A stretch of DNA of 64,000 bases, from assembly GCA_946415785.1 (NCBI GenBank), contig CAMKTV010000002.1, positions 1 to 64,000 on the forward strand. Reading direction: 5' to 3'. This document shows, piece after piece, positions 1 through 64,000 of the stretch (its first letter is position 1; each line of letters opens with the position of its first letter). A program made the position numbers and the translations under genes. The DNA comes from an uncultured Solobacterium sp. (lineage in GTDB: Bacteria > Bacillota_I > Bacilli_A > Erysipelotrichales > Erysipelotrichaceae). Below the pieces are notes generated by a model. That model was not told the DNA's origin. It was given only the letters and a program-made list of their open reading frames with translations, and made no database searches.

Positions 1-366
1 AATATAGTTCGCTCTTTTATAAACATTTTTTGAGATTAAACATGCGTGGCCATTCTTTTCGATGAATTCACCCTCTAAATCATCACATGTTTCTTTAATG
101 CCTTTGTCTAATAAATAATCATCAATATAAATATTTGGATTATCTAAATCTTCAACATATATTACAATTCCATTAATGATTTTTTCATCATCTTCATTCA
201 GATAATATTTATAGTCATCTATATTCTCATCATCTTCTATTTTTTCTATCGTATCATAGCCTACAACAATTTCTTTGTCTTCATATCTTAGCATATAAAA
301 ATCTTCTCTTTTATATTTGCAAGATACAAGCAGAAATAAAGATAACAAGATAAATAATTTTTTCAT
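1..366 (-). CDS. Putative lipoprotein, C-terminus cut by window edge
   Basis: Minus-strand reading from ATG at 366: MKKLFILLSLFLLVSCKYKRED... with lipobox-like LVSC; open to window position 1; absent from ORF track. Confidence 0.65.
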   Translation of the reverse strand, partial: MKKLFILLSLFLLVSCKYKREDFYMLRYEDKEIVVGYDTIEKIEDDENIDDYKYYLNEDDEKIINGIVIYVEDLDNPNIYIDDYLLDKGIKETCDDLEGEFIEKNGHACLISKNVYKRANYI

Positions 367-896
367 ATGATTAACATCATTATATAAGCTATCGCAATTC
401 CAATAGCGAAACAACAAATATGATTTGTGCCATCAATTCCTGGTAAGATTGATATCACAACTAAACTGATTAAAGATAATAACATCTGTGAAATACCGCC
501 TATAAATCCATATAGATGTATCATCACTACTAACAAGGCGCCAATTAATGCGCAAACGCCTCCTGATGCTCCTAAACTATATAAGCTGCTTTCACCATTA
601 TCGTGATGAATCAATAATGATAATATGTGGCCAATTATAATTGAAACAAAATAAATTATTAAAAAGCCTTTAATGCCAAAATATAATTGAATAGCATTTC
701 CAACGTTATAAAGTGCCAACATATTAAAAAGAATATGATAAACACTCGCATGTCCAAAAGCGCTTGTGATTATGCGGTAATATTCCTTACGTCTAAAAAC
801 CGCATCATATGACTGAGCGATTTTTTCACTATTAATTTTCCCAGTAACTTGTAAAATATAAACAATAATGTTTATACCAATTAATATAAACAACAT
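363..896 (-). CDS. Rhomboid-family intramembrane serine protease
   Basis: Polytopic; GASGG serine motif, HILFNM, and C-terminal GTNHICCFAIG histidine. Confidence 0.85.
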   Translation of the reverse strand: MLFILIGINIIVYILQVTGKINSEKIAQSYDAVFRRKEYYRIITSAFGHASVYHILFNMLALYNVGNAIQLYFGIKGFLIIYFVSIIIGHILSLLIHHDNGESSLYSLGASGGVCALIGALLVVMIHLYGFIGGISQMLLSLISLVVISILPGIDGTNHICCFAIGIAIAYIMMLII

Positions 897-900
897 TTAA

Positions 901-2073
901 TTAAAAATATAAACTATCTACTTCTTGTAGCAACTCAAGAATGTTCTTTTCACAATGTTCAATAAACTTGCGACCTTCTTCATTTTCTAAACCTTTACGT
1001 CTAATAGTTCTACGCATCGCTCTTGCATAGCCTATTAAACGAGCTTTCTTAGCAATGTCTTCAATTTCTTTTTCATTTTTATCATTGAAATAATATTTCA
1101 ACGTTTTTTCCCAGATTTCTTTTCCAACTTCAAAATCAATACCTAAGAAGCTTTTACAAACTGAATGATCAACTTCACTGTAGCCCTGATATGCATTAAA
1201 AATAGAAGCAAATTCAAAGACTGGATGACCAACACATAATGTGTCCATATCAATCAACAATACTTCACCATCTTGTAACATGACATTCTTAATATGATAA
1301 TCGCCATGTAGCATTGTATCTGTTTCAGGAACTTCATTAACTAATCTTAAGAACTTTTCACTAGCTTCTTTTGGCAAATAATCACTTAGAAAACTTACCC
1401 AGTTAACTGCTACTTCTTTCATTCTTGGCATCAAGCCAGGTTTAACTTCTGTTGAATGAATCTTCTTTAATAGATCAACAGACATTTGTACAACCTTATC
1501 TACATCATTATTCTCTTTAATTAAATTCGCAAAAGATTTCGCATTTAATAATTCAAATACAGAGCCATATCCTTCACCAACTTTTACAACATCATAAGGA
1601 ATGGCTGTAGGAATACCTAGAATTAGAGCTGTTCTTGCGAGTTCTCTTTCTCTTTTAATATCAGGCAATGAGTCTGAATTGTAATAAGCCTTGACGATTG
1701 TATCAGGATCAATTCTATATACCTTACCATTAGCGCCTTGGCCAATTACTTCGCATCCTTCAACAGATATTACACGATATGCTTTTTGAATATCCATCAT
1801 TTCACTAAAGCCAGTGATTTCAAATATTTCATATACTTCATTACTTAATTCAACTACTTTAATATCTGGATAATTCTTTTTTAAACGAAGAATGATTCTT
1901 AAGCCTGCACTAGAAATATATTCCAAGCCTGAAGCATCAATGATGATATTGTTTGGTTTGTTTTCATCAATTAGTGCGTTGATTTCTTCTTCAACTACTT
2001 GTGAATTATTTGAATCAATATGACCTTTCAAATAAATAGTTAATACTTCATTTTCTTTTTTAGATTCAATCAT
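901..2073 (-). CDS. STAS domain fused to aminoglycoside-phosphotransferase-like kinase
   Basis: N-terminal STAS (LEYISSAGLRIIL) then kinase motifs VIGQGANGKVY, HGDYHIKNVM, LLIDMDT. Confidence 0.85.
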   Translation of the reverse strand: MIESKKENEVLTIYLKGHIDSNNSQVVEEEINALIDENKPNNIIIDASGLEYISSAGLRIILRLKKNYPDIKVVELSNEVYEIFEITGFSEMMDIQKAYRVISVEGCEVIGQGANGKVYRIDPDTIVKAYYNSDSLPDIKRERELARTALILGIPTAIPYDVVKVGEGYGSVFELLNAKSFANLIKENNDVDKVVQMSVDLLKKIHSTEVKPGLMPRMKEVAVNWVSFLSDYLPKEASEKFLRLVNEVPETDTMLHGDYHIKNVMLQDGEVLLIDMDTLCVGHPVFEFASIFNAYQGYSEVDHSVCKSFLGIDFEVGKEIWEKTLKYYFNDKNEKEIEDIAKKARLIGYARAMRRTIRRKGLENEEGRKFIEHCEKNILELLQEVDSLYF

Positions 2074-2642
2074 TTTTGGCCTCCAAATACTTTTTCTATT
2101 AAATCTATATATTCTTTATAAGCAACTGTATCTTTTAATTCATTTGTATATTCAGCAACTGAACGATAATACCATTCTTGTTTACGAGGATCTTTTTGAT
2201 GAAAGTCTTCCCATAGTTTTTCCTGTTTCTTTTGGTATAAACGATAGAATGAACGCATGTTTGATAATTTATCTGCTAACCATAATATCTTCACATCACG
2301 GTCGTCTGAATTCTTCAATTCATCTAATGATTCTTCTTTTCTAACCTGCCAAGAATCTTCTGGTAATATCTCTCTTCTTTTATCTTCTGTTTCTGAAGCA
2401 ACCAATTCTTTTACTCTAGGACCAAATTTTTCTTCAATTTCTTCTAAGCTGATATCAGCATCTTCAACTGTATCATGAAGCAATGCTGCAGCCAATACTT
2501 CTTGTTTCTCTGTTATTGAAGCTACAATTGCTGCCACTTCTACTGGATGAATAATAAAAGGCATGTTGTTACCTTTTCTAGTAACACCATTATGAGCTTT
2601 TTGTGCAAAATCTAAAGCATCTTCAAATAAACTGTACCCCAT
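2070..2642 (-). CDS. HD-domain (p)ppGpp-hydrolase-like (MESH1/SpoT-type) protein
   Basis: FAQKAHNGVTRKGNNMPFIIHPVEVA ... AAALLHDTVEDADIS HD motif. Confidence 0.85.
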   Translation of the reverse strand: MGYSLFEDALDFAQKAHNGVTRKGNNMPFIIHPVEVAAIVASITEKQEVLAAALLHDTVEDADISLEEIEEKFGPRVKELVASETEDKRREILPEDSWQVRKEESLDELKNSDDRDVKILWLADKLSNMRSFYRLYQKKQEKLWEDFHQKDPRKQEWYYRSVAEYTNELKDTVAYKEYIDLIEKVFGGQK

Positions 2643-2643
2643 C

Positions 2644-4740
2644 TTAAAAACCTTTCTTAATAGTTAATATATTCTTATTATCTGCATATTCATATTTCAC
2701 TTCATCCATTGTCTTCTTCACTAAATAAACACCAAGACCACCAACGCCTCTTTCTTCAGCATTTAAATTGATATCAGGTTCTTTATTTTCTAATGGATTA
2801 AATGGTTTGCCTTTGTCAATGAAAGAAATAGCTACTAAATGTTCATTTTCAGTATCAACTTTAATTGTTATATCTCCACCTTCTTCTTCATAGGCGTATT
2901 TGGCAATATTAGAGAATAATTCATCAATCGCTACAGCAATTTGTCTTTGAACCTTTTCAGGACAATTTAAAGCTTCTAATTTTTTGTCCACAAAAGCCGT
3001 AGCTGTTGGGATATTCTCAATATCAGCTTTTAAAGTTAATTCATTTGTTTCTTTTCCAAAATATCTAAGTGCTAGCATAGTAATGTCATCAAATCTAGGA
3101 GCCTCCCCTACAAATTCATCAATTCTTTGTTTAACATGATCTAATAGCTCAACAACTGAATAATTTGGATTATCATTCAAAGCATTCAATAAACGTTCAT
3201 TGCCAAATAATTCATTCTTATTATTTGTTGCCTCAGGAACACCATCAGTATAAACAAAGAAACTGTCGCCTGGTTTTAGTTGCATTTCATATGTATGATA
3301 TTTTAAATTCTCAAAGCCACCGATAACTAAACCATGCCTGTCTTTAATCATTTCATATTTATTGTCATTCATACATACGCAAGGATATTCATGCCCTGCA
3401 TTAGCAGCTTTTAATTTACCTGTTGAAATCTCTAAGATGCCAAGCCATACAGTCACAAACATTTCAACTGGGTTGTTCTTCACAATACGATTATTTACTT
3501 CTTGTAAGATTAAGCCTGGGTCATTTATACCGATTGTTGATAAGTTATTGATAACAATCTTGCTAGCCATCATGAATAAGGCAGCAGGAACACCCTTACC
3601 AGATACATCCGCAATCACGATAGCCAAATGATCATCATCAATTAAGAAGAAATCATAGAAGTCACCACCGACTTCTTTCGCTGTATACATTGATGCAAAT
3701 ATTTCAAATTCCATATGATCTGGAAAAGCAGGAAAGATATTTGGCAACATGCCTTCTTGAATCTGTGAAGCGACATTTAATTCAGCACCAATCTTTTCTT
3801 TTTCGCCAGTTATTTGAATGATATTAGCGACATGTTTAGAAATCTGTTTTTCCATATCTGCCATTATTAATGCAAGGCTTTCAATTTCATCTCCACTCTT
3901 AATTTTCAAATCAGAAAAATGCATCTTTGTATAATCACTATCGCTAATATATTCTCTTGCGGCATTATTCAAATCCAATATTGGCTGAACTACTGTCTTT
4001 TTCATTTTTCTAACAATCAATATATTTACGATTATTGTAACAATTAATAAGACTAAGAAATATTGTAATAAGAAATGTCTGCTTAAAGAAGCTACTTCAT
4101 TTAATGAAAAATAAGTAATGATATTTCCAATCACTTCACCATCATCTTCAATATTTCCAGAACCAATACAAGAATAACTGTTACGGCTTTCGTTTAAGAT
4201 GACTGGCATATTATCAACAATGGAATCAAAAATATTCTTTTCTTCTTCATTCATTATTTGAGTGTAGCCAGGTCTATTAGCTAAGCCTTCTTTATTAACA
4301 TCAAAAATGAAAATAAAGTTTCCATCTATTTCATAACCAACAATAATATTTCCAGCATCATTAGCTATGCAGTATTCTTTTAATTTATCGATGATGTCAT
4401 TATAATTTTCATCAATTAGTGATGTGAATGATTCAAGATAAGCTGAACTATTAACATTTTCTTTAACATCTTGTCTTAATCCTGCATAGATTTCTTTTGT
4501 CTTTGAAACATAATCTCTTATGTTTTCTTTATCTAAAGCTAATCCAACATTATTAGCTAATGATTTAGCTTTATCGATATATTGTTCCCTTGTTGCATTT
4601 GAATATAAATAAAAACCAAAAGCTACGGCAACTAAGCTTAGAATTATTGAAAAATTTAAAATGACATGAAACATTTTCGTGCTTAACGAGTAATGCAAAC
4701 GCTCGAAGTAGTTCATCTCTCGAATACTTTTTCTTGGCAT
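2644..4740 (-). CDS. Membrane sensor with SpoIIE/PP2C phosphatase and C-terminal RsbW-like HATPase domain
   Basis: TM-extracellular-TM-HAMP region; PP2C motifs GGDFYDFF, IADVSGKGVPAALFM, DDITMLALR; C-terminal AIDELFSNIAKYAY ... GVGGLGVYLVKKTMD. Confidence 0.88.
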   Translation of the reverse strand: MPRKSIREMNYFERLHYSLSTKMFHVILNFSIILSLVAVAFGFYLYSNATREQYIDKAKSLANNVGLALDKENIRDYVSKTKEIYAGLRQDVKENVNSSAYLESFTSLIDENYNDIIDKLKEYCIANDAGNIIVGYEIDGNFIFIFDVNKEGLANRPGYTQIMNEEEKNIFDSIVDNMPVILNESRNSYSCIGSGNIEDDGEVIGNIITYFSLNEVASLSRHFLLQYFLVLLIVTIIVNILIVRKMKKTVVQPILDLNNAAREYISDSDYTKMHFSDLKIKSGDEIESLALIMADMEKQISKHVANIIQITGEKEKIGAELNVASQIQEGMLPNIFPAFPDHMEFEIFASMYTAKEVGGDFYDFFLIDDDHLAIVIADVSGKGVPAALFMMASKIVINNLSTIGINDPGLILQEVNNRIVKNNPVEMFVTVWLGILEISTGKLKAANAGHEYPCVCMNDNKYEMIKDRHGLVIGGFENLKYHTYEMQLKPGDSFFVYTDGVPEATNNKNELFGNERLLNALNDNPNYSVVELLDHVKQRIDEFVGEAPRFDDITMLALRYFGKETNELTLKADIENIPTATAFVDKKLEALNCPEKVQRQIAVAIDELFSNIAKYAYEEEGGDITIKVDTENEHLVAISFIDKGKPFNPLENKEPDINLNAEERGVGGLGVYLVKKTMDEVKYEYADNKNILTIKKGF

Positions 4741-4742
4741 AA

Positions 4743-5045
4743 TTATTTATTAATAGTTAAAATATCACTAAATCCTGTTACATCAAATATTTCAAGAATC
4801 ATCTCATTACAGCCTGTAAGATACATCTTGCCGCCTTTATGATTCATCTCTTTTAATGTTGATAAAAGAATTCTCAAACCAGCACTTGAAATATATTCTA
4901 ATTCAGAAAAATCAAATTCTAATTCTTTAATTTCTTCTAGTTGCCCTTTTAATTCTTCTTCTAATTCTGGAGAAGTTAATGAGTCAAGACGACCTATTAC
5001 TTTAATAACTTCTTTTTCTTTTTCTATTGTTTTGTTTATTTGCAT
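4743..5045 (-). CDS. STAS-domain anti-sigma factor antagonist (RsbV/SpoIIAA-like)
   Basis: 100 aa; LEYISSAGLRILLSTLK phosphoserine-site signature. Confidence 0.9.
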   Translation of the reverse strand: MQINKTIEKEKEVIKVIGRLDSLTSPELEEELKGQLEEIKELEFDFSELEYISSAGLRILLSTLKEMNHKGGKMYLTGCNEMILEIFDVTGFSDILTINK

Positions 5046-5158
5046 AAATGACCTTCCTTTTTTCTATTATTATTCAAATATATTTTACTAAAAGTTATAG
5101 ATAATATCATTATTAAAAAAATAAATATAGTAAAATATAAGTGAAGGAGGTATCTGCT

Positions 5159-5521
5159 ATGGCAAGAGGAAAAGGACGTTTTGTTAAATTTATGGGTCTA
5201 GCAGCAATTGCTGGTGCTGCAGTTGGTTACTTCAAATTAAAAAAGGAAGCTGATGAGAAGGAATCTACTGTAATTGATGTTGCAAAAGAAAAAGTTGACG
5301 GCTTAATTGAAAGCGTTAAGGGTCAAGAATTAGCAAACAAAGCTGATGCAACTGTTGAAAAAATTACTGAATTTGCGAACAAGAAAGTAGAAAAAATTAA
5401 ATCTAGCGATGCTATTCAAAAAGCAAGCCAATTCGCAGAAGACTTAAAAGACAAGGTGGCTGATATCTTCGACTTAGAAGATGAAGATGCTGTTCCTGTC
5501 GATCAAGAAAAGGACCAATAA
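5159..5521 (+). CDS. YtxH-like membrane-associated protein (hypothetical)
   Basis: N-terminal hydrophobic segment, charged helical rest; RBS AAGGAGGT (5144-5151) supports ATG at 5159 rather than the listed GTG at 5141. Confidence 0.6.
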   Translation: MARGKGRFVKFMGLAAIAGAAVGYFKLKKEADEKESTVIDVAKEKVDGLIESVKGQELANKADATVEKITEFANKKVEKIKSSDAIQKASQFAEDLKDKVADIFDLEDEDAVPVDQEKDQ

Positions 5522-5528
5522 AAAAATG

Positions 5529-5555
5529 AGGTAGGATCAAATCCTACCTTTTTTC
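5529..5555 (+). terminator. Rho-independent terminator
   Basis: AGGTAGGAT-CAA-ATCCTACCT followed by T-run. Confidence 0.85.
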
Positions 5556-5575
5556 ATGTTCATTTTTAAATTTAA

Positions 5576-6358
5576 TTAATGGAAACGTTTTGCATATTCT
5601 TCATATGCGCTATTAAAATCAGTTCCACCAAAGTGCATGCTTACCCCATTATAAATAATCTTGTCGTTGTCAATATCTTTTAAATCTAATTCAAATTCAA
5701 ACAAGAAGTCAGCGTTTTGATTTGAATGAGCTGCAACTTCATATTTTGCACCTTCAACCCAAATATATGAATGAATTGCTAATGAACCGAAACCATCTGA
5801 ATCATATAAGCCTGGCGCTAACATGAATTCATCGTCTTGAATAAAGAAACTTACAAAATCATTTGTATCATCGCCATTCCAAATGCCAATCAATTTATCA
5901 TAATAAAGAGCGAATAAACGTGCCTTATGAGCTAATTTAGCTTGGTATTCATCAAAACCCACAAATACATATTTATCTTCTTCAATTTGAATATAACTCA
6001 TTTCTAATTCTTTGATATCAATAACCTTATTACCAATTAAGCCATCCATATCAATATATTTTGTTTCAAAATAATACTTTGTATCACCCATTTTTTCAAT
6101 TGATCTAATATCAATTTCACCTGTTTCAAAACCATCGAAGTCGCCTTCTTTAAATGAATATTCATTAGCATCATTTTTATAAATTAAGAAGTAACCATTA
6201 CCGCTTTGTGATACCCAATAACCTTCTAATTCTTCAAATGGAAAATTAATCTCTTCCTTTACTTCAGGATTGTCCTTTACAGGTGTCTCTGGCTCATCAC
6301 CATTTGTACAAGCAGTAAACATCAACAACATAATCAACAATATTAATATCTTTTTCAT
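5576..6358 (-). CDS. Putative lipoprotein
   Basis: MKKILILLIMLLMFTACTNG lipobox. Confidence 0.7.
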   Translation of the reverse strand: MKKILILLIMLLMFTACTNGDEPETPVKDNPEVKEEINFPFEELEGYWVSQSGNGYFLIYKNDANEYSFKEGDFDGFETGEIDIRSIEKMGDTKYYFETKYIDMDGLIGNKVIDIKELEMSYIQIEEDKYVFVGFDEYQAKLAHKARLFALYYDKLIGIWNGDDTNDFVSFFIQDDEFMLAPGLYDSDGFGSLAIHSYIWVEGAKYEVAAHSNQNADFLFEFELDLKDIDNDKIIYNGVSMHFGGTDFNSAYEEYAKRFH

Positions 6359-6423
6359 TGTCTTTCCCTCTTCTTACTTAATTATTTTAGCATTTATTAT
6401 TACCTTAATAGTAAAATGAATAT

Positions 6424-8079
6424 ATGAAAATAGTTATTAGAAACATTGAAAAACAATCAAAAGAATTTGATTATCCAATAGGAACTAAAGTTGAACAAAT
6501 TCTAAAAGATGTAAAAGAATATTATAAATATCCAATATATGCATGTAAATTGGATAATGCCTATCGTGCTTTAACTCATATCTGTACCCATGATAGTGTT
6601 ATTGAATTCTTAGATATCAGAAATCAAGCAACCTGGCTAATATATCAAAATTCACTTATTTTATTGTTTATAAAAGTGCTTCATGATGTTTGTGGGTTAG
6701 ACAGCAAGATATCAGTTAGAAATTCATTAAATAAAGGGTTATATATCACAACTAATAAAGAGATTGATGATAATACCTTAATGACGATTGATAAAGGAAT
6801 GAGAGAATTAGTTAAAAAAGATGTTCCTATCATCAAACGCTGGGACAGCCAAGAAGATGTTAAAAAATTAGCACTAGATTTAGGACAAAAAGAAACATAT
6901 CGAATTGTTGATACAATGCCTTCTATACAGGATTTATCCGTCTATTCATTAGAAGATGAAAAACAAGTATTCTATTCATTGATGGTGCCTTCCACTTCAT
7001 ATCTAAAACTATTTGAATTAAGAACATATAAAAGAGGACTTTTAATTCGTTTCCCTCATCAAAAAGATCCATTATCTATTCAACCATTTGCTAATGAACA
7101 ATATCTCTATGATGCCTTTAAGCAAACTAATGGTTGGGGTAAAATAACTGGCATTAAATATATTTCTGATATGAATGAAAGAGCGCATGAGAATCATGAA
7201 GATTTATTCTTACTTCAAGAAGCACTTCATAATAAACGTATCAATGAATTATCAGAAGAAATAATTTCAAGAAATGCCAGAGTAGTTTTAATATGTGGCC
7301 CTTCTTCTAGTGGCAAAACAACATTCGCTAAACGTCTTTGTATTCAATTAAGAGTCAGTGGTAAAGATACATTATATTTAGGAACTGATGATTATTTCTT
7401 AAATAGAAACGAACTCAAAGTAGATGAAAATGGTGAAATGGATTTTGAAAGCATCAGCGCTGTTGATGTTGATCTATTTAGGAATAATATCGTTGATTTA
7501 TTAAATGATAAGTTAGTAGATATCCCAACATTTAATTTTATTAAAGGCGAGAAAGAATATGGAAAACGCAAGACAAGAATAAATAAAGATACCATCATTG
7601 TCATTGAAGGAATACATGCTTTAAATAAAATATTAACTAAAGGAATTGATGATAACGAAAAATATAAGATATATATTTCACCATTCTCACCAATTTCATT
7701 AGATCGTATCAATCGTTTCCCAACAACTGATTCCCGCATGTTAAGAAGACTGGTGCGCGATTATCAATTTAGAGGATATTCCGCAAAAGTAACATTAAAG
7801 GATTGGCATAAAGTAAGGGCAGGAGAAGATACAAACATCTTCCCGTTTGCTAAAGAAGCTGATGCCTTCTTTAATTCTAACTGTATTTATGAGATGGGCG
7901 TCTTAAAGAAATATGCTGAGCCGCTTTTAAAAACTATTGGACGTGATGAAGCAGAATATGGCGAAGCACAAAGAATGTTGGGCTATTTAAGTTTTGTGGA
8001 AACAATTGAAGATGATGATTTAATTGTGAATAATTCTATCATTAGAGAATTCATTGGTGGCTCAGCTATTGTAAAATAG
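6424..8079 (+). CDS. Nucleoside (uridine-kinase-like) kinase with N-terminal ThrRS/TGS-like domain
   Basis: P-loop GPSSSGKTTFAKRL; PRK/Udk-like C-terminus; N-terminal TGS-like region. Confidence 0.85.
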   Translation: MKIVIRNIEKQSKEFDYPIGTKVEQILKDVKEYYKYPIYACKLDNAYRALTHICTHDSVIEFLDIRNQATWLIYQNSLILLFIKVLHDVCGLDSKISVRNSLNKGLYITTNKEIDDNTLMTIDKGMRELVKKDVPIIKRWDSQEDVKKLALDLGQKETYRIVDTMPSIQDLSVYSLEDEKQVFYSLMVPSTSYLKLFELRTYKRGLLIRFPHQKDPLSIQPFANEQYLYDAFKQTNGWGKITGIKYISDMNERAHENHEDLFLLQEALHNKRINELSEEIISRNARVVLICGPSSSGKTTFAKRLCIQLRVSGKDTLYLGTDDYFLNRNELKVDENGEMDFESISAVDVDLFRNNIVDLLNDKLVDIPTFNFIKGEKEYGKRKTRINKDTIIVIEGIHALNKILTKGIDDNEKYKIYISPFSPISLDRINRFPTTDSRMLRRLVRDYQFRGYSAKVTLKDWHKVRAGEDTNIFPFAKEADAFFNSNCIYEMGVLKKYAEPLLKTIGRDEAEYGEAQRMLGYLSFVETIEDDDLIVNNSIIREFIGGSAIVK

Positions 8080-8093
8080 ATTTGGAGAATTTT

Positions 8094-8585
8094 ATGAAGA
8101 AAAAAACAGAGAATAATAAAGAACTTGTATTAAAGCTAAAAAAAGATGAGTTCTTCAATCCTTTTATCTTAGCACCACATAATGAAGTTGATTCAAAAGT
8201 ATATGAAGCCGTAAATGATTATTCACGTCATTTGCGTAGACATGAAACATTTAAGATTACTATTTTTACAAATACTGCAGAAATGACATTACATGAAAAA
8301 TTCAAAGAATTATTCTTTGAACATTATGGTGATGAATGTCATCGTACAAGATTGTTATTCAGATCAAGAGTTATAAAAACAACAGTCTTAATTATCGTAA
8401 GTTTGTTTATATTATTCCTGTGGTATAACTTATCAAGTACTGTATTTAGAGAATTATGTGGCACTTTATGGGCATTCAATCTATGGGAAGCAGCTCACAC
8501 ATTCATTGAAGCAATTGAACATTTACATACTTATCAAAAAATCCGCAATATCAAGAATGCACCAATTGACTTTATTGATATTTAG
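8094..8585 (+). CDS. Conserved hypothetical membrane protein
   Basis: Central TM pair; GGAG RBS at 8084 places start at ATG 8094. Confidence 0.6.
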   Translation: MKKKTENNKELVLKLKKDEFFNPFILAPHNEVDSKVYEAVNDYSRHLRRHETFKITIFTNTAEMTLHEKFKELFFEHYGDECHRTRLLFRSRVIKTTVLIIVSLFILFLWYNLSSTVFRELCGTLWAFNLWEAAHTFIEAIEHLHTYQKIRNIKNAPIDFIDI

Positions 8586-9163
8586 TCTGCAAGTGTAACT
8601 TTGCCACTATCTTCATCTAACGAAGAAATAATCGCAAGGCTCTCAACTCGGCATCCTTCTTCTCTAAGATATTTGCCACCAGGTTGGAAGCCTTTTTCTA
8701 CACATATGCCTACACCTACAACTTCTGCACCTGCTTGTCTACAAACATCAATCATTCCTTTTGAGGCTTCACCTGTTGCCAAGAAATCATCAATAATTAA
8801 AACTTTATCACCCTTATTCAAGTAATCTTTCACAACAGTAACATAAAAATCATTTTCATATGTATAAGATTTAACTTTAGATATATAAAGATTTTGATTG
8901 CCTAAATTATTACTCTTTGCCTTCTTTGCGAATAATAATGGAACTTTAAAATAATGGGCACTCATAACAGCTGGTGGTATCCCAGAAGCTTCAATCGTTA
9001 ATATTTTATTAGCTCCTGAATCTTTAAATCTTTTATGAAATTCTTTTCCTATCCAATCTAATAATTCAATATCAATTAAATGATTTAAAAAACTATCGAC
9101 TTTTAAGATATCTCCTGGAAGTATTCTTCCTTCTTCTTTAATACGTTTTTCAAGTTTGTTCAT
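8582..9163 (-). CDS. xpt: Xanthine phosphoribosyltransferase
   Basis: PRPP-binding VLIIDDFLATGEASKGMIDV; Xpt-like length. Confidence 0.88.
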   Translation of the reverse strand: MNKLEKRIKEEGRILPGDILKVDSFLNHLIDIELLDWIGKEFHKRFKDSGANKILTIEASGIPPAVMSAHYFKVPLLFAKKAKSNNLGNQNLYISKVKSYTYENDFYVTVVKDYLNKGDKVLIIDDFLATGEASKGMIDVCRQAGAEVVGVGICVEKGFQPGGKYLREEGCRVESLAIISSLDEDSGKVTLAD

Positions 9164-9242
9164 TTTTTATTCCTATTGATTTACATTATAATTCTTTTAT
9201 TTATTAGTTATAATAAAAATAGATTTTAGGGAGGATTAATAG

Positions 9243-9719
9243 ATGATTTGTAAGAGATGTGGTCAAGAACTTCCAGATGGTACTAAGTTTTGTACTTATT
9301 GTGGACAAAACCAAAGTGAAGAAGTTAAACAAGCAGAGACTTCATTTAAAGAAACTGCTCAAAATGTAGGCAACGCAGCATCAGAAGTTGCTAGAAATGT
9401 TGGTAGCAAAGCTTCAGAAGTTTATATCAAATCTGATGCATTATTTACTAATATTGGTGACAAACTTTGTAAGCTTGCGAAAGTTCTTTTCTGGATTGGC
9501 GCAATCGTAAGTGTTATCGCTGGTATAGTAGTTATATTTGGTGCTTTTAAATATCTAAAATATTTTAGATATTATGCTGGAACTTTCTTTATAACAATCA
9601 TTGGCGCAGTTCTTGGATCAGCTTTAGGTGTATTTGTTTCTTGGCTAAGTTCTTTAGGCTTATATGCATTTGGCGAATTAGTTCGTCGTGTGCAAGCTAT
9701 TGAAGAAAGAATGCGTTAA
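9243..9719 (+). CDS. Zinc-ribbon membrane protein
   Basis: MICKRCGQELPDGTKFCTYCGQ zinc ribbon plus TM segments; strong RBS. Confidence 0.75.
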   Translation: MICKRCGQELPDGTKFCTYCGQNQSEEVKQAETSFKETAQNVGNAASEVARNVGSKASEVYIKSDALFTNIGDKLCKLAKVLFWIGAIVSVIAGIVVIFGAFKYLKYFRYYAGTFFITIIGAVLGSALGVFVSWLSSLGLYAFGELVRRVQAIEERMR

Positions 9720-9744
9720 TAATAAAAACATACTAAACTATTAT

Positions 9745-9773
9745 AAAGGCTAGAATTGTTGATTCTAGCCTTT
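9745..9773 (+). terminator. Rho-independent terminator
   Basis: AAAGGCTAGAAT-loop-ATTCTAGCCTTTT. Confidence 0.8.
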
Positions 9774-9793
9774 TATTAATAATACTTCTAAAT

Positions 9794-10060
9794 TTAATTA
9801 ATTATTCTGTATTTTATTTTAAAAGATAAATTCCATGGCAATCCCTCAATAAGTCCACCGCAAGCTTGACTGTCTAAATAAAATCCGTTTTTAATAGCGA
9901 TGCGTTTTACATCTAAATCAACTTCGAATAATTCACTATAAAGATTTGTGATATCAACATCAGCAACATCAAGTTCTTTTACCATTTCATATGATGTCGT
10001 ATTTTTACCTACATGTTTTTCTAGATAATCAACAATCTTTTTTTCATCAAGATGAACTTT
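9794..10060 (-). pseudogene. In-frame C-terminal extension of the ADP-ribosylglycohydrolase, separated by a single TAG
   Basis: KVHLDEKKIVDYLEKHVGKNTTSYEMVKELDVADVD...KYRIIN* is open in the same frame directly after the TAG at 10061-10063. Confidence 0.5.
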
Positions 10061-10867
10061 CTAATCTTTTTTAATTTTCCAAAAATCAAATGATTCTAAT
10101 ATTGTTCGCATATCATTTCTTGTTCTTAACAAACATTCAATTTTTAACTCTTCTGGAATTCCATAATAAGCTTCAGCTATTGATCCTGTAATTGCCCCAA
10201 TAGTATCAGTATCGCCACCAATAGATATAGCATTCCTAATTGCATCTTCGAAATCTGTTGATTCTAAGAATGCTTCTATAGCTTGTGGGACAGAGCCTTG
10301 GCAAGAAACATCGAATGTATATTCATCTCTTATATCATCTAATTTGAAATTTATTTTATAATAATTTTCATTTATATAATTGCTTATTTCTAAAATGCTT
10401 TTGCCAGTTCTCGCAAGATATATTGCCACCGCTACTGCTTCAGCTCCTTTAATTCCTTCTGGATGATTATGAGTTACTTCAGCTGTATAACGAGCCATTC
10501 TTTTTGTTTCCTCAAGAGTATCAAATAACCAACCAACACTTGATACTCTCATTGCGGAACCGTTTCCAAAGCTGTTATATGGGCCCATATCGCTTGAAAG
10601 CCATTTTCTAAACATGCCACCATATCCTGCATGAGGATATTCTTTTCCCCAATCTCTCAACGATCCTACGATTTCTTTTTTTATTCCGTTTTCATTTGTG
10701 ATACCGTTTTCTAAAACATTAATTAAAGCATTACCAACTGCAATTGTCATAACTGAATCATCAGTAAAGTGACAACCTTTGCCAAATAATGGAAATTCTT
10801 TTTTCTTTGGACCATCATTAAATTCATAAATGCTTCCTATAATATCTCCTAGTATTGCTCCGTACAT
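10061..10867 (-). CDS. ADP-ribosylglycohydrolase family protein
   Basis: GAILGDIIGSIYE, FTDDSVMT, AISIGGDTDTIGAITGSIAEAYYG motifs. Confidence 0.93.
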   Translation of the reverse strand: MYGAILGDIIGSIYEFNDGPKKKEFPLFGKGCHFTDDSVMTIAVGNALINVLENGITNENGIKKEIVGSLRDWGKEYPHAGYGGMFRKWLSSDMGPYNSFGNGSAMRVSSVGWLFDTLEETKRMARYTAEVTHNHPEGIKGAEAVAVAIYLARTGKSILEISNYINENYYKINFKLDDIRDEYTFDVSCQGSVPQAIEAFLESTDFEDAIRNAISIGGDTDTIGAITGSIAEAYYGIPEELKIECLLRTRNDMRTILESFDFWKIKKD

Positions 10868-11562
10868 TATTTGCCCTCCTTGTTACGTTTTTCGTAGTCT
10901 TTTCTAACTTCTTCAAATACATCTTCATTAACTTTAAGACTATTCTTTCTAAGAGATGAAATAGCACCACTTACAGATCTGTAATTTGTTTTAATGCCTT
11001 TGGCATCATTTAAATATGTAGCTGCTCTTTCTTTTCTAATACCCATTCTGGCTGCTTCATTAACTGCATCCATATTAGCACCAAGGAATAAGAACTCCCA
11101 TCCATATTTTTCCTGTTGTCTATTAATCATAGAATTAATATCTTTATATTGATATTCCCTGCTGGCGTTTTCCATTCCATCAGTTGTGATAATGAAGATT
11201 GTTTTTTCTGGTACATCTTCTTTTCTTGCATATTTATGAATATTGCCAATATGATTAATAGCTCTGCCAATAGCATCAAGAAGTGCTGTGCAACCTCTCA
11301 CATAATATTCTTTTTCTGTCAGTTTATTGATTCTTTCAATTGGTAATCGATCATGAATAACTTCATGTTTATCATCGAATAATACTGTCGACCACAATAC
11401 CTCTCCTGGTTCTTCCTTTTGTTTCTTTAATGTAGCATTAAATCCACCAATTGTATCTGCCTCTAAGCCTGACATAGAACCGCTGCGATCTAAGATAAAT
11501 ACTACCTCGACCTTTCTGCTTTTTTCTTCCTTTTCTTTTTTCTTTTCAACTTTCTTTGTCAT
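10867..11562 (-). CDS. Cytosolic VWA-domain protein
   Basis: VVFILDRSGSMSG MIDAS, TALLDAIG, TTDGMENAS; RBS AGGAGGAAG places start at internal ATG 11562. Confidence 0.85.
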   Translation of the reverse strand: MTKKVEKKKEKEEKSRKVEVVFILDRSGSMSGLEADTIGGFNATLKKQKEEPGEVLWSTVLFDDKHEVIHDRLPIERINKLTEKEYYVRGCTALLDAIGRAINHIGNIHKYARKEDVPEKTIFIITTDGMENASREYQYKDINSMINRQQEKYGWEFLFLGANMDAVNEAARMGIRKERAATYLNDAKGIKTNYRSVSGAISSLRKNSLKVNEDVFEEVRKDYEKRNKEGK

Positions 11563-11633
11563 GTTTTCTTCCTCCTTACAAGAATAGAATAACAATATAA
11601 AGAAAGCTTTTGGTCGCCTGTGATGCGACTTTT

Positions 11634-12680
11634 TTAAGCACCTAATATTGGTTGATTATATTTAAAAAGAATACAATTAATTTCATAGATATCTCTAATT
11701 TGATGTTCAATACAATAAGTCATAATGATATCAAATGTATTGCTAGGTGAAAGTGCAATTCCAGCTCTTAATAATAAATCCTTTGTTTCATCTAAATTTA
11801 ATTCTAATGCTATCGCAAAAGCTAAAACTGTTCTTTTAGATGGATGATAATTTACATTACTTTTAATCTTTGAGAAATGTTTTCTATCAATATTTGCTTT
11901 TTTATATACATCTTTATCTTCTAAACCTTTGCGATCGATTAAACGAAATAAATATTCTTGAAATGTTTCTTTTTTATTTTTAATGATATCTTCAATATCT
12001 TCTTCATTTACTTCTATTTCATCAGCATATGTAATCTCACTAATTGTTTTATTCTTAAGTTTTGGTAAAGAAGAGCCTACTTCAAATTGAGGAAGTGTTT
12101 CTTTAAAGATATCTAGTTTTCTTATTCTACGATTTCTATAAGCCTGTTTTGTAACATCAACTTCATCAATGAATGATGAGATGTCAGAAAAAACTTTTCC
12201 AGAAACTTCAAATGATTCTTTGTCATATACAACAAGATAAACAGTCATTTCATTATTAAATAAGAAGTCGCTTATTTGTGACACTGCCGTCTTTAAGGCA
12301 ACATCTTTAGGAAAGCCATAGGTACCTGATGAAATAAGTGGAAAGGCAATTGATTCACACCCTAATTCTTTAGCTTTTTGAAGTGACTTACTATAACATA
12401 GAGAAACAGTCTCTTCTTCTTTATTGTTGCCACCTTGCCAAACAGGACCAACAGTATGAATTATATATTTGGCATCTAAATTAAAAGCTGGTGTAACCGC
12501 AATTTCTCCTGGCTTCATCACACCTATCTTTTTTCTTTCAAAGAGAAGTTCTTTTTCTCCAGCAGCCTTATATATAGCAGAATCAACACCACTGCCGATT
12601 GCCACATTGGGATTAGCAGTGTTGACTATTGCATCTGCATGAACCTTTGTAATATCGTTTCTAATAATTTCAAATGCCAT
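11634..12680 (-). CDS. Macro-domain protein with C-terminal XRE-like helical domain
   Basis: ADAIVNTANPNVAIGSGVDSAIYKAAG ... FPLISSGTYGFPKDVAL macro motifs; C-terminal HTH-like region. Confidence 0.9.
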   Translation of the reverse strand: MAFEIIRNDITKVHADAIVNTANPNVAIGSGVDSAIYKAAGEKELLFERKKIGVMKPGEIAVTPAFNLDAKYIIHTVGPVWQGGNNKEEETVSLCYSKSLQKAKELGCESIAFPLISSGTYGFPKDVALKTAVSQISDFLFNNEMTVYLVVYDKESFEVSGKVFSDISSFIDEVDVTKQAYRNRRIRKLDIFKETLPQFEVGSSLPKLKNKTISEITYADEIEVNEEDIEDIIKNKKETFQEYLFRLIDRKGLEDKDVYKKANIDRKHFSKIKSNVNYHPSKRTVLAFAIALELNLDETKDLLLRAGIALSPSNTFDIIMTYCIEHQIRDIYEINCILFKYNQPILGA

Positions 12681-12711
12681 TGTTGTTTATTACCTCTATA
12701 GTTGTTTTAAA

Positions 12712-12734
12712 AGGCTGAATAATTATTTCAGCCT
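12712..12734 (-). terminator. Terminator downstream of sulfatase gene
   Basis: AGGCTGAA / TTCAGCCT arms with minus-strand T-rich tail. Confidence 0.6.
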
Positions 12735-12736
12735 GT

Positions 12737-14677
12737 TTAATCATCGTTTTTCTTTTTAGGATTATTGAGATATGAACGCTTAGAGAAATAATCATTAGCA
12801 ATTAAAGCCCTACTGACTTTAACTGTGTTCCTTACTTCATTTGTAATCTTTTCTATTTCTTCAGCAGTTATATCCGAATTATCAAATGGGATAAATTCAT
12901 CTGATGCATAAATATAAATGCCATCATTATTAATCCAGTCGCCGTTAGCCATAATGACACGACAATTATCATTGAAGATATCATTGCCTACATAAAGGCG
13001 AGGATCATAATTCAAATCAAACAGATTCACAACAGTTGGAAGTTGGTCCAATGTTGAACATACAGATTTAATTTCTCTTCCCTTGTCAGCTGCATTATAA
13101 ATTATAAGCGGACCCATATAATAACCATAAGGTTGGTAACGATCAACGATTGATGTATATTTTCTTACATAATCACTTGAGATATTAAATGGATGATGAT
13201 CTGGCCAGAAACAGAATACTGTATTATCTAATTTGCCTGCTTTTTCTAAGCCATCAATAAGCACTTCCAACATCTTATCAAATTCCATTGTCTTACTGAT
13301 ATAACGTTTTACAGCTAATGGATAATCTGGATGAACTTCGTTGATTTCATCTAGATAATAATTTCCATAATATGAATCTTCATCATATGGCCAATGCATA
13401 GTAGAAGTTACATAATAGACAAAGAATTTATCATCATGGAGGATATAATCTTCCATTGTCTTTTCGGCTAATAGGCTATCTGATTGCCAACCATAGACAA
13501 TCTTGATATCTAAATCATTGATATCTTTATATGTATCAATGCCATATGCTTTGCTTAACTCACTGCGTTTATAGAAAGTATCATCCCAGTTGTGGAATTC
13601 GTATGTGCTATAGCCAGCATTCTTAAATAAACCAGCGATGGATGTTCTTAAATTATTGTTTGTGACACTATATACTGTGCAACTAGATCCGTATGGCATA
13701 AATGAATTCATTGCCGCAAATTCAGAATCACCAGTTCCACAACTAAAGACAGGTGTGTAATGATTAGAGAAGAAATATCCTTCTTTCATCATCTTCCAGA
13801 TAGTTGGTGTTAATTGTTCATCAATGCCCATATAATCTAATGATTCAACTAAGAAATAAATGAAATTATAGCCTTCATATCTTCCTGTCATATCATTTTT
13901 ATCTTCAATTGGTCTACTTAATAAATATGAATCAATTGTTTTAATAGTATCATCAGTTTCATTTTCTAGGTCTCTACGCCAACGACTATCATCAAATAAT
14001 CTCTTATATGATTTCTCAGTAACAATTTCTTCTTCTTGATTATCTTCATTTTCAACAATATCAATTTTTAAAGAAGTTTCATGTTTAATAAAGATTGAAC
14101 TTATATCTTCAAATAAGAATGAATTGATACCTGTGTGAGCGATGATGATATCAAAATTTTCCTGATTATTAATTACTTCTTTTAGTTGTGGTTCGCTAAC
14201 TAAGAATGACAACAATAAAAGCATTGAACATACAATTGATAATAGGAAATTAGTTATTTTGATTTTCTTGTGTTTAATCAAGATAATCTTGATTGGTAAA
14301 TAAATAATGGCAGGTAATAAGGTTAAATAATAATACCATTTCGCATTCTTTATAAAATACCAGACAAATTCACTAACTCTAAAGCCGCCATCCGCAACAG
14401 CTTTAAAAGAATAATATGTTTCTAAGAAATTTTTAAATTCTAATTGAATATAAGCATATATTCCAAGTATTAAGATAATAATAAAACTAAATATTGTTTC
14501 TATCTTTTTGTTTGTTTTTGACAATAAAAAAGAGAAAAGTGCTGCTAAAGCAATATCAATTAGAAGCATCCTTCCTAAAGCATAAAATGAAAGGCTAGAA
14601 AACGCGATTAAATAAAATATTAAATCAATACACAATAAACAAATAAATAATAAGACACCATTTAAATTTCTTTTCAT
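12737..14677 (-). CDS. LTA-synthase-family sulfatase, membrane
   Basis: N-terminal TM helices; sulfatase-like domain (YFLVESLDYMGI, FSCGTGDSEFAAMNS, FWPDHHPF). Confidence 0.85.
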   Translation of the reverse strand: MKRNLNGVLLFICLLCIDLIFYLIAFSSLSFYALGRMLLIDIALAALFSFLLSKTNKKIETIFSFIIILILGIYAYIQLEFKNFLETYYSFKAVADGGFRVSEFVWYFIKNAKWYYYLTLLPAIIYLPIKIILIKHKKIKITNFLLSIVCSMLLLLSFLVSEPQLKEVINNQENFDIIIAHTGINSFLFEDISSIFIKHETSLKIDIVENEDNQEEEIVTEKSYKRLFDDSRWRRDLENETDDTIKTIDSYLLSRPIEDKNDMTGRYEGYNFIYFLVESLDYMGIDEQLTPTIWKMMKEGYFFSNHYTPVFSCGTGDSEFAAMNSFMPYGSSCTVYSVTNNNLRTSIAGLFKNAGYSTYEFHNWDDTFYKRSELSKAYGIDTYKDINDLDIKIVYGWQSDSLLAEKTMEDYILHDDKFFVYYVTSTMHWPYDEDSYYGNYYLDEINEVHPDYPLAVKRYISKTMEFDKMLEVLIDGLEKAGKLDNTVFCFWPDHHPFNISSDYVRKYTSIVDRYQPYGYYMGPLIIYNAADKGREIKSVCSTLDQLPTVVNLFDLNYDPRLYVGNDIFNDNCRVIMANGDWINNDGIYIYASDEFIPFDNSDITAEEIEKITNEVRNTVKVSRALIANDYFSKRSYLNNPKKKNDD

Positions 14678-14733
14678 AATAAAACTAGTTTGTTAACTAT
14701 AACATTATTATAATCGAAATTACTTTATAATAA

Positions 14734-15564
14734 CTACATCAATCTCTTATAAATATCTAACATGCTTTCAATTTGATATCTTAACAGCCAGGCAGCATTG
14801 TAATATTTTGGCTCTTTTTTAACTATTGTCAATAAAGGCAAGATATAAGTCTCTGTCTCATTGATGTAACGATATATCTTCTCTCTGCTTAAGCCCCAAG
14901 ACATAGTTGTCAGGTTATTACATCTATCAAGGCATTTAACTAGTGCTGCTTTGTTATTTTTTGAAATGCCTTTGAAATATTTCTTTATCATTTCATCACG
15001 ATTATCTTCTTTTGTATGACTTAATAAAGCTACCAGTTCTTTAATATCATCATCTACTGGTAAGTCTTCTTTTTTATAGCCACAATCCTCAACTACATCA
15101 TGTAAAAGACATGCAGCTACTACATCATCTTCTTCAATCTTTAAGGCAAAACAATGACATGCCAGATTTAAAGGATGATAAATATATGGTAAATCAGTAT
15201 TTTTTCTTGTTTGACCTTCATGGGCTTTAATCGCAAAGTCTAATGCTTTTAATGTATTATGCATTTCCTTAGCTCTGGCCGTGTGCCTTATAAAAGAAGC
15301 CATGTGTTCTAAATCAAATATATGGTCTTGGGTTTTAAAGATATAGTCTCCTCTATTTTCTACCAAAGACGATACTGACACTCCTAAAAGTTTTGCCAGT
15401 TCAATCAAATTCCAAGTAGTAGGAGTTGTTTCATCAGCTTCCCATAAAGATACTGCTTGAAATGATACATTCAATTTATCTGCTACTTCACTTTGTGTTA
15501 AGCCTGTATCTTTACGTGCGTTGGCAATTCTTTTTCCTAATGTGTCTAATTTTTTATTTTTCAT
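14734..15564 (-). CDS. XRE HTH fused to HD-domain (SpoT-like) hydrolase
   Basis: N-terminal GLTQSEVADKLNVSFQAVSLWE; C-terminal AIKAHEGQTRKNTDLPYIYHPLNLA ... AACLLHDVVEDCG. Confidence 0.9.
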   Translation of the reverse strand: MKNKKLDTLGKRIANARKDTGLTQSEVADKLNVSFQAVSLWEADETTPTTWNLIELAKLLGVSVSSLVENRGDYIFKTQDHIFDLEHMASFIRHTARAKEMHNTLKALDFAIKAHEGQTRKNTDLPYIYHPLNLACHCFALKIEEDDVVAACLLHDVVEDCGYKKEDLPVDDDIKELVALLSHTKEDNRDEMIKKYFKGISKNNKAALVKCLDRCNNLTTMSWGLSREKIYRYINETETYILPLLTIVKKEPKYYNAAWLLRYQIESMLDIYKRLM

Positions 15565-15667
15565 AACTCTTCCCTCTTTTAGAATATAATGTCTTCTAAA
15601 TTGCCTAAAGATAATACTGATTGAATATTAAAAAATATATTCAAGTAGAACTTGAATATATAATATA

Positions 15668-16264
15668 TTAATTATCAGAGCTAGACGAACTAGATGAAGC
15701 TGCTTCTCTATCTCTAACCATATGTTGCAAAGTAATAAGTATTGCGACAACAATATCCTGGTATTGTTTTTGATAGATATCTATACAATATTTATCATGG
15801 ATAGAAATAAGTTTTTGGGAAATCACCGCAACAATATTATCATCTTTGTCATATAATTCAAAATTCAAACCTAAGACATTTCCTCTTATTTGCCAGCCTA
15901 ATCCTTCAATATTGATAATATCTTTTACTAGATGAAATAATTCTGTTGATAATTCAAATTGAGTTCCATCAGCCATGGTCACATAATGTCTTTGATGAAT
16001 AGTTAAGATTTTTCTTTCAATATGTGCTACATGTCTTCCTGCATTATCAGATACATCTGTCTTATCATGAATGGAAAAGAACTTTGATCTGGCAGTATAT
16101 ATAACATTTTCTCCACCATCAGTTATTTCCATCTCCTGATGAAGTGTTAATAATTTTGTACTAGAAAACAATGAACAGGCAGGTGTCCCAAATCTCTCCA
16201 TATTATTTACATTTTGTGGCTCTCCTGCTTCACGAAAGCGATGAAATTTTGAAAATGTTCCCAT
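15668..16264 (-). CDS. LURP-one/tubby-like family protein
   Basis: Repeated beta-strand pattern (KFFSIHDKTDV, KILTIHQRHYV, LISIHDKYCIDI); RBS supports start at 16264. Confidence 0.7.
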   Translation of the reverse strand: MGTFSKFHRFREAGEPQNVNNMERFGTPACSLFSSTKLLTLHQEMEITDGGENVIYTARSKFFSIHDKTDVSDNAGRHVAHIERKILTIHQRHYVTMADGTQFELSTELFHLVKDIINIEGLGWQIRGNVLGLNFELYDKDDNIVAVISQKLISIHDKYCIDIYQKQYQDIVVAILITLQHMVRDREAASSSSSSSDN

Positions 16265-16298
16265 AATAAATCTCCTTACATTTTTATTATAATCATAA

Positions 16299-17462
16299 TT
16301 ATTCAACTTTATTAATATCTATTTTTCGATATAATTCTTTCCCGATTTTTCTCTCAATAATGATATCGAAATTCTTAAATTTTCTTAGCGCATACATTAA
16401 AGTTCTTTTACTTATATTAAGATTATTTATTATTTCTTCGTTAGAAACTCCATAATCACTTAAGATACTTCCTTCTAATAAGATTTTAAATATTCTTTTC
16501 TCTGTTTTAGTTAAAATTCTATTTATTGTATATTCTTTTTCGATTGCATCTTTTTTCTCATTTAATTCTTTTAACAGTTCTGTATATCCTTTGTGCAACA
16601 TCTTTGAGAATTCACAGAAATAATTATTTAAAGAACCAAATTCATGAGGTTTTCTAGAATTTTGTAGTAAATTATAGTATTTTGATTTATTCTTATTTAT
16701 TATTGATGAAGTTGCTAAACATAAAAAACTTTTGGTGTTATTATATAGCCCTGTTACAAATAAGAATCTGCCAAATCTTCCATTGCCATCATAGAATGGA
16801 TGAATTGTTTCTATTAAGAAATGAGATAAAATGATTCTTTCAAATATATCTATTTCTTTATTATTATAGAGTTTCAAAAATTCTTCCATGCCTTTTATAA
16901 TCTTTTCTTCAGGATAGAAACCTTCATGGACATTTTTTAGTCCATCACTTATATGCACAGCATTCTTTCTGAATATTTCTCCATCTAATATATCTTCCCT
17001 GTTTAATGCGTCTTTCATAAAAAGATCATAAATATTTCTTATCTTTTTAATATCTTTAATTTCATTATTTTTATTTTCAAATAACAAACGATATGAATTA
17101 ACAATCGATATTATTCTTGAATCATTACTAGGCAGATTGTTTAATATATAAAAGATATCATGTCTTGTAGAGTTAATACTTTCAATGATATTTGTGCTTT
17201 GTATTTCATCAATTAAGATTTTCTGAATAATCTGTTTTTGTCCAAAGTTTGAAAAACTATTGAATAGATTATTAAACTCCCATTCATCTTTATGTAATTT
17301 GATTAATATTTCAAAACTATCATTGTTGTGCAAATAGAAATATGGATTTTTTGTATAATCAAAAAAACGAATAGTATCTATATTATTCTTTAGATTATTC
17401 AGGATTTCCTTAAACTCTTTATTTGTTTTCTTATAATAAAGTTTCTCTAAGCTATCTTTCAT
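16299..17462 (-). CDS. Fic family protein (AMPylase-like) with C-terminal winged-helix region
   Basis: HPFYDGNGRFGR Fic motif; N-terminal Fic_N-like region. Confidence 0.92.
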   Translation of the reverse strand: MKDSLEKLYYKKTNKEFKEILNNLKNNIDTIRFFDYTKNPYFYLHNNDSFEILIKLHKDEWEFNNLFNSFSNFGQKQIIQKILIDEIQSTNIIESINSTRHDIFYILNNLPSNDSRIISIVNSYRLLFENKNNEIKDIKKIRNIYDLFMKDALNREDILDGEIFRKNAVHISDGLKNVHEGFYPEEKIIKGMEEFLKLYNNKEIDIFERIILSHFLIETIHPFYDGNGRFGRFLFVTGLYNNTKSFLCLATSSIINKNKSKYYNLLQNSRKPHEFGSLNNYFCEFSKMLHKGYTELLKELNEKKDAIEKEYTINRILTKTEKRIFKILLEGSILSDYGVSNEEIINNLNISKRTLMYALRKFKNFDIIIERKIGKELYRKIDINKVE

Positions 17463-17540
17463 TTTTGCACCTGTAATTTAATTATAATACTTTAATGTGC
17501 AATTTTATTTATTTTTTGCATAGTTAAACTTTCCATAATA

Positions 17541-17563
17541 AAAGCCTCCGTATAGGAGACTTT
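17541..17563 (-). terminator. Terminator of ABC transporter operon
   Basis: AAAGcCTCC-GTAT-aGGAGaCTTT hairpin just 3' of the ATPase gene. Confidence 0.5.
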
Positions 17564-17589
17564 CATATGATTTTGTTTTTTTGATCTGT

Positions 17590-19236
17590 TTATACTTCGA
17601 TATGGCCTAGAGTAATTAAGCGTCCATTCTTTCTAGAGAATAACATTACATTATTGCCCTTGAATTCAATATCAGCTTTATCACCAATCTTATATACAAT
17701 GCCACCAAACATAACGCCTGTTAATAGATATTTATTATCAATAGCAACTCTTACAGTAGTTTCCATGCCAGTAGGCATTGATGAATAGATTTCACCTTTA
17801 ATCTTAGCGTCAGGTCTAATATCGATGAATTCAGGTCTAACACCAATTACGAAGTCTTCTTCAGTTAATACAACTTCATCACCATAGTCTTCAAATTCAT
17901 CAACTTTAGCAACATGGTATTTGAAATTAGTTTCTTTATTACTCTTTTCAACAAAGCCTTTTTGGCTTGCTTTTATAGCTAATTCTTCTTTAGCTTTAGC
18001 TAAGTTTTCTTCATCTTCTTTGTACCATTGATTTATATCTAAACCTTCATTTGGAACAAATTTGATTTGTTTATCTTCAAATATATTTAAAGATAAAGAA
18101 CCATCACTATTTTGTTTTCCCTTAGCATCGATAAAGTTGATTGCAGGATTACCAACGAAGTCAGCTACAAATAGATTGTTTGGCATATTATATACATCTA
18201 ATGGTGCATCATATTGTTGTAGTAAGCCGTTATCAATTAAACAAATTCTTGTAGCTAAAGTCATAGCTTCCATTTGATCATGTGTAACATATACAAATGT
18301 TGAGCCTGTTTCTAGATGTAATCTTTGAAGTTCAGATCTCATTTCAAGTCTTAATTTAGCATCTAGGTTAGACAATGGTTCATCCATGAATAATACTGTT
18401 GGTTCTGGTGCTAAAGTTCTTGCGATAGCTACACGTTGTTGTTGACCACCAGATAATTCTGCAGGATATCTATCCATGAACATACCAATCTTAACAATTC
18501 TTGATACTCTTCTTACAGCTAAATCAATTTCTTCTTTTGTTAATCTTCTTTTTTCAAGAACTTGAACACCATCTTTTGAATATGTGAAATCTTCATTTAA
18601 GATTAAGCCTTTACCTTCTGCATTTGCTCTAGCTTTATCAATAATAAGTTCTAATTCAGCGATGTGATTATTTGCTTCATCTGTTGGATCTTCAACATTT
18701 TGAAGTTTATATCCTAAGATTTTCTTAGCTGAATATTGAGAGATTTCATAATTATCAATTAATTTAATCATGGCCTTGTTTTCATCTAATTTACCTTTAC
18801 GGTCATAACATTCATTGATAATCTTAACAATCTCGGTTGGCTTATTTAAAGCATTAATAATTTGTTGAGCTGCTCTAGCCTCTGTATTAATCTTTAACAT
18901 TTCTTCATTAACATTTGTTAAACCAAAAGAAATATTTTGATATACAGTCATATTTGGCCACAAAGCATAGTTTTGGAATAAGAAACCAACTTTTCTCTTA
19001 TTAGCTGGAATATTTATTCCTTCTTCTGAATCATATACTACTCTATCACCGATAGTAATCTTACCGCTTGTTGGAGTTTCTAGACCAGCAATCATTCTTA
19101 ATGTTGTAGTCTTACCACAACCAGACGGACCTAATAAAGTAACAAAGGCATTGTCTTCGATTACTAAATCAAGATCATCAACAGCGTAGAATTTATCATA
19201 ACGTTTTGTTACATGTTCTAAAACAATTTTAGGCAT
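17590..19236 (-). CDS. ABC transporter ATP-binding protein with large insertion in helical domain
   Basis: Walker A GPSGCGKTT, Q-loop FLFQNYALWPN, signature LSGGQQQRVAIARTL, Walker B TVLFMDEPLSNLD, TOBE-like C-terminus. Confidence 0.92.
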   Translation of the reverse strand: MPKIVLEHVTKRYDKFYAVDDLDLVIEDNAFVTLLGPSGCGKTTTLRMIAGLETPTSGKITIGDRVVYDSEEGINIPANKRKVGFLFQNYALWPNMTVYQNISFGLTNVNEEMLKINTEARAAQQIINALNKPTEIVKIINECYDRKGKLDENKAMIKLIDNYEISQYSAKKILGYKLQNVEDPTDEANNHIAELELIIDKARANAEGKGLILNEDFTYSKDGVQVLEKRRLTKEEIDLAVRRVSRIVKIGMFMDRYPAELSGGQQQRVAIARTLAPEPTVLFMDEPLSNLDAKLRLEMRSELQRLHLETGSTFVYVTHDQMEAMTLATRICLIDNGLLQQYDAPLDVYNMPNNLFVADFVGNPAINFIDAKGKQNSDGSLSLNIFEDKQIKFVPNEGLDINQWYKEDEENLAKAKEELAIKASQKGFVEKSNKETNFKYHVAKVDEFEDYGDEVVLTEEDFVIGVRPEFIDIRPDAKIKGEIYSSMPTGMETTVRVAIDNKYLLTGVMFGGIVYKIGDKADIEFKGNNVMLFSRKNGRLITLGHIEV

Positions 19237-19239
19237 ATT

Positions 19240-21045
19240 TTATCCTCCTATTCCTTCATCTAGACTAGCGCCTGTAACCTTATTAACAATAAAGTTAGAA
19301 ATTAAAATCGTAACAATTAATATTAAGTTAATACCACTTGAGAATGCATATAGACCCATTTCATCAAAGTAATCTAATGTTGTTGATAAGATGAAGCCTT
19401 GTACACATAGAAGCATGAATAGAGATAATTCTCTTAGACATGTCATAAATGGCAGTAAGAAGCCAGAAACAATTGATGATTTTTGAATTGGTATGATGAT
19501 TCTTGTCATACGTTTAATCCATGGAACATCTTGAATGATTGCTGACTCTTCAATTTCGTTTGATAATTGAAGCATTGAATTAAGTGAACTTCTAGATGCA
19601 AAAGGAATATATTTAACAGTACCTACTATAACCAATGCTAAGTAAGTATTAAATAGATTAATCTTTCCACTTGAGAACAATATAAAGTAAGCAGCACCAA
19701 CAGCAACTGAAGGCATCAGATATGGTAAGAAAGCCATTGAATTAACATAGCTTGATAATTTACCATGTCTGTTCTTACTTACAGCATAACCGATTAATGT
19801 ACCAATAGTACCAGCAGTTAAACAACAGATTATTGCGACTAAGATGGTGCCACGGAAGGCAGTCCAGATAGTCTTGTTGTATAGAATACCGGTTTGACCA
19901 TACATACCGCTTTCTTTAATGTTTTCCGATGTAATCCACCATTTAGTAGTAAGATTATTAACATTGCCCGTATATAGGAATGAATAATCTCCTGGGTTAG
20001 GCAAGAATGTTTCAAAGGCAAATGAGATAATTGGGAAGATAGATGTAAAGAATGTAATTACAATAAAGATAGTCGCAATAATATATTTACCAGCACCCAG
20101 ATTAACTTTTGTAATTTGACCAGATTTACCAGTAACTGTTGTATATGATTTACGAGAATGTAATGAACGTTGATTCAGATACATGATTGCAACACCAAAT
20201 AACATCATGATAATTGCAATAATTGAAGCTTCACCAGTATACTTGTCATTCATCGAAACATATTTTGTAGCAAGTGTAGGTAGATTTAAATAATGTGGTA
20301 CAGGATATGAACCAATTGTTGAACCAGCTACTAATAGAATAGTTGAAAGAATTGCAGGTTTAACCATTGGGATAGTAACCTTAGAGAAAATCTTCCATCT
20401 AGGAGTATCTAGAATAGTAGCAGCTTCTTCTAGGTTAGCGTCCATGTTTTTAAAGATGCCACCAATCAGGATATAAGCAAATGGTGCATAGTGCATACCC
20501 AAAACAACAATACATGGGAATAAGCCAACACACCACCATGCAGGCATATTAATTCCAAATAAGGATGCTAATAATCCGTTAGAAGTTCCAGTTACCGCAT
20601 TAGAGTTAAATAAATGTTGCCATACAACCGCCAATGTCCATTGTGGCATAATGTAAGGGAAAATAAAGATTGAACTAAGATATTTCTTATAAGCCATATT
20701 AGTTCTAGTAACTAAATAAGCAAAGATACCACCAAATAAAATTGAAAATAAACAAGCACCAATTGCAAGAATTGTAGTATTTAAAAGTGGCGTCCATAAA
20801 TTGGTCTTTGCCAGTTGGCTAGTAAATAAATCAAGATAATTAGCTAAAGTGAAGCCACTTGCTTTACCTGATAAATATTGATCTATCGTACCAGGGTGGA
20901 TTGTAATTGTATCTTTAATAATCGCAACGATTGGTGCAATTGTTGTAAATGATACAAGAATTCCTGTTAGAACTAATATTACATTTTGGGGTTTACTAAG
21001 AAATGTCTTAATGTTATTAATTTTTATTTTAGTAGAATTTGACAT
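19240..21045 (-). CDS. ABC transporter permease, two fused permease domains (FbpB-like)
   Basis: 601 aa, about 12 TM; two EAA-like loops (EEAATILDTPRWKIFSKVTIPMVKP; EESAIIQDVPWIKRMTRIIIPIQKS). Confidence 0.9.
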   Translation of the reverse strand: MSNSTKIKINNIKTFLSKPQNVILVLTGILVSFTTIAPIVAIIKDTITIHPGTIDQYLSGKASGFTLANYLDLFTSQLAKTNLWTPLLNTTILAIGACLFSILFGGIFAYLVTRTNMAYKKYLSSIFIFPYIMPQWTLAVVWQHLFNSNAVTGTSNGLLASLFGINMPAWWCVGLFPCIVVLGMHYAPFAYILIGGIFKNMDANLEEAATILDTPRWKIFSKVTIPMVKPAILSTILLVAGSTIGSYPVPHYLNLPTLATKYVSMNDKYTGEASIIAIIMMLFGVAIMYLNQRSLHSRKSYTTVTGKSGQITKVNLGAGKYIIATIFIVITFFTSIFPIISFAFETFLPNPGDYSFLYTGNVNNLTTKWWITSENIKESGMYGQTGILYNKTIWTAFRGTILVAIICCLTAGTIGTLIGYAVSKNRHGKLSSYVNSMAFLPYLMPSVAVGAAYFILFSSGKINLFNTYLALVIVGTVKYIPFASRSSLNSMLQLSNEIEESAIIQDVPWIKRMTRIIIPIQKSSIVSGFLLPFMTCLRELSLFMLLCVQGFILSTTLDYFDEMGLYAFSSGINLILIVTILISNFIVNKVTGASLDEGIGG

Positions 21046-21069
21046 TAAAAACCTCTTTCTTTATAGACA

Positions 21070-21101
21070 AAGTGCCTTTGTAGATAATGCTACAAAGGCA
21101 C
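21070..21101 (-). terminator. Intercistronic hairpin between substrate-binding protein and permease genes
   Basis: Perfect 13-bp arms AGTGCCTTTGTAG / CTACAAAGGCACT. Confidence 0.7.
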
Positions 21102-21135
21102 TATTGTTGTTTCCTTTAAATAATCAAATCAGTTA

Positions 21136-22467
21136 TTATTCTGGTTTGTATTTATCTTGCATTTCAATCCAAGAACCAACTGTGAATGCAACAGAAGCGC
21201 AGTATGCAGGATCTTCTACAACTAACTTACCTTCGTTAACCCACCAGTCATGTCCTTTATCCATTGTAGTTTCAGTAGCAACTTTTGAAGATTCACCAGT
21301 TGAGTGATGGAATTTTTCTTCTGTGCCCTTAGCAACTTCTGGATTTGAAGAATAACCACCAATATCCTTACCCCATGCAGAGAAACCATCAACAGTTTCA
21401 GTCATGTAAGCGATGAATGCACATGCAGTCCAAGGAAGTGGTGAGTTGTCAGTTACGAATAAGTAATGGCAGTAACCATAACCACCAAAGCCTTCATAAC
21501 CTTCTTGGTATGCAGCAACTTTAATGTTTTTTACTGATACTGTATCTGTTTCTTCAACTGAACGAACTTTAGAATAAACTAATAGACCGAATTTATCAAC
21601 AGCACTAGAATCAACTAATGTATTGCAGATAGGGCCATCATCAGTTACAGCATTATAGCTGTTAACCCATAATTTAATCCAAGCTAGTGCATATTTACCA
21701 TTTTCATCTAAGCCTAAATCAGCAGCTTCTTTTTCCATAGCATCAACTGTAGGTTGGAAATATGATTTAGAAGCAGAATCTAATTTTTCATAAGCTTCTT
21801 TTAATACTAGAGCATATTCAGGTTTAGTTAACATGTATAAGAAGTTCTTACCAACGATTTCAGAATCGATGTCCATAAATAGACCATGTTCGCCTTCTCT
21901 TACGAAATCCCAACAATTAGTATAAGTCTTTTCAGGATTTACGCAGTTGTATTCAAAGATTTTATTTAATAATTGAAGAGCTAAATAACCTTCATAAGCT
22001 TCAGGAGTAGTTCCATTAGCTTCAGCCCACTCTTTTGGAATGAAAGTATCTAGGATACCAGTTTGAACCATCTTAGTTTCAATTTGGTTACCATCTTGAA
22101 TTAAAGTCATAGCGAATGTGCCGACTTCCTTCAAACTATCAGCAGTTAATTGATCGAAAATCTTGTTGTTCTTTGGTTGTTGCCATTCAAAGTTCAAAGT
22201 GTATGAAGAATCGAAAGATTGTAAGTATTCAATGAATAGAGGTAATGCTGATTTACCACGGCTAGAGTTACCAACACCATAGAATGTCTTACCATTTGAT
22301 TCTTCGATAGCCTTTTGAGCAAGCTCTTCGAGAGTCATTGTTTGTGCTTCAGCGATGATCTTTTGTACTTCAGAAAGTTCTTCGCTTCCACCCTTGTTGC
22401 CACCTTGACAAGCAGTTAATGATAGAACCATTAACAAACTAAGTAGCATAACTAAAAGTTTTTTCAT
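21136..22467 (-). CDS. ABC transporter substrate-binding lipoprotein
   Basis: MKKLLVMLLSLLMVLSLTACQGG lipobox; adjacent to permease and ATPase. Confidence 0.88.
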   Translation of the reverse strand: MKKLLVMLLSLLMVLSLTACQGGNKGGSEELSEVQKIIAEAQTMTLEELAQKAIEESNGKTFYGVGNSSRGKSALPLFIEYLQSFDSSYTLNFEWQQPKNNKIFDQLTADSLKEVGTFAMTLIQDGNQIETKMVQTGILDTFIPKEWAEANGTTPEAYEGYLALQLLNKIFEYNCVNPEKTYTNCWDFVREGEHGLFMDIDSEIVGKNFLYMLTKPEYALVLKEAYEKLDSASKSYFQPTVDAMEKEAADLGLDENGKYALAWIKLWVNSYNAVTDDGPICNTLVDSSAVDKFGLLVYSKVRSVEETDTVSVKNIKVAAYQEGYEGFGGYGYCHYLFVTDNSPLPWTACAFIAYMTETVDGFSAWGKDIGGYSSNPEVAKGTEEKFHHSTGESSKVATETTMDKGHDWWVNEGKLVVEDPAYCASVAFTVGSWIEMQDKYKPE

Positions 22468-22491
22468 CTTATTCTCCTTTTCTCACATATA

Positions 22492-22509
22492 AATGTAAGC
22501 ACTTACATT
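22492..22509. promoter_or_regulatory. Palindromic operator-like site upstream of ABC operon
   Basis: AATGTAAG-CA-CTTACATT, 8-bp perfect arms, 25 bp upstream of the start codon. Confidence 0.55.
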
Positions 22510-22680
22510 ATATCACTTAGCTAACTTCTAGTATCAAGAAAATAGTGTTTTTAAAGATAAAAAATTAATACTTGACAAAATAAAAAGATCTAGTTTTTTC
22601 GATTATTTAAATATTCATGGGGTTTTATAAACTACAATAATGTAGTTCTTTTATTATAGTTGTATTAGGAAGTTTTTGTT

Positions 22681-23029
22681 ATGGAAATTGAAGTTATTCC
22701 TAATACCGGCTTATATGAAGAAGACATAAAGAAATTCAAGATAGTTAGAAGAGATGATGGCGAAACAAATTATTACGTTACTTTAGTTAATAAAGGAGGG
22801 AGATGCTTTAGTTGTGGAACTTATACTACTAAGTGAACCATGTCGTCTAATGCAAGATAGAAGGAAAGAATTCTTATATAAAGAAAATGTTAAAACTAGC
22901 GAATGGTTTTTCCAATTTTGATAGATTTAGAAATAGAGCTATGTATTGTGAAAACTATTATGATACATATTCAACAGAAAAATTGCCTAACAAAGTTAAA
23001 AGAAAATTCCCAAAGAAAAAGACCGATTA
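22681..23029 (+). pseudogene. Degenerate, internally deleted ISL3-like transposase remnant
   Basis: MEIEVIPNTGLYEEDIKKFKIVRRDDGETNYYVTLVNKGGRCFSCGTYTTK* (zinc-finger-like N-terminus) followed in another frame by NFDRFRNRAMYCENYYDTYSTEKLPNKVKRKFPKKKTD* (ISL3-like C-terminus). Confidence 0.5.
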
Positions 23030-23055
23030 GGATTTGCCTATTCGGTCTGTTTTTG
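23020..23055 (+). terminator. Rho-independent terminator
   Basis: AGACCGATTAGG / CCTATTCGGTCT (one mismatch) then GTTTTTGTGTTTT. Confidence 0.7.
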
Positions 23056-23069
23056 TGTTTTAACGACTT

Positions 23070-23123
23070 AACCCTATGTTTATTTAAAGGTGATACCCTT
23101 TAAAAACCCTATGTTTATTTAAA
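23070..23123. repeat. 19-bp direct repeat (23070-23088 and 23105-23123)
   Basis: AACCCTATGTTTATTTAAA present twice with 16-bp spacing. Confidence 0.85.
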
Positions 23124-23139
23124 TCGCCAATAATTTTAA

Positions 23140-24372
23140 TTATCTTTTTATCAATAATACAGAAACATCATTTACATTTGTTCCTGTAGGACCTGTAACA
23201 ACAAGTCCATTAGTTAATTTTAATGCATTATATGCATCGTTATTATTTAATACATCAAATACGGATACGCCCTTTTCTTTTAAATCATTGAAGGTATTTT
23301 CATCTACATATCCTCCAGCAGCATCAGTTGGTCCATCAGTTCCATCTGAGCCTAAAGAAAATACACAAGTATCTTTTAAGCCATTTAAGCCAATAGATGC
23401 CGCAAGTGCTAATTCCTGATTGCGTCCACCTTTTCCTTTACCAATCAAATGAACAACTGTTTCTCCACCTGCGATATAAGCAAGAGATTTATTACTGTTT
23501 TGATTACTTTTAGCAATTGATGCCATAAAACTACCAGCTTCTTTTGCTTCACATGTGAGTTGATCAGTTAAAATTATTGGTTCATAGCCTAATTCTTTTG
23601 CCTTATTAGCAGCAGCCTGACATAGATTTCTTACACTGCCAGTAATAATTGTTTCAACATTATCTAACTGTTTTGGTGTTTCTTCATCAAGTAATTTAAT
23701 AGCTTCTAAAGACATCTTGATTTTATATTTTTCCACAATTCTTTTAGCATCTTCACAGGTGCTAGAATCAGGATAGGCTGGGCCTGAAGCTATCATATCT
23801 AATGGATCACCTAAGATATCACTTAAAACTATTGAAAATACATGTGCTGGTTTGCATATTTTCGCAAACTTGCCACCTTTTACAGCCGAAAGCCTTTTTC
23901 TGATTGTATTGATTTCAGTAATTTCAGCACCGCATGCCAACAATTGATTAGTAATATCCTGAAGTTCTTTACCATCTATTAATGGCATTTCAAATAATGC
24001 TGAGCCACCACCTGATAAAAGGAATAATACTGTATCATCTTCTTTTAAATCAGAAACTGTATCAAGTGCAACTTTTGTAGCATTGAATGAATTTTCATCA
24101 GGTACAGGATGTCCAGCTTCAAAGCATTTCATCTTAGGAATCTCGCCCATTACATGGTCATATTTTGTAACTACAACGCCATCATCAATTTTATCTTTTA
24201 GAATATCTGAAGCAGCTTTCGCCATTTGCCATGCAGCTTTACCAGCAGAAATGACTATTAGTTTTCCACTAGAAAACTCTTTTCCATCTAAAGCTTTTTT
24301 AACAGCTTCATCGGGAAGCACTTGATGTATCGCATCTTTAATTATTAAATTTGCATCATCTCTTAAAGACAT
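23140..24372 (-). CDS. Glycerate 2-kinase (MOFRL/GckA-type)
   Basis: FLLSGGGSALFEMP, IASGPAYPD, GGRNQELALAA, SLGSDGTDGPTDAAGG motifs. Confidence 0.88.
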   Translation of the reverse strand: MSLRDDANLIIKDAIHQVLPDEAVKKALDGKEFSSGKLIVISAGKAAWQMAKAASDILKDKIDDGVVVTKYDHVMGEIPKMKCFEAGHPVPDENSFNATKVALDTVSDLKEDDTVLFLLSGGGSALFEMPLIDGKELQDITNQLLACGAEITEINTIRKRLSAVKGGKFAKICKPAHVFSIVLSDILGDPLDMIASGPAYPDSSTCEDAKRIVEKYKIKMSLEAIKLLDEETPKQLDNVETIITGSVRNLCQAAANKAKELGYEPIILTDQLTCEAKEAGSFMASIAKSNQNSNKSLAYIAGGETVVHLIGKGKGGRNQELALAASIGLNGLKDTCVFSLGSDGTDGPTDAAGGYVDENTFNDLKEKGVSVFDVLNNNDAYNALKLTNGLVVTGPTGTNVNDVSVLLIKR

Positions 24373-24385
24373 ACATGCTCCTTAA

Positions 24386-25744
24386 TTAATGCAAGAAGAA
24401 AGTTAAAATCCAAATAAATACTATTGAGCAAACACCCATTACTAGTGTCAACATTGTTTGTGTTTTGTAACCTTCTTCTGGTGTCATTTCACCAAAGTTA
24501 GTTACAACCCAGAAGTATGAGTCATTCGCATGTGATACAGTCATTGCACCTGCACCAATAGCCATAACACATAATACAGCCATAACTGGACTATCCATTC
24601 CAAGAGGTACAAGTAATGGTGCCATAATACCAGCAGTAGTAGTTATAGCAACTGTTGAAGAGCCTTGTGCTGATTTTAGAATAGCAGCAATTAAGAATGG
24701 GAAGAAAATACCAACTGATTGTAAAACATTAGCATTATCAGTAATAAATGTTACTAGACTTGTAGAAGAAATAACTTTTCCAAGTACTGAACCTGCAGCT
24801 GTAACAAATAGGATTGGTCCAACTGTCTTTAATGTTTCATCAGTTAGTTTATATAACTTATCCATCATTTTTGAAGACATTAATAAGATAATGCCAAATA
24901 CAACACCAACAGCAAGGGCAATAATAGGTGTACCTAAGAACTTGCAAACGTTTAATAATGCACCACTAAATCCTGCCACATCAGCAATTGATGATAATGC
25001 CATTAAAATAATAGGAACAACAATTGGTGCTAATGATAAGAATTTAGAAGGCAATTTGCCATATGAAGCAACTAATTCTTCATAAGATTGTACTATTTCT
25101 TCATTAGATAATTCATCAGCTGATTTAACTTTCTTGCCAATAAATCTAGCAAAGAAATATGCGCCTACTAAAGCTGGAATAGATACTAATGCACCAAGTC
25201 CCATAACAAGCAATAAGTTATTGCCAACGCCTAATGTATTAGCAGCAGCAATTGGCCCAGGTGTAGGTGGAATAAATACATGGGCAGTATATAAACCAGC
25301 AGCAAGACACATTGTCATTGCAACAGAAGATACTCTTGTTTTCTTGACTAATGCTTTTCTGATAGGGTTTAATACAACAAAACCAGAATCACAGAATACT
25401 GGAATGGCAACAACCCAACCCATAATTTCAATTGCAAGTTCAGGATGATTCTTTCCTACGATTCCAACAACAATATCAGCTAATGTTAATGCTGCACCCG
25501 TGGCTTCTAGGAAAGCACCAATCATTGCACCAAAAATAATTACGATACCAATGCTAGTGAAAGTTCCAGAAAAACCAGAACCAATAACAGTAGCGATATC
25601 GCCAAGTCCAATTCCTCCGATTAGTCCTAAAGCTAAGGATACTAACAAAATAGAAAGAAATGGATGGATCTTGAATTTTGAAATCATAACAATCATCACA
25701 GCGATTGAAATTATGAAAACAAACAAGAAAGGTAAACCAGTCAT
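24386..25744 (-). CDS. GntP-family gluconate/sugar-acid permease
   Basis: Polytopic 452 aa; FIPPTPGPIAAANTLG and GAGAMTVSHANDSYFWVV GntP signatures. Confidence 0.88.
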   Translation of the reverse strand: MTGLPFLFVFIISIAVMIVMISKFKIHPFLSILLVSLALGLIGGIGLGDIATVIGSGFSGTFTSIGIVIIFGAMIGAFLEATGAALTLADIVVGIVGKNHPELAIEIMGWVVAIPVFCDSGFVVLNPIRKALVKKTRVSSVAMTMCLAAGLYTAHVFIPPTPGPIAAANTLGVGNNLLLVMGLGALVSIPALVGAYFFARFIGKKVKSADELSNEEIVQSYEELVASYGKLPSKFLSLAPIVVPIILMALSSIADVAGFSGALLNVCKFLGTPIIALAVGVVFGIILLMSSKMMDKLYKLTDETLKTVGPILFVTAAGSVLGKVISSTSLVTFITDNANVLQSVGIFFPFLIAAILKSAQGSSTVAITTTAGIMAPLLVPLGMDSPVMAVLCVMAIGAGAMTVSHANDSYFWVVTNFGEMTPEEGYKTQTMLTLVMGVCSIVFIWILTFFLH

Positions 25745-25886
25745 AATCTAATTCTCCTTATATTTATACGCTTATATGTCTTTATTATATGTTTTTTGAT
25801 TAACAAATTATAAAGAGAATTTACATATTTACCTTTTTTTAGTTATTTTTGTTCAACATATTAAACATATTAAAAGTCCTCTTTTT

Positions 25887-25914
25887 GAACTGCCCCACAA
25901 AAGTGGGACAGTTC
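25887..25914. repeat. Imperfect inverted repeat/hairpin
   Basis: GAACTGCCCCAC-AAAA-GTGGGACAGTTC, 12-bp arms with one G:U/mismatch. Confidence 0.6.
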
Positions 25915-25923
25915 ATTTCTAGG

Positions 25924-26159
25924 AACTTTATTTCTTTATACTAATATATCCTTTTTAAATATTGGCGTTTCCATTGGATCATCAAAAATGTCAAATGTGT
26001 CAATTTCAAATTCATAAGAGCCGTCATTATTTGTGAATCTTCTACTTCTTCATTAAAATTGGTGTTCTCTTTCATAAAAGAATCAAATGCATCTTTCAAA
26101 CACTTTGCATCATCCACTGAATAGCTTCTTACCAAAAGAGCTCCTATTTCACTTGCCAT
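25924..26159 (-). pseudogene. Small hypothetical ORF with apparent frameshift
   Basis: MASEIGALLVRSYSVDDAKCLKDAFDSFMKENTNFNEEVEDSQI... while the +2 frame continues RSRRFTNNDGSYEFEIDTFDIFDDPMETPIFKKDILV*. Confidence 0.4.
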
Positions 26160-26351
26160 TAATTGTTCTCTTTACAACTATATAATTCAATAAATCTTAA
26201 AAAATCTATATGTTCACTATCATTTTTATATGTTTCTATTATTGCTAGTGTTTCTTCTTTACTATATCCTTCTTCAAGTAGATTATTTAATAATTCTTCG
26301 TCATTCATGAATTTAATATATCAAATTTATATATTGTTTGAAGAATATGTT

Positions 26352-26987
26352 TTATCCTCTTATTTCTTTTACAATTGAAACTGCTTCTTTAACTAACGAC
26401 TCAATAACATCAAACTTTCCTTCGTTGATTAATTCTTTTTTTACCATCCAACTTCCACCACAGGCAATAATCTTATTATTAGCTAAATACTCTTTAATGT
26501 TTTTACTATTGATACCACCGGTTGGCATAAATTGAATATTATTGAATGGAGCAGATAAAGCTTTGATTGTAGCTAAGCCACCATAGTTTTCTGCAGGAAA
26601 AAATTTCAGAACTTTTAAATCATATTTTAGAGCCTTCATTACTTCTGTTGGTGTAACAACACCTGGAAATACGGGTATATTGTTTTCCTTACAATATCTA
26701 ACCAAATCATCATCAAAGCCAGGACTGACAATAAATTTTGCGCCAACATTAATTGCGTCTTTTGCTTGTTCAATATTTAATACTGTTCCTGCACCAACTA
26801 ACATGTCAGGATACGCTTCTACCATGAGACGAATAGCTTCTTTGGCAGCTGACGTTCTAAAGGTTACCTCTGCACAAGGTAAACCGCCATCAACTAAAGC
26901 CTTCGCTAAAGGCAACGCGTCTTTTGAATCATCTAATACAACTACAGGTACTACTCCATATTTTCTTAATTCATCATTTATTGTCAT
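26352..26987 (-). CDS. eda: Bifunctional KDPG/KHG aldolase
   Basis: CAEVTFRTSAAKEAI, GAGTVLN, KFFPAENYGG, FMPTGGIN motifs. Confidence 0.92.
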   Translation of the reverse strand: MTINDELRKYGVVPVVVLDDSKDALPLAKALVDGGLPCAEVTFRTSAAKEAIRLMVEAYPDMLVGAGTVLNIEQAKDAINVGAKFIVSPGFDDDLVRYCKENNIPVFPGVVTPTEVMKALKYDLKVLKFFPAENYGGLATIKALSAPFNNIQFMPTGGINSKNIKEYLANNKIIACGGSWMVKKELINEGKFDVIESLVKEAVSIVKEIRG

Positions 26988-28396
26988 TGTTTTTCCTCCA
27001 CATCGAAATTAAAATATGTATATGCATTGTTATAGGAAATGCCCTTAATGATTTTTTCTAAATATAATTCATCATTAGGATATTCGCCATTTTCAATCCA
27101 TTCACCAACTAGGTTACATAGAATTCTTCTAAAATAATCGTGTCTTGCGTATGACAGAAAGCTTCTTGAATCTGTAAGCATACCTACAAAGTGAGCTAGC
27201 ATACCCTCATTAGCCAATGATTTCATATGAGCTTCCATACCATCTTTGTGGTCATTAAACCACCAAGCTGCTCCATGTTGTAGTTTGGAAACTGTTGGTC
27301 CTTCTTGAAAACAAGCGATAACTGTTTCAATTGCTGTATTATCTATTGGATTTAATGAATAGACAATCGTCTTTGGCAATTCATCTGTTTTAGCTAAAGC
27401 ATTTAAGAATTTAGCCAACATAGAAATTTGTGCATTATCACCAATTGAATCGATTCCCGCATCAGGTCCTAGTTTTTTAAATAGTTTTTCATTGTTATCA
27501 CGAACAACACCATAATGTAATTGCACAACCCAATTATTCTTTGCATATTCTTTGCACATCTTAAGCAAAAATGCTGTTCTAAATTTATAAATTTCATCTT
27601 GGCTTAAATCTTGATTATTTAAACGCTTGTGAAAGATTGTTTCTATTTCTTCTTCACTAGCTTCTTTATAAACAATTAAATCCATACCATGGTCAGATAT
27701 TGAACAACCATTCTCATTAAAAAATTCTATACGTTTTTTTAGCGCTTCCATTAGACTAGCGAATGAATTAATATTTATCTCTGAAACTTTTGATAATTTA
27801 GCAATATAATCTAAATAATCATTTCTATTAATAGACATTGACTTATCTGGTCTAAAAGCTGGCATTACTTTTACTTTGAAAGACTTGTCTTCTTTAATCA
27901 ATTTATGCCAACACAAATCATCAATTGGATCATCAGTAGTACATAAATGTGTAACATTAGACATTTCTATCATCTTTCTTGCCGATAGTGTTTTTAATTT
28001 TTTGTTACACAATTCATATACTTCTTTTGCACTTTCATTATTTAACACGCCGTGATAATCAAAGAATTGTTGAAGTTCCAAATGTGTCCAATGAAAAAGA
28101 GGATTGCCAATTGCCAAACTAATTGTTTCAGCCCACTTCATAAATTTTTCTTCGTCACTTGCGTCGCCAGTTATATATCTTTCTTCCACTCCATGAGCCC
28201 TCATGATACGCCACTTATAATGGTCGCCTTTTAGCCATGCTTCAGTTATTGTTTGAAAGTGTACATCTTCATATATTTCTTTTGGACTTAAGTGGCAATG
28301 ATAATCAATTATTGGCATTTGCTTAGCATAATCATGATATAAATGATTGGCTGTTTTACTATTTAAAAGAAAATCATCTCCCATAAATTGCTTCAT
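26984..28396 (-). CDS. uxaC: Uronate (glucuronate) isomerase
   Basis: MKQFMGDDFLLNSKTANHLYHDYAKQMPIIDYHCHLSPKEI start; WWFNDHKDGME; about 470 aa. Confidence 0.95.
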   Translation of the reverse strand: MKQFMGDDFLLNSKTANHLYHDYAKQMPIIDYHCHLSPKEIYEDVHFQTITEAWLKGDHYKWRIMRAHGVEERYITGDASDEEKFMKWAETISLAIGNPLFHWTHLELQQFFDYHGVLNNESAKEVYELCNKKLKTLSARKMIEMSNVTHLCTTDDPIDDLCWHKLIKEDKSFKVKVMPAFRPDKSMSINRNDYLDYIAKLSKVSEININSFASLMEALKKRIEFFNENGCSISDHGMDLIVYKEASEEEIETIFHKRLNNQDLSQDEIYKFRTAFLLKMCKEYAKNNWVVQLHYGVVRDNNEKLFKKLGPDAGIDSIGDNAQISMLAKFLNALAKTDELPKTIVYSLNPIDNTAIETVIACFQEGPTVSKLQHGAAWWFNDHKDGMEAHMKSLANEGMLAHFVGMLTDSRSFLSYARHDYFRRILCNLVGEWIENGEYPNDELYLEKIIKGISYNNAYTYFNFDVEEKQ

Positions 28397-28398
28397 GT

Positions 28399-29250
28399 TT
28401 ATACTCCTGAATAAGCAGAGAAACCACCATCAATTGGCAAAGTTACACCAGTTATAAATGAAGCTGCATCATTATTTAATAAGAATAGCACTGCTCCATT
28501 TAATTCTTCTTTCTCACCAAAGCGATTCATTGGAGTAGCATCAATTATCTTCTTAGTTCTTTGGGTTGGTGTGCCGTCTTCATTGAATAATAATGCGGCA
28601 TTTTGTTTTGTTGAAAAGAAACCAGGTGCAATCGCATTAACACGAATACCCACTTTAGAAAAATGTACGGCCAACCATTGTGTAAAGTTAGAAATAGCTG
28701 CCTTAGCTCCAGAGTAAGCAGGAATCTTTGTTAAAGGAGTAAAAGCATTCATTGAACTAATATTCAAGATGTTGCACCCTTTCTTGCCAATCATCTGTTT
28801 TACAAACGCTTGTGTTGGTAATAATGTACCGATGAAATTTAAATTGAACACAAATTCAACACCACTCTTATCTAAATCAAAGAAACTCTTTGTATCATCT
28901 TCAATATCGCCTAATTCAAAGTATTCTTTATCAGTTGTAGCACGTTGATTATTGCCACCAGCACCATTGATTAAGATGTCACAAGAACCTAAATCTTTTA
29001 AAACTTCATTAGCAACTTTCTCACACGCTTCTTTATCTAATACATTACAAGCATAGGCTTTTGCGCATCCGCCTTCATTGACAATTTCCTTCGCAAATTC
29101 GTTTGCTGCATCAAAGTTTAAATCTAATAAAGCCACTTTTGCACCAGCATTAGCTAATACTTTCGCAAACTCAGAACACAAAACTCCTCCAGCTCCCGTT
29201 ACAACTGCTACCTTACCTGTTAAATCAGTATTTAATACATTTTTATTCAT
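28399..29250 (-). CDS. uxuB: SDR-family oxidoreductase, probable D-mannonate oxidoreductase (fructuronate reductase)
   Basis: VTGAGGVLCSEFAK Rossmann motif, YSGAKAAISNFTQWLAVHF; context between uxaC and uxuA. Confidence 0.82.
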   Translation of the reverse strand: MNKNVLNTDLTGKVAVVTGAGGVLCSEFAKVLANAGAKVALLDLNFDAANEFAKEIVNEGGCAKAYACNVLDKEACEKVANEVLKDLGSCDILINGAGGNNQRATTDKEYFELGDIEDDTKSFFDLDKSGVEFVFNLNFIGTLLPTQAFVKQMIGKKGCNILNISSMNAFTPLTKIPAYSGAKAAISNFTQWLAVHFSKVGIRVNAIAPGFFSTKQNAALLFNEDGTPTQRTKKIIDATPMNRFGEKEELNGAVLFLLNNDAASFITGVTLPIDGGFSAYSGV

Positions 29251-29259
29251 CTTTATTTC

Positions 29260-30345
29260 CTACTTTCTTTTATCATTCTTTTCAATTGCTTCCCATAAAC
29301 CATTTATATAAGTTGCGCCAAGTGCTCTATCATATAATCCATACCCTGGCATGGCGACTTCATTCCAAATCATACGACCATGATCTGGTCTAATTGGACC
29401 ATCAAAGCCGATATCATAAAGAGCTTTTACTATCTCATACATATCAAACGACCCATCACTTGATAAATGTGCTGCTTCTTCAAAATTTGTAGGTGAATGG
29501 AATTTTAAGTTTCTGACATGGGCAAAATGAATACGTCCTTTTAATGAACGAATCATGTCTGGTAAGTCATTATTTAAATTTGTGCCATAACTGCCTGAGC
29601 AAAATGTTACGCCATTATGTACATCATCAACAGCATCCATTAAACGTTTGATATTTTCTTTATTAATGATAATTCTTGGTAAACCAAAAACGCTCCATGC
29701 GGGATCATCGGGATGAATAGCCATTTTAATATCATACTCATTACATACTGGCATAATCTTTTTTAAGAAATAAACTAAATTCGCAAATAATTTCTCATTA
29801 TCAATATCTTTATATAATTCAAACAACTCTTTAACTTTAGCCATTCTTTCAGGCTCCCAACCCGGCATAATCGTTCCATTCATATCTGAAGAAATACTTT
29901 CAAACATCTTTTCAGGAACTAAACTATCGACAGCTTCTTGAGTATAAGCTAAAACAGTAGAGCCGTCTTCTCTTTTTCTAGCTAATTCAGTGCGTGTCCA
30001 ATCAAATACTGGCATAAAGTTATAGCATACCAAATGAATATCTTCTTTGCCAAGATTTCTTAAACATTCAATATAGGTATCAATATCTTTATCTCTATCC
30101 TTTGAGCCTGTTTTGATAGCGTCTGATACATTGACGCTTTCTATACCTTCAATCTTTAAACCAGCGCCTTCTACTTCATCTTTTAAAGCTTTGATTTCTT
30201 CTCTTGTCCAAAGCTGCCCTGGTTGTTTATCATATAGTGTCGTAATGACACCTTTAACACCAGGAATTTGTCTAATTTGTTCAAGAGTTACTGTATCATG
30301 TTTTGAGCCATACCAACGAAGTGTCATTTTCATATTGTTTACCAT
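29260..30345 (-). CDS. uxuA: Mannonate dehydratase
   Basis: MKMTLRWYGSKHDTVTLEQIRQIPGVKGVITTLYD...; IRPDHGRMIW. Confidence 0.96.
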   Translation of the reverse strand: MVNNMKMTLRWYGSKHDTVTLEQIRQIPGVKGVITTLYDKQPGQLWTREEIKALKDEVEGAGLKIEGIESVNVSDAIKTGSKDRDKDIDTYIECLRNLGKEDIHLVCYNFMPVFDWTRTELARKREDGSTVLAYTQEAVDSLVPEKMFESISSDMNGTIMPGWEPERMAKVKELFELYKDIDNEKLFANLVYFLKKIMPVCNEYDIKMAIHPDDPAWSVFGLPRIIINKENIKRLMDAVDDVHNGVTFCSGSYGTNLNNDLPDMIRSLKGRIHFAHVRNLKFHSPTNFEEAAHLSSDGSFDMYEIVKALYDIGFDGPIRPDHGRMIWNEVAMPGYGLYDRALGATYINGLWEAIEKNDKRK

Positions 30346-30367
30346 CCTTATATTTTAATTATGAATT

Positions 30368-30380
30368 GAAAGTAACTTTC
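30368..30380. promoter_or_regulatory. Palindromic operator-like site between uxuA and araC-type regulator
   Basis: GAAAGT-A-ACTTTC in the divergent intergenic region. Confidence 0.4.
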
Positions 30381-30432
30381 TTTACATTGTGCATTTTGCG
30401 AAATATATTGCAAATATTGCTATAATGTAAAT

Positions 30433-31308
30433 ATGAGGCAAAAACTGCGTTCGGAGTTTTTAAGAAGACAAACAATGTCCAATGATGACTTTGAAGTTTT
30501 TTATTACAGCGATTCTCATTTTCAAAATGTAGCTATACATAATCACAACTATTATGAATTCTATTTTCCTGTTAAAGGATACATTGAAATGGAAATTCAT
30601 AAATATAAGACCTCTCTTAAATTAGGAGATGTTGTCATTGTTCCACCAAATACAATGCATCGTGCTTTAACCAAAAATAATGATAAATCTTATTGTCGTT
30701 ATGTTTTTTGGATTTCAAAAAAATATTTTAATCAAATATGTCAAAGAATAAATAAAAAAATTGCCATTGTTGAAAACACCATCAAGAAACAACAATATAT
30801 TTATCATTTTTCGGAAAACGAATACGCAATGATCCAAACAAAATTATTGCGTTTATTATCAGAAGTTAGAAATGATCGCTATGAAAAAGAAATCTTTATC
30901 GATATCTGCATCCAAGATTTATTGCTTACATTAAATCGTCTATTCTATGAGCATGAACATTTACATCCTTTAAACAACAACACCTATTTATTTGATCAAA
31001 TCATAAATTATATTGATACGCATTTAGATGAACAATTATCGTTAGATAAATTAAGTGAGATATTTTATATTTCAAAATATTATATAGCTCATTTATTTAA
31101 AGAACATATTGGAATGTCTATTCATAAATACATCACAAAAAGAAGATTAGAAAATTGTGTTTATGGTATAAATAATGGGCAATCTATTCGTGATGTTTAT
31201 CAAGATTTTGGCTTTAATGATTATTCTTCATTTTTTAGAGCCTTTAAAAAGGAATATTCGATGTCACCAAAAGAATATCAAATTAATATATTACATAAAA
31301 CAATTTAA
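30433..31308 (+). CDS. AraC-family transcriptional regulator
   Basis: N-terminal cupin-like region, C-terminal LSLDKLSEIFYISKYYIAHLFKEHIGMS ... FGFNDYSSFFRAFKKEYSMSPKEY. Confidence 0.92.
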   Translation: MRQKLRSEFLRRQTMSNDDFEVFYYSDSHFQNVAIHNHNYYEFYFPVKGYIEMEIHKYKTSLKLGDVVIVPPNTMHRALTKNNDKSYCRYVFWISKKYFNQICQRINKKIAIVENTIKKQQYIYHFSENEYAMIQTKLLRLLSEVRNDRYEKEIFIDICIQDLLLTLNRLFYEHEHLHPLNNNTYLFDQIINYIDTHLDEQLSLDKLSEIFYISKYYIAHLFKEHIGMSIHKYITKRRLENCVYGINNGQSIRDVYQDFGFNDYSSFFRAFKKEYSMSPKEYQINILHKTI

Positions 31309-31336
31309 AAAGGACAAAGATCGTTTGCCCTTATCT

Positions 31337-32608
31337 TTATTTATTATAAGAACCTAAATAATATAAACTCTTTTTGGCGGTTCTTTCCATGCTTGTTCTA
31401 TCTACAGCAACTAAACCAAATTTTTGTGAATAGCCTTTTTGCCATTCAAAATTATCCATCAAACTCCAATAGAAATAACCATTTATTTTGATTCCTTCAT
31501 TAAGACATTTCTTAATTCCTTCAATGGCTTTATTGATAAAATTTACTCTTCTTTCATCATCATCAATTGCTACACCATTTTCAGTAACAATGATTACTCC
31601 TTTATATTCTTCATTGATTTTTCTTATCACATTGCCCAAAGCTTCTGGATAATATTCATAATTCATCTGTGTTAATTCAGCATCTTCAGGAGCGGGTAAT
31701 TGTCCATTTTCTCCATATAATGTTCTTGTATAATTTTGAACGCCTAAGAAATCATCATCTTTTATATAAGGAAGATAATGAGAGAATTCTTCATTCCATG
31801 CTTCTTTAATATATTTTTCGCCGCCGCCCACATCTTGTAGATCATGTAAAGATAATGTAAGTCCAACTTTAATATTTGGATATAATTTCTTTATTTCTTC
31901 TCTTGCGGCTAAATGAGCTTTAATGACTATTTCATCATCATTTAAATCTCTAGATGATACAAATATTTTTGGATCAGGTGTACCAAATATTTGTGCATTT
32001 TCCATAGCTGCATATTTCATGTTTTCCATCATCTTTTCAAAATTCATGCCAACTTGCACTGTTCCATCAGCTTTCTTTGCGGCTTGTTCAGCCATTAGTT
32101 TAAAGCGTTTAGAAATAGCGGCTAATTGTAAGCCCATATTTGCTTCATTGATTGTACAAACAAATTCTAATTTAGATCCTAATTTATCAATCACATAAGA
32201 AACATATCTTCTAAAATATTCAACAGTACTAACACTTGTCCAACCACCCTTTTTAATAAGCCATGCAGGTGATGTAAAATGCATAAGCGTAACTATTGGT
32301 TTAACATTATAGCTAAGACAAGTATTAATTACATCTTCATAATGATTGATTTCATTTTCATCAAATAAGCCCTCTTCAGGTTCGATTCTTGCCCATTCAA
32401 TAGAGAAACGATAGGCATTAAGACCTGCATCTGCCATCATTTTTATATCTTCTTTGTATCGATTATAATGATCACACGCAATACCACTTGGTTCAGCAAA
32501 ACTTGTATGTGGCATATTTTCTTGTAGCCAATAATCACTATGAATATTGTTTCCTTCAACTTGATGAGCGGCAGTGGCCGCACCTATCATAAAATCTTTC
32601 GCAATCAT
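31337..32608 (-). CDS. GH1 family glycosidase (beta-glucosidase-like)
   Basis: ATAAHQVEG, YRFSIEWARIEPEEG, CTINEAN acid/base, IIVTENG nucleophile; no signal peptide. Confidence 0.92.
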   Translation of the reverse strand: MIAKDFMIGAATAAHQVEGNNIHSDYWLQENMPHTSFAEPSGIACDHYNRYKEDIKMMADAGLNAYRFSIEWARIEPEEGLFDENEINHYEDVINTCLSYNVKPIVTLMHFTSPAWLIKKGGWTSVSTVEYFRRYVSYVIDKLGSKLEFVCTINEANMGLQLAAISKRFKLMAEQAAKKADGTVQVGMNFEKMMENMKYAAMENAQIFGTPDPKIFVSSRDLNDDEIVIKAHLAAREEIKKLYPNIKVGLTLSLHDLQDVGGGEKYIKEAWNEEFSHYLPYIKDDDFLGVQNYTRTLYGENGQLPAPEDAELTQMNYEYYPEALGNVIRKINEEYKGVIIVTENGVAIDDDERRVNFINKAIEGIKKCLNEGIKINGYFYWSLMDNFEWQKGYSQKFGLVAVDRTSMERTAKKSLYYLGSYNK

Positions 32609-32617
32609 TCTTTCCCC

Positions 32618-34402
32618 CTATAATTTTTTTACTGTACCTTGAGTTATACCGTTTTCATTAAAACTATCAACACGCACATAATATTCTCTGCTCTTAATTA
32701 ATGCTCCAACTCTTTTAACACAATCATATGTTTTATAACTATGATAAAGTTTATTAGGGCTATTGCCAAATAAAATATTATATCCACATCCAATATCATC
32801 TATTTCTACAAGCATATCTAAATCATCTTGTCTTTTTAATTCATATTTAACTATATCTGGCTTTTTGCCACTTCCTTTGCCAAAGACTCTAAGACCAGAT
32901 ATACATGGGTTTTGATTCATTGGAATTTCAATAATTGTAAGCCTAATATATCTAGCTTTAATCATTTCTTCTAAATCAATATAATCATGAGCTAAATCAG
33001 TGGTGACTTTTGATTTATCTTTAAGCATAAACCAATTAATATCATCTAAAGATGCTTCTAGATACCATCTTGTTTTGTGTTGCCTATCATCTATCCATCT
33101 TGCTTGTGATATCCCTTTGATTTCTCCTTGAGGCTCTTGATCACTAATGACATCATCCGCAAAATTTATTTGAATACCTTTTACATCATATGTTTGTCCT
33201 AAATCACATTTTAGCCATTGGCCTTCTTTATTGGAATTTGCCCTCCACCAAGTCTTAGAATTTTCATCAGCAGCATATAAAGGTTCATGCCCTTCAACAT
33301 AACTTGATGCCTTCATTTCTTTTTTGTAACTTAATAAATAATAATCTGGATCTTTAAATGGTTCTGCATTATTCAAATCAATTGGCCAATCACCATATCT
33401 TTGATCACAAACTAATTGGCCATCTTCATCTATAAAACTAGGCCAAATACCTACCCTTCTTTCAAAATCGTGATTAACACTTATTTGCATTGTTGATGCG
33501 TGATACATCTTTCCATTGTCATCCACAAGCGTTGAACCATGACCAGCCCCACTCATAAAACCACCAGGTAAATATGAGAAAGGATTATTATCAGCTAACA
33601 CAAATGGTCCTAAAGGATTATCAGCTATATAAACGCCATCTGAATATGTATTGTATTGTGTTCCTGGCGCAGCATATTGAAAATAATATTTGCCATTAAT
33701 TTTATTGAGCCAAGCACCTTCAATATATGGTTTATCTGAAAGCATGCCTCTAATTAAAGGTTTAACATTATCAGGCAACATATTTTCAGGAACACCTTGT
33801 TTCTTCACAAAGCCTTGATACAACATTTCTATCTCTTCATCGCTTTTTGGATATTTAGAATTATCATTTCCAACTCTTTCATAGCCAATTTCAAAAGGAT
33901 GCCCAAAAATTAATTCTTTCTTTTCACCAAGTGGCTTTAAAGTTTCTCTATCTACTTCAACACCATATATTGGACTTATATTTGAACAACCCCAATAGAA
34001 ATAGATTCGACCATCATCATCTTCAAAGATATTTGGATCCCAAAAAGAAAATGTTCCTTCTATTTTTTCATATGGACCATTGATTATATCCTTAGTCTTA
34101 TAATAGTCACAAATATTATCTCTACTAGAAGCTGAAAAATATACATAGTCACCGATAACTCTTACATCAGGCGCATAATCATAAAGTGGAAGATTATTAG
34201 GTAGTTTGTAACTCTCCCAATTTATTAAATCATCTGATACCCACACCTTTAATTGCATAGAGGCAAAAATATAATATTTGCCTTTGTATTTAATAAGTGA
34301 AGGATCAGCTGCTTCTCTACATATTTGGAGTTTGCCAACACGCGGATCTTTATTAAATTGATAACGATAATCAATGTTTATTGGATTACAAAAATATTTC
34401 AT
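32618..34402 (-). CDS. GH43-like glycosidase with C-terminal F5/8-type (discoidin) domain
   Basis: ADPSLIKYKGKYYIFAS, FWDPNIFEDDDGRIYFYWG, IEGAWLNKINGKYYF; discoidin-like region; no signal peptide. Confidence 0.8.
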   Translation of the reverse strand: MKYFCNPINIDYRYQFNKDPRVGKLQICREAADPSLIKYKGKYYIFASMQLKVWVSDDLINWESYKLPNNLPLYDYAPDVRVIGDYVYFSASSRDNICDYYKTKDIINGPYEKIEGTFSFWDPNIFEDDDGRIYFYWGCSNISPIYGVEVDRETLKPLGEKKELIFGHPFEIGYERVGNDNSKYPKSDEEIEMLYQGFVKKQGVPENMLPDNVKPLIRGMLSDKPYIEGAWLNKINGKYYFQYAAPGTQYNTYSDGVYIADNPLGPFVLADNNPFSYLPGGFMSGAGHGSTLVDDNGKMYHASTMQISVNHDFERRVGIWPSFIDEDGQLVCDQRYGDWPIDLNNAEPFKDPDYYLLSYKKEMKASSYVEGHEPLYAADENSKTWWRANSNKEGQWLKCDLGQTYDVKGIQINFADDVISDQEPQGEIKGISQARWIDDRQHKTRWYLEASLDDINWFMLKDKSKVTTDLAHDYIDLEEMIKARYIRLTIIEIPMNQNPCISGLRVFGKGSGKKPDIVKYELKRQDDLDMLVEIDDIGCGYNILFGNSPNKLYHSYKTYDCVKRVGALIKSREYYVRVDSFNENGITQGTVKKL

Positions 34403-36589
34403 TTATTCCTCCATTTCGTAATGATAGCTGCCTTTTTCTACTTCATAATGTTTTCCATTTGGAAGCACAACCATAGCTGGCATTTCGGTTTCAATATCAA
34501 ACATAATTTTTTTATCAACATATTTCCAAGCAGATTTTATTTTGCCTGAAACCGATTCATAACTACCAGAAACTTCTTTTAATCTTGCGTCAACACATGG
34601 TTTAATCAATACTTTTTTAAAGCCGTTTTCTAACTCTTTTATTCCAAGAATGTAACGATAATAAAATTCTCCAACACTGCCAAAGGCATAATGATTAAAG
34701 CTAACCATATTGTCGCCCCCACTTTTTTCTTCATTAACGCTGCCATCTTCTTTTAAGCCATCCCATCTTTCCCAAATAGAAGTCGCTCCCTTTTTGATTG
34801 TATACATCCAACCAGGATAGTTTTCATTTAAAAGTAAATCAAAAGCCAACTTACTGTCACCATTATCACAAAGCATTGGTAAAAGATGTTCAGTCGCAAA
34901 GAATCCTGTTCCAATTCCTTCATTCTTTATTTTTTTAACTAAGTTCTTATAAAGTTCTTTCCAAATAGGTTCATCCTTTTCAATTACATATGCCAAAGCC
35001 ATGACATAAGCTCCTTGATAGTCATCTTTCATTTTTCCTTGTTTAGAAATATAAGTCGAAATATATGCTTTCTTGATCTTATTTAATGCTTCAATATATT
35101 CTTTATGTTTCTTTGTATCGCCATACTTTTCTGTATATTTAATCATTATTTTTAAATCATTGATAATGAATGAATTTGATACAGGGCCATGATGCATAGC
35201 CATAAATTTCATATCTTTTCCTGGAGAAAGCCAATCACCTAAGTTAGGCATCTTCGATAAGTGAAAGATACCTGTCATTTTAATTTCACAATCCATCAAC
35301 TTCTTCATCGATTCATATTGTTCACTAATGAAATCTTCTTGATTATAATGACGGTACAATTTGTCAGGAACAATGATATTACAACTACTCCATCCAAGCA
35401 TTGTTAAAAAGCCGATGCCGCCTTGTCCCTTAGCAGGAACGGTTGATGGCACATAAGCTTCTTTATTATCTTTTTGGGTGTAACGAATATCCTTTAAAAA
35501 CTTCTTCCAAAAATCCCGAACATCATAATTGTACATAGCTGTATGGGCAAATACTTGGCCATCGCCAGTGTAACCCATTCTTTCATCTCTTTGTGGACAA
35601 TCAGTAGGTACTTCTACATAGTTAGAACGCATACTCCATAGTTGATTATTAAATAATCTATCAACCATTTTATTTTCTGAATAAAAATGGCCTGTTTGTT
35701 CCATTGAACTATAGATCGCAAAAGCTTTTAGTAAACCCTCTTTATAAGAAACCCCTGACAATTCTATATATCTAAAGCCCATATAAGTAAATTTTGGACG
35801 ATATATTTTATCATCTGTCTTAGTATAGACAATTTCTGCCTTAGCTTTTCTAAGATTAGCTGTATAAAGACTTCCGTCATTGTTTAAAAGTTCGCCATGT
35901 CTTATTTTTAATTTTTCACCATCCATATATTTTGGATTTATTTCAATAAAGCCTGCGAAATTTTGTCCAAAGTCAATTATTGTCACATCGTCTTTTTCAA
36001 TAACCTCTTTAATACTAATTTCTTCATGTGCTTGAACATGAATGATTGCTGGTTCTATTTTTTCAGGAATTTTACCGATAAATGGAATTGGCTTATATAT
36101 TGTTTCTTTATTACCACTTCCATCATATATTTCCCCATCATATAAACCTGCATAAATATAAGGTGAGAAAATAGCCTTCACATCTTCATCATCAGAATAA
36201 TAGAAACGTTTTTGCGAATCATTATCAATCTCTAATATCCAAGATACTGCTGGCCTTTCTCCATATATTTGAATGTTGTTTTCAAATGTGAATCTTCCAC
36301 AGTACCAGCCTTGAGCTAATTCTATTTTTAAAACACTGCCTTCTTTCAAAAATGAAGTAACATCATAAGAATCATATTGTAGATGTAAAGGATAATATGT
36401 AAAACCTGGTTTAAATAAATCTTTTGTGATTTCTTTGTCATCAATTAAAACATCATAAATGCCTAAAGCTGTAATATATAAACTAGCTTTCTTTATTTCT
36501 TTTTCATTAATGATTTGTTGAAAGACTTCTACAGCGCCTTCTTTATAAGGCCTTTCTGTAGTTATAAAGTGTTTTCTTAATTCTTCCAT
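34403..36589 (-). CDS. GH78 family alpha-L-rhamnosidase
   Basis: NNQLWSMRSNYVEVPTDCPQRDERMGYTGDGQVFA; GATSIWERWDG; SFNHYAFGSVGEF. Confidence 0.93.
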   Translation of the reverse strand: MEELRKHFITTERPYKEGAVEVFQQIINEKEIKKASLYITALGIYDVLIDDKEITKDLFKPGFTYYPLHLQYDSYDVTSFLKEGSVLKIELAQGWYCGRFTFENNIQIYGERPAVSWILEIDNDSQKRFYYSDDEDVKAIFSPYIYAGLYDGEIYDGSGNKETIYKPIPFIGKIPEKIEPAIIHVQAHEEISIKEVIEKDDVTIIDFGQNFAGFIEINPKYMDGEKLKIRHGELLNNDGSLYTANLRKAKAEIVYTKTDDKIYRPKFTYMGFRYIELSGVSYKEGLLKAFAIYSSMEQTGHFYSENKMVDRLFNNQLWSMRSNYVEVPTDCPQRDERMGYTGDGQVFAHTAMYNYDVRDFWKKFLKDIRYTQKDNKEAYVPSTVPAKGQGGIGFLTMLGWSSCNIIVPDKLYRHYNQEDFISEQYESMKKLMDCEIKMTGIFHLSKMPNLGDWLSPGKDMKFMAMHHGPVSNSFIINDLKIMIKYTEKYGDTKKHKEYIEALNKIKKAYISTYISKQGKMKDDYQGAYVMALAYVIEKDEPIWKELYKNLVKKIKNEGIGTGFFATEHLLPMLCDNGDSKLAFDLLLNENYPGWMYTIKKGATSIWERWDGLKEDGSVNEEKSGGDNMVSFNHYAFGSVGEFYYRYILGIKELENGFKKVLIKPCVDARLKEVSGSYESVSGKIKSAWKYVDKKIMFDIETEMPAMVVLPNGKHYEVEKGSYHYEMEE

Positions 36590-37440
36590 TATTTTTCTCC
36601 AAAGTTGTTTAATAAGTACTTACCGCTTATCTTCAAACTATCTAATGGTGAACCATTTATAAAGTTGCGATGTGTTTCTAAAATTATCGCATCAATATAA
36701 TCTTTTGAAATATCATAGATACCATTTAAATCCATGTTGCCTGTACCAAGTTCTACCGAATCTGATTTTACAATAGGAGTAATCGATGTTTTTTCTAATC
36801 TTGTTCCTCTATCTGTAATATGCCATAACTTAAGTCTTTTATTTAATGTCTTAATTATTTTTTTAACATCAGCTCCAGCTTCGCTAAACCAATATGTATC
36901 TAATTCAAAATTCACATTTTCTGAACTTGTTTCATTGACAAGAATGTCATAAGCTCTATTAATTTCATCGACTTTTAATAGTTCTATATTGTGATTGTGA
37001 TATAGAAGTTTAAACCCATCTTTTCTTAATCTTTCGCCTACGACATTGAGTCTTTGTGCAAGTTTTTTAATTTCATTTAAATCTTGATAGTTAAAGCGAT
37101 ACATTCCAGTAATAACGATATAACTGGTATTAAAATCTTTGGCATCTTTAATAACACCTTCATAATCGTTTTCTAAAGAGCCAAGATCAGTATGTAAAGA
37201 AATGACATCAAGTCCTTCTTCTTTGATTAATTTAGACCAGTTATATTTGCCCGCATTGCCACTTGGCATGCCAGCTAGCTTTGTCAAAGCCCTTACCAAA
37301 AATGAAGTTGGATGAATCATATAACGATTCATTTCTAAACCACTATATCCGCTTCTTTTAATCTCTTTTAATAATTCTTTAACTTTCTCTTCACTTGTAC
37401 ATAAAGAGCCTAACATCATTTGTTGAACATAATATTTCAT
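36589..37440 (-). CDS. Sugar phosphate isomerase/epimerase (xylose-isomerase-like TIM barrel)
   Basis: HNHNIEL, NFELDTYWFSEAGAD, LWHITDRG, ILETHRN. Confidence 0.85.
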   Translation of the reverse strand: MKYYVQQMMLGSLCTSEEKVKELLKEIKRSGYSGLEMNRYMIHPTSFLVRALTKLAGMPSGNAGKYNWSKLIKEEGLDVISLHTDLGSLENDYEGVIKDAKDFNTSYIVITGMYRFNYQDLNEIKKLAQRLNVVGERLRKDGFKLLYHNHNIELLKVDEINRAYDILVNETSSENVNFELDTYWFSEAGADVKKIIKTLNKRLKLWHITDRGTRLEKTSITPIVKSDSVELGTGNMDLNGIYDISKDYIDAIILETHRNFINGSPLDSLKISGKYLLNNFGEK

Positions 37441-37454
37441 GCTTCACCTATTGA

Positions 37455-39662
37455 CTATTGTTTTTTAAAACCTTGTAGAATTCTATTCAATTGTTGAATA
37501 GTTTCAAGTTTAACATCTCCTGCTTGTTTAAGAAGAGAAATTAATTTCATTCTTGACATCATCTGTTTTAAAGCAGGATTGTCTTTTACAGAATCAGCTA
37601 CATCTCCTCTTGAAGAAGACATCTTAGCCATCATTTGTTCAATTACTTTACCAGCTTGGGGGTGAGCCATGATTTCTCCTAAAGTGTCATTAACAGAAAA
37701 TGCCTCAGGATTTAATTCTTCTTTATCAAACCAGTTAGTTACTTGTGATCCTTCTTTGTTCAATACATAGTTTAAATCAGGTTTATCAACATAATTGATT
37801 TCCATATTGTCTTCTAAGTTGGAAGAAATAGCTTTTACTTTAATCTTTCCATTTAATGGAACATTAAAATTAAAAACATATTGTCCTTTTTTTGTTTCAA
37901 ATAATGAATCATTTATATATAAAGATACTTCATTTAAATTAGAATAAACTTTTATATTTGTTTCTTTTTCATTTCTATTTATATACCTGCGACCTGCGAT
38001 ATAAATGAAAGGTTCTTTTGACCAATGTGCCTTATATAAATAGAAAGCATCTTTCTTGGTTTTTCGATCAATTGTTACTAGACCTTTTTGGTTTTGACCA
38101 CGTTTTCCACCTTCATCTCGACCATCAGCCGCAAAATCAAACATATTCCAAACATAACTACACCATAACCAAGGTCTTTCTTCAATCATTTTTAAAAGAT
38201 GTTCATGGTATAAACATTGGTAAGTTTCGCTATAATCTCCTCTTTCAGGATGACTGTTATGAAAACTAGGGTTTGTATCAGCTCCATATTCAGAGAAACC
38301 AATAGGCATGTTTGGATACTTTTTGTGCCATTCATCAAAGAACTCATCGTTTTGTTCAAGCTCGCCTAAATACCACCCAAAATACAAATTATATGCATTT
38401 ACATCTGGTATTTGTAAAATAGGTGAATTTGTTTCCAACATAAACACATTAGCCATTGTTGTTTTACGAGTATGATCAAGTTTATGAGCTAAATCATTTA
38501 ATAAACGATGATTTTCAAGTAAATCTTCATCAACTGCTGAAGCGGCTGTAATCTCATTAGATAAGCCCCACACAACAATTGAAGGGTGGTTATAATTTTG
38601 AATTATTAATTCTTTCATTTGTGAAAGGGTGTTTTCTCTTCCATCTTTCATATGCATAGTGATATATGGTATCTCTGCCCAAGCAATTATTCCATATTTA
38701 TCACAAAGATCATAGAAATAATCAGCGTGTTGATAATGAGCTAAACGAATAGAGTTAGCACCAATTTCTCTAATTAATGCCATGTCCTCTTCATGCATTT
38801 CATTAGTTAAGGCATTGCCAGCACCGATTCTATCTTGATGTCTTGAAACTCCACGCAAAGGATATTCTTTACCATTTAAGATAAATCCTTTTTGACTATC
38901 AATTTCAAATGATCTACAGCCATAATTGATTGTTAGACTATCTTCGTTGGTAGATGCTTTTAAATTATAAAGATAAGGATCTTCTATTCCATTCCATAGA
39001 TGAACATTATTGATGATAAATTCACACTTTGCATAACCATCAGTTGACATCACTGTTTTTGATTGTCCAGCGGTTTCAAATAAAACAGTAGTGTCTTGTC
39101 CTTCTAGCCATGCTTCAACAGTTACATTAGCAACACTATTATTAATAACTGGTGTAATCTTGATACCATTTCCTCCATAATGCCCTAACGCAAAATGTGT
39201 TTTAGGAACAATTATTAAATTAACATCACGATATAATCCACCATAAAAAGTAAAATCAGCACTTTGTGGATATACATTGTTTTTATTATTATCAACCAAA
39301 ACAACTAATTTATCGTTCCCTGTTAACTTAGATGTTAAATTAGTTCTAAATGTTGAATATCCACCATGATGCTTTATTAATAACTCACCATTAAGAAAAA
39401 CGCATGCGGACATTGCAGCACCCTTAAATTCTAGCCACACTTCTTCATTTTCATTAACATCTAAAGAAGACAATTCTTTAATATATGCACATGTTCCTCT
39501 AAAATAGTCGTTACCACCATCTATGCCATCTACATTATTCCAAGTGTGTGGTAAATTAATTTTTGTTTCAAAAGATTCATCTAAAGAGCTTATATCTCTA
39601 ACATCTTTAATAAAGTCCCAATCTTTATTAATATTTATTTGTTTTCTCATATGCACCCCCAA
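37455..39662 (-). CDS. GH2 family glycoside hydrolase (beta-galactosidase/beta-glucuronidase-like)
   Basis: RGVSRHQDRIGAGNALT, VVWGLSNEI acid/base, IGFSEYGAD nucleophile region; no signal peptide. Confidence 0.92.
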   Translation of the reverse strand: MGVHMRKQININKDWDFIKDVRDISSLDESFETKINLPHTWNNVDGIDGGNDYFRGTCAYIKELSSLDVNENEEVWLEFKGAAMSACVFLNGELLIKHHGGYSTFRTNLTSKLTGNDKLVVLVDNNKNNVYPQSADFTFYGGLYRDVNLIIVPKTHFALGHYGGNGIKITPVINNSVANVTVEAWLEGQDTTVLFETAGQSKTVMSTDGYAKCEFIINNVHLWNGIEDPYLYNLKASTNEDSLTINYGCRSFEIDSQKGFILNGKEYPLRGVSRHQDRIGAGNALTNEMHEEDMALIREIGANSIRLAHYQHADYFYDLCDKYGIIAWAEIPYITMHMKDGRENTLSQMKELIIQNYNHPSIVVWGLSNEITAASAVDEDLLENHRLLNDLAHKLDHTRKTTMANVFMLETNSPILQIPDVNAYNLYFGWYLGELEQNDEFFDEWHKKYPNMPIGFSEYGADTNPSFHNSHPERGDYSETYQCLYHEHLLKMIEERPWLWCSYVWNMFDFAADGRDEGGKRGQNQKGLVTIDRKTKKDAFYLYKAHWSKEPFIYIAGRRYINRNEKETNIKVYSNLNEVSLYINDSLFETKKGQYVFNFNVPLNGKIKVKAISSNLEDNMEINYVDKPDLNYVLNKEGSQVTNWFDKEELNPEAFSVNDTLGEIMAHPQAGKVIEQMMAKMSSSRGDVADSVKDNPALKQMMSRMKLISLLKQAGDVKLETIQQLNRILQGFKKQ

Positions 39663-39664
39663 AA

Positions 39665-39692
39665 TGACAAGAGGTTTTTAAACCTCTTGTCA
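39665..39692 (-). terminator. Intercistronic hairpin between GPH transporter and GH2 genes
   Basis: Perfect 12-bp arms TGACAAGAGGTT / AACCTCTTGTCA. Confidence 0.6.
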
Positions 39693-39697
39693 TAATT

Positions 39698-41149
39698 TTA
39701 TTCTTGTTCTTGTAATTCTTTTTTCTTTTCAGCTATTCTTGATTGAACGTTTGCCATTTCATCTTTTGTAAGATTACATCTTCTCATTGCCAATAGTGTA
39801 CAAATCCATCCAATAATCGCAAGTCCATATCTTAGGAACATTGTCATCCAGAATACTCCTGTTGTTGCAGGATCTGTTGGCTGAGGCAACGATAATGTAT
39901 AGCCAATAAGTGCAACACCTGCAGTAGCTACAGCTGCTGAGAAAGATGAAACAATCTTATCAATTAAACTATATGTTCCAGTAATAACAGCTGGAATATA
40001 TTTACCGCTTCTATCTAATTCATAGTCAATGATGTCTGCCATGAATGCCGTATTAGCTGTTGTAACGCACATCGCAAATCCATTACAACATAATGTCAAC
40101 AACACAAATAGCACCATTGTGATACCCATTTTAGAAATAGATGCAGGATTAATTATTATAAAGAAGACAATGATGGCAATATTCGCAAAAATACAATTTC
40201 TAGTCCATGTAACTAATGTTTCTTTATTTCCGTGCTTACCAGCATATCTTGCACTAACTACCGCAAAGGCAATTGATGGTAACATACCGATAACACTTAA
40301 TATTGTTCCAAGTCCCATATTGCCAATCAAAATACCCATCAACATTGTATTAACGATTGATTGTGATTGTGTTTGTTGAGCAATCTTATCAGTTGCTGCC
40401 GAAATAATATATGATTGAAGAGGCTTGTTTTCTTTTAATACTTCAACCATGTCTTTCATTTTTAATTTTTCATGAGTCTTAGTAGTTCCTCTGAAGTTTT
40501 CAGGCTTATCATATTGAGAAACGCCTACACATACCATGATTACACCAAATAAAGATGTTGCAACACATACATATGCAGCAATATTCAAGAATTCTTGATT
40601 ATATGTACCACCAAATTTAGGAAGCAACATAACTGTTAAAACGATATTTAATATCATTGGAACTAAATAGTTGAATACTGTAAACCAAACACCAACTGTA
40701 GGACGTTGTTTAGGATCGTTTGTCATTAAAGCTGGGATTGTCTGAGCTGTCATATTAACAATTGTGTAACCTATTACATATACCATATATAAGGCAATAA
40801 ATATTGCGATTCCAAAGCCCTTACTAGATGCCCACGCAAACATCGCTAATAGACCAATTGACTGTATTAACCAACCACCAATCATTAATGGCCTTACTTT
40901 GCCCCATTTAGTATTAACTCTATCATAAATGAAAGCTAAGATTGGATCGGTAATCGCATCAAAAATACGAGTGAATGTTAATAATCCGCCTACAACTAAA
41001 GTTGATATTCCATAACCAACATTTGCCGAATAAGTTGCTAAACCAATTAAGGTATAAACAGCCATTCCGTTAAAACCATTACATGCAGCTAATATTATCT
41101 GCCATGTTTTAGCACGACGATATGCTACATTCCCTACATTATTATCCAT
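39698..41149 (-). CDS. GPH-family (MelB-like) sugar:cation symporter, MFS
   Basis: 12 TM; FTRIFDAITDPILAFIYDRVNTKWGKVRPLMIGG signature. Confidence 0.92.
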   Translation of the reverse strand: MDNNVGNVAYRRAKTWQIILAACNGFNGMAVYTLIGLATYSANVGYGISTLVVGGLLTFTRIFDAITDPILAFIYDRVNTKWGKVRPLMIGGWLIQSIGLLAMFAWASSKGFGIAIFIALYMVYVIGYTIVNMTAQTIPALMTNDPKQRPTVGVWFTVFNYLVPMILNIVLTVMLLPKFGGTYNQEFLNIAAYVCVATSLFGVIMVCVGVSQYDKPENFRGTTKTHEKLKMKDMVEVLKENKPLQSYIISAATDKIAQQTQSQSIVNTMLMGILIGNMGLGTILSVIGMLPSIAFAVVSARYAGKHGNKETLVTWTRNCIFANIAIIVFFIIINPASISKMGITMVLFVLLTLCCNGFAMCVTTANTAFMADIIDYELDRSGKYIPAVITGTYSLIDKIVSSFSAAVATAGVALIGYTLSLPQPTDPATTGVFWMTMFLRYGLAIIGWICTLLAMRRCNLTKDEMANVQSRIAEKKKELQEQE

Positions 41150-41181
41150 GTTAATTCTCCTTTGTATATTTATACTATATA

Positions 41182-41199
41182 AAAGAAAGCGCTTTCTTT
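41182..41199. promoter_or_regulatory. cre-like / LacI-family operator palindrome
   Basis: Perfect 18-bp palindrome AAAGAAAGCGCTTTCTTT in divergent intergenic region. Confidence 0.75.
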
Positions 41200-41266
41200 G
41201 TGTTATAATTTTAATGAATTTGTATTCATTTTAATGATTATTAATAAATAACTTAGAAGAGGCAAT

Positions 41267-42472
41267 ATGAACACTGATGAAAAAATCCAATTATTTTCTG
41301 AAATATTAAATTTCTCTCATCCTGTAAATATATGGAAATATGATGCAAATTTAAATCCTCTAAGAAATAAACGTTTAAATAACGGCAATGTTGGTGATTT
41401 GAAATTCATGCAAATCGAAGATACAATATTCGAAAATATCAACAATAATGGAAAATATCCTTTTTTCATTGAAAACAAATCAGGTTTAATCTTTATTGTT
41501 GCTTATGAATATGTGCATGATCCTTTACACGTTTATGTGTTGGGGCCATCGTTAAGTAGTCTTAATTCTTTATCTATATATCAAACAAGTTTAGATAAAA
41601 TGAATTCTGATAAAACAACTTATACATTACAAGCAATCAACAAAGCGCCAATTATTTCAACAACCAGCCTTATCAGATATGCAACTATTCTTCATTACTT
41701 ATTAAACGACGAAAAAATAGTAGATAATCAAATAATTTATTCCTATGATAAATCAAGTTCCAAAGAAGCGATAAACAATATCTCTGCTAAGCATATGGGC
41801 ATATATGAAGCTGAACAAAACTTTCTTCGCTTGATTAAAGAAGGAAACCCTCAGTATCATAAAGGTCTACAAAAAATGACCAGTTTGAGTAGTGGAATGA
41901 GAGTTGATGAAGGAAGCGGTCTTCAAAATGCCCGCAATAATGTATTTGTCTTGCTGACACTAGTATCAAGAGCGTCAATAGAAGCTGGACTAAGTCCTGA
42001 TGTTTCTTATGATTTAAATGATCATTATGCTAAGCTATTAAACAATTGTCAAAACATCTCAGAAGTCGCAAGAGCATCACAAGAATTATTAGACGATTAT
42101 GTCAAAAGGAATCATGCCCTTCATAATAAAGAAATGTCTATTCCTATAAGATATGCATGTGAACATATTTCGTTGCATATAAATGAAGAATTAAGCATTG
42201 ATGAATTATCACATCGCATTGGTTATACAAATTATTATTTCTCACATAAATTCAAGAAAGAAACTGGAAAAACTGTAGCTCAATATATAAAAGATGCCAA
42301 ACTAGAAGTAGCTAAAACAATGTTGTCATCTTCAAATAAATCAATAAATGATATATACATTGATTTAGGTTTTGGCAGTAGAAATCATTTCTTTACAACA
42401 TTTAAAAAAGCTACTGGATTATCTCCTACACAATATAGAGAAAACATTACAGCTAATAAAAAATCACAATAA
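41267..42472 (+). CDS. AraC-family transcriptional regulator
   Basis: C-terminal LSIDELSHRIGYTNYYFSHKFKKETGKTVAQYI ... FGSRNHFFTTFKKATGLSPTQYRE. Confidence 0.92.
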   Translation: MNTDEKIQLFSEILNFSHPVNIWKYDANLNPLRNKRLNNGNVGDLKFMQIEDTIFENINNNGKYPFFIENKSGLIFIVAYEYVHDPLHVYVLGPSLSSLNSLSIYQTSLDKMNSDKTTYTLQAINKAPIISTTSLIRYATILHYLLNDEKIVDNQIIYSYDKSSSKEAINNISAKHMGIYEAEQNFLRLIKEGNPQYHKGLQKMTSLSSGMRVDEGSGLQNARNNVFVLLTLVSRASIEAGLSPDVSYDLNDHYAKLLNNCQNISEVARASQELLDDYVKRNHALHNKEMSIPIRYACEHISLHINEELSIDELSHRIGYTNYYFSHKFKKETGKTVAQYIKDAKLEVAKTMLSSSNKSINDIYIDLGFGSRNHFFTTFKKATGLSPTQYRENITANKKSQ

Positions 42473-42518
42473 TACCATTTAATAAGGTTGAACTTTGCCT
42501 GACTTTATCAATTAATTT

Positions 42519-43310
42519 TTATTTAAATAAAATATTATTTACAATACCTTCTAGATATTCTTGTCTGCCACTTCCTGGAAGTTCAGCTTCTTTTAATTGC
42601 GCAGCATAATTTGCAAGTTCTTCTAGGCTTGTCTTATTGTCTCTGATTCTTTCCCCAAGCTCACTATTCCATGAAGAATATTTTTCTTTAACAAATTTAT
42701 CTATTCTTCCATCTTCAATTAGTTCTGCCGCTTTAATCAAACCTAACGCAAAAGTATCCATCCCTAAAATATAAGCATGGAACATGTCTTCATAAGTATA
42801 AGACGGTCTTCTATTTTTAGAATCAAAATTGAAGCCTCCTGTCAAGCCACCATTTTTTAATACTTCATACATACATAAAGTTGCTTCATATACATTAAAT
42901 GGAAATTCATCTGTATCCCATCCTAACAACATGTCTCCTTGGTTAGCATCGATTGATCCTAGCATTCCATTAATTGCGCTAATACGCAAATCGTGTTGGA
43001 AAGTATGTCCTGCTAAAGTTGCATGATTAGCTTCAATGTTTAATTTGAAATCTTTATCTAATCCATATTGTCTTAAGAAAGCAATAGAAGTTGCGGCATC
43101 AAAATCATACTGATGTTTCATTGGCTCTTTTGGTTTTGGCTCAATATAGAAGTCTCCTTTAAATCCAATACTTCTACCATAGTCAACTGCCATGTGCATT
43201 AATTTTGCGATATTCTCTTGCTCAAATTTAACATCAGTATTTAATAGAGTTTCGTATCCTTCTCTTCCACCCCAAAATACATAGCCTCTTCCACCTAGTT
43301 TAACCGTCAT
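42519..43310 (-). pseudogene. xylA: Xylose isomerase lacking roughly 40% of its N-terminus
   Basis: Starts [26 protein letters not shown], continues to intact C-terminus [18 protein letters not shown]; no room upstream for the missing segment. Confidence 0.85.
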
Positions 43311-43338
43311 TTTGAGGACCTTTGATTTGTTTTTTAAT

Positions 43339-43926
43339 TTATTTCACAGTTCTTAACATTACTATATCAGAATGTTCATTTATTTCATCAATGTCCATTC
43401 TTCCAAACAGATACTGTGTTCCATCTTTTAAAATTATTGAATCAATAGTTATCACCATTCCATATAATTTAAATTTAGGATTTTCACCTTCTTCGATTAA
43501 TTCAAATAAATCATATGTATGGTTAGATTCACCTCGATGGTCACTTTCTTCTCTAAAACGTGAATCGATATTCATTAAAACTCTACTTCCATCTTTAAAG
43601 ATAGTAACTAAACAAAGCTCTCTATCTGCATCACCATCTGTTTGCCTGCTTATAAGAGCTTCCCACATTCCGTAAGCATCATTAAATGTTAATGCATCAC
43701 CATCAGTAATATTTAAATCTCTGTCATCAAAGTCTTCAAATTGTAGATTGAAATCAGCTTCTGTGTAGTCTCCTGCATCTGGCTCAACTTGCGGTTGTGG
43801 ATCAGGACCATGTTCGTTTTGTGACTCTGGATTATTCTCTGGCTCAGCTTCATTCCCTTTCCCTCCACAAGCACAAAGACAAAGAGATATAAGAATTATA
43901 AGTATGATCGATAATGTTTTTTTCAT
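43339..43926 (-). CDS. Putative lipoprotein
   Basis: [30 protein letters not shown] lipobox. Confidence 0.7.
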
Positions 43927-44056
43927 AATTGCTCCTTTTGTGGTTACAAATTAATTATATATGTTGTTTTTTGAAAAGAAAAAAGATTCACAATAATTAG
44001 AGAGTCTTTCATCTTCAATATACTTTTTTAACAAGTATCAAATTTGCTTCTAGTGA

Positions 44057-44181
44057 CTATCTTCGCTTAATAAACTTAAGTCCAAATAATAAGGCTAACA
44101 TAAGCAATAGATAAAAGAAATAGATATCTCCCATCTTCTGTGGTAGGGGAGTCTCTTTGTCATATATTGGGGAATGAAAAA
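44057..44181 (-). pseudogene. Remnant C-terminal cell-wall-sorting-like tail
   Basis: Minus-strand reading PIYDKETPLPQKMGDIYFFYLLLMLALLFGLKFIKRR*; degenerate LPxTG-like, hydrophobic span, basic tail, no upstream coding body. Confidence 0.45.
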
Positions 44182-44183
44182 GC

Positions 44184-44215
44184 ACACCAGATACTGATTA
44201 AATAGTATCTGGTGT
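44184..44215 (-). terminator. Strong (probably bidirectional) terminator at 3' end of the tubulin-like operon
   Basis: Perfect 12-bp arms ACACCAGATACT / AGTATCTGGTGT flanked by T-run (+) and GCTTTTT (-). Confidence 0.75.
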
Positions 44216-44271
44216 TTTTATAAATGTATAGAATGATAATGGTGTAATGTTTGATTATTAAAAAATGTCAT

Positions 44272-44841
44272 CTAGTAATCATAGTCATCATATAATTGGT
44301 CCATGAGACCTCTTCCATCAATTTTCCATTCTTTATCTTTTTTAATCAATCTTATACCTATATCGTATTCTTTGTCTGGAACATTTTTTCTCTCTTCTTT
44401 AATGAATTTTTGAACTTCATTTTTAATCTTTTTTTCACTTGCTCCATTCAATAGCAAGCCAAGCATGTTTGGTAACAGTTCAACAGAAATGTCTGTCATT
44501 ATTGTTTCCCAATCTTCGCAGGTTATTCTCACATAAGCAATCGCTTCATCGCCATCTTGTTCAATTTCTTTAACTTTATATTCAAAGCCAAAGAAATCAT
44601 CATCAAGATATGATGATATTTCTTTAAACGCTTTTGAATTAATGATGTTGTTAGCATAGTTAGCTAACATTCTTGCTTCATCGCTGTCACCTAAATAAAT
44701 CTTTTGTATTGTCTTAGTGTCACCATTCTTGAGTGCTTTCATAAATGATTCAGCAGTTCCCTTAGGTGTTGATGTAGATGAACATGCACACAAGTTAAAT
44801 AATAACAATAAAGATAATAACGCTATTAATACTTTTTTCAT
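44272..44841 (-). CDS. Lipoprotein, DUF4878-like
   Basis: MKKVLIALLSLLLLFNLCACSS lipobox; TAESFMKALKNGDTKTIQK pattern. Confidence 0.7.
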   Translation of the reverse strand: MKKVLIALLSLLLLFNLCACSSTSTPKGTAESFMKALKNGDTKTIQKIYLGDSDEARMLANYANNIINSKAFKEISSYLDDDFFGFEYKVKEIEQDGDEAIAYVRITCEDWETIMTDISVELLPNMLGLLLNGASEKKIKNEVQKFIKEERKNVPDKEYDIGIRLIKKDKEWKIDGRGLMDQLYDDYDY

Positions 44842-44901
44842 TTTGTTTCCTCCATTTAGAAATAAAACTAAGTAAAATCTTTAGTGATAATAAACTAGTT
44901 T

Positions 44902-45972
44902 TTATAACGGATATTTATCAGTTGTAAATGGTGTTTCATCACAAATCATTGCTTCACGTGATAATGGATATCTTTCTTCATATAAACGGAAGCCAATTCC
45001 ATATTCATCTTCTCTGTTTCTGGTAATAAATTCTTCACGCTTTGCAGCATCAATTTCACCAATTAAATAAAGATATTGTATTTCTACCCATTTAGCCATT
45101 CCTTCGTAGATGATTAAACGTTTATTTTTAGCACATTTTTTAAGCTTTTTGTTTCTATCCCAATGTGTATATTGCCATATATGTGTTAATTCATGGGCAA
45201 AGGTTGCGATTAAAGTTAATCTAGGAGCTCCGTTTTCTAAAACAACACTATATTTCTTATGCTTATATATTGCTACGCCTAATACCAATATACTCTGATT
45301 GTCTATTGAGCCAATGGCACCAGCTTTTTTCTTAAGCTTACGATGCTCTATTACTTCTATAGAAACAGGAACATTTATTGTTGCCCCAAAGAACATTTCT
45401 AGATTTAAAATAATTCTTTTATAAATATCTTCTACTTCTGTTCTCGTTTTAACTACCGTATTGCTACATGTGTTGCATCTATAGCGACCATCAGGTAAAC
45501 GATCATATTCAACGCCCGTTATCTCTGAGCCACAATATGAACAGAACATTTGATTGTCTTTTTTATCTTGGATACTCTTAAAATAATCTGCGCTGTTCTT
45601 TTGTTCACGTGCCTTTTTTAATTCTCCACCATCAAAGCCATTACTTTGTAAAAAGTTTTTTGTGCCACTTAAATCTAATGGCGTGACTCTTTCTGAATCA
45701 TGATATTTTAAATAATATCTTTCATTGTAAGGTGGAATAAATCTTTTACCAATTACAGGATAACTATCTAACGAACCTTCTTGATCTTCTTTAGGTGATT
45801 CATCGTTTTCTTCGTTATTCTCTTCTTGGTTTTCACTAGATGGCTCATCGTTTTGAGGATTGTTTTCTTCTTCTTTTTCTTCTTCTATTTGCTCATCTAA
45901 TGTTGGAGTATCTGAATCTTCTTCTATTCCAGTGACTTTTTCTTCTTCAACTAGATTTTCTATTTCACTCAT
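44902..45972 (-). CDS. Zinc-ribbon DA1-like metallopeptidase with acidic N-terminal tail
   Basis: CSYCG...CNTC zinc ribbon/LIM-like; FAHELTHIWQYTHW (HExxH) and downstream IIYEGMAKWVE; ATG at 45972 overlaps the upstream stop. Confidence 0.75.
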   Translation of the reverse strand: MSEIENLVEEEKVTGIEEDSDTPTLDEQIEEEKEEENNPQNDEPSSENQEENNEENDESPKEDQEGSLDSYPVIGKRFIPPYNERYYLKYHDSERVTPLDLSGTKNFLQSNGFDGGELKKAREQKNSADYFKSIQDKKDNQMFCSYCGSEITGVEYDRLPDGRYRCNTCSNTVVKTRTEVEDIYKRIILNLEMFFGATINVPVSIEVIEHRKLKKKAGAIGSIDNQSILVLGVAIYKHKKYSVVLENGAPRLTLIATFAHELTHIWQYTHWDRNKKLKKCAKNKRLIIYEGMAKWVEIQYLYLIGEIDAAKREEFITRNREDEYGIGFRLYEERYPLSREAMICDETPFTTDKYPL

Positions 45973-48900
45973 CTTCCTCCACCTTTCCTTCTTCATCTAA
46001 AGAATCATCCTCAATAGGTGTTGATTCATTTTCCTCTTCACTATCTTCAACTTCAGAATCTTCTTCGCTCATTTGATCATCTGCTTCTTCTTCGTCTTCT
46101 TCAGCTTCAGATTCTGTTTCTTCTTCGCTCACTACTTCTTCGCTGTTTTCATCATCATTTTTCTCTTCAACGATATTGTCGTCATTTTCTTCAGTTGTAG
46201 CAGTTTCCTCGTTTGGAACATCTGAATCAGTTTTGTCTTTATCTTCGTCTTTTTTCTTCTTCTTGAAAAGATTCTTGATAAATTCAATTATTCGCTTAAA
46301 GAAAGGCTGCTTTCCGCTTTCTTCAAGTTTCTTTCTTCTTTCCTCTTGTTTTGCTTTTCTCTCAGCTTTTCTTTTTTCTTTTGGAGTTAAGCCTTCTTCG
46401 CCAGCTTCTTGTCCTTCTTTATTTTTCTTCTTAAATAATTTCTTGAACCAGCCACCAATACGTTTAAAGAAAGGCTCTTTTTTATTATCTTCGTATACAT
46501 TGAATTCTTGTGTTTCTTTCTTTTCAATCTTGACTTCTTTTACTTTTAAGCTTTCTTCGATCATTTCATCATTCCAAGATAAATAATCAGAAATCATTTG
46601 CAGTATACGAGAAATATTTCTTTCAACAGCACCCAATAATCCTAGATCTAATTGGCTATCTTCAACGATGTAAATGTATTTGCCTTCTTGTTCTTCGTCG
46701 AAATCAAGACTATATGTTAATGGTGCAGTAAAACTTCCGTTAGTTAATGCACAAATAAATGGTTGGTTTTCTGCAAACAATGATACAAACAATTCGTTAA
46801 GTAAGTTAGTTAAAGTTACTCTTACATCATCATTGAATTCATCACCAAATTTAGAGAAATCCAATTTAAGAATTTGCTTGTGATGATAATTACGTGAAGG
46901 AACATTGTTTAAACTGATTAAATCAGAAGCATCAAAATCATTGTATGCTTTTTGTTTCCAATAGCCTTTTGTATCAACACTGAAATCCGCAAATTGATAA
47001 TAGACATCAATATCATTGATTGTCTTCAAATCGCCCATTGTTTTAGAGTCTTCTACACTATGAATTGTATAATTACGCAATTGACGATAAGTTAATCGGC
47101 CATTAATGTGGTCAGATGCTCTACGAACTAATATTCTGTTATCAGCTGTAGTTGTTACCATTTCGTAATATTTACCATTAAGTGTAAAGAATTGTCCTGG
47201 TAAATATTTCTGATATACATGACCTTTTAATTCACTTCCAATAAAGTTATCAACGTCTTCTTCTTCAGAAATGTATTTTGCATTCTGTAAATCATCTAAG
47301 ATAACACTATAAAACTTTTCATCTTCAATAGTATAAATATTCTCATATTCACCACTATCAGGTCGATATTCTCTCTTTAATAGAATTGTTTCATCTTTTT
47401 CAAAGACTAACTCTTCACCACTAGGCTTAGTATATATTAAGTCTGGAACACCTGATGACTTAGTAATGTCTTCTTTTCCAAAAATAATACATATTTCTTT
47501 CCATAGTTCAAGTAAAGGATTTTCTGTATCCATTCCTTGAAGTTCGAGTTGTCTTAATAAAACTTTTTCTTCAATATCTTCTACACATAACAACAAGCAC
47601 AAAGATAATATTGCATTGCGTCTTGTACGTACATAGTCAGCAGCAATATATGGAATCGCTTTTGGATCCACTCTAAATATCTCTGGATTGCTAGTCATAT
47701 ATTCACGCATCATGTATTCATTTGATATGACATTAACAAAGCCTTGTTGTTCTGTTATTGTTGCGAAATTACGTCTTGTTTCAAATAGATTTTTTCTGTC
47801 ATCTTCAACTGTTAAAAATGCTAAATTGCTAACTCTTTGATTACAGATATTAAATGATGTTTTAAAGTACTCATCAAAAGTTTCCTGATTCTTAGGAAGT
47901 TTTGCATAACTTAATAATTCATAATAATACTGTTTAGCTATCCAGTGTGCATCAATAACAGGGAAAGTTTCGCATCCATACCAAATGGCGTTTTTAATCT
48001 GATTTTTTAATGCCACCATTGATAATTCTGTTCCTAGTCCTAAGAATCTAGAGATACCAGGTACAATACGGTGTTGAAGATAATCATCATCAGCAGTCCA
48101 GCACATATATGAACTAATGCCATGAGGATGTTCAGTAGCTGAAACTTCTGTTATGTTTGTCATTAAAATATGCGATAAAGAGTCAACCAGTCCATCACAG
48201 TTACGGTCTATAGAACAATATGTAACCTGTCTTTCTTTTCCACAACACTTCATAAGCATGTGTAAACCAACCTGAGCGGTTGTCACAAGCTTTGAAGGTT
48301 CTATTATCATAACAAAAGATACTTTTTGTAAGAAGTCTTTAAATACTCTATGTATTTTCAAATCATGAACACCAGATCTTGTAATGATACCGATATCTGG
48401 CAATTCTTCTTCTTCATTTCTATCTTTTGATAAAACTTCAATTTTCCAGATATTAGGAATATGTGCTAATTCACCCATTCCTTCATCTAACCAGTTCTTC
48501 AGATCATTTTCTGAGCCGTGCTGTCCTAAAACAACAAGAATTTTTCCACTATTCAGCAATTCATGATTCATTGAATAGAAAACATATGGATTCAATTTGT
48601 CATAAAAAGGTGTATTAAATAATAAGCTCTTTCCATTTGCCAAATCATAACCTGAACGAACATAATCAACATTTGGTTTTAGGCCGCCATCCATTAGTTT
48701 TCTTATAAACATTGAATAATTGTTCGCAAGATTGCCACCTTCTTTTTCAATGTTCATTAATATATCTTCGACTGAATTAATTGCACTTCCTGACTCATTA
48801 ACAGTAATGCCACCTGTTGAAAGTTTATCTCCAAATAAATCCATTAATGGCTTTCTAAGTTTTGCATAAAAAGCGAAATGTCTAGATTTATCTTTTTGAA

Positions 48901-49564
48901 CTATCAGGTCTGCTTTTTCATCTTTTTGTAATCCATCAATAAAGAATGCAAATTCACCAACTATTATGATTGAGAAAAATGGATAATAAGGTTCACTTAC
49001 TAAATTCTCCATGCATAAGTAAAATGTAACAAGCATTCCAACTACGGATATACCACAAATACCATAATAAGCAGTTTTTAAATATGACCGAGCTTGGCCA
49101 AAATGATCTTTGATATACCACGCTTCATCATTTTCGTCATAATAGTAGAATATTTCAACAAGAGAACCAATAAATGAGTTCTCGTTAATAGTGATTTTTT
49201 TCATTATTGCCGTTAAAATCTTTTTCAATGTTACATATACTGTAAGTGCGGCAGTATTAAAAAGAACTACTTCTAGAAATATTCCCCAACTTGTATATAA
49301 GTTTCTTATACCATTTCCGATAAAACTCAAGAAACTTACCATTTCAAAAATCTTAGCTAATCCTAAGAATAGATTAAGCAAAAGATCTGATAATTTATTC
49401 AACAAGAAAAACATTATGATGCTATAAATAATTGCAACTAGTGGCATTGCGAATTGATTGCATCTTTTTTCTTTTGGTGTATTAGCACTGTTATTGCTTT
49501 TAAACGCAAGAAGCATAAAAGGAAGAAAAGACAACGCTATAGATAATAGTTTAATTATTTTCAT
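45965..49564 (-). CDS. Large multi-pass membrane protein of unknown function, with duplicated basic amphipathic motif and acidic tail
   Basis: About 1200 aa; N-terminal TM helices; PFFKRIGGWFKKLFKKK and PFFKRIIEFIKNLFKKK repeats; E/D-rich C-terminus; start MKIIKLLSI more likely than upstream M. Confidence 0.75.
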   Translation of the reverse strand: MKIIKLLSIALSFLPFMLLAFKSNNSANTPKEKRCNQFAMPLVAIIYSIIMFFLLNKLSDLLLNLFLGLAKIFEMVSFLSFIGNGIRNLYTSWGIFLEVVLFNTAALTVYVTLKKILTAIMKKITINENSFIGSLVEIFYYYDENDEAWYIKDHFGQARSYLKTAYYGICGISVVGMLVTFYLCMENLVSEPYYPFFSIIIVGEFAFFIDGLQKDEKADLIVQKDKSRHFAFYAKLRKPLMDLFGDKLSTGGITVNESGSAINSVEDILMNIEKEGGNLANNYSMFIRKLMDGGLKPNVDYVRSGYDLANGKSLLFNTPFYDKLNPYVFYSMNHELLNSGKILVVLGQHGSENDLKNWLDEGMGELAHIPNIWKIEVLSKDRNEEEELPDIGIITRSGVHDLKIHRVFKDFLQKVSFVMIIEPSKLVTTAQVGLHMLMKCCGKERQVTYCSIDRNCDGLVDSLSHILMTNITEVSATEHPHGISSYMCWTADDDYLQHRIVPGISRFLGLGTELSMVALKNQIKNAIWYGCETFPVIDAHWIAKQYYYELLSYAKLPKNQETFDEYFKTSFNICNQRVSNLAFLTVEDDRKNLFETRRNFATITEQQGFVNVISNEYMMREYMTSNPEIFRVDPKAIPYIAADYVRTRRNAILSLCLLLCVEDIEEKVLLRQLELQGMDTENPLLELWKEICIIFGKEDITKSSGVPDLIYTKPSGEELVFEKDETILLKREYRPDSGEYENIYTIEDEKFYSVILDDLQNAKYISEEEDVDNFIGSELKGHVYQKYLPGQFFTLNGKYYEMVTTTADNRILVRRASDHINGRLTYRQLRNYTIHSVEDSKTMGDLKTINDIDVYYQFADFSVDTKGYWKQKAYNDFDASDLISLNNVPSRNYHHKQILKLDFSKFGDEFNDDVRVTLTNLLNELFVSLFAENQPFICALTNGSFTAPLTYSLDFDEEQEGKYIYIVEDSQLDLGLLGAVERNISRILQMISDYLSWNDEMIEESLKVKEVKIEKKETQEFNVYEDNKKEPFFKRIGGWFKKLFKKKNKEGQEAGEEGLTPKEKRKAERKAKQEERRKKLEESGKQPFFKRIIEFIKNLFKKKKKDEDKDKTDSDVPNEETATTEENDDNIVEEKNDDENSEEVVSEEETESEAEEDEEEADDQMSEEDSEVEDSEEENESTPIEDDSLDEEGKVEEDE

Positions 49565-51653
49565 ATATTTCTTCCTTTCTTGCAATTATACTCAAAATAA
49601 TATTTGTAGGTACATCTACAAAATTACCCCTGTCGACAAATTCAATTCTTAAACTGTCAAAGTTTCTGATTGGAGCAGGGTAAGTATATTCATGTATCTG
49701 AGTGAAGTCATAATTAAATGGCTCAATTAGGTTTTCATCGCAATCAGTAATATCACCAATATAATCTTTATATGATTCTTTAAGTTTCGCTCTTACTTTA
49801 CGTATTTCTTCTTGATGTTTTTTTAGAACATTTATGCTTTGTGTATATTCGTCAACAACTTTTTCTGTGTTTTGTAAAACATTATTGCTTCTTCTAACAC
49901 TGCATGAAGCACTTAAATATTCTGAGCATTGTCTTAAGAATGATTTAATATTTGAAAGAACATCATTTACGGTATTGTTGTAATCTTTTATTAAGCTGAT
50001 TAGTGAAGATCTCATTAATAATAAAGATATCAAAAGAATAACAAGTAAAAGCCCTAAAGATACTAATGTAATTATTAAGGCAATTGATGTTGTATCATAA
50101 CCGGCATTTGAAGAAATGATGAAAGGTAAAAAGCCAATCAAGTACAATGCAAAAACAATGATTGTCAGAATAATGCCACTCTTTTTAGTCATACGTGTAT
50201 TGATTTTCTTCTTGATATTTTCAGAAGAATTCTCAATCTTTTTTTGATATGAAGAAAGAGCGACATAGTTATCAGGAATTGATTCAATCATCTTATTTTC
50301 TTCTTTTTCCGCAAATTCCCTGATGTCATCAATTTGGAATTGAGTTAAACGACTTATATCAGAACTAATTCCTTGGCTTGCAATATTAGCTTGTACAATA
50401 CTTTTCTTTATTGAACGTAACTGTTGTTTACTGATATAAGCTAATTCTTCTTTGGAAGCATTATAATCTTTTTTCCACTTGCTATGTTCATTTTCTGGGC
50501 TGTCATAGAACAAACCATAGTCTTTTTCAACATATGTGTTTTCTTCTTTACAAGAATTATCTAAAACGACAGGGATGTCGCTTGGCGTACAAAAATGTAA
50601 TGAGGCATCTTTATCACTCAAGCTGCCAGGAATCTCACTTCTGGTTTTTTCAATTTCGCTATTTATTGATTCATAAGTGTTAGCTAATTTTTTATCATAT
50701 GTTGTAATCAGTTTATATAATGGTCCATCATCAGTTTCAACATCAATTCTATATAAATGTCTAGATTGAATAGAACTGCTTGAAATAGGATTCGTTGCCA
50801 CAATCAAACATATGGTTAAAAAGAAAATATAATTTGAACGAAAATCCTTATGTGAATATGGAAGTGCATCATACACTAAGAAACGCATTTTATCAAAATA
50901 CATATTGCGATCTACAAATTGTGAATACTGTTTACCTAAATCAGTATTCCAATAATCCTCTGGATTAAAGAAATCTTTTTCAACAACACGAGGAGTAATA
51001 CACAACACATGTATTGGATAATTAATATTCAAATATTTTTCATCAATAAAAGCGCTGCGTAACTGCTCCTTCAAACGCATTTCTTGCGTATAATATGTTT
51101 TCCTTAATTTCTGTATTTCATCATCAAGGCTTTTTCCATTGTTTTCTTTATATATTTCTTCTAAAACTAAATCAGTTTCATCTACTTTTCCTTTATAATC
51201 ATTTTTTATAAATTCAGTAGGTTTAAAACAAAGCCATGTAGATAGTTTTGTTAGTGGAAGTGCAATTGCATTTTTATAAACATTTTCTTTTTCTTTTGCT
51301 AAATTCTCGTAATATTCTTTCCACAACGAAAGAAGCTTCTCTTTAGTTTCGCTTTCTTCAATATTGTAGTCTGGTTCAACTAGTTCATCTAAAGACTCGT
51401 GATTGACCACATCAAAAGGATTTCGAAGCCTTGCAATTTCTTCGCTTAAATTATTAATGATGATTGCTCGCCATTCTTTTTTCTTGCCTACAATATCTTG
51501 TAGTTCAGGGACAGCCTCTTTTAAAGTCTGTCCCTTAGTGTTCCAATAGCAAAACGCAAGGTCCTTATTATTAAGAAACGGCTCAAAAAACAATTTATCA
51601 TCAGTTCGGATTGCATCAATATATGATTTTTCCGCTATTAAAACTGTGAACAA
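49551..51653 (-). CDS. Coiled-coil membrane protein of unknown function
   Basis: 700 aa; two adjacent TM helices (GIILTIIVFALYLIGFLPFII; SIALIITLVSLGLLLVILLISLLLM) flanked by long charged helices. Confidence 0.7.
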   Translation of the reverse strand: MFTVLIAEKSYIDAIRTDDKLFFEPFLNNKDLAFCYWNTKGQTLKEAVPELQDIVGKKKEWRAIIINNLSEEIARLRNPFDVVNHESLDELVEPDYNIEESETKEKLLSLWKEYYENLAKEKENVYKNAIALPLTKLSTWLCFKPTEFIKNDYKGKVDETDLVLEEIYKENNGKSLDDEIQKLRKTYYTQEMRLKEQLRSAFIDEKYLNINYPIHVLCITPRVVEKDFFNPEDYWNTDLGKQYSQFVDRNMYFDKMRFLVYDALPYSHKDFRSNYIFFLTICLIVATNPISSSSIQSRHLYRIDVETDDGPLYKLITTYDKKLANTYESINSEIEKTRSEIPGSLSDKDASLHFCTPSDIPVVLDNSCKEENTYVEKDYGLFYDSPENEHSKWKKDYNASKEELAYISKQQLRSIKKSIVQANIASQGISSDISRLTQFQIDDIREFAEKEENKMIESIPDNYVALSSYQKKIENSSENIKKKINTRMTKKSGIILTIIVFALYLIGFLPFIISSNAGYDTTSIALIITLVSLGLLLVILLISLLLMRSSLISLIKDYNNTVNDVLSNIKSFLRQCSEYLSASCSVRRSNNVLQNTEKVVDEYTQSINVLKKHQEEIRKVRAKLKESYKDYIGDITDCDENLIEPFNYDFTQIHEYTYPAPIRNFDSLRIEFVDRGNFVDVPTNIILSIIARKEEIYENN

Positions 51654-51678
51654 TTTCGCCCACCTCCGTTTTTAGTTA

Positions 51679-54600
51679 TTAGATAACTGAACTATCTTTG
51701 AATTCTTTAGCAATTCTATCTAATAATAATTCATAATCTTCTGGTTCTGGTGCTGACATGATTACATCACGGATCTTCTTTTGAATGATTTCCATGATTG
51801 GATTATCAGCAGCAGGTACAGCATGCATTTCATCAATATAGAATTGATAATTACGTTCTAATAAAGTCAACTCATCAACTAAACGAGTACACAAAACAAA
51901 TTTAACGTCTTCTGGTTTTTCCCATTTAGTATATTCACCACGTAATACATCAATTACAGCATCTACCATTGAATCAAATTCAGCAACAAAACGATCTGAA
52001 TTTGGTAAAGAACAATAGAACGCTAAAGGTATTTCTAATATACTGTTAGGATTTTCAACGTAGCGTTTGCCATCATCTTCGATATTTTCTAATTCTTTGT
52101 TTGCCTTATTTTGTTTGTATCTTGCTTCTTTATTCTTTCTAATCTCGCTTCTTAGCTCTTCTAGACTCTTTTGTGTTCCATCATAAATATTATTTTTGTT
52201 TTTCTCATCAGAGCCAAGTAAAGCAAATAGGTCAAATGAAGCCATGTCTTTGAAGAATTCAGTATTTTCATAATTACAGTTCTTTGCAGCACTTACTGCT
52301 TTTCTTAAAGATGCGATCTTATTGATGTCTTCTACAACTCTATAATTTACATATAAAGCTTCTAATATTTCATAGAATTCATCACACAATGTACCATTTG
52401 GAACTTGAAGTTCTTCATCACGGTTGCTTGAATTTCTAAATGCATAAACATTCTTTCCGTTAGCAACATTTGATAATGGACGAAGTTGAATTGCTTTATG
52501 AATTAATCCATAAATAAATGCTTTGTGAACTTTCATAATAACTTGTTTTTGATAGTTAAAGTCTAGTTCAGGCATTTGTTTAATTGAATCCCATGCTTTA
52601 TCGATATGTGTTGAAACTGCAGCATTCTTTGTAGAATCAGGGCCAATTAAATTTGAGTATTCAACATAAGCTCTATGATATGTACCTGGTTTCTTTTCAC
52701 CAGTTTCTGTCTTAAATGGAGCAGCAAATTTCTTCAATTTATCTGGTGTTAAATTGTATAACGCATTGAAGAAATGAATTTCATATTTAGAAATTGTATC
52801 TACTGCTTCACCCTTAGGCATTAAGTCTCTTACACGAATTCTACGATTATCTAGTAATGATTTATTGAATGCACAAGCTTTGATTTCTCTTGATTCTTCA
52901 TTAGGCATTCTTTGAATTGATGGAGCAGCAATACGTGTTCCTTTTTCAATAACTTCAAAGATATGTCTCTTAACATCTTCGATAGTAACTTTTTCAAATA
53001 CTTGTTCGCTGCCATCGTTTTCTTCACGTAAACGAATTCTTTCTTGTAAACGTTGTTCTAATTCAATAGCACCAATAATGTCGATATTGATATCATCACA
53101 CTTATCAGCAACGCTATCTCTAAAATAACCCATAAGAATATCATCAAAGATATTTACTCTGCGGTCTGCTTCAATTGATTCGCCGCCTGCTTTCTTTAAC
53201 TCAATGTTAAATACAGCATTGTTTTTAACTGCATCAAAGATTCCTCCACTAATATCTGAGCTTAACATAGTTGTTTCTTTTTGAATCTTTTGTAAAGAGA
53301 ATTTACTTAATTCTTTTAGAAGACTTTCAGTTGCACAAATATTAATAAATGAATCACCTTTTTGATATTTAAGTTCATCTACTAAATCAGTTTGGTTTCT
53401 ATTTAAGTCTTTAACTTTAGCAGCAAATGTATTAAAGAAAGCTTCAAATTGAGCAGAGAATTCTTTTAGATATTCTAATGCTTTTTGATAAGCTGCAAAG
53501 TTTTCAACTAGCTTACGATAGTTCTCTATTGCTTTAAAATATGCAGGAACATCAGTATCAGCCTCATCATATATCTTTTTATAACCTTTTAGTTTTTGTC
53601 CTAATGTAGGTTCATTTTCTGATACTTCAGCTAGATTATCAATACCGATAATTTTTGTTTTAGAGAATTTTAAGTCATCATATTCTTTTTCTTGGAATGA
53701 TCTAATTCTCTTTTCTGCTTCTTTGATTTCATTTTCTGCGCCACTTGTAACTCTCTCACTTAATTTATCTAATAAACGATATAAAGCAAAACGAGTTGCA
53801 CATGGATGGAAAACTTCTTTTTGAACATTCTTAATAAGTTGTTCAAAACTATAAGCATCTTCAATTGCAAGTGTTTTTCTTTCATTAGTAAATACAGCTT
53901 CAACCCAACGAGCAGCAATCTTGCCAATGATAGGATTATTGTCGTCTTTACCTTTTTCTGCGATTTTCTTATGATATTGTTTTATCTTATAAACTGCTTC
54001 GCTAATCTTCTTTTCAGCTGAGAAGCCGCTTGTTGCACGACTAGCAGCAGGTTCGTATAAATCTTTAATTCCACTGTCATTTAAAACTGCTTGATTGACA
54101 GCATCTTCAAACTTTTCCATGTAATCCTCAATTTTTGAATCAAAATCATTTAATTCATATGAGTTTACAAGGTCTTTTGAGAATGCGTCTGTTGCGTTTA
54201 GCATAGTATCACAGAACACTTTTCCATATGAATCCCATGTTGACATTGGAATACCACGTTTCTTTTGTTCTGCTTGATAAAGTTTAACTGCTTTATCATA
54301 TTTAGTCCATTTAGTTGCTTCGCCTTCACCACCTATACTATCCATTGCTAAATCGTATGCTACATATTCAACAACTTTTTCGTATGGGTAACGAATTACA
54401 CCAGCACCAATGCCACCAAAACGATTACGTCCATAGTTGCCTGGTTTAGCCATTTCTTTAATGATATTGTCTTCTTCTGAGAAAGCCTTCTTTTGCATTG
54501 GACCTACGTTTTGTTCATATAGGGCTTGTGCTGCTTGTTTTTCATATTGGTTAGTACTTATCATTGTGCTATCTTCAGCATCTTGACCATCCATTAAGAA

Positions 54601-55407
54601 ACAGAAGTCCATTGGTAATAATGATAGAGATTTTAATCTATCTGAACCTGCAACTGGGAAATCTACATGTAAATTAGCATATTGTTTTAGATCATCATCT
54701 AAATCAATAAAGCCTGAACCTTTCATCATGAAAGCGTTGATTTCTTTAATTGTTGCATAAGCATTTCTAGCTTGGCTATCTCTTTCTGTTTGTGATTCGA
54801 TAACACTATCTAATGTTTCAGGAAGCAATAACAAACCACGAACTAACAAACTTGTATTAGGATATTTTTCTTTTACGTAATCACGAATATACATACTGAT
54901 AGGTAAAGCAATACCTGAACCAGTACCACCTGATGCAGTTGTTGCAATAACAACACGCATTGTTTGTTTCATGGCTTTTCCTGTTTTACGGAAAAGGTCA
55001 TCGATTGCATCATACAAAGGACGAATCTTACCAGTTTTAATTGTTGAGTTAAATGCTAATCTTGAAATAGCTCTAACTTGTCCTGCACCTTCAGAAACTG
55101 TTTTATCATACATAACAGCGTTCTTAGGGAACCATTTTTTACGAGCTTCTTCATCATAGTCAAGATAGCTTCCTACTGTTTGCGTATTTGATGTTTGTAC
55201 CCATCTAATAGCTGATCTTCCATTTGCAATGCCTGTTAAGTCATTAACATTGGTATCTAGACAAAGAAAATTAATATTTTCTTTTTCTTCTGGGGCACAC
55301 ATATCAGCTACTTTCTTTACAATACGTCCTCCAGTACCACCGACACCAACAAACAATGTTGGCGCAAGAACTTCATTTGGTTTTAACAATTCTTTTTTAC
55401 TTTCCAT
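51679..55407 (-). CDS. Tubulin/FtsZ-superfamily protein (Tubulin_2-like)
   Basis: N-terminal LFVGVGGTGGRIVKKV; TTASGGTGSGIALPI tubulin/FtsZ signature; EGAGQVRAISRLAF; GRNRFGGIGAGVIRYPYEKVVEY; 1242 aa. Confidence 0.85.
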   Translation of the reverse strand: MESKKELLKPNEVLAPTLFVGVGGTGGRIVKKVADMCAPEEKENINFLCLDTNVNDLTGIANGRSAIRWVQTSNTQTVGSYLDYDEEARKKWFPKNAVMYDKTVSEGAGQVRAISRLAFNSTIKTGKIRPLYDAIDDLFRKTGKAMKQTMRVVIATTASGGTGSGIALPISMYIRDYVKEKYPNTSLLVRGLLLLPETLDSVIESQTERDSQARNAYATIKEINAFMMKGSGFIDLDDDLKQYANLHVDFPVAGSDRLKSLSLLPMDFCFLMDGQDAEDSTMISTNQYEKQAAQALYEQNVGPMQKKAFSEEDNIIKEMAKPGNYGRNRFGGIGAGVIRYPYEKVVEYVAYDLAMDSIGGEGEATKWTKYDKAVKLYQAEQKKRGIPMSTWDSYGKVFCDTMLNATDAFSKDLVNSYELNDFDSKIEDYMEKFEDAVNQAVLNDSGIKDLYEPAASRATSGFSAEKKISEAVYKIKQYHKKIAEKGKDDNNPIIGKIAARWVEAVFTNERKTLAIEDAYSFEQLIKNVQKEVFHPCATRFALYRLLDKLSERVTSGAENEIKEAEKRIRSFQEKEYDDLKFSKTKIIGIDNLAEVSENEPTLGQKLKGYKKIYDEADTDVPAYFKAIENYRKLVENFAAYQKALEYLKEFSAQFEAFFNTFAAKVKDLNRNQTDLVDELKYQKGDSFINICATESLLKELSKFSLQKIQKETTMLSSDISGGIFDAVKNNAVFNIELKKAGGESIEADRRVNIFDDILMGYFRDSVADKCDDINIDIIGAIELEQRLQERIRLREENDGSEQVFEKVTIEDVKRHIFEVIEKGTRIAAPSIQRMPNEESREIKACAFNKSLLDNRRIRVRDLMPKGEAVDTISKYEIHFFNALYNLTPDKLKKFAAPFKTETGEKKPGTYHRAYVEYSNLIGPDSTKNAAVSTHIDKAWDSIKQMPELDFNYQKQVIMKVHKAFIYGLIHKAIQLRPLSNVANGKNVYAFRNSSNRDEELQVPNGTLCDEFYEILEALYVNYRVVEDINKIASLRKAVSAAKNCNYENTEFFKDMASFDLFALLGSDEKNKNNIYDGTQKSLEELRSEIRKNKEARYKQNKANKELENIEDDGKRYVENPNSILEIPLAFYCSLPNSDRFVAEFDSMVDAVIDVLRGEYTKWEKPEDVKFVLCTRLVDELTLLERNYQFYIDEMHAVPAADNPIMEIIQKKIRDVIMSAPEPEDYELLLDRIAKEFKDSSVI

Positions 55408-55426
55408 AATAATTCTCCTTTGCTTA

Positions 55427-57613
55427 TTATTTTTTCTTAGCCAAACTTATCGTAGTATAGATGTTAAATTTTTCATCTCTATTATTACTTCTTTCGGTTC
55501 CTGACATTCTAATTTCAGTTTTATCTTTTATTTTGATTGTCTTCTTCAATAAATTTTCATCTACTGGTTCTAAGTTTCCAGTTTTTTTATTTACTTTAAA
55601 TGCAACATTGCCTATTTCAACATCGGTTATATTTCCCGCAACTCTTTTTATTGTGCCAGGTTTTGCAGCAAAGCTTCTATTTTTGTTACTTTTACGTAGA
55701 TAGCTATCATCTCCAGGTTTAACAGATATTGTAAATACTTGTTTTTGACCTACTGGAGCTTCACCAGCTATTTTTAAGGTGTCTCCTTGACGTGTAGCAT
55801 TTACGTTTAAACCAAGATCTTTTCTATTGAATGTTGCCTTATTGTCTTTTGTACGAATTTTTCTTGGATACACTTTTCGATGCAGCAACCAAATCAATAT
55901 AGCCAAAGCAAGTAGAGCAATACCAAAACGTTTTGCCCACTTTAACCATAAAGGCGTCTTGCTTAATGTGATGTGTAATAAATCATTTGCATGTGCTTCT
56001 CTTTCGGCAAAATCTAAATAATCGGCATTTGCCTTGATTGTATATTTGCCTTCTTCCATCTCACCTTTTGATTCCAATTTTAATAGATATTGAGATTTAG
56101 ATTCATTAGGTGTTAATTTAAATGGTAAACCTTGAGCATCTGCTGTTAATGTTATTGCAGCAAATTCTTCAGGACTTAATTTTTGTCCATCAATTGTTAA
56201 ATCTATTACGATTGCATCACTTTTATCTATATCACTAATTAAAATGTAGCTTTCATCAATAGACATTTTTAAGTTAAGTTTCCCAAGTGGTGAAGCTAAT
56301 ACTCTAATTCCGCCCGTTGGCCAACCAAAGTCTGCTGAATCTTTTGAAATAGTATAACCACTTAAATAAGTTACAGTTAGGTCAGCTTCAAAAGTATCAT
56401 TCATTCTTAAAGCTACAGGAACTTCGCCATTGTATCCATCATGTTCAAAATTGGTTTTTTCACCATTTACTGTGTAACTGCCTTCATAATGTGGATTACC
56501 TAATAAATCTGAAGAAATCAATTGACCAGTTTTAGCATCTTTCATACCAAAACTAACTTTATAGTCACCTTCATATAAAGATGTTGGATCTACATCGTTT
56601 CCATCAGAATCTGTAAAAATGAATTCTAGATCAGCATCTGGTTCATAATATATTTCAACACTTGAAGCAGTGCCGTTGTATTCAATATTATAGCTACCTG
56701 CTATGCAGTCTTTATAAGTAACCATCATTCCTTGTAAAGAAGTATCTGGATTGCTTGGATAATCTCCTGCTCCTTTTGTTGAATAACTGGTTTGTTGTGA
56801 ATTAACAAGAGTTGGCATTTCTCCATTTGTTGTTAACTTTAAATCTGAAATGTTATCACCTTGTACAAAGACGATTAACTTTTTCATTGAAATATCAAAA
56901 TCTATTGTATTTCCTGAAACATGGTTTCTTGGAAGAACATCTCTACCAAAAACCAGATTACATAGTTCAGTTAGTGTTGATAAAACACCTTCAGAATTTA
57001 CAACTTTCCTTTTAACAAAATATTCACTTTCTGCTGTAGCAGGAACACAAGCCTCTTGGCCAATGCCAAGATACATTACTGATATTTCTTTGCCAGCATT
57101 GTCTTGAACTCTTTTATCTAATTCAACCACTGTTCTTTCTTTTGATAAACCAACACCTTTTTTATTGAAGGTACCACCATCAGTAAGAACCACTAAATAT
57201 TTTTTATCAGCAACTGTTTTCTTTAATCCTTCAAGAGCGAAATCAATACTCTCGATTGGTGTTTTACCTGCATCTTTGGTAAAAATTTCACGTAAAGAAG
57301 ATGCCTGTTTAGGGCTTGTCAATTTAAAAGGATTTTCCATGGAATATTCAGCGTTATTAACTTCCACTGGATGCATTGGGTATATTTCTAAGCTATCTCC
57401 ATCATTAAGCATAGATGCAAATACTTCCATTGCATAGGTTGCTCTACACCACGCTTGATTGCCACCCATATACATTGATCCAGAGTTATCAAAAACTATC
57501 GCGATTGCACGTGATTGATTTGTTTTTGGTGATGCTTGTATTTTTGGGGAGCCAATTGTAACAATCAACATTATGGTAATTGCTGCAATAAAAACTTTTA
57601 AGACTTTTTTCAT
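55427..57613 (-). CDS. Secreted/membrane-anchored VWA-domain protein
   Basis: Signal peptide; AIVFDNSGSMYMGG MIDAS; VLTDGGTFN; TM WLKWAKRFGIALLALAILIWLLHRKVYPRK then about 140-aa cytoplasmic tail. Confidence 0.85.
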   Translation of the reverse strand: MKKVLKVFIAAITIMLIVTIGSPKIQASPKTNQSRAIAIVFDNSGSMYMGGNQAWCRATYAMEVFASMLNDGDSLEIYPMHPVEVNNAEYSMENPFKLTSPKQASSLREIFTKDAGKTPIESIDFALEGLKKTVADKKYLVVLTDGGTFNKKGVGLSKERTVVELDKRVQDNAGKEISVMYLGIGQEACVPATAESEYFVKRKVVNSEGVLSTLTELCNLVFGRDVLPRNHVSGNTIDFDISMKKLIVFVQGDNISDLKLTTNGEMPTLVNSQQTSYSTKGAGDYPSNPDTSLQGMMVTYKDCIAGSYNIEYNGTASSVEIYYEPDADLEFIFTDSDGNDVDPTSLYEGDYKVSFGMKDAKTGQLISSDLLGNPHYEGSYTVNGEKTNFEHDGYNGEVPVALRMNDTFEADLTVTYLSGYTISKDSADFGWPTGGIRVLASPLGKLNLKMSIDESYILISDIDKSDAIVIDLTIDGQKLSPEEFAAITLTADAQGLPFKLTPNESKSQYLLKLESKGEMEEGKYTIKANADYLDFAEREAHANDLLHITLSKTPLWLKWAKRFGIALLALAILIWLLHRKVYPRKIRTKDNKATFNRKDLGLNVNATRQGDTLKIAGEAPVGQKQVFTISVKPGDDSYLRKSNKNRSFAAKPGTIKRVAGNITDVEIGNVAFKVNKKTGNLEPVDENLLKKTIKIKDKTEIRMSGTERSNNRDEKFNIYTTISLAKKK

Positions 57614-57644
57614 ATCTTAAATCTCACATTTCTTAAATAGATTT

Positions 57645-57962
57645 TTATTGTTTTACAAATTCAGCGCCGTCTATAAATATGGATTTACCTTTTCTTTCAA
57701 AGCTCCAATCCCAATTAGTTTTTACGCCAAGCAAACTATATGTCACTGTCAGCTTATTATTTTCGATTTTATATTCGCCTTCAATATCAACGCCAAAAGC
57801 TGATACTACAATCGTGTTATCTCTATTAAATGTTATTGTTTGTTTAATGATTCCGTTATCATTAACATATGTTCCATTTAATTTTGTTTCACACGCAGAA
57901 AAAATGCACACTACAAAAAGTGCACTAATTAAAGTTATTAAAAACTTCTTGCAACAATTCAT
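57645..57962 (-). CDS. Small lipoprotein, first gene of tubulin-like operon
   Basis: MNCCKKFLITLISALFVVCIFSACETKLNG; RBS GAGGGG 5 nt upstream. Confidence 0.75.
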   Translation of the reverse strand: MNCCKKFLITLISALFVVCIFSACETKLNGTYVNDNGIIKQTITFNRDNTIVVSAFGVDIEGEYKIENNKLTVTYSLLGVKTNWDWSFERKGKSIFIDGAEFVKQ

Positions 57963-57992
57963 CTTAACCCCTCACGTATTAGCATTTTGTAG

Positions 57993-58009
57993 CATAATTA
58001 TTATTATGT
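57993..58009 (+). repeat. Left inverted repeat (IR-L) of putative invertible promoter
   Basis: CATAATTATTATTATGT, exact reverse complement of 58200-58216. Confidence 0.85.
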
Positions 58010-58199
58010 TGTAAATTAATATAAATAATATATAAAGCCCTATTTATAAAAGGATAAAAACCTTAAAAATATTTATTTTTATAATGTTTTTCTAACAAGA
58101 GCTGTTATTTTAAAAATTTTCTAAAAATTAGTTTACAAAGAAAATCATAAATAATATAATTAAAACACTTTAAAAAAGGATTTTTTAGTATTTTTAGTT
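58010..58199. promoter_or_regulatory. Putative 190-bp invertible promoter segment
   Basis: Bounded by 17-bp perfect inverted repeats, adjacent to tyrosine recombinase. Confidence 0.75.
58132..58160 (+). promoter_or_regulatory. Sigma-A-type promoter inside the invertible segment, directed rightward
   Basis: -35 TTTACA (58132-58137), 17-nt spacer, -10 TATAAT (58155-58160). Confidence 0.75.
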
Positions 58200-58216
58200 A
58201 CATAATAATAATTATG
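58200..58216 (-). repeat. Right inverted repeat (IR-R) of putative invertible promoter
   Basis: ACATAATAATAATTATG; abuts the recombinase stop codon at 58217-58219. Confidence 0.85.
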
Positions 58217-59062
58217 TTATTCAATCATTTGCATCTTTTCCATATAACGTGCATGCTCTTTTCCTGTTGAAATAATATATATACGAGTTGTGTTGATATT
58301 GCTATGACCAAGAACATCTGCTAATTTGGCTATATCTCTTTCGATATTATAGAAAGCTCTCGCGAATAGGTGTCTAAGATTGTGAGGGAAAACTTTGCTT
58401 GGATTTACATCTGCATCTATACATAGTTCTTTCATTTCTCTCCATATATAATTCCTACATATAGGTTTCCTATTTCTTGTAACAAAAATAGATCCTGAAA
58501 CTATTTTTTCTTTTGAAACATAATCCAAAAGTTTCTTTTGTAAATTATGGACAATAAAAATTGTGCGTGTTTTGCCTTTGCATGAAACTATTGCTTCTCC
58601 CCTGTTTATTGCTTCAACTGTTATATGTTGTAACTCACTTACTCTTATACCAGTTGCGCATATTGTCTGTATTATTAAAGATAAACGTTCATTATGCTTT
58701 TCTAAAGCAGCTTTCACTAATCTTTTGTATTCGTCTTTTGTTAGTTCTTTTTCTTCTGGATAGAATATTTGCTGCTGTATTTTATAAGTTTTAACTTTTA
58801 GTTCATTCCAATTTAAATAATCAAACAAACTGTTTATGCTTGATAACATCGAGTTAATGCTTCTTATTGCATAATTACTTTCTTTTAGATTTTTCTTATA
58901 TGCTATTACTAGTTCTTTATTTAAATCTTTTCTTTCAATATAATTAAAGAATTTTTTGATATCTCTGCTATATTTTTCAATAGTTGCACCACTCTTTTCC
59001 TCTAAAATCAAATGCTTTTTAAACATTTCAATTTTAGATCTAGTTAAATTATAATAATTCAT
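58217..59062 (-). CDS. Tyrosine-type site-specific recombinase (putative promoter invertase)
   Basis: Catalytic pattern ATGIRVSEL (R), KGKTR (K), HNLRH (HxxR), GHSNINTTRIY (H...Y); SAM-like N-terminal domain. Confidence 0.92.
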   Translation of the reverse strand: MNYYNLTRSKIEMFKKHLILEEKSGATIEKYSRDIKKFFNYIERKDLNKELVIAYKKNLKESNYAIRSINSMLSSINSLFDYLNWNELKVKTYKIQQQIFYPEEKELTKDEYKRLVKAALEKHNERLSLIIQTICATGIRVSELQHITVEAINRGEAIVSCKGKTRTIFIVHNLQKKLLDYVSKEKIVSGSIFVTRNRKPICRNYIWREMKELCIDADVNPSKVFPHNLRHLFARAFYNIERDIAKLADVLGHSNINTTRIYIISTGKEHARYMEKMQMIE

Positions 59063-59096
59063 TTGTTTTACTCCTTTCTAATAATATGAAAACATA

Positions 59097-59126
59097 AAAA
59101 AGCTGAACTCGTGTGAATTCAGCTTT
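59097..59126 (-). terminator. Terminator after rplQ
   Basis: AAGCTGAA / TTCAGCTT arms flanked by A/T runs on both sides. Confidence 0.8.
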
Positions 59127-59149
59127 TCATTTTGAATATCAATTAATAA

Positions 59150-59506
59150 TTAAACTAATTCGATAGTTGCAACCTTAGCGTTATCGCCTCTTCTAATTGC
59201 AGTCTTAGTAACTCTAGTGTAGCCACCTTTTCTATCTGCATATTTAGGAGCAACTTCTTCAAATAATACTTGAACAGCAGTCTTGCCATCCTTATTTGAA
59301 ACATTTCTTAAATAAGCGCTTGCTTGTCTTCTTGCAGCTAAATCATTCTTCTTAGCGACAGTGATTAATTTTTCAACCACGCCTCTTAATTCTTTAGCCT
59401 TCATCTCTGTAGTTTCAATCTTACCTCTTAAAACAAGTTCAGTAGCTAGGTTTCTAAGTAATGCTTTACGATGGTCGGCTGTACGACCTAATTTACGATT
59501 TTTCAT
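59150..59506 (-). CDS. rplQ: 50S ribosomal protein L17
   Basis: [25 protein letters not shown]. Confidence 0.98.
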
Positions 59507-59515
59507 AAGCTCCTC

Positions 59516-60478
59516 CTACTCATAATTATTCTTGAATGATAGACCAAGCTCATTAAGTTTTTCTTTAACTTCCTTAAGTGATTTCTTACCTAAGTTTCTT
59601 ACATGAGCCATGTCATCTTCGGTCTTTTGTGTTAATTCTTCAACTGTAGAGATACCAGCTCTCTTTAAACAGTTATAAGATCTAACAGTTAAATCTAAAT
59701 CTTCAATTGACATATTAACTGCTTTCTTATTGAATTCATGAACATTTTCTTCCATTAATGAATCCATATCAGAAACGATAGTGTCAACTTCAGTTAATAA
59801 TTCAAAGTGTGAAATCAAGATCTTTGATGCTAAAGCAATTGATTCTTTTGGATTGATTGAGCCATCAGTCCAAATTTCAATTGTTAGTTCATCATATTTA
59901 GCGCTTTGGCCAACACGAGTTGATTCAACTTCATAATTAATTTTTGTTACTGGTGTATAGATAGCATCTGTATAGATAGTACCGATACCTTGAGATGAAC
60001 CTTGATATAAAGCCTTGTTTTCATCTGCAGAAACATAGCCTCTACCATTTCTTGCCATAAGTTCCATATTTAATGAACCGCCTTCATCTAGATGAGCGAT
60101 TTCAAGTTCAGGATTTAAGATTTCTACACCACCTGGTAAGATAATGTCTTTTGCCTTAACTGTGCATGGTCCTTTAGCAGAAATTCTTAATGTATAAACA
60201 TCATCATCCATAATTGAGAAGATTAATGATTTAATATTAAGAATCATTAATGTTACATCTTCTTTAACACCTTTGATTGATGAGAATTCATGATAAACGC
60301 CATCAATCTTAATTGAATATACTGCGCCACCTGGTAATGATGACAACATAACTCTTCGTAATGCATTTCCAAGAGTTGTGCCATATCCTCTCTCTAAAGG
60401 TGAAATAACAAATTTTCCATAGTTATCAGATTCAACATATTCTGCAATTTTAAATTTTGGACGTTCAAATTTTTGCAT
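59516..60478 (-). CDS. rpoA: RNA polymerase alpha subunit
   Basis: GRGYGTTLGNALRRVMLSSLPG-type alpha-NTD; C-terminal helix-hairpin region. Confidence 0.98.
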   Translation of the reverse strand: MQKFERPKFKIAEYVESDNYGKFVISPLERGYGTTLGNALRRVMLSSLPGGAVYSIKIDGVYHEFSSIKGVKEDVTLMILNIKSLIFSIMDDDVYTLRISAKGPCTVKAKDIILPGGVEILNPELEIAHLDEGGSLNMELMARNGRGYVSADENKALYQGSSQGIGTIYTDAIYTPVTKINYEVESTRVGQSAKYDELTIEIWTDGSINPKESIALASKILISHFELLTEVDTIVSDMDSLMEENVHEFNKKAVNMSIEDLDLTVRSYNCLKRAGISTVEELTQKTEDDMAHVRNLGKKSLKEVKEKLNELGLSFKNNYE

Positions 60479-60489
60479 ATATTTCCTCC

Positions 60490-60876
60490 TTAACCTCTAG
60501 GTTTCTTTGGTGGACGGCAACCATTATGAGGAACTGGTGTAACATCACTGATAGCTGTGATAGTTAAGCCTGCTGTCTCTAATGCTCTAACAGCTGCTTC
60601 TCTACCTGGACCTGGACCTTTAACTTCAACTTCAACTTTTCTCATACCATGATCCATTGATGATTTGCCTGCAGCTTCTGCAACCATTTGTGCAGCATAA
60701 GGAGTTGATTTACGTGAACCCTTGTATCCAAGAGCACCAGCACTTGACCAAGCTACAACATTTCCAGCTTCATCAGTAATTGTTACGATTGTGTTATTAA
60801 ATGTTGAATGAATATGAGCGATACCACTCGCAATATTCTTTTTAACACGTTTCTTACGAACTGTTTTCTGTGCCAT
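60490..60876 (-). CDS. rpsK: 30S ribosomal protein S11
   Basis: [18 protein letters not shown] ... [18 protein letters not shown]. Confidence 0.98.
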
Positions 60877-60886
60877 GTTTTACCTC

Positions 60887-61252
60887 CTATTTCTTCTTGT
60901 TAGCTACTGTACGACGAGGTCCTTTACGAGTTCTAGCGTTAGTTTTAGTTCTTTGACCTCTTACAGGCAAACCTTTTCTGTGTCTAATTCCACGATAGCA
61001 AGCAACTTCCATTAAACGCTTGATATCAAGTTGAGTTTCTCTTCTTAGATCGCCTTCTAATTTATAGCTATCTAAAGATTTACGTAAAGCATTAAGTTGT
61101 TCATCAGTTAAGTCTTTAACACGAATGTCTTCACTGATTCCATTTTCAGCTAATACTTTTTTAGCAGTTGGTAATCCAACACCATAGATATAAGTTAATG
61201 AAACGACAACGCGTTTGTCATTAGGAATATCTACTCCAGCAATACGAGCCAT
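60887..61252 (-). CDS. rpsM: 30S ribosomal protein S13
   Basis: [26 protein letters not shown]; start moved to 61252. Confidence 0.97.
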
Positions 61253-61268
61253 TAAAATTTCTCCCTTC

Positions 61269-61382
61269 TTAACCTTGTCTTTGTTTGTGTTTAGGGTTTT
61301 CACAAATAACCATTACGCGACCCTTACGTTTGATAACGCGACATTTTTCGCACATTGGTTTTACAGATGGTCTTACTTTCAT
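61269..61382 (-). CDS. rpmJ: 50S ribosomal protein L36
   Basis: [37 protein letters not shown] read directly; missing from ORF track because short. Confidence 0.97.
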
Positions 61383-61401
61383 CTTTTTTCCTCCCTATAG
61401 A

Positions 61402-61620
61402 CTATTTGTGTCTAAATGTAATACGCCCACGTGTTAAATCGTAAGGTGAAATTTCTACAGTCACTCTATCACCTGGTAAAATGCGGATGTAGTGCATACG
61501 GATTTTACCAGAAACGTGAGCCAGGATTTCATGACCGTTCTCAAGTTTCACCTTGAACTGTGCATTTGGCAACGTATCAGTTACCAAACCATCAATTTCA
61601 ATAACATCTTGTTTTGCCAA
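61402..61620 (-). CDS. infA: Translation initiation factor IF-1
   Basis: [51 protein letters not shown]. Confidence 0.98.
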
Positions 61621-61623
61621 TAG

Positions 61624-62373
61624 CTAGTCCTCCTTTGTTAGAATTTTATAAGCGTCTTTAGTTATTACAATCGTATGCTCATAGTGAGCTGATAGAGATC
61701 TTTCTCTATTTACAACAGCCCAGCCATCAGCTAAGGTAATACAATGTGGTTTGCCCATAAAGACCATTGGTTCTACAGCAATGCACATACCTGGTTTTAA
61801 TAATTCAAGAGTATGTGGCTTACCGACATTTGGAACATTTGGATCTTCATGAACTTTCTTGCCTATGCCATGTCCTGTATATTCAATTGGTAATGAATAA
61901 CCAAATGATTCTACATATGTCTGAATAGCATTGGCAATATCACCAATACGATTGCCTGGCTTTGCGTATTTCAGTCCTTCATATAATGACTGTTCAGTTA
62001 CTTCAAGAAGTTTTAATACTTCTGGTTTTACATTTCCAACAGCATATGTCCAGCCACTATCTCCATGGTAGCCCTTATAACAGGCTCCTACATCAACAGA
62101 GATAATGTCACCATCTTTTAAGATAGTGTGGTCTGGTATGCCATGTACTAATACTTCATTAACTGATGTACATACAGCACCAGGGAAACCATAGAGATTT
62201 TTAAAGGAAGGTGTACAACCATTCTCTCTAATGATTTCTTCACAAATTCGATCAATCTGTAAAGTAGAGATGCCAGGTTTAATTATTTCCTTTAGATGCT
62301 TATGGACTAGGCCTACAACACTGCCGGCCTTGTCCATAAGTTCTATTTCTCTAGACGACTTAAGGGTAATCAT
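61624..62373 (-). CDS. map: Methionine aminopeptidase
   Basis: Type I MAP motifs DGDIISVDVGACYKGYHGDSGWT, EYTGHGIGKKVHEDP. Confidence 0.97.
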   Translation of the reverse strand: MITLKSSREIELMDKAGSVVGLVHKHLKEIIKPGISTLQIDRICEEIIRENGCTPSFKNLYGFPGAVCTSVNEVLVHGIPDHTILKDGDIISVDVGACYKGYHGDSGWTYAVGNVKPEVLKLLEVTEQSLYEGLKYAKPGNRIGDIANAIQTYVESFGYSLPIEYTGHGIGKKVHEDPNVPNVGKPHTLELLKPGMCIAVEPMVFMGKPHCITLADGWAVVNRERSLSAHYEHTIVITKDAYKILTKED

Positions 62374-63018
62374 CTACTCACCCAAGACAGCTTTTATATC
62401 TAGGAAAACTTCTTTAGGATCTTTACTTCCATCGATATTCCTAATTAAACCTGTCTTTTCGTAATATTCCATCACTGGTTTAGTTGATGCATAGTAAGCA
62501 TCTAATCGATTTGATAGTGCTTCTAATGTATCATCTTTTCTTTGAATAACCTGTCCACCACAGATATCACATACACCTTCTACTTTTGGAGCATGTGTCT
62601 TAATGTGGTAGATTGCCTTACAATTGCTACAAGTTCTTCTACCAGTAATTCTTTCTTTTAAGATTTCATCATCAACATCTAAGTTAATAATGTAATCAAT
62701 CTTCAAATTTAAGGTTTCTAAGATATTATCTAAGTCAATAGCTTGTTCAACGGTTCTAGGATAACCATCAAATAAGAAACCTTTTTTAATATCATCTTTT
62801 GCAAGTCTTTCTAAAATAATTCCATGAATAACTTCATCAGGAACTAAGGCGCCCTTGTTCATATACTCTTGAGCTTTAAGACCTATTTCTGTTTTATCTT
62901 TTACTGCTTGTCTAAGCATATCACCAGTAGATACGTGTACAACATCATATTTATCTTTGATAAGTGCTGACATTGTCCCTTTACCTGTACCCGGTGCGCC
63001 CATTATTAGAATGTTCAT
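62374..63018 (-). CDS. adk: Adenylate kinase
   Basis: MGAPGTGKGT P-loop, FDGYPRT, zinc lid CSNCKAIYH...CDICGG. Confidence 0.98.
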   Translation of the reverse strand: MNILIMGAPGTGKGTMSALIKDKYDVVHVSTGDMLRQAVKDKTEIGLKAQEYMNKGALVPDEVIHGIILERLAKDDIKKGFLFDGYPRTVEQAIDLDNILETLNLKIDYIINLDVDDEILKERITGRRTCSNCKAIYHIKTHAPKVEGVCDICGGQVIQRKDDTLEALSNRLDAYYASTKPVMEYYEKTGLIRNIDGSKDPKEVFLDIKAVLGE

Positions 63019-63020
63019 AA

Positions 63021-64000
63021 TTATTTCCCTACAAAACCTTTATATTGTTTCTTTGTTAATTGGCCTTTTAATCCTTTAATAGAATCCATTGCAACACCAA
63101 CAACGATGATAATACCAGTTCCACCTAATGCTGCTCTTTGATTTAGACCAGTTAGATTAGAAATGACATATGGCAACAAGGCAATTAGTGTTAATAGAAT
63201 TGCACCTAGACAAGTGATTCTATTTAAGACTTTAGATACATAATCTTTTGTTTCACTTCCAGGACGAACACCAGGAATATATTGACCTTGTTTATTCAAA
63301 TCATCAGCCATCTTATTTGGATCTACAGTTAAATTTGTATAGAAGAATGTAAATAAGATGATCAGCAATGCATAGAATACTAAGAATAAAGGCTTAGTGA
63401 AATCAAATAAATTGCTTAAGAAGTTATAGGCATTAGGATTTACCCATGAAGCAATGATTTGTGGAGCTTGAATTAAAGCACTCGCAAAGATTACTGGGAT
63501 AACTGATGCTGAATTTATCTTAAGTGGAAGATGATTCAAATCACCTTTAGTTTTATTCAAACGTTGTGAAGTAGATTGTTGAATTGGTATTCTTCTTTCT
63601 GCCATTTGCATCAAAACTACTAAGATAATAATAATGATGAACATTAAGCAATAAATCACAAATCCTGGAATACCTAACGAACTATCTTCACCAGTGAATG
63701 TTTGATAAACTAATTGGAAATTGTTTGGCATATCCGCAACAATACCTGCGAAGATGATCATTGATACACCATTACCAATTCCTTTAGTTGTTATTTCATC
63801 TGCTAACCATAATAGGAACATTGTGCCAGCTGTGAAAATCAAAGCGATATATAGGAAAGAAACAAAGCTAGGATTTTCAACGATACCATATTGATTAGAC
63901 AATAATTGAACGATGAAATATCCTTGAACTGCAGCTAAGACAACACCAACGTATCTTGTGATACGATCCATCTGTTGTCTGCCCTTCTTACCAGATTTAG
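63021..64000 (-). CDS. secY: Protein translocase subunit SecY, N-terminus beyond window
   Basis: GNGVSMIIFAGIVA, YIPGVRPGSETKDYV; frame open to window end. Confidence 0.97.
   Translation of the reverse strand, partial: KSGKKGRQQMDRITRYVGVVLAAVQGYFIVQLLSNQYGIVENPSFVSFLYIALIFTAGTMFLLWLADEITTKGIGNGVSMIIFAGIVADMPNNFQLVYQTFTGEDSSLGIPGFVIYCLMFIIIIILVVLMQMAERRIPIQQSTSQRLNKTKGDLNHLPLKINSASVIPVIFASALIQAPQIIASWVNPNAYNFLSNLFDFTKPLFLVFYALLIILFTFFYTNLTVDPNKMADDLNKQGQYIPGVRPGSETKDYVSKVLNRITCLGAILLTLIALLPYVISNLTGLNQRAALGGTGIIIVVGVAMDSIKGLKGQLTKKQYKGFVGK

Follow-up and report, generated by a model that had tools for sequence, protein, structure and literature searches.

Partner switching normally controls sigma factors. 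Some systems of this type are known to act on an enzyme. In the SiaABCD system of Pseudomonas aeruginosa, the diguanylate cyclase SiaD is controlled through a small protein whose phosphorylation depends on a PP2C phosphatase and a kinase (PMC7647112, PMC8457831). Further, an anti-anti-sigma-type protein is linked to a diguanylate cyclase in the HptB-HsbR-HsbA system with HsbD (PMC5085249), and the recognition of STAS proteins by such phosphatases has been described (PMC11418112). We analyzed a related locus in an uncultured Solobacterium sp. (GCA_946415785.1, contig CAMKTV010000002.1, positions 1 to 64,000; this whole stretch of 64,000 nt is referred to here as the window). We consider it likely, at a probability of roughly 70%, that the locus encodes a partner-switching module with an enzyme client, a STAS-APH kinase fusion, in the place usually taken by a sigma factor.

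The locus is a run of five genes on the minus strand, in the order STAS, SpoIIE plus HATPase_c_2, HD_4, STAS-APH and rhomboid, with intergenic spacings of +2, +1, -4 and +4 bp. A sequence-only reading of this DNA had named an RsbV-like STAS protein, a phosphatase that also carries an RsbW-like ATPase, an HD protein and a STAS-kinase fusion. The open reading frames and their Pfam domains agreed with these assignments, and the spacings agreed with the nearly contiguous, overlapping arrangement that it had described. All domains of the operon scored far above the Pfam cut-offs, and chance matches were therefore excluded. In a promoter scan, the number of sites was not above chance. With the exception of the rhomboid gene, the block was kept in related genomes, where its catalytic motifs were conserved. 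The final gene of the run encodes a rhomboid protease of 177 aa (363..896, minus strand; PF01694, E = 9e-24). The same reading had placed a rhomboid after the module, and one is present there in the window; however, a rhomboid gene adjoined the module otherwise only in the nearest relative, G001, and was therefore rejected as a part of the core module.

The first gene (4743..5045, minus strand) encodes a stand-alone, RsbV-like STAS protein of 100 aa (PF01740, E = 5e-18; TIGR00377 above cut-off), whose closest PDB chains include RsbV (6m36_B) and SpoIIAA (1th8_B). It contains the phosphosite-like motif YISSAGLR, and S53, S54, A55 and G56 were conserved in at least 95% of 32 aligned STAS proteins. 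This SSAG motif, found in both the stand-alone and the fused STAS domain, would supply the phosphorylatable serine in helix 2 that is characteristic of partner switches.

The second gene (2644..4740, minus strand) encodes a membrane sensor phosphatase-kinase of 698 aa (PF07228, E = 6e-48; PF13581, E = 3e-20), in which two predicted transmembrane segments flank an extracytoplasmic region (hydropathy peaks in segments starting near residues 23-27 and 222-228). Its phosphatase domain (3061..3639) is a SpoIIE/RsbU-type PP2C domain, in which the metal-ligand aspartates D360, D378, D499 and D552 were conserved at 95% or more in 22 sequences; the closest solved PP2C structure is 6k4e. In the C-terminal HATPase_c_2 domain (2653..3030), the ExxxN and GGLG motifs were conserved at 95% or more in 31 sequences, and RsbW (6m36_A) was the sole PDB match. 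These motifs and this match, with PF13581 above its cut-off, point to an RsbW-type kinase. A second SpoIIE phosphatase is encoded elsewhere in the same genome (G000:C3:7157-7732, 836 aa frame), unlinked to the module, and is a possible second input. An MscS-type channel gene lies immediately upstream of the module at L055:3349-4179 and in many other loci of the genus; it may hint at the stimulus. Other RsbW-like ATPases of the window genome were rejected as partners, the sole one above the cut-off (C20) being located in a hydrogenase-type gene cluster (L004:1456-1872).

The fourth gene (901..2073, minus strand) encodes the STAS-APH fusion of 390 aa (PF01740, E = 2e-15; PF01636, E = 1e-14). Its STAS domain (1783..2070) carries the conserved residues S54, S55, A56 and G57. 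The APH kinase domain (1192..1752) has the elements of an APH-fold kinase, namely a glycine loop, a lysine (K128), E142, the motif H256 G257 D258 ... N263 and the metal-binding aspartates D275/D277. In 29 sequences, SSAG, the glycine loop, K128, E142, HGDYH....N and IDMDTL were conserved at 95% or more. An AlphaFold model of the fusion (pLDDT 93.7, pTM 0.81) gave antibiotic, methylthioribose and choline-type small-molecule kinases of the APH fold as the best Foldseek matches. The TIGR02172 model matched the protein with E = 6e-30 and 104.7 bits, below its curated cut-off of 228.2 bits. A role in aminoglycoside resistance was rejected, as the APH fold alone does not suffice for it and identity was just 10-20% in the Foldseek matches listed. 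We found no paper on a STAS-APH fusion in the open-access literature searched, although such work may exist elsewhere, and none in the literature searched that mentions the TIGR02172 family.

A near full-length STAS-APH gene was present in 29 of the 36 genomes of the genus, and in G056, which belongs to another family. An RsbW-like ATPase was encoded in the same run at 27 of the 29 genus-set loci, and the two remaining loci lie at the end of a contig or close to it. None of the parts was found in three genomes of the genus (G007, G016 and G025; 95-97% complete): STAS, SpoIIE, an RsbW-like ATPase above cut-off, STAS-APH and HD were all absent. The nearest relative, G001 (99% complete), encodes two STAS domains, one SpoIIE protein, the module ATPase and a further ATPase of 140 aa, and has sigma region 3 in RpoD only; the 140-aa ATPase resembles in size that of the hydrogenase-type cluster in the window genome.

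Scanning of GTDB genomes yielded at least 580 confirmed relatives of STAS-APH, the best 80 of which were mostly from gut and rumen Firmicutes. These 80 yielded a broad set of 78 loci with a usable gene. Within this set, drawn from the best 80 of at least 580 relatives, the ATPase was fused to STAS-APH in 28 loci and encoded close by, on the same strand, in 34. For six of the 28 fused proteins, Pfam confirmed that a single chain contains the STAS, APH and HATPase domains. All 28 were placed within one supported group of 34 rows in a tree (SH-aLRT 100), suggesting mainly a single origin of the triple fusion, followed by spread across families and, in part, by loss or splitting; the 28 cases are therefore not independent. 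The ATPase is C-terminal in the fused proteins and is encoded upstream of STAS-APH in the window type; the two are thus associated in two or more arrangements. The distribution of the module is patchy, as STAS-APH was found in 12 of 392 genomes drawn from the phylum. Eight loci of the broad set (from the best 80 of at least 580 relatives) had flanks of more than 3 kb on both sides and no same-strand ATPase within 6 kb; one of these, L140, has an ATPase on the opposite strand. No common partner emerged from the neighbours of such orphan STAS-APH loci.

The third gene (2070..2642, minus strand) encodes an HD_4 protein of 190 aa (PF13328, E = 2e-23) of the small-alarmone-hydrolase type. It has the full set of Rel/Mesh1-like hydrolase residues (R22, K23, H32, H56, D57, E60, D61, D124 and N128), conserved at 95% or more in 16 sequences, and no synthetase domain. 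Its closest PDB entries are 7qoe, Rel (6s2t), Lmo0812 (4yf1) and 7qoc. The sequence-only reading had proposed the STAS-kinase and the HD enzyme together as the output of the switch. A true co-output, in which the HD protein and STAS-APH share a metabolite or act on linked ones, would refine the enzyme-client model and does not exclude it. The intact hydrolase residues agree with this proposal, and the HD gene lies directly upstream of STAS-APH, overlapping it or nearly so, in 15 loci of the genus and directly upstream in 21 of the 78 broad loci (from the best 80 of at least 580 relatives). Further, close homologues of the HD protein within the genus occur at STAS-APH loci only. However, the protein lacks a STAS domain and is missing from many otherwise intact modules. 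The case for a second output is thus weaker than that for STAS-APH, and we regard it as possible but rather doubtful; the HD protein may simply be co-expressed, and is probably an accessory hydrolase that acts on (p)ppGpp or a similar nucleotide. The part of the earlier proposal that concerns the STAS-kinase stands on firmer ground, as the ATPase is fused or adjacent to it, the parts co-occur and no SigB/SigF-like factor was found in nearly all genomes of the genus.

The evidence on sigma factors bears on whether the module could be a classical switch, in which the ATPase would be the anti-sigma factor of an unlinked sigma factor (the SigH-like protein, the ECF protein, or a SigB/SigF-type protein in the unassembled 12% of the genome) and STAS-APH would be a side effector or a second antagonist. 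Sigma control is the normal role of such proteins, and the window genome (1.37 Mb) is just 88% complete. Its matches to sigma region 2 were RpoD, a SigH-like protein beside rlmB and an ECF protein, and region 3 was present in RpoD only. No SigB/SigF-like sigma factor was found in a genome-wide search of this 88% complete genome, and the earlier statement that no sigma factor is visible at the locus thus extends, for SigB/SigF types, to the genome as a whole. Genus-wide searches argue against an assembly gap as the main explanation: region 3 occurred once, in RpoD, in nearly every genome of the genus, near-complete genomes included. In contrast, many other genomes of the order carry three region-3 sigma factors, and several of these have a STAS gene at a distance of about 1 kb from a gene for a sigma factor of about 245 residues, an arrangement expected of spoIIAA-sigF, which these pairs may be.

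Further, the module-lacking genomes G007, G016 and G025 retain three sigma factors each, and therefore no sigma gene visibly tracks the module. One module (L127) has a sigma gene directly upstream, the sole such case; this gene was rejected as a client, as it is SigH-like and follows rlmB, its usual position. Many relatives have the ATPase fused to STAS-APH, whereas we saw no sigma fusion. For these reasons we consider a classical switch unlikely. The module appears from its components to work like a partner switch but is not classed as sigma-controlling. Still less probable is that STAS-APH is a protein kinase that phosphorylates another component such as the HD protein: APH-fold kinases are related to protein kinases and HD is a close neighbour in many loci, but the best Foldseek matches are small-molecule kinases and many modules have no HD protein.

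Comparative genomics gives good support to STAS-APH, and not a sigma factor, as the output of the switch, because the ATPase adjoins or is fused with STAS-APH in many taxa, the parts are present or absent together and no SigB/SigF-like factor was found in nearly all genomes of the genus. We infer the following sequence of events, including the direction of its effect. The membrane protein would sense an outside cue, and its PP2C domain would dephosphorylate the serines of both STAS domains, which the RsbW-like ATPase domain would rephosphorylate. One ATPase would have two alternative, competing partners, the stand-alone STAS protein and the fused STAS domain, and therefore the balance of phosphorylation would decide whether STAS-APH is held, phosphorylated or free. 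Either competition or phosphorylation would gate the APH kinase, and the state of STAS-APH would set the activity of the kinase on a small molecule. The switch appears to be coupled directly to a small-molecule kinase; therefore, in this lineage and many relatives, it probably acts on metabolism or signalling without a prior change in transcription.

Partner switching is usually described as freeing sigma factors; the genome comparisons made here suggest a widespread form with an enzyme client. The switch and the enzyme are sometimes in one chain, offering a compact, testable system for the control of catalysis by STAS phosphorylation. Annotations of 'anti-sigma factor' in gut and rumen bacteria would be reinterpreted, and a possible alarmone hydrolase would be placed within a partner switch.

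Other enzymes with STAS domains were observed in the genomes that we searched. Within the genus, Cof-type HAD phosphatases with a fused STAS domain are encoded at L044:3716-4798, L054:3539-4690, L065:7579-8670, L078:7757-8869 and other loci; the STAS-HAD gene is next to STAS-APH in some genomes, and in L078/L079 it has genes for a STAS protein, an RsbW-like ATPase and a histidine kinase/response regulator of its own nearby. The genus also has a STAS domain fused to an AMP-binding (acyl-CoA-ligase-like) enzyme (L075:2390-4276 and L074:485-2368), and a GH3-family ligase with a C-terminal STAS domain is encoded beside STAS-APH (L109:13490-15532). Such proteins suggest that STAS serves more widely as a tag on enzymes. 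Further, MATE transporters with a C-terminal RsbW-like ATPase were observed at L060:942-2687, L053:662-2407 and L109:11683-13461, the last also beside STAS-APH; Pfam shows both domains in L060, and family matches support L053 and L109. Within the genus, similar frames of 580-610 residues that match an ATPase were seen repeatedly. We tentatively suggest, at a little less than even odds, that in gut and rumen Firmicutes STAS is a general regulatory tag on metabolic enzymes (APH kinases, HAD phosphatases, AMP-binding and GH3 ligases), with partner-switching kinase-phosphatase pairs exerting direct post-translational control over these enzymes and possibly over RsbW-tagged MATE transporters.

The module shares its protein families and motifs (PP2C phosphatase, STAS antagonist and HATPase_c_2 kinase) with RsbU/RsbV/RsbW and SpoIIE/SpoIIAA/SpoIIAB. 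Unlike those systems, it has the phosphatase and the ATPase in one chain and a second STAS domain fused to an APH kinase, and no cognate SigB/SigF was found for it. Rv1364c of Mycobacterium tuberculosis (3ke6), which was among the PDB matches of the phosphatase, also combines phosphatase and RsbW-like domains in one chain, but lacks an APH kinase. The TIGR02172 APH-like family is the nearest model to the APH domain; STAS-APH differs by the added STAS domain and the score below cut-off. The HD protein belongs to the same family as the small alarmone hydrolases (7qoe, 4yf1, 7qoc and Mesh1) and has the same catalytic residues, but is encoded inside a partner-switching operon. The gene content, fusion and co-occurrence appear to fit a SiaABCD-type control of an enzyme through a STAS-like protein. 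The SiaA model matched the operon only below its cut-off, and no cyclase domain of the SiaD type scored above cut-off among the operon proteins, which matched APH and HD families. Further, SiaC binds a separate cyclase, whereas the STAS domain of the module is built into the APH kinase. HptB-HsbR-HsbA/HsbD differs from the module in its components and output, and we know of no STAS-enzyme fusion in that system. Enzyme-output partner switches are thus already represented by SiaABCD and HsbA/HsbD, and the STAS-APH module is a further version.
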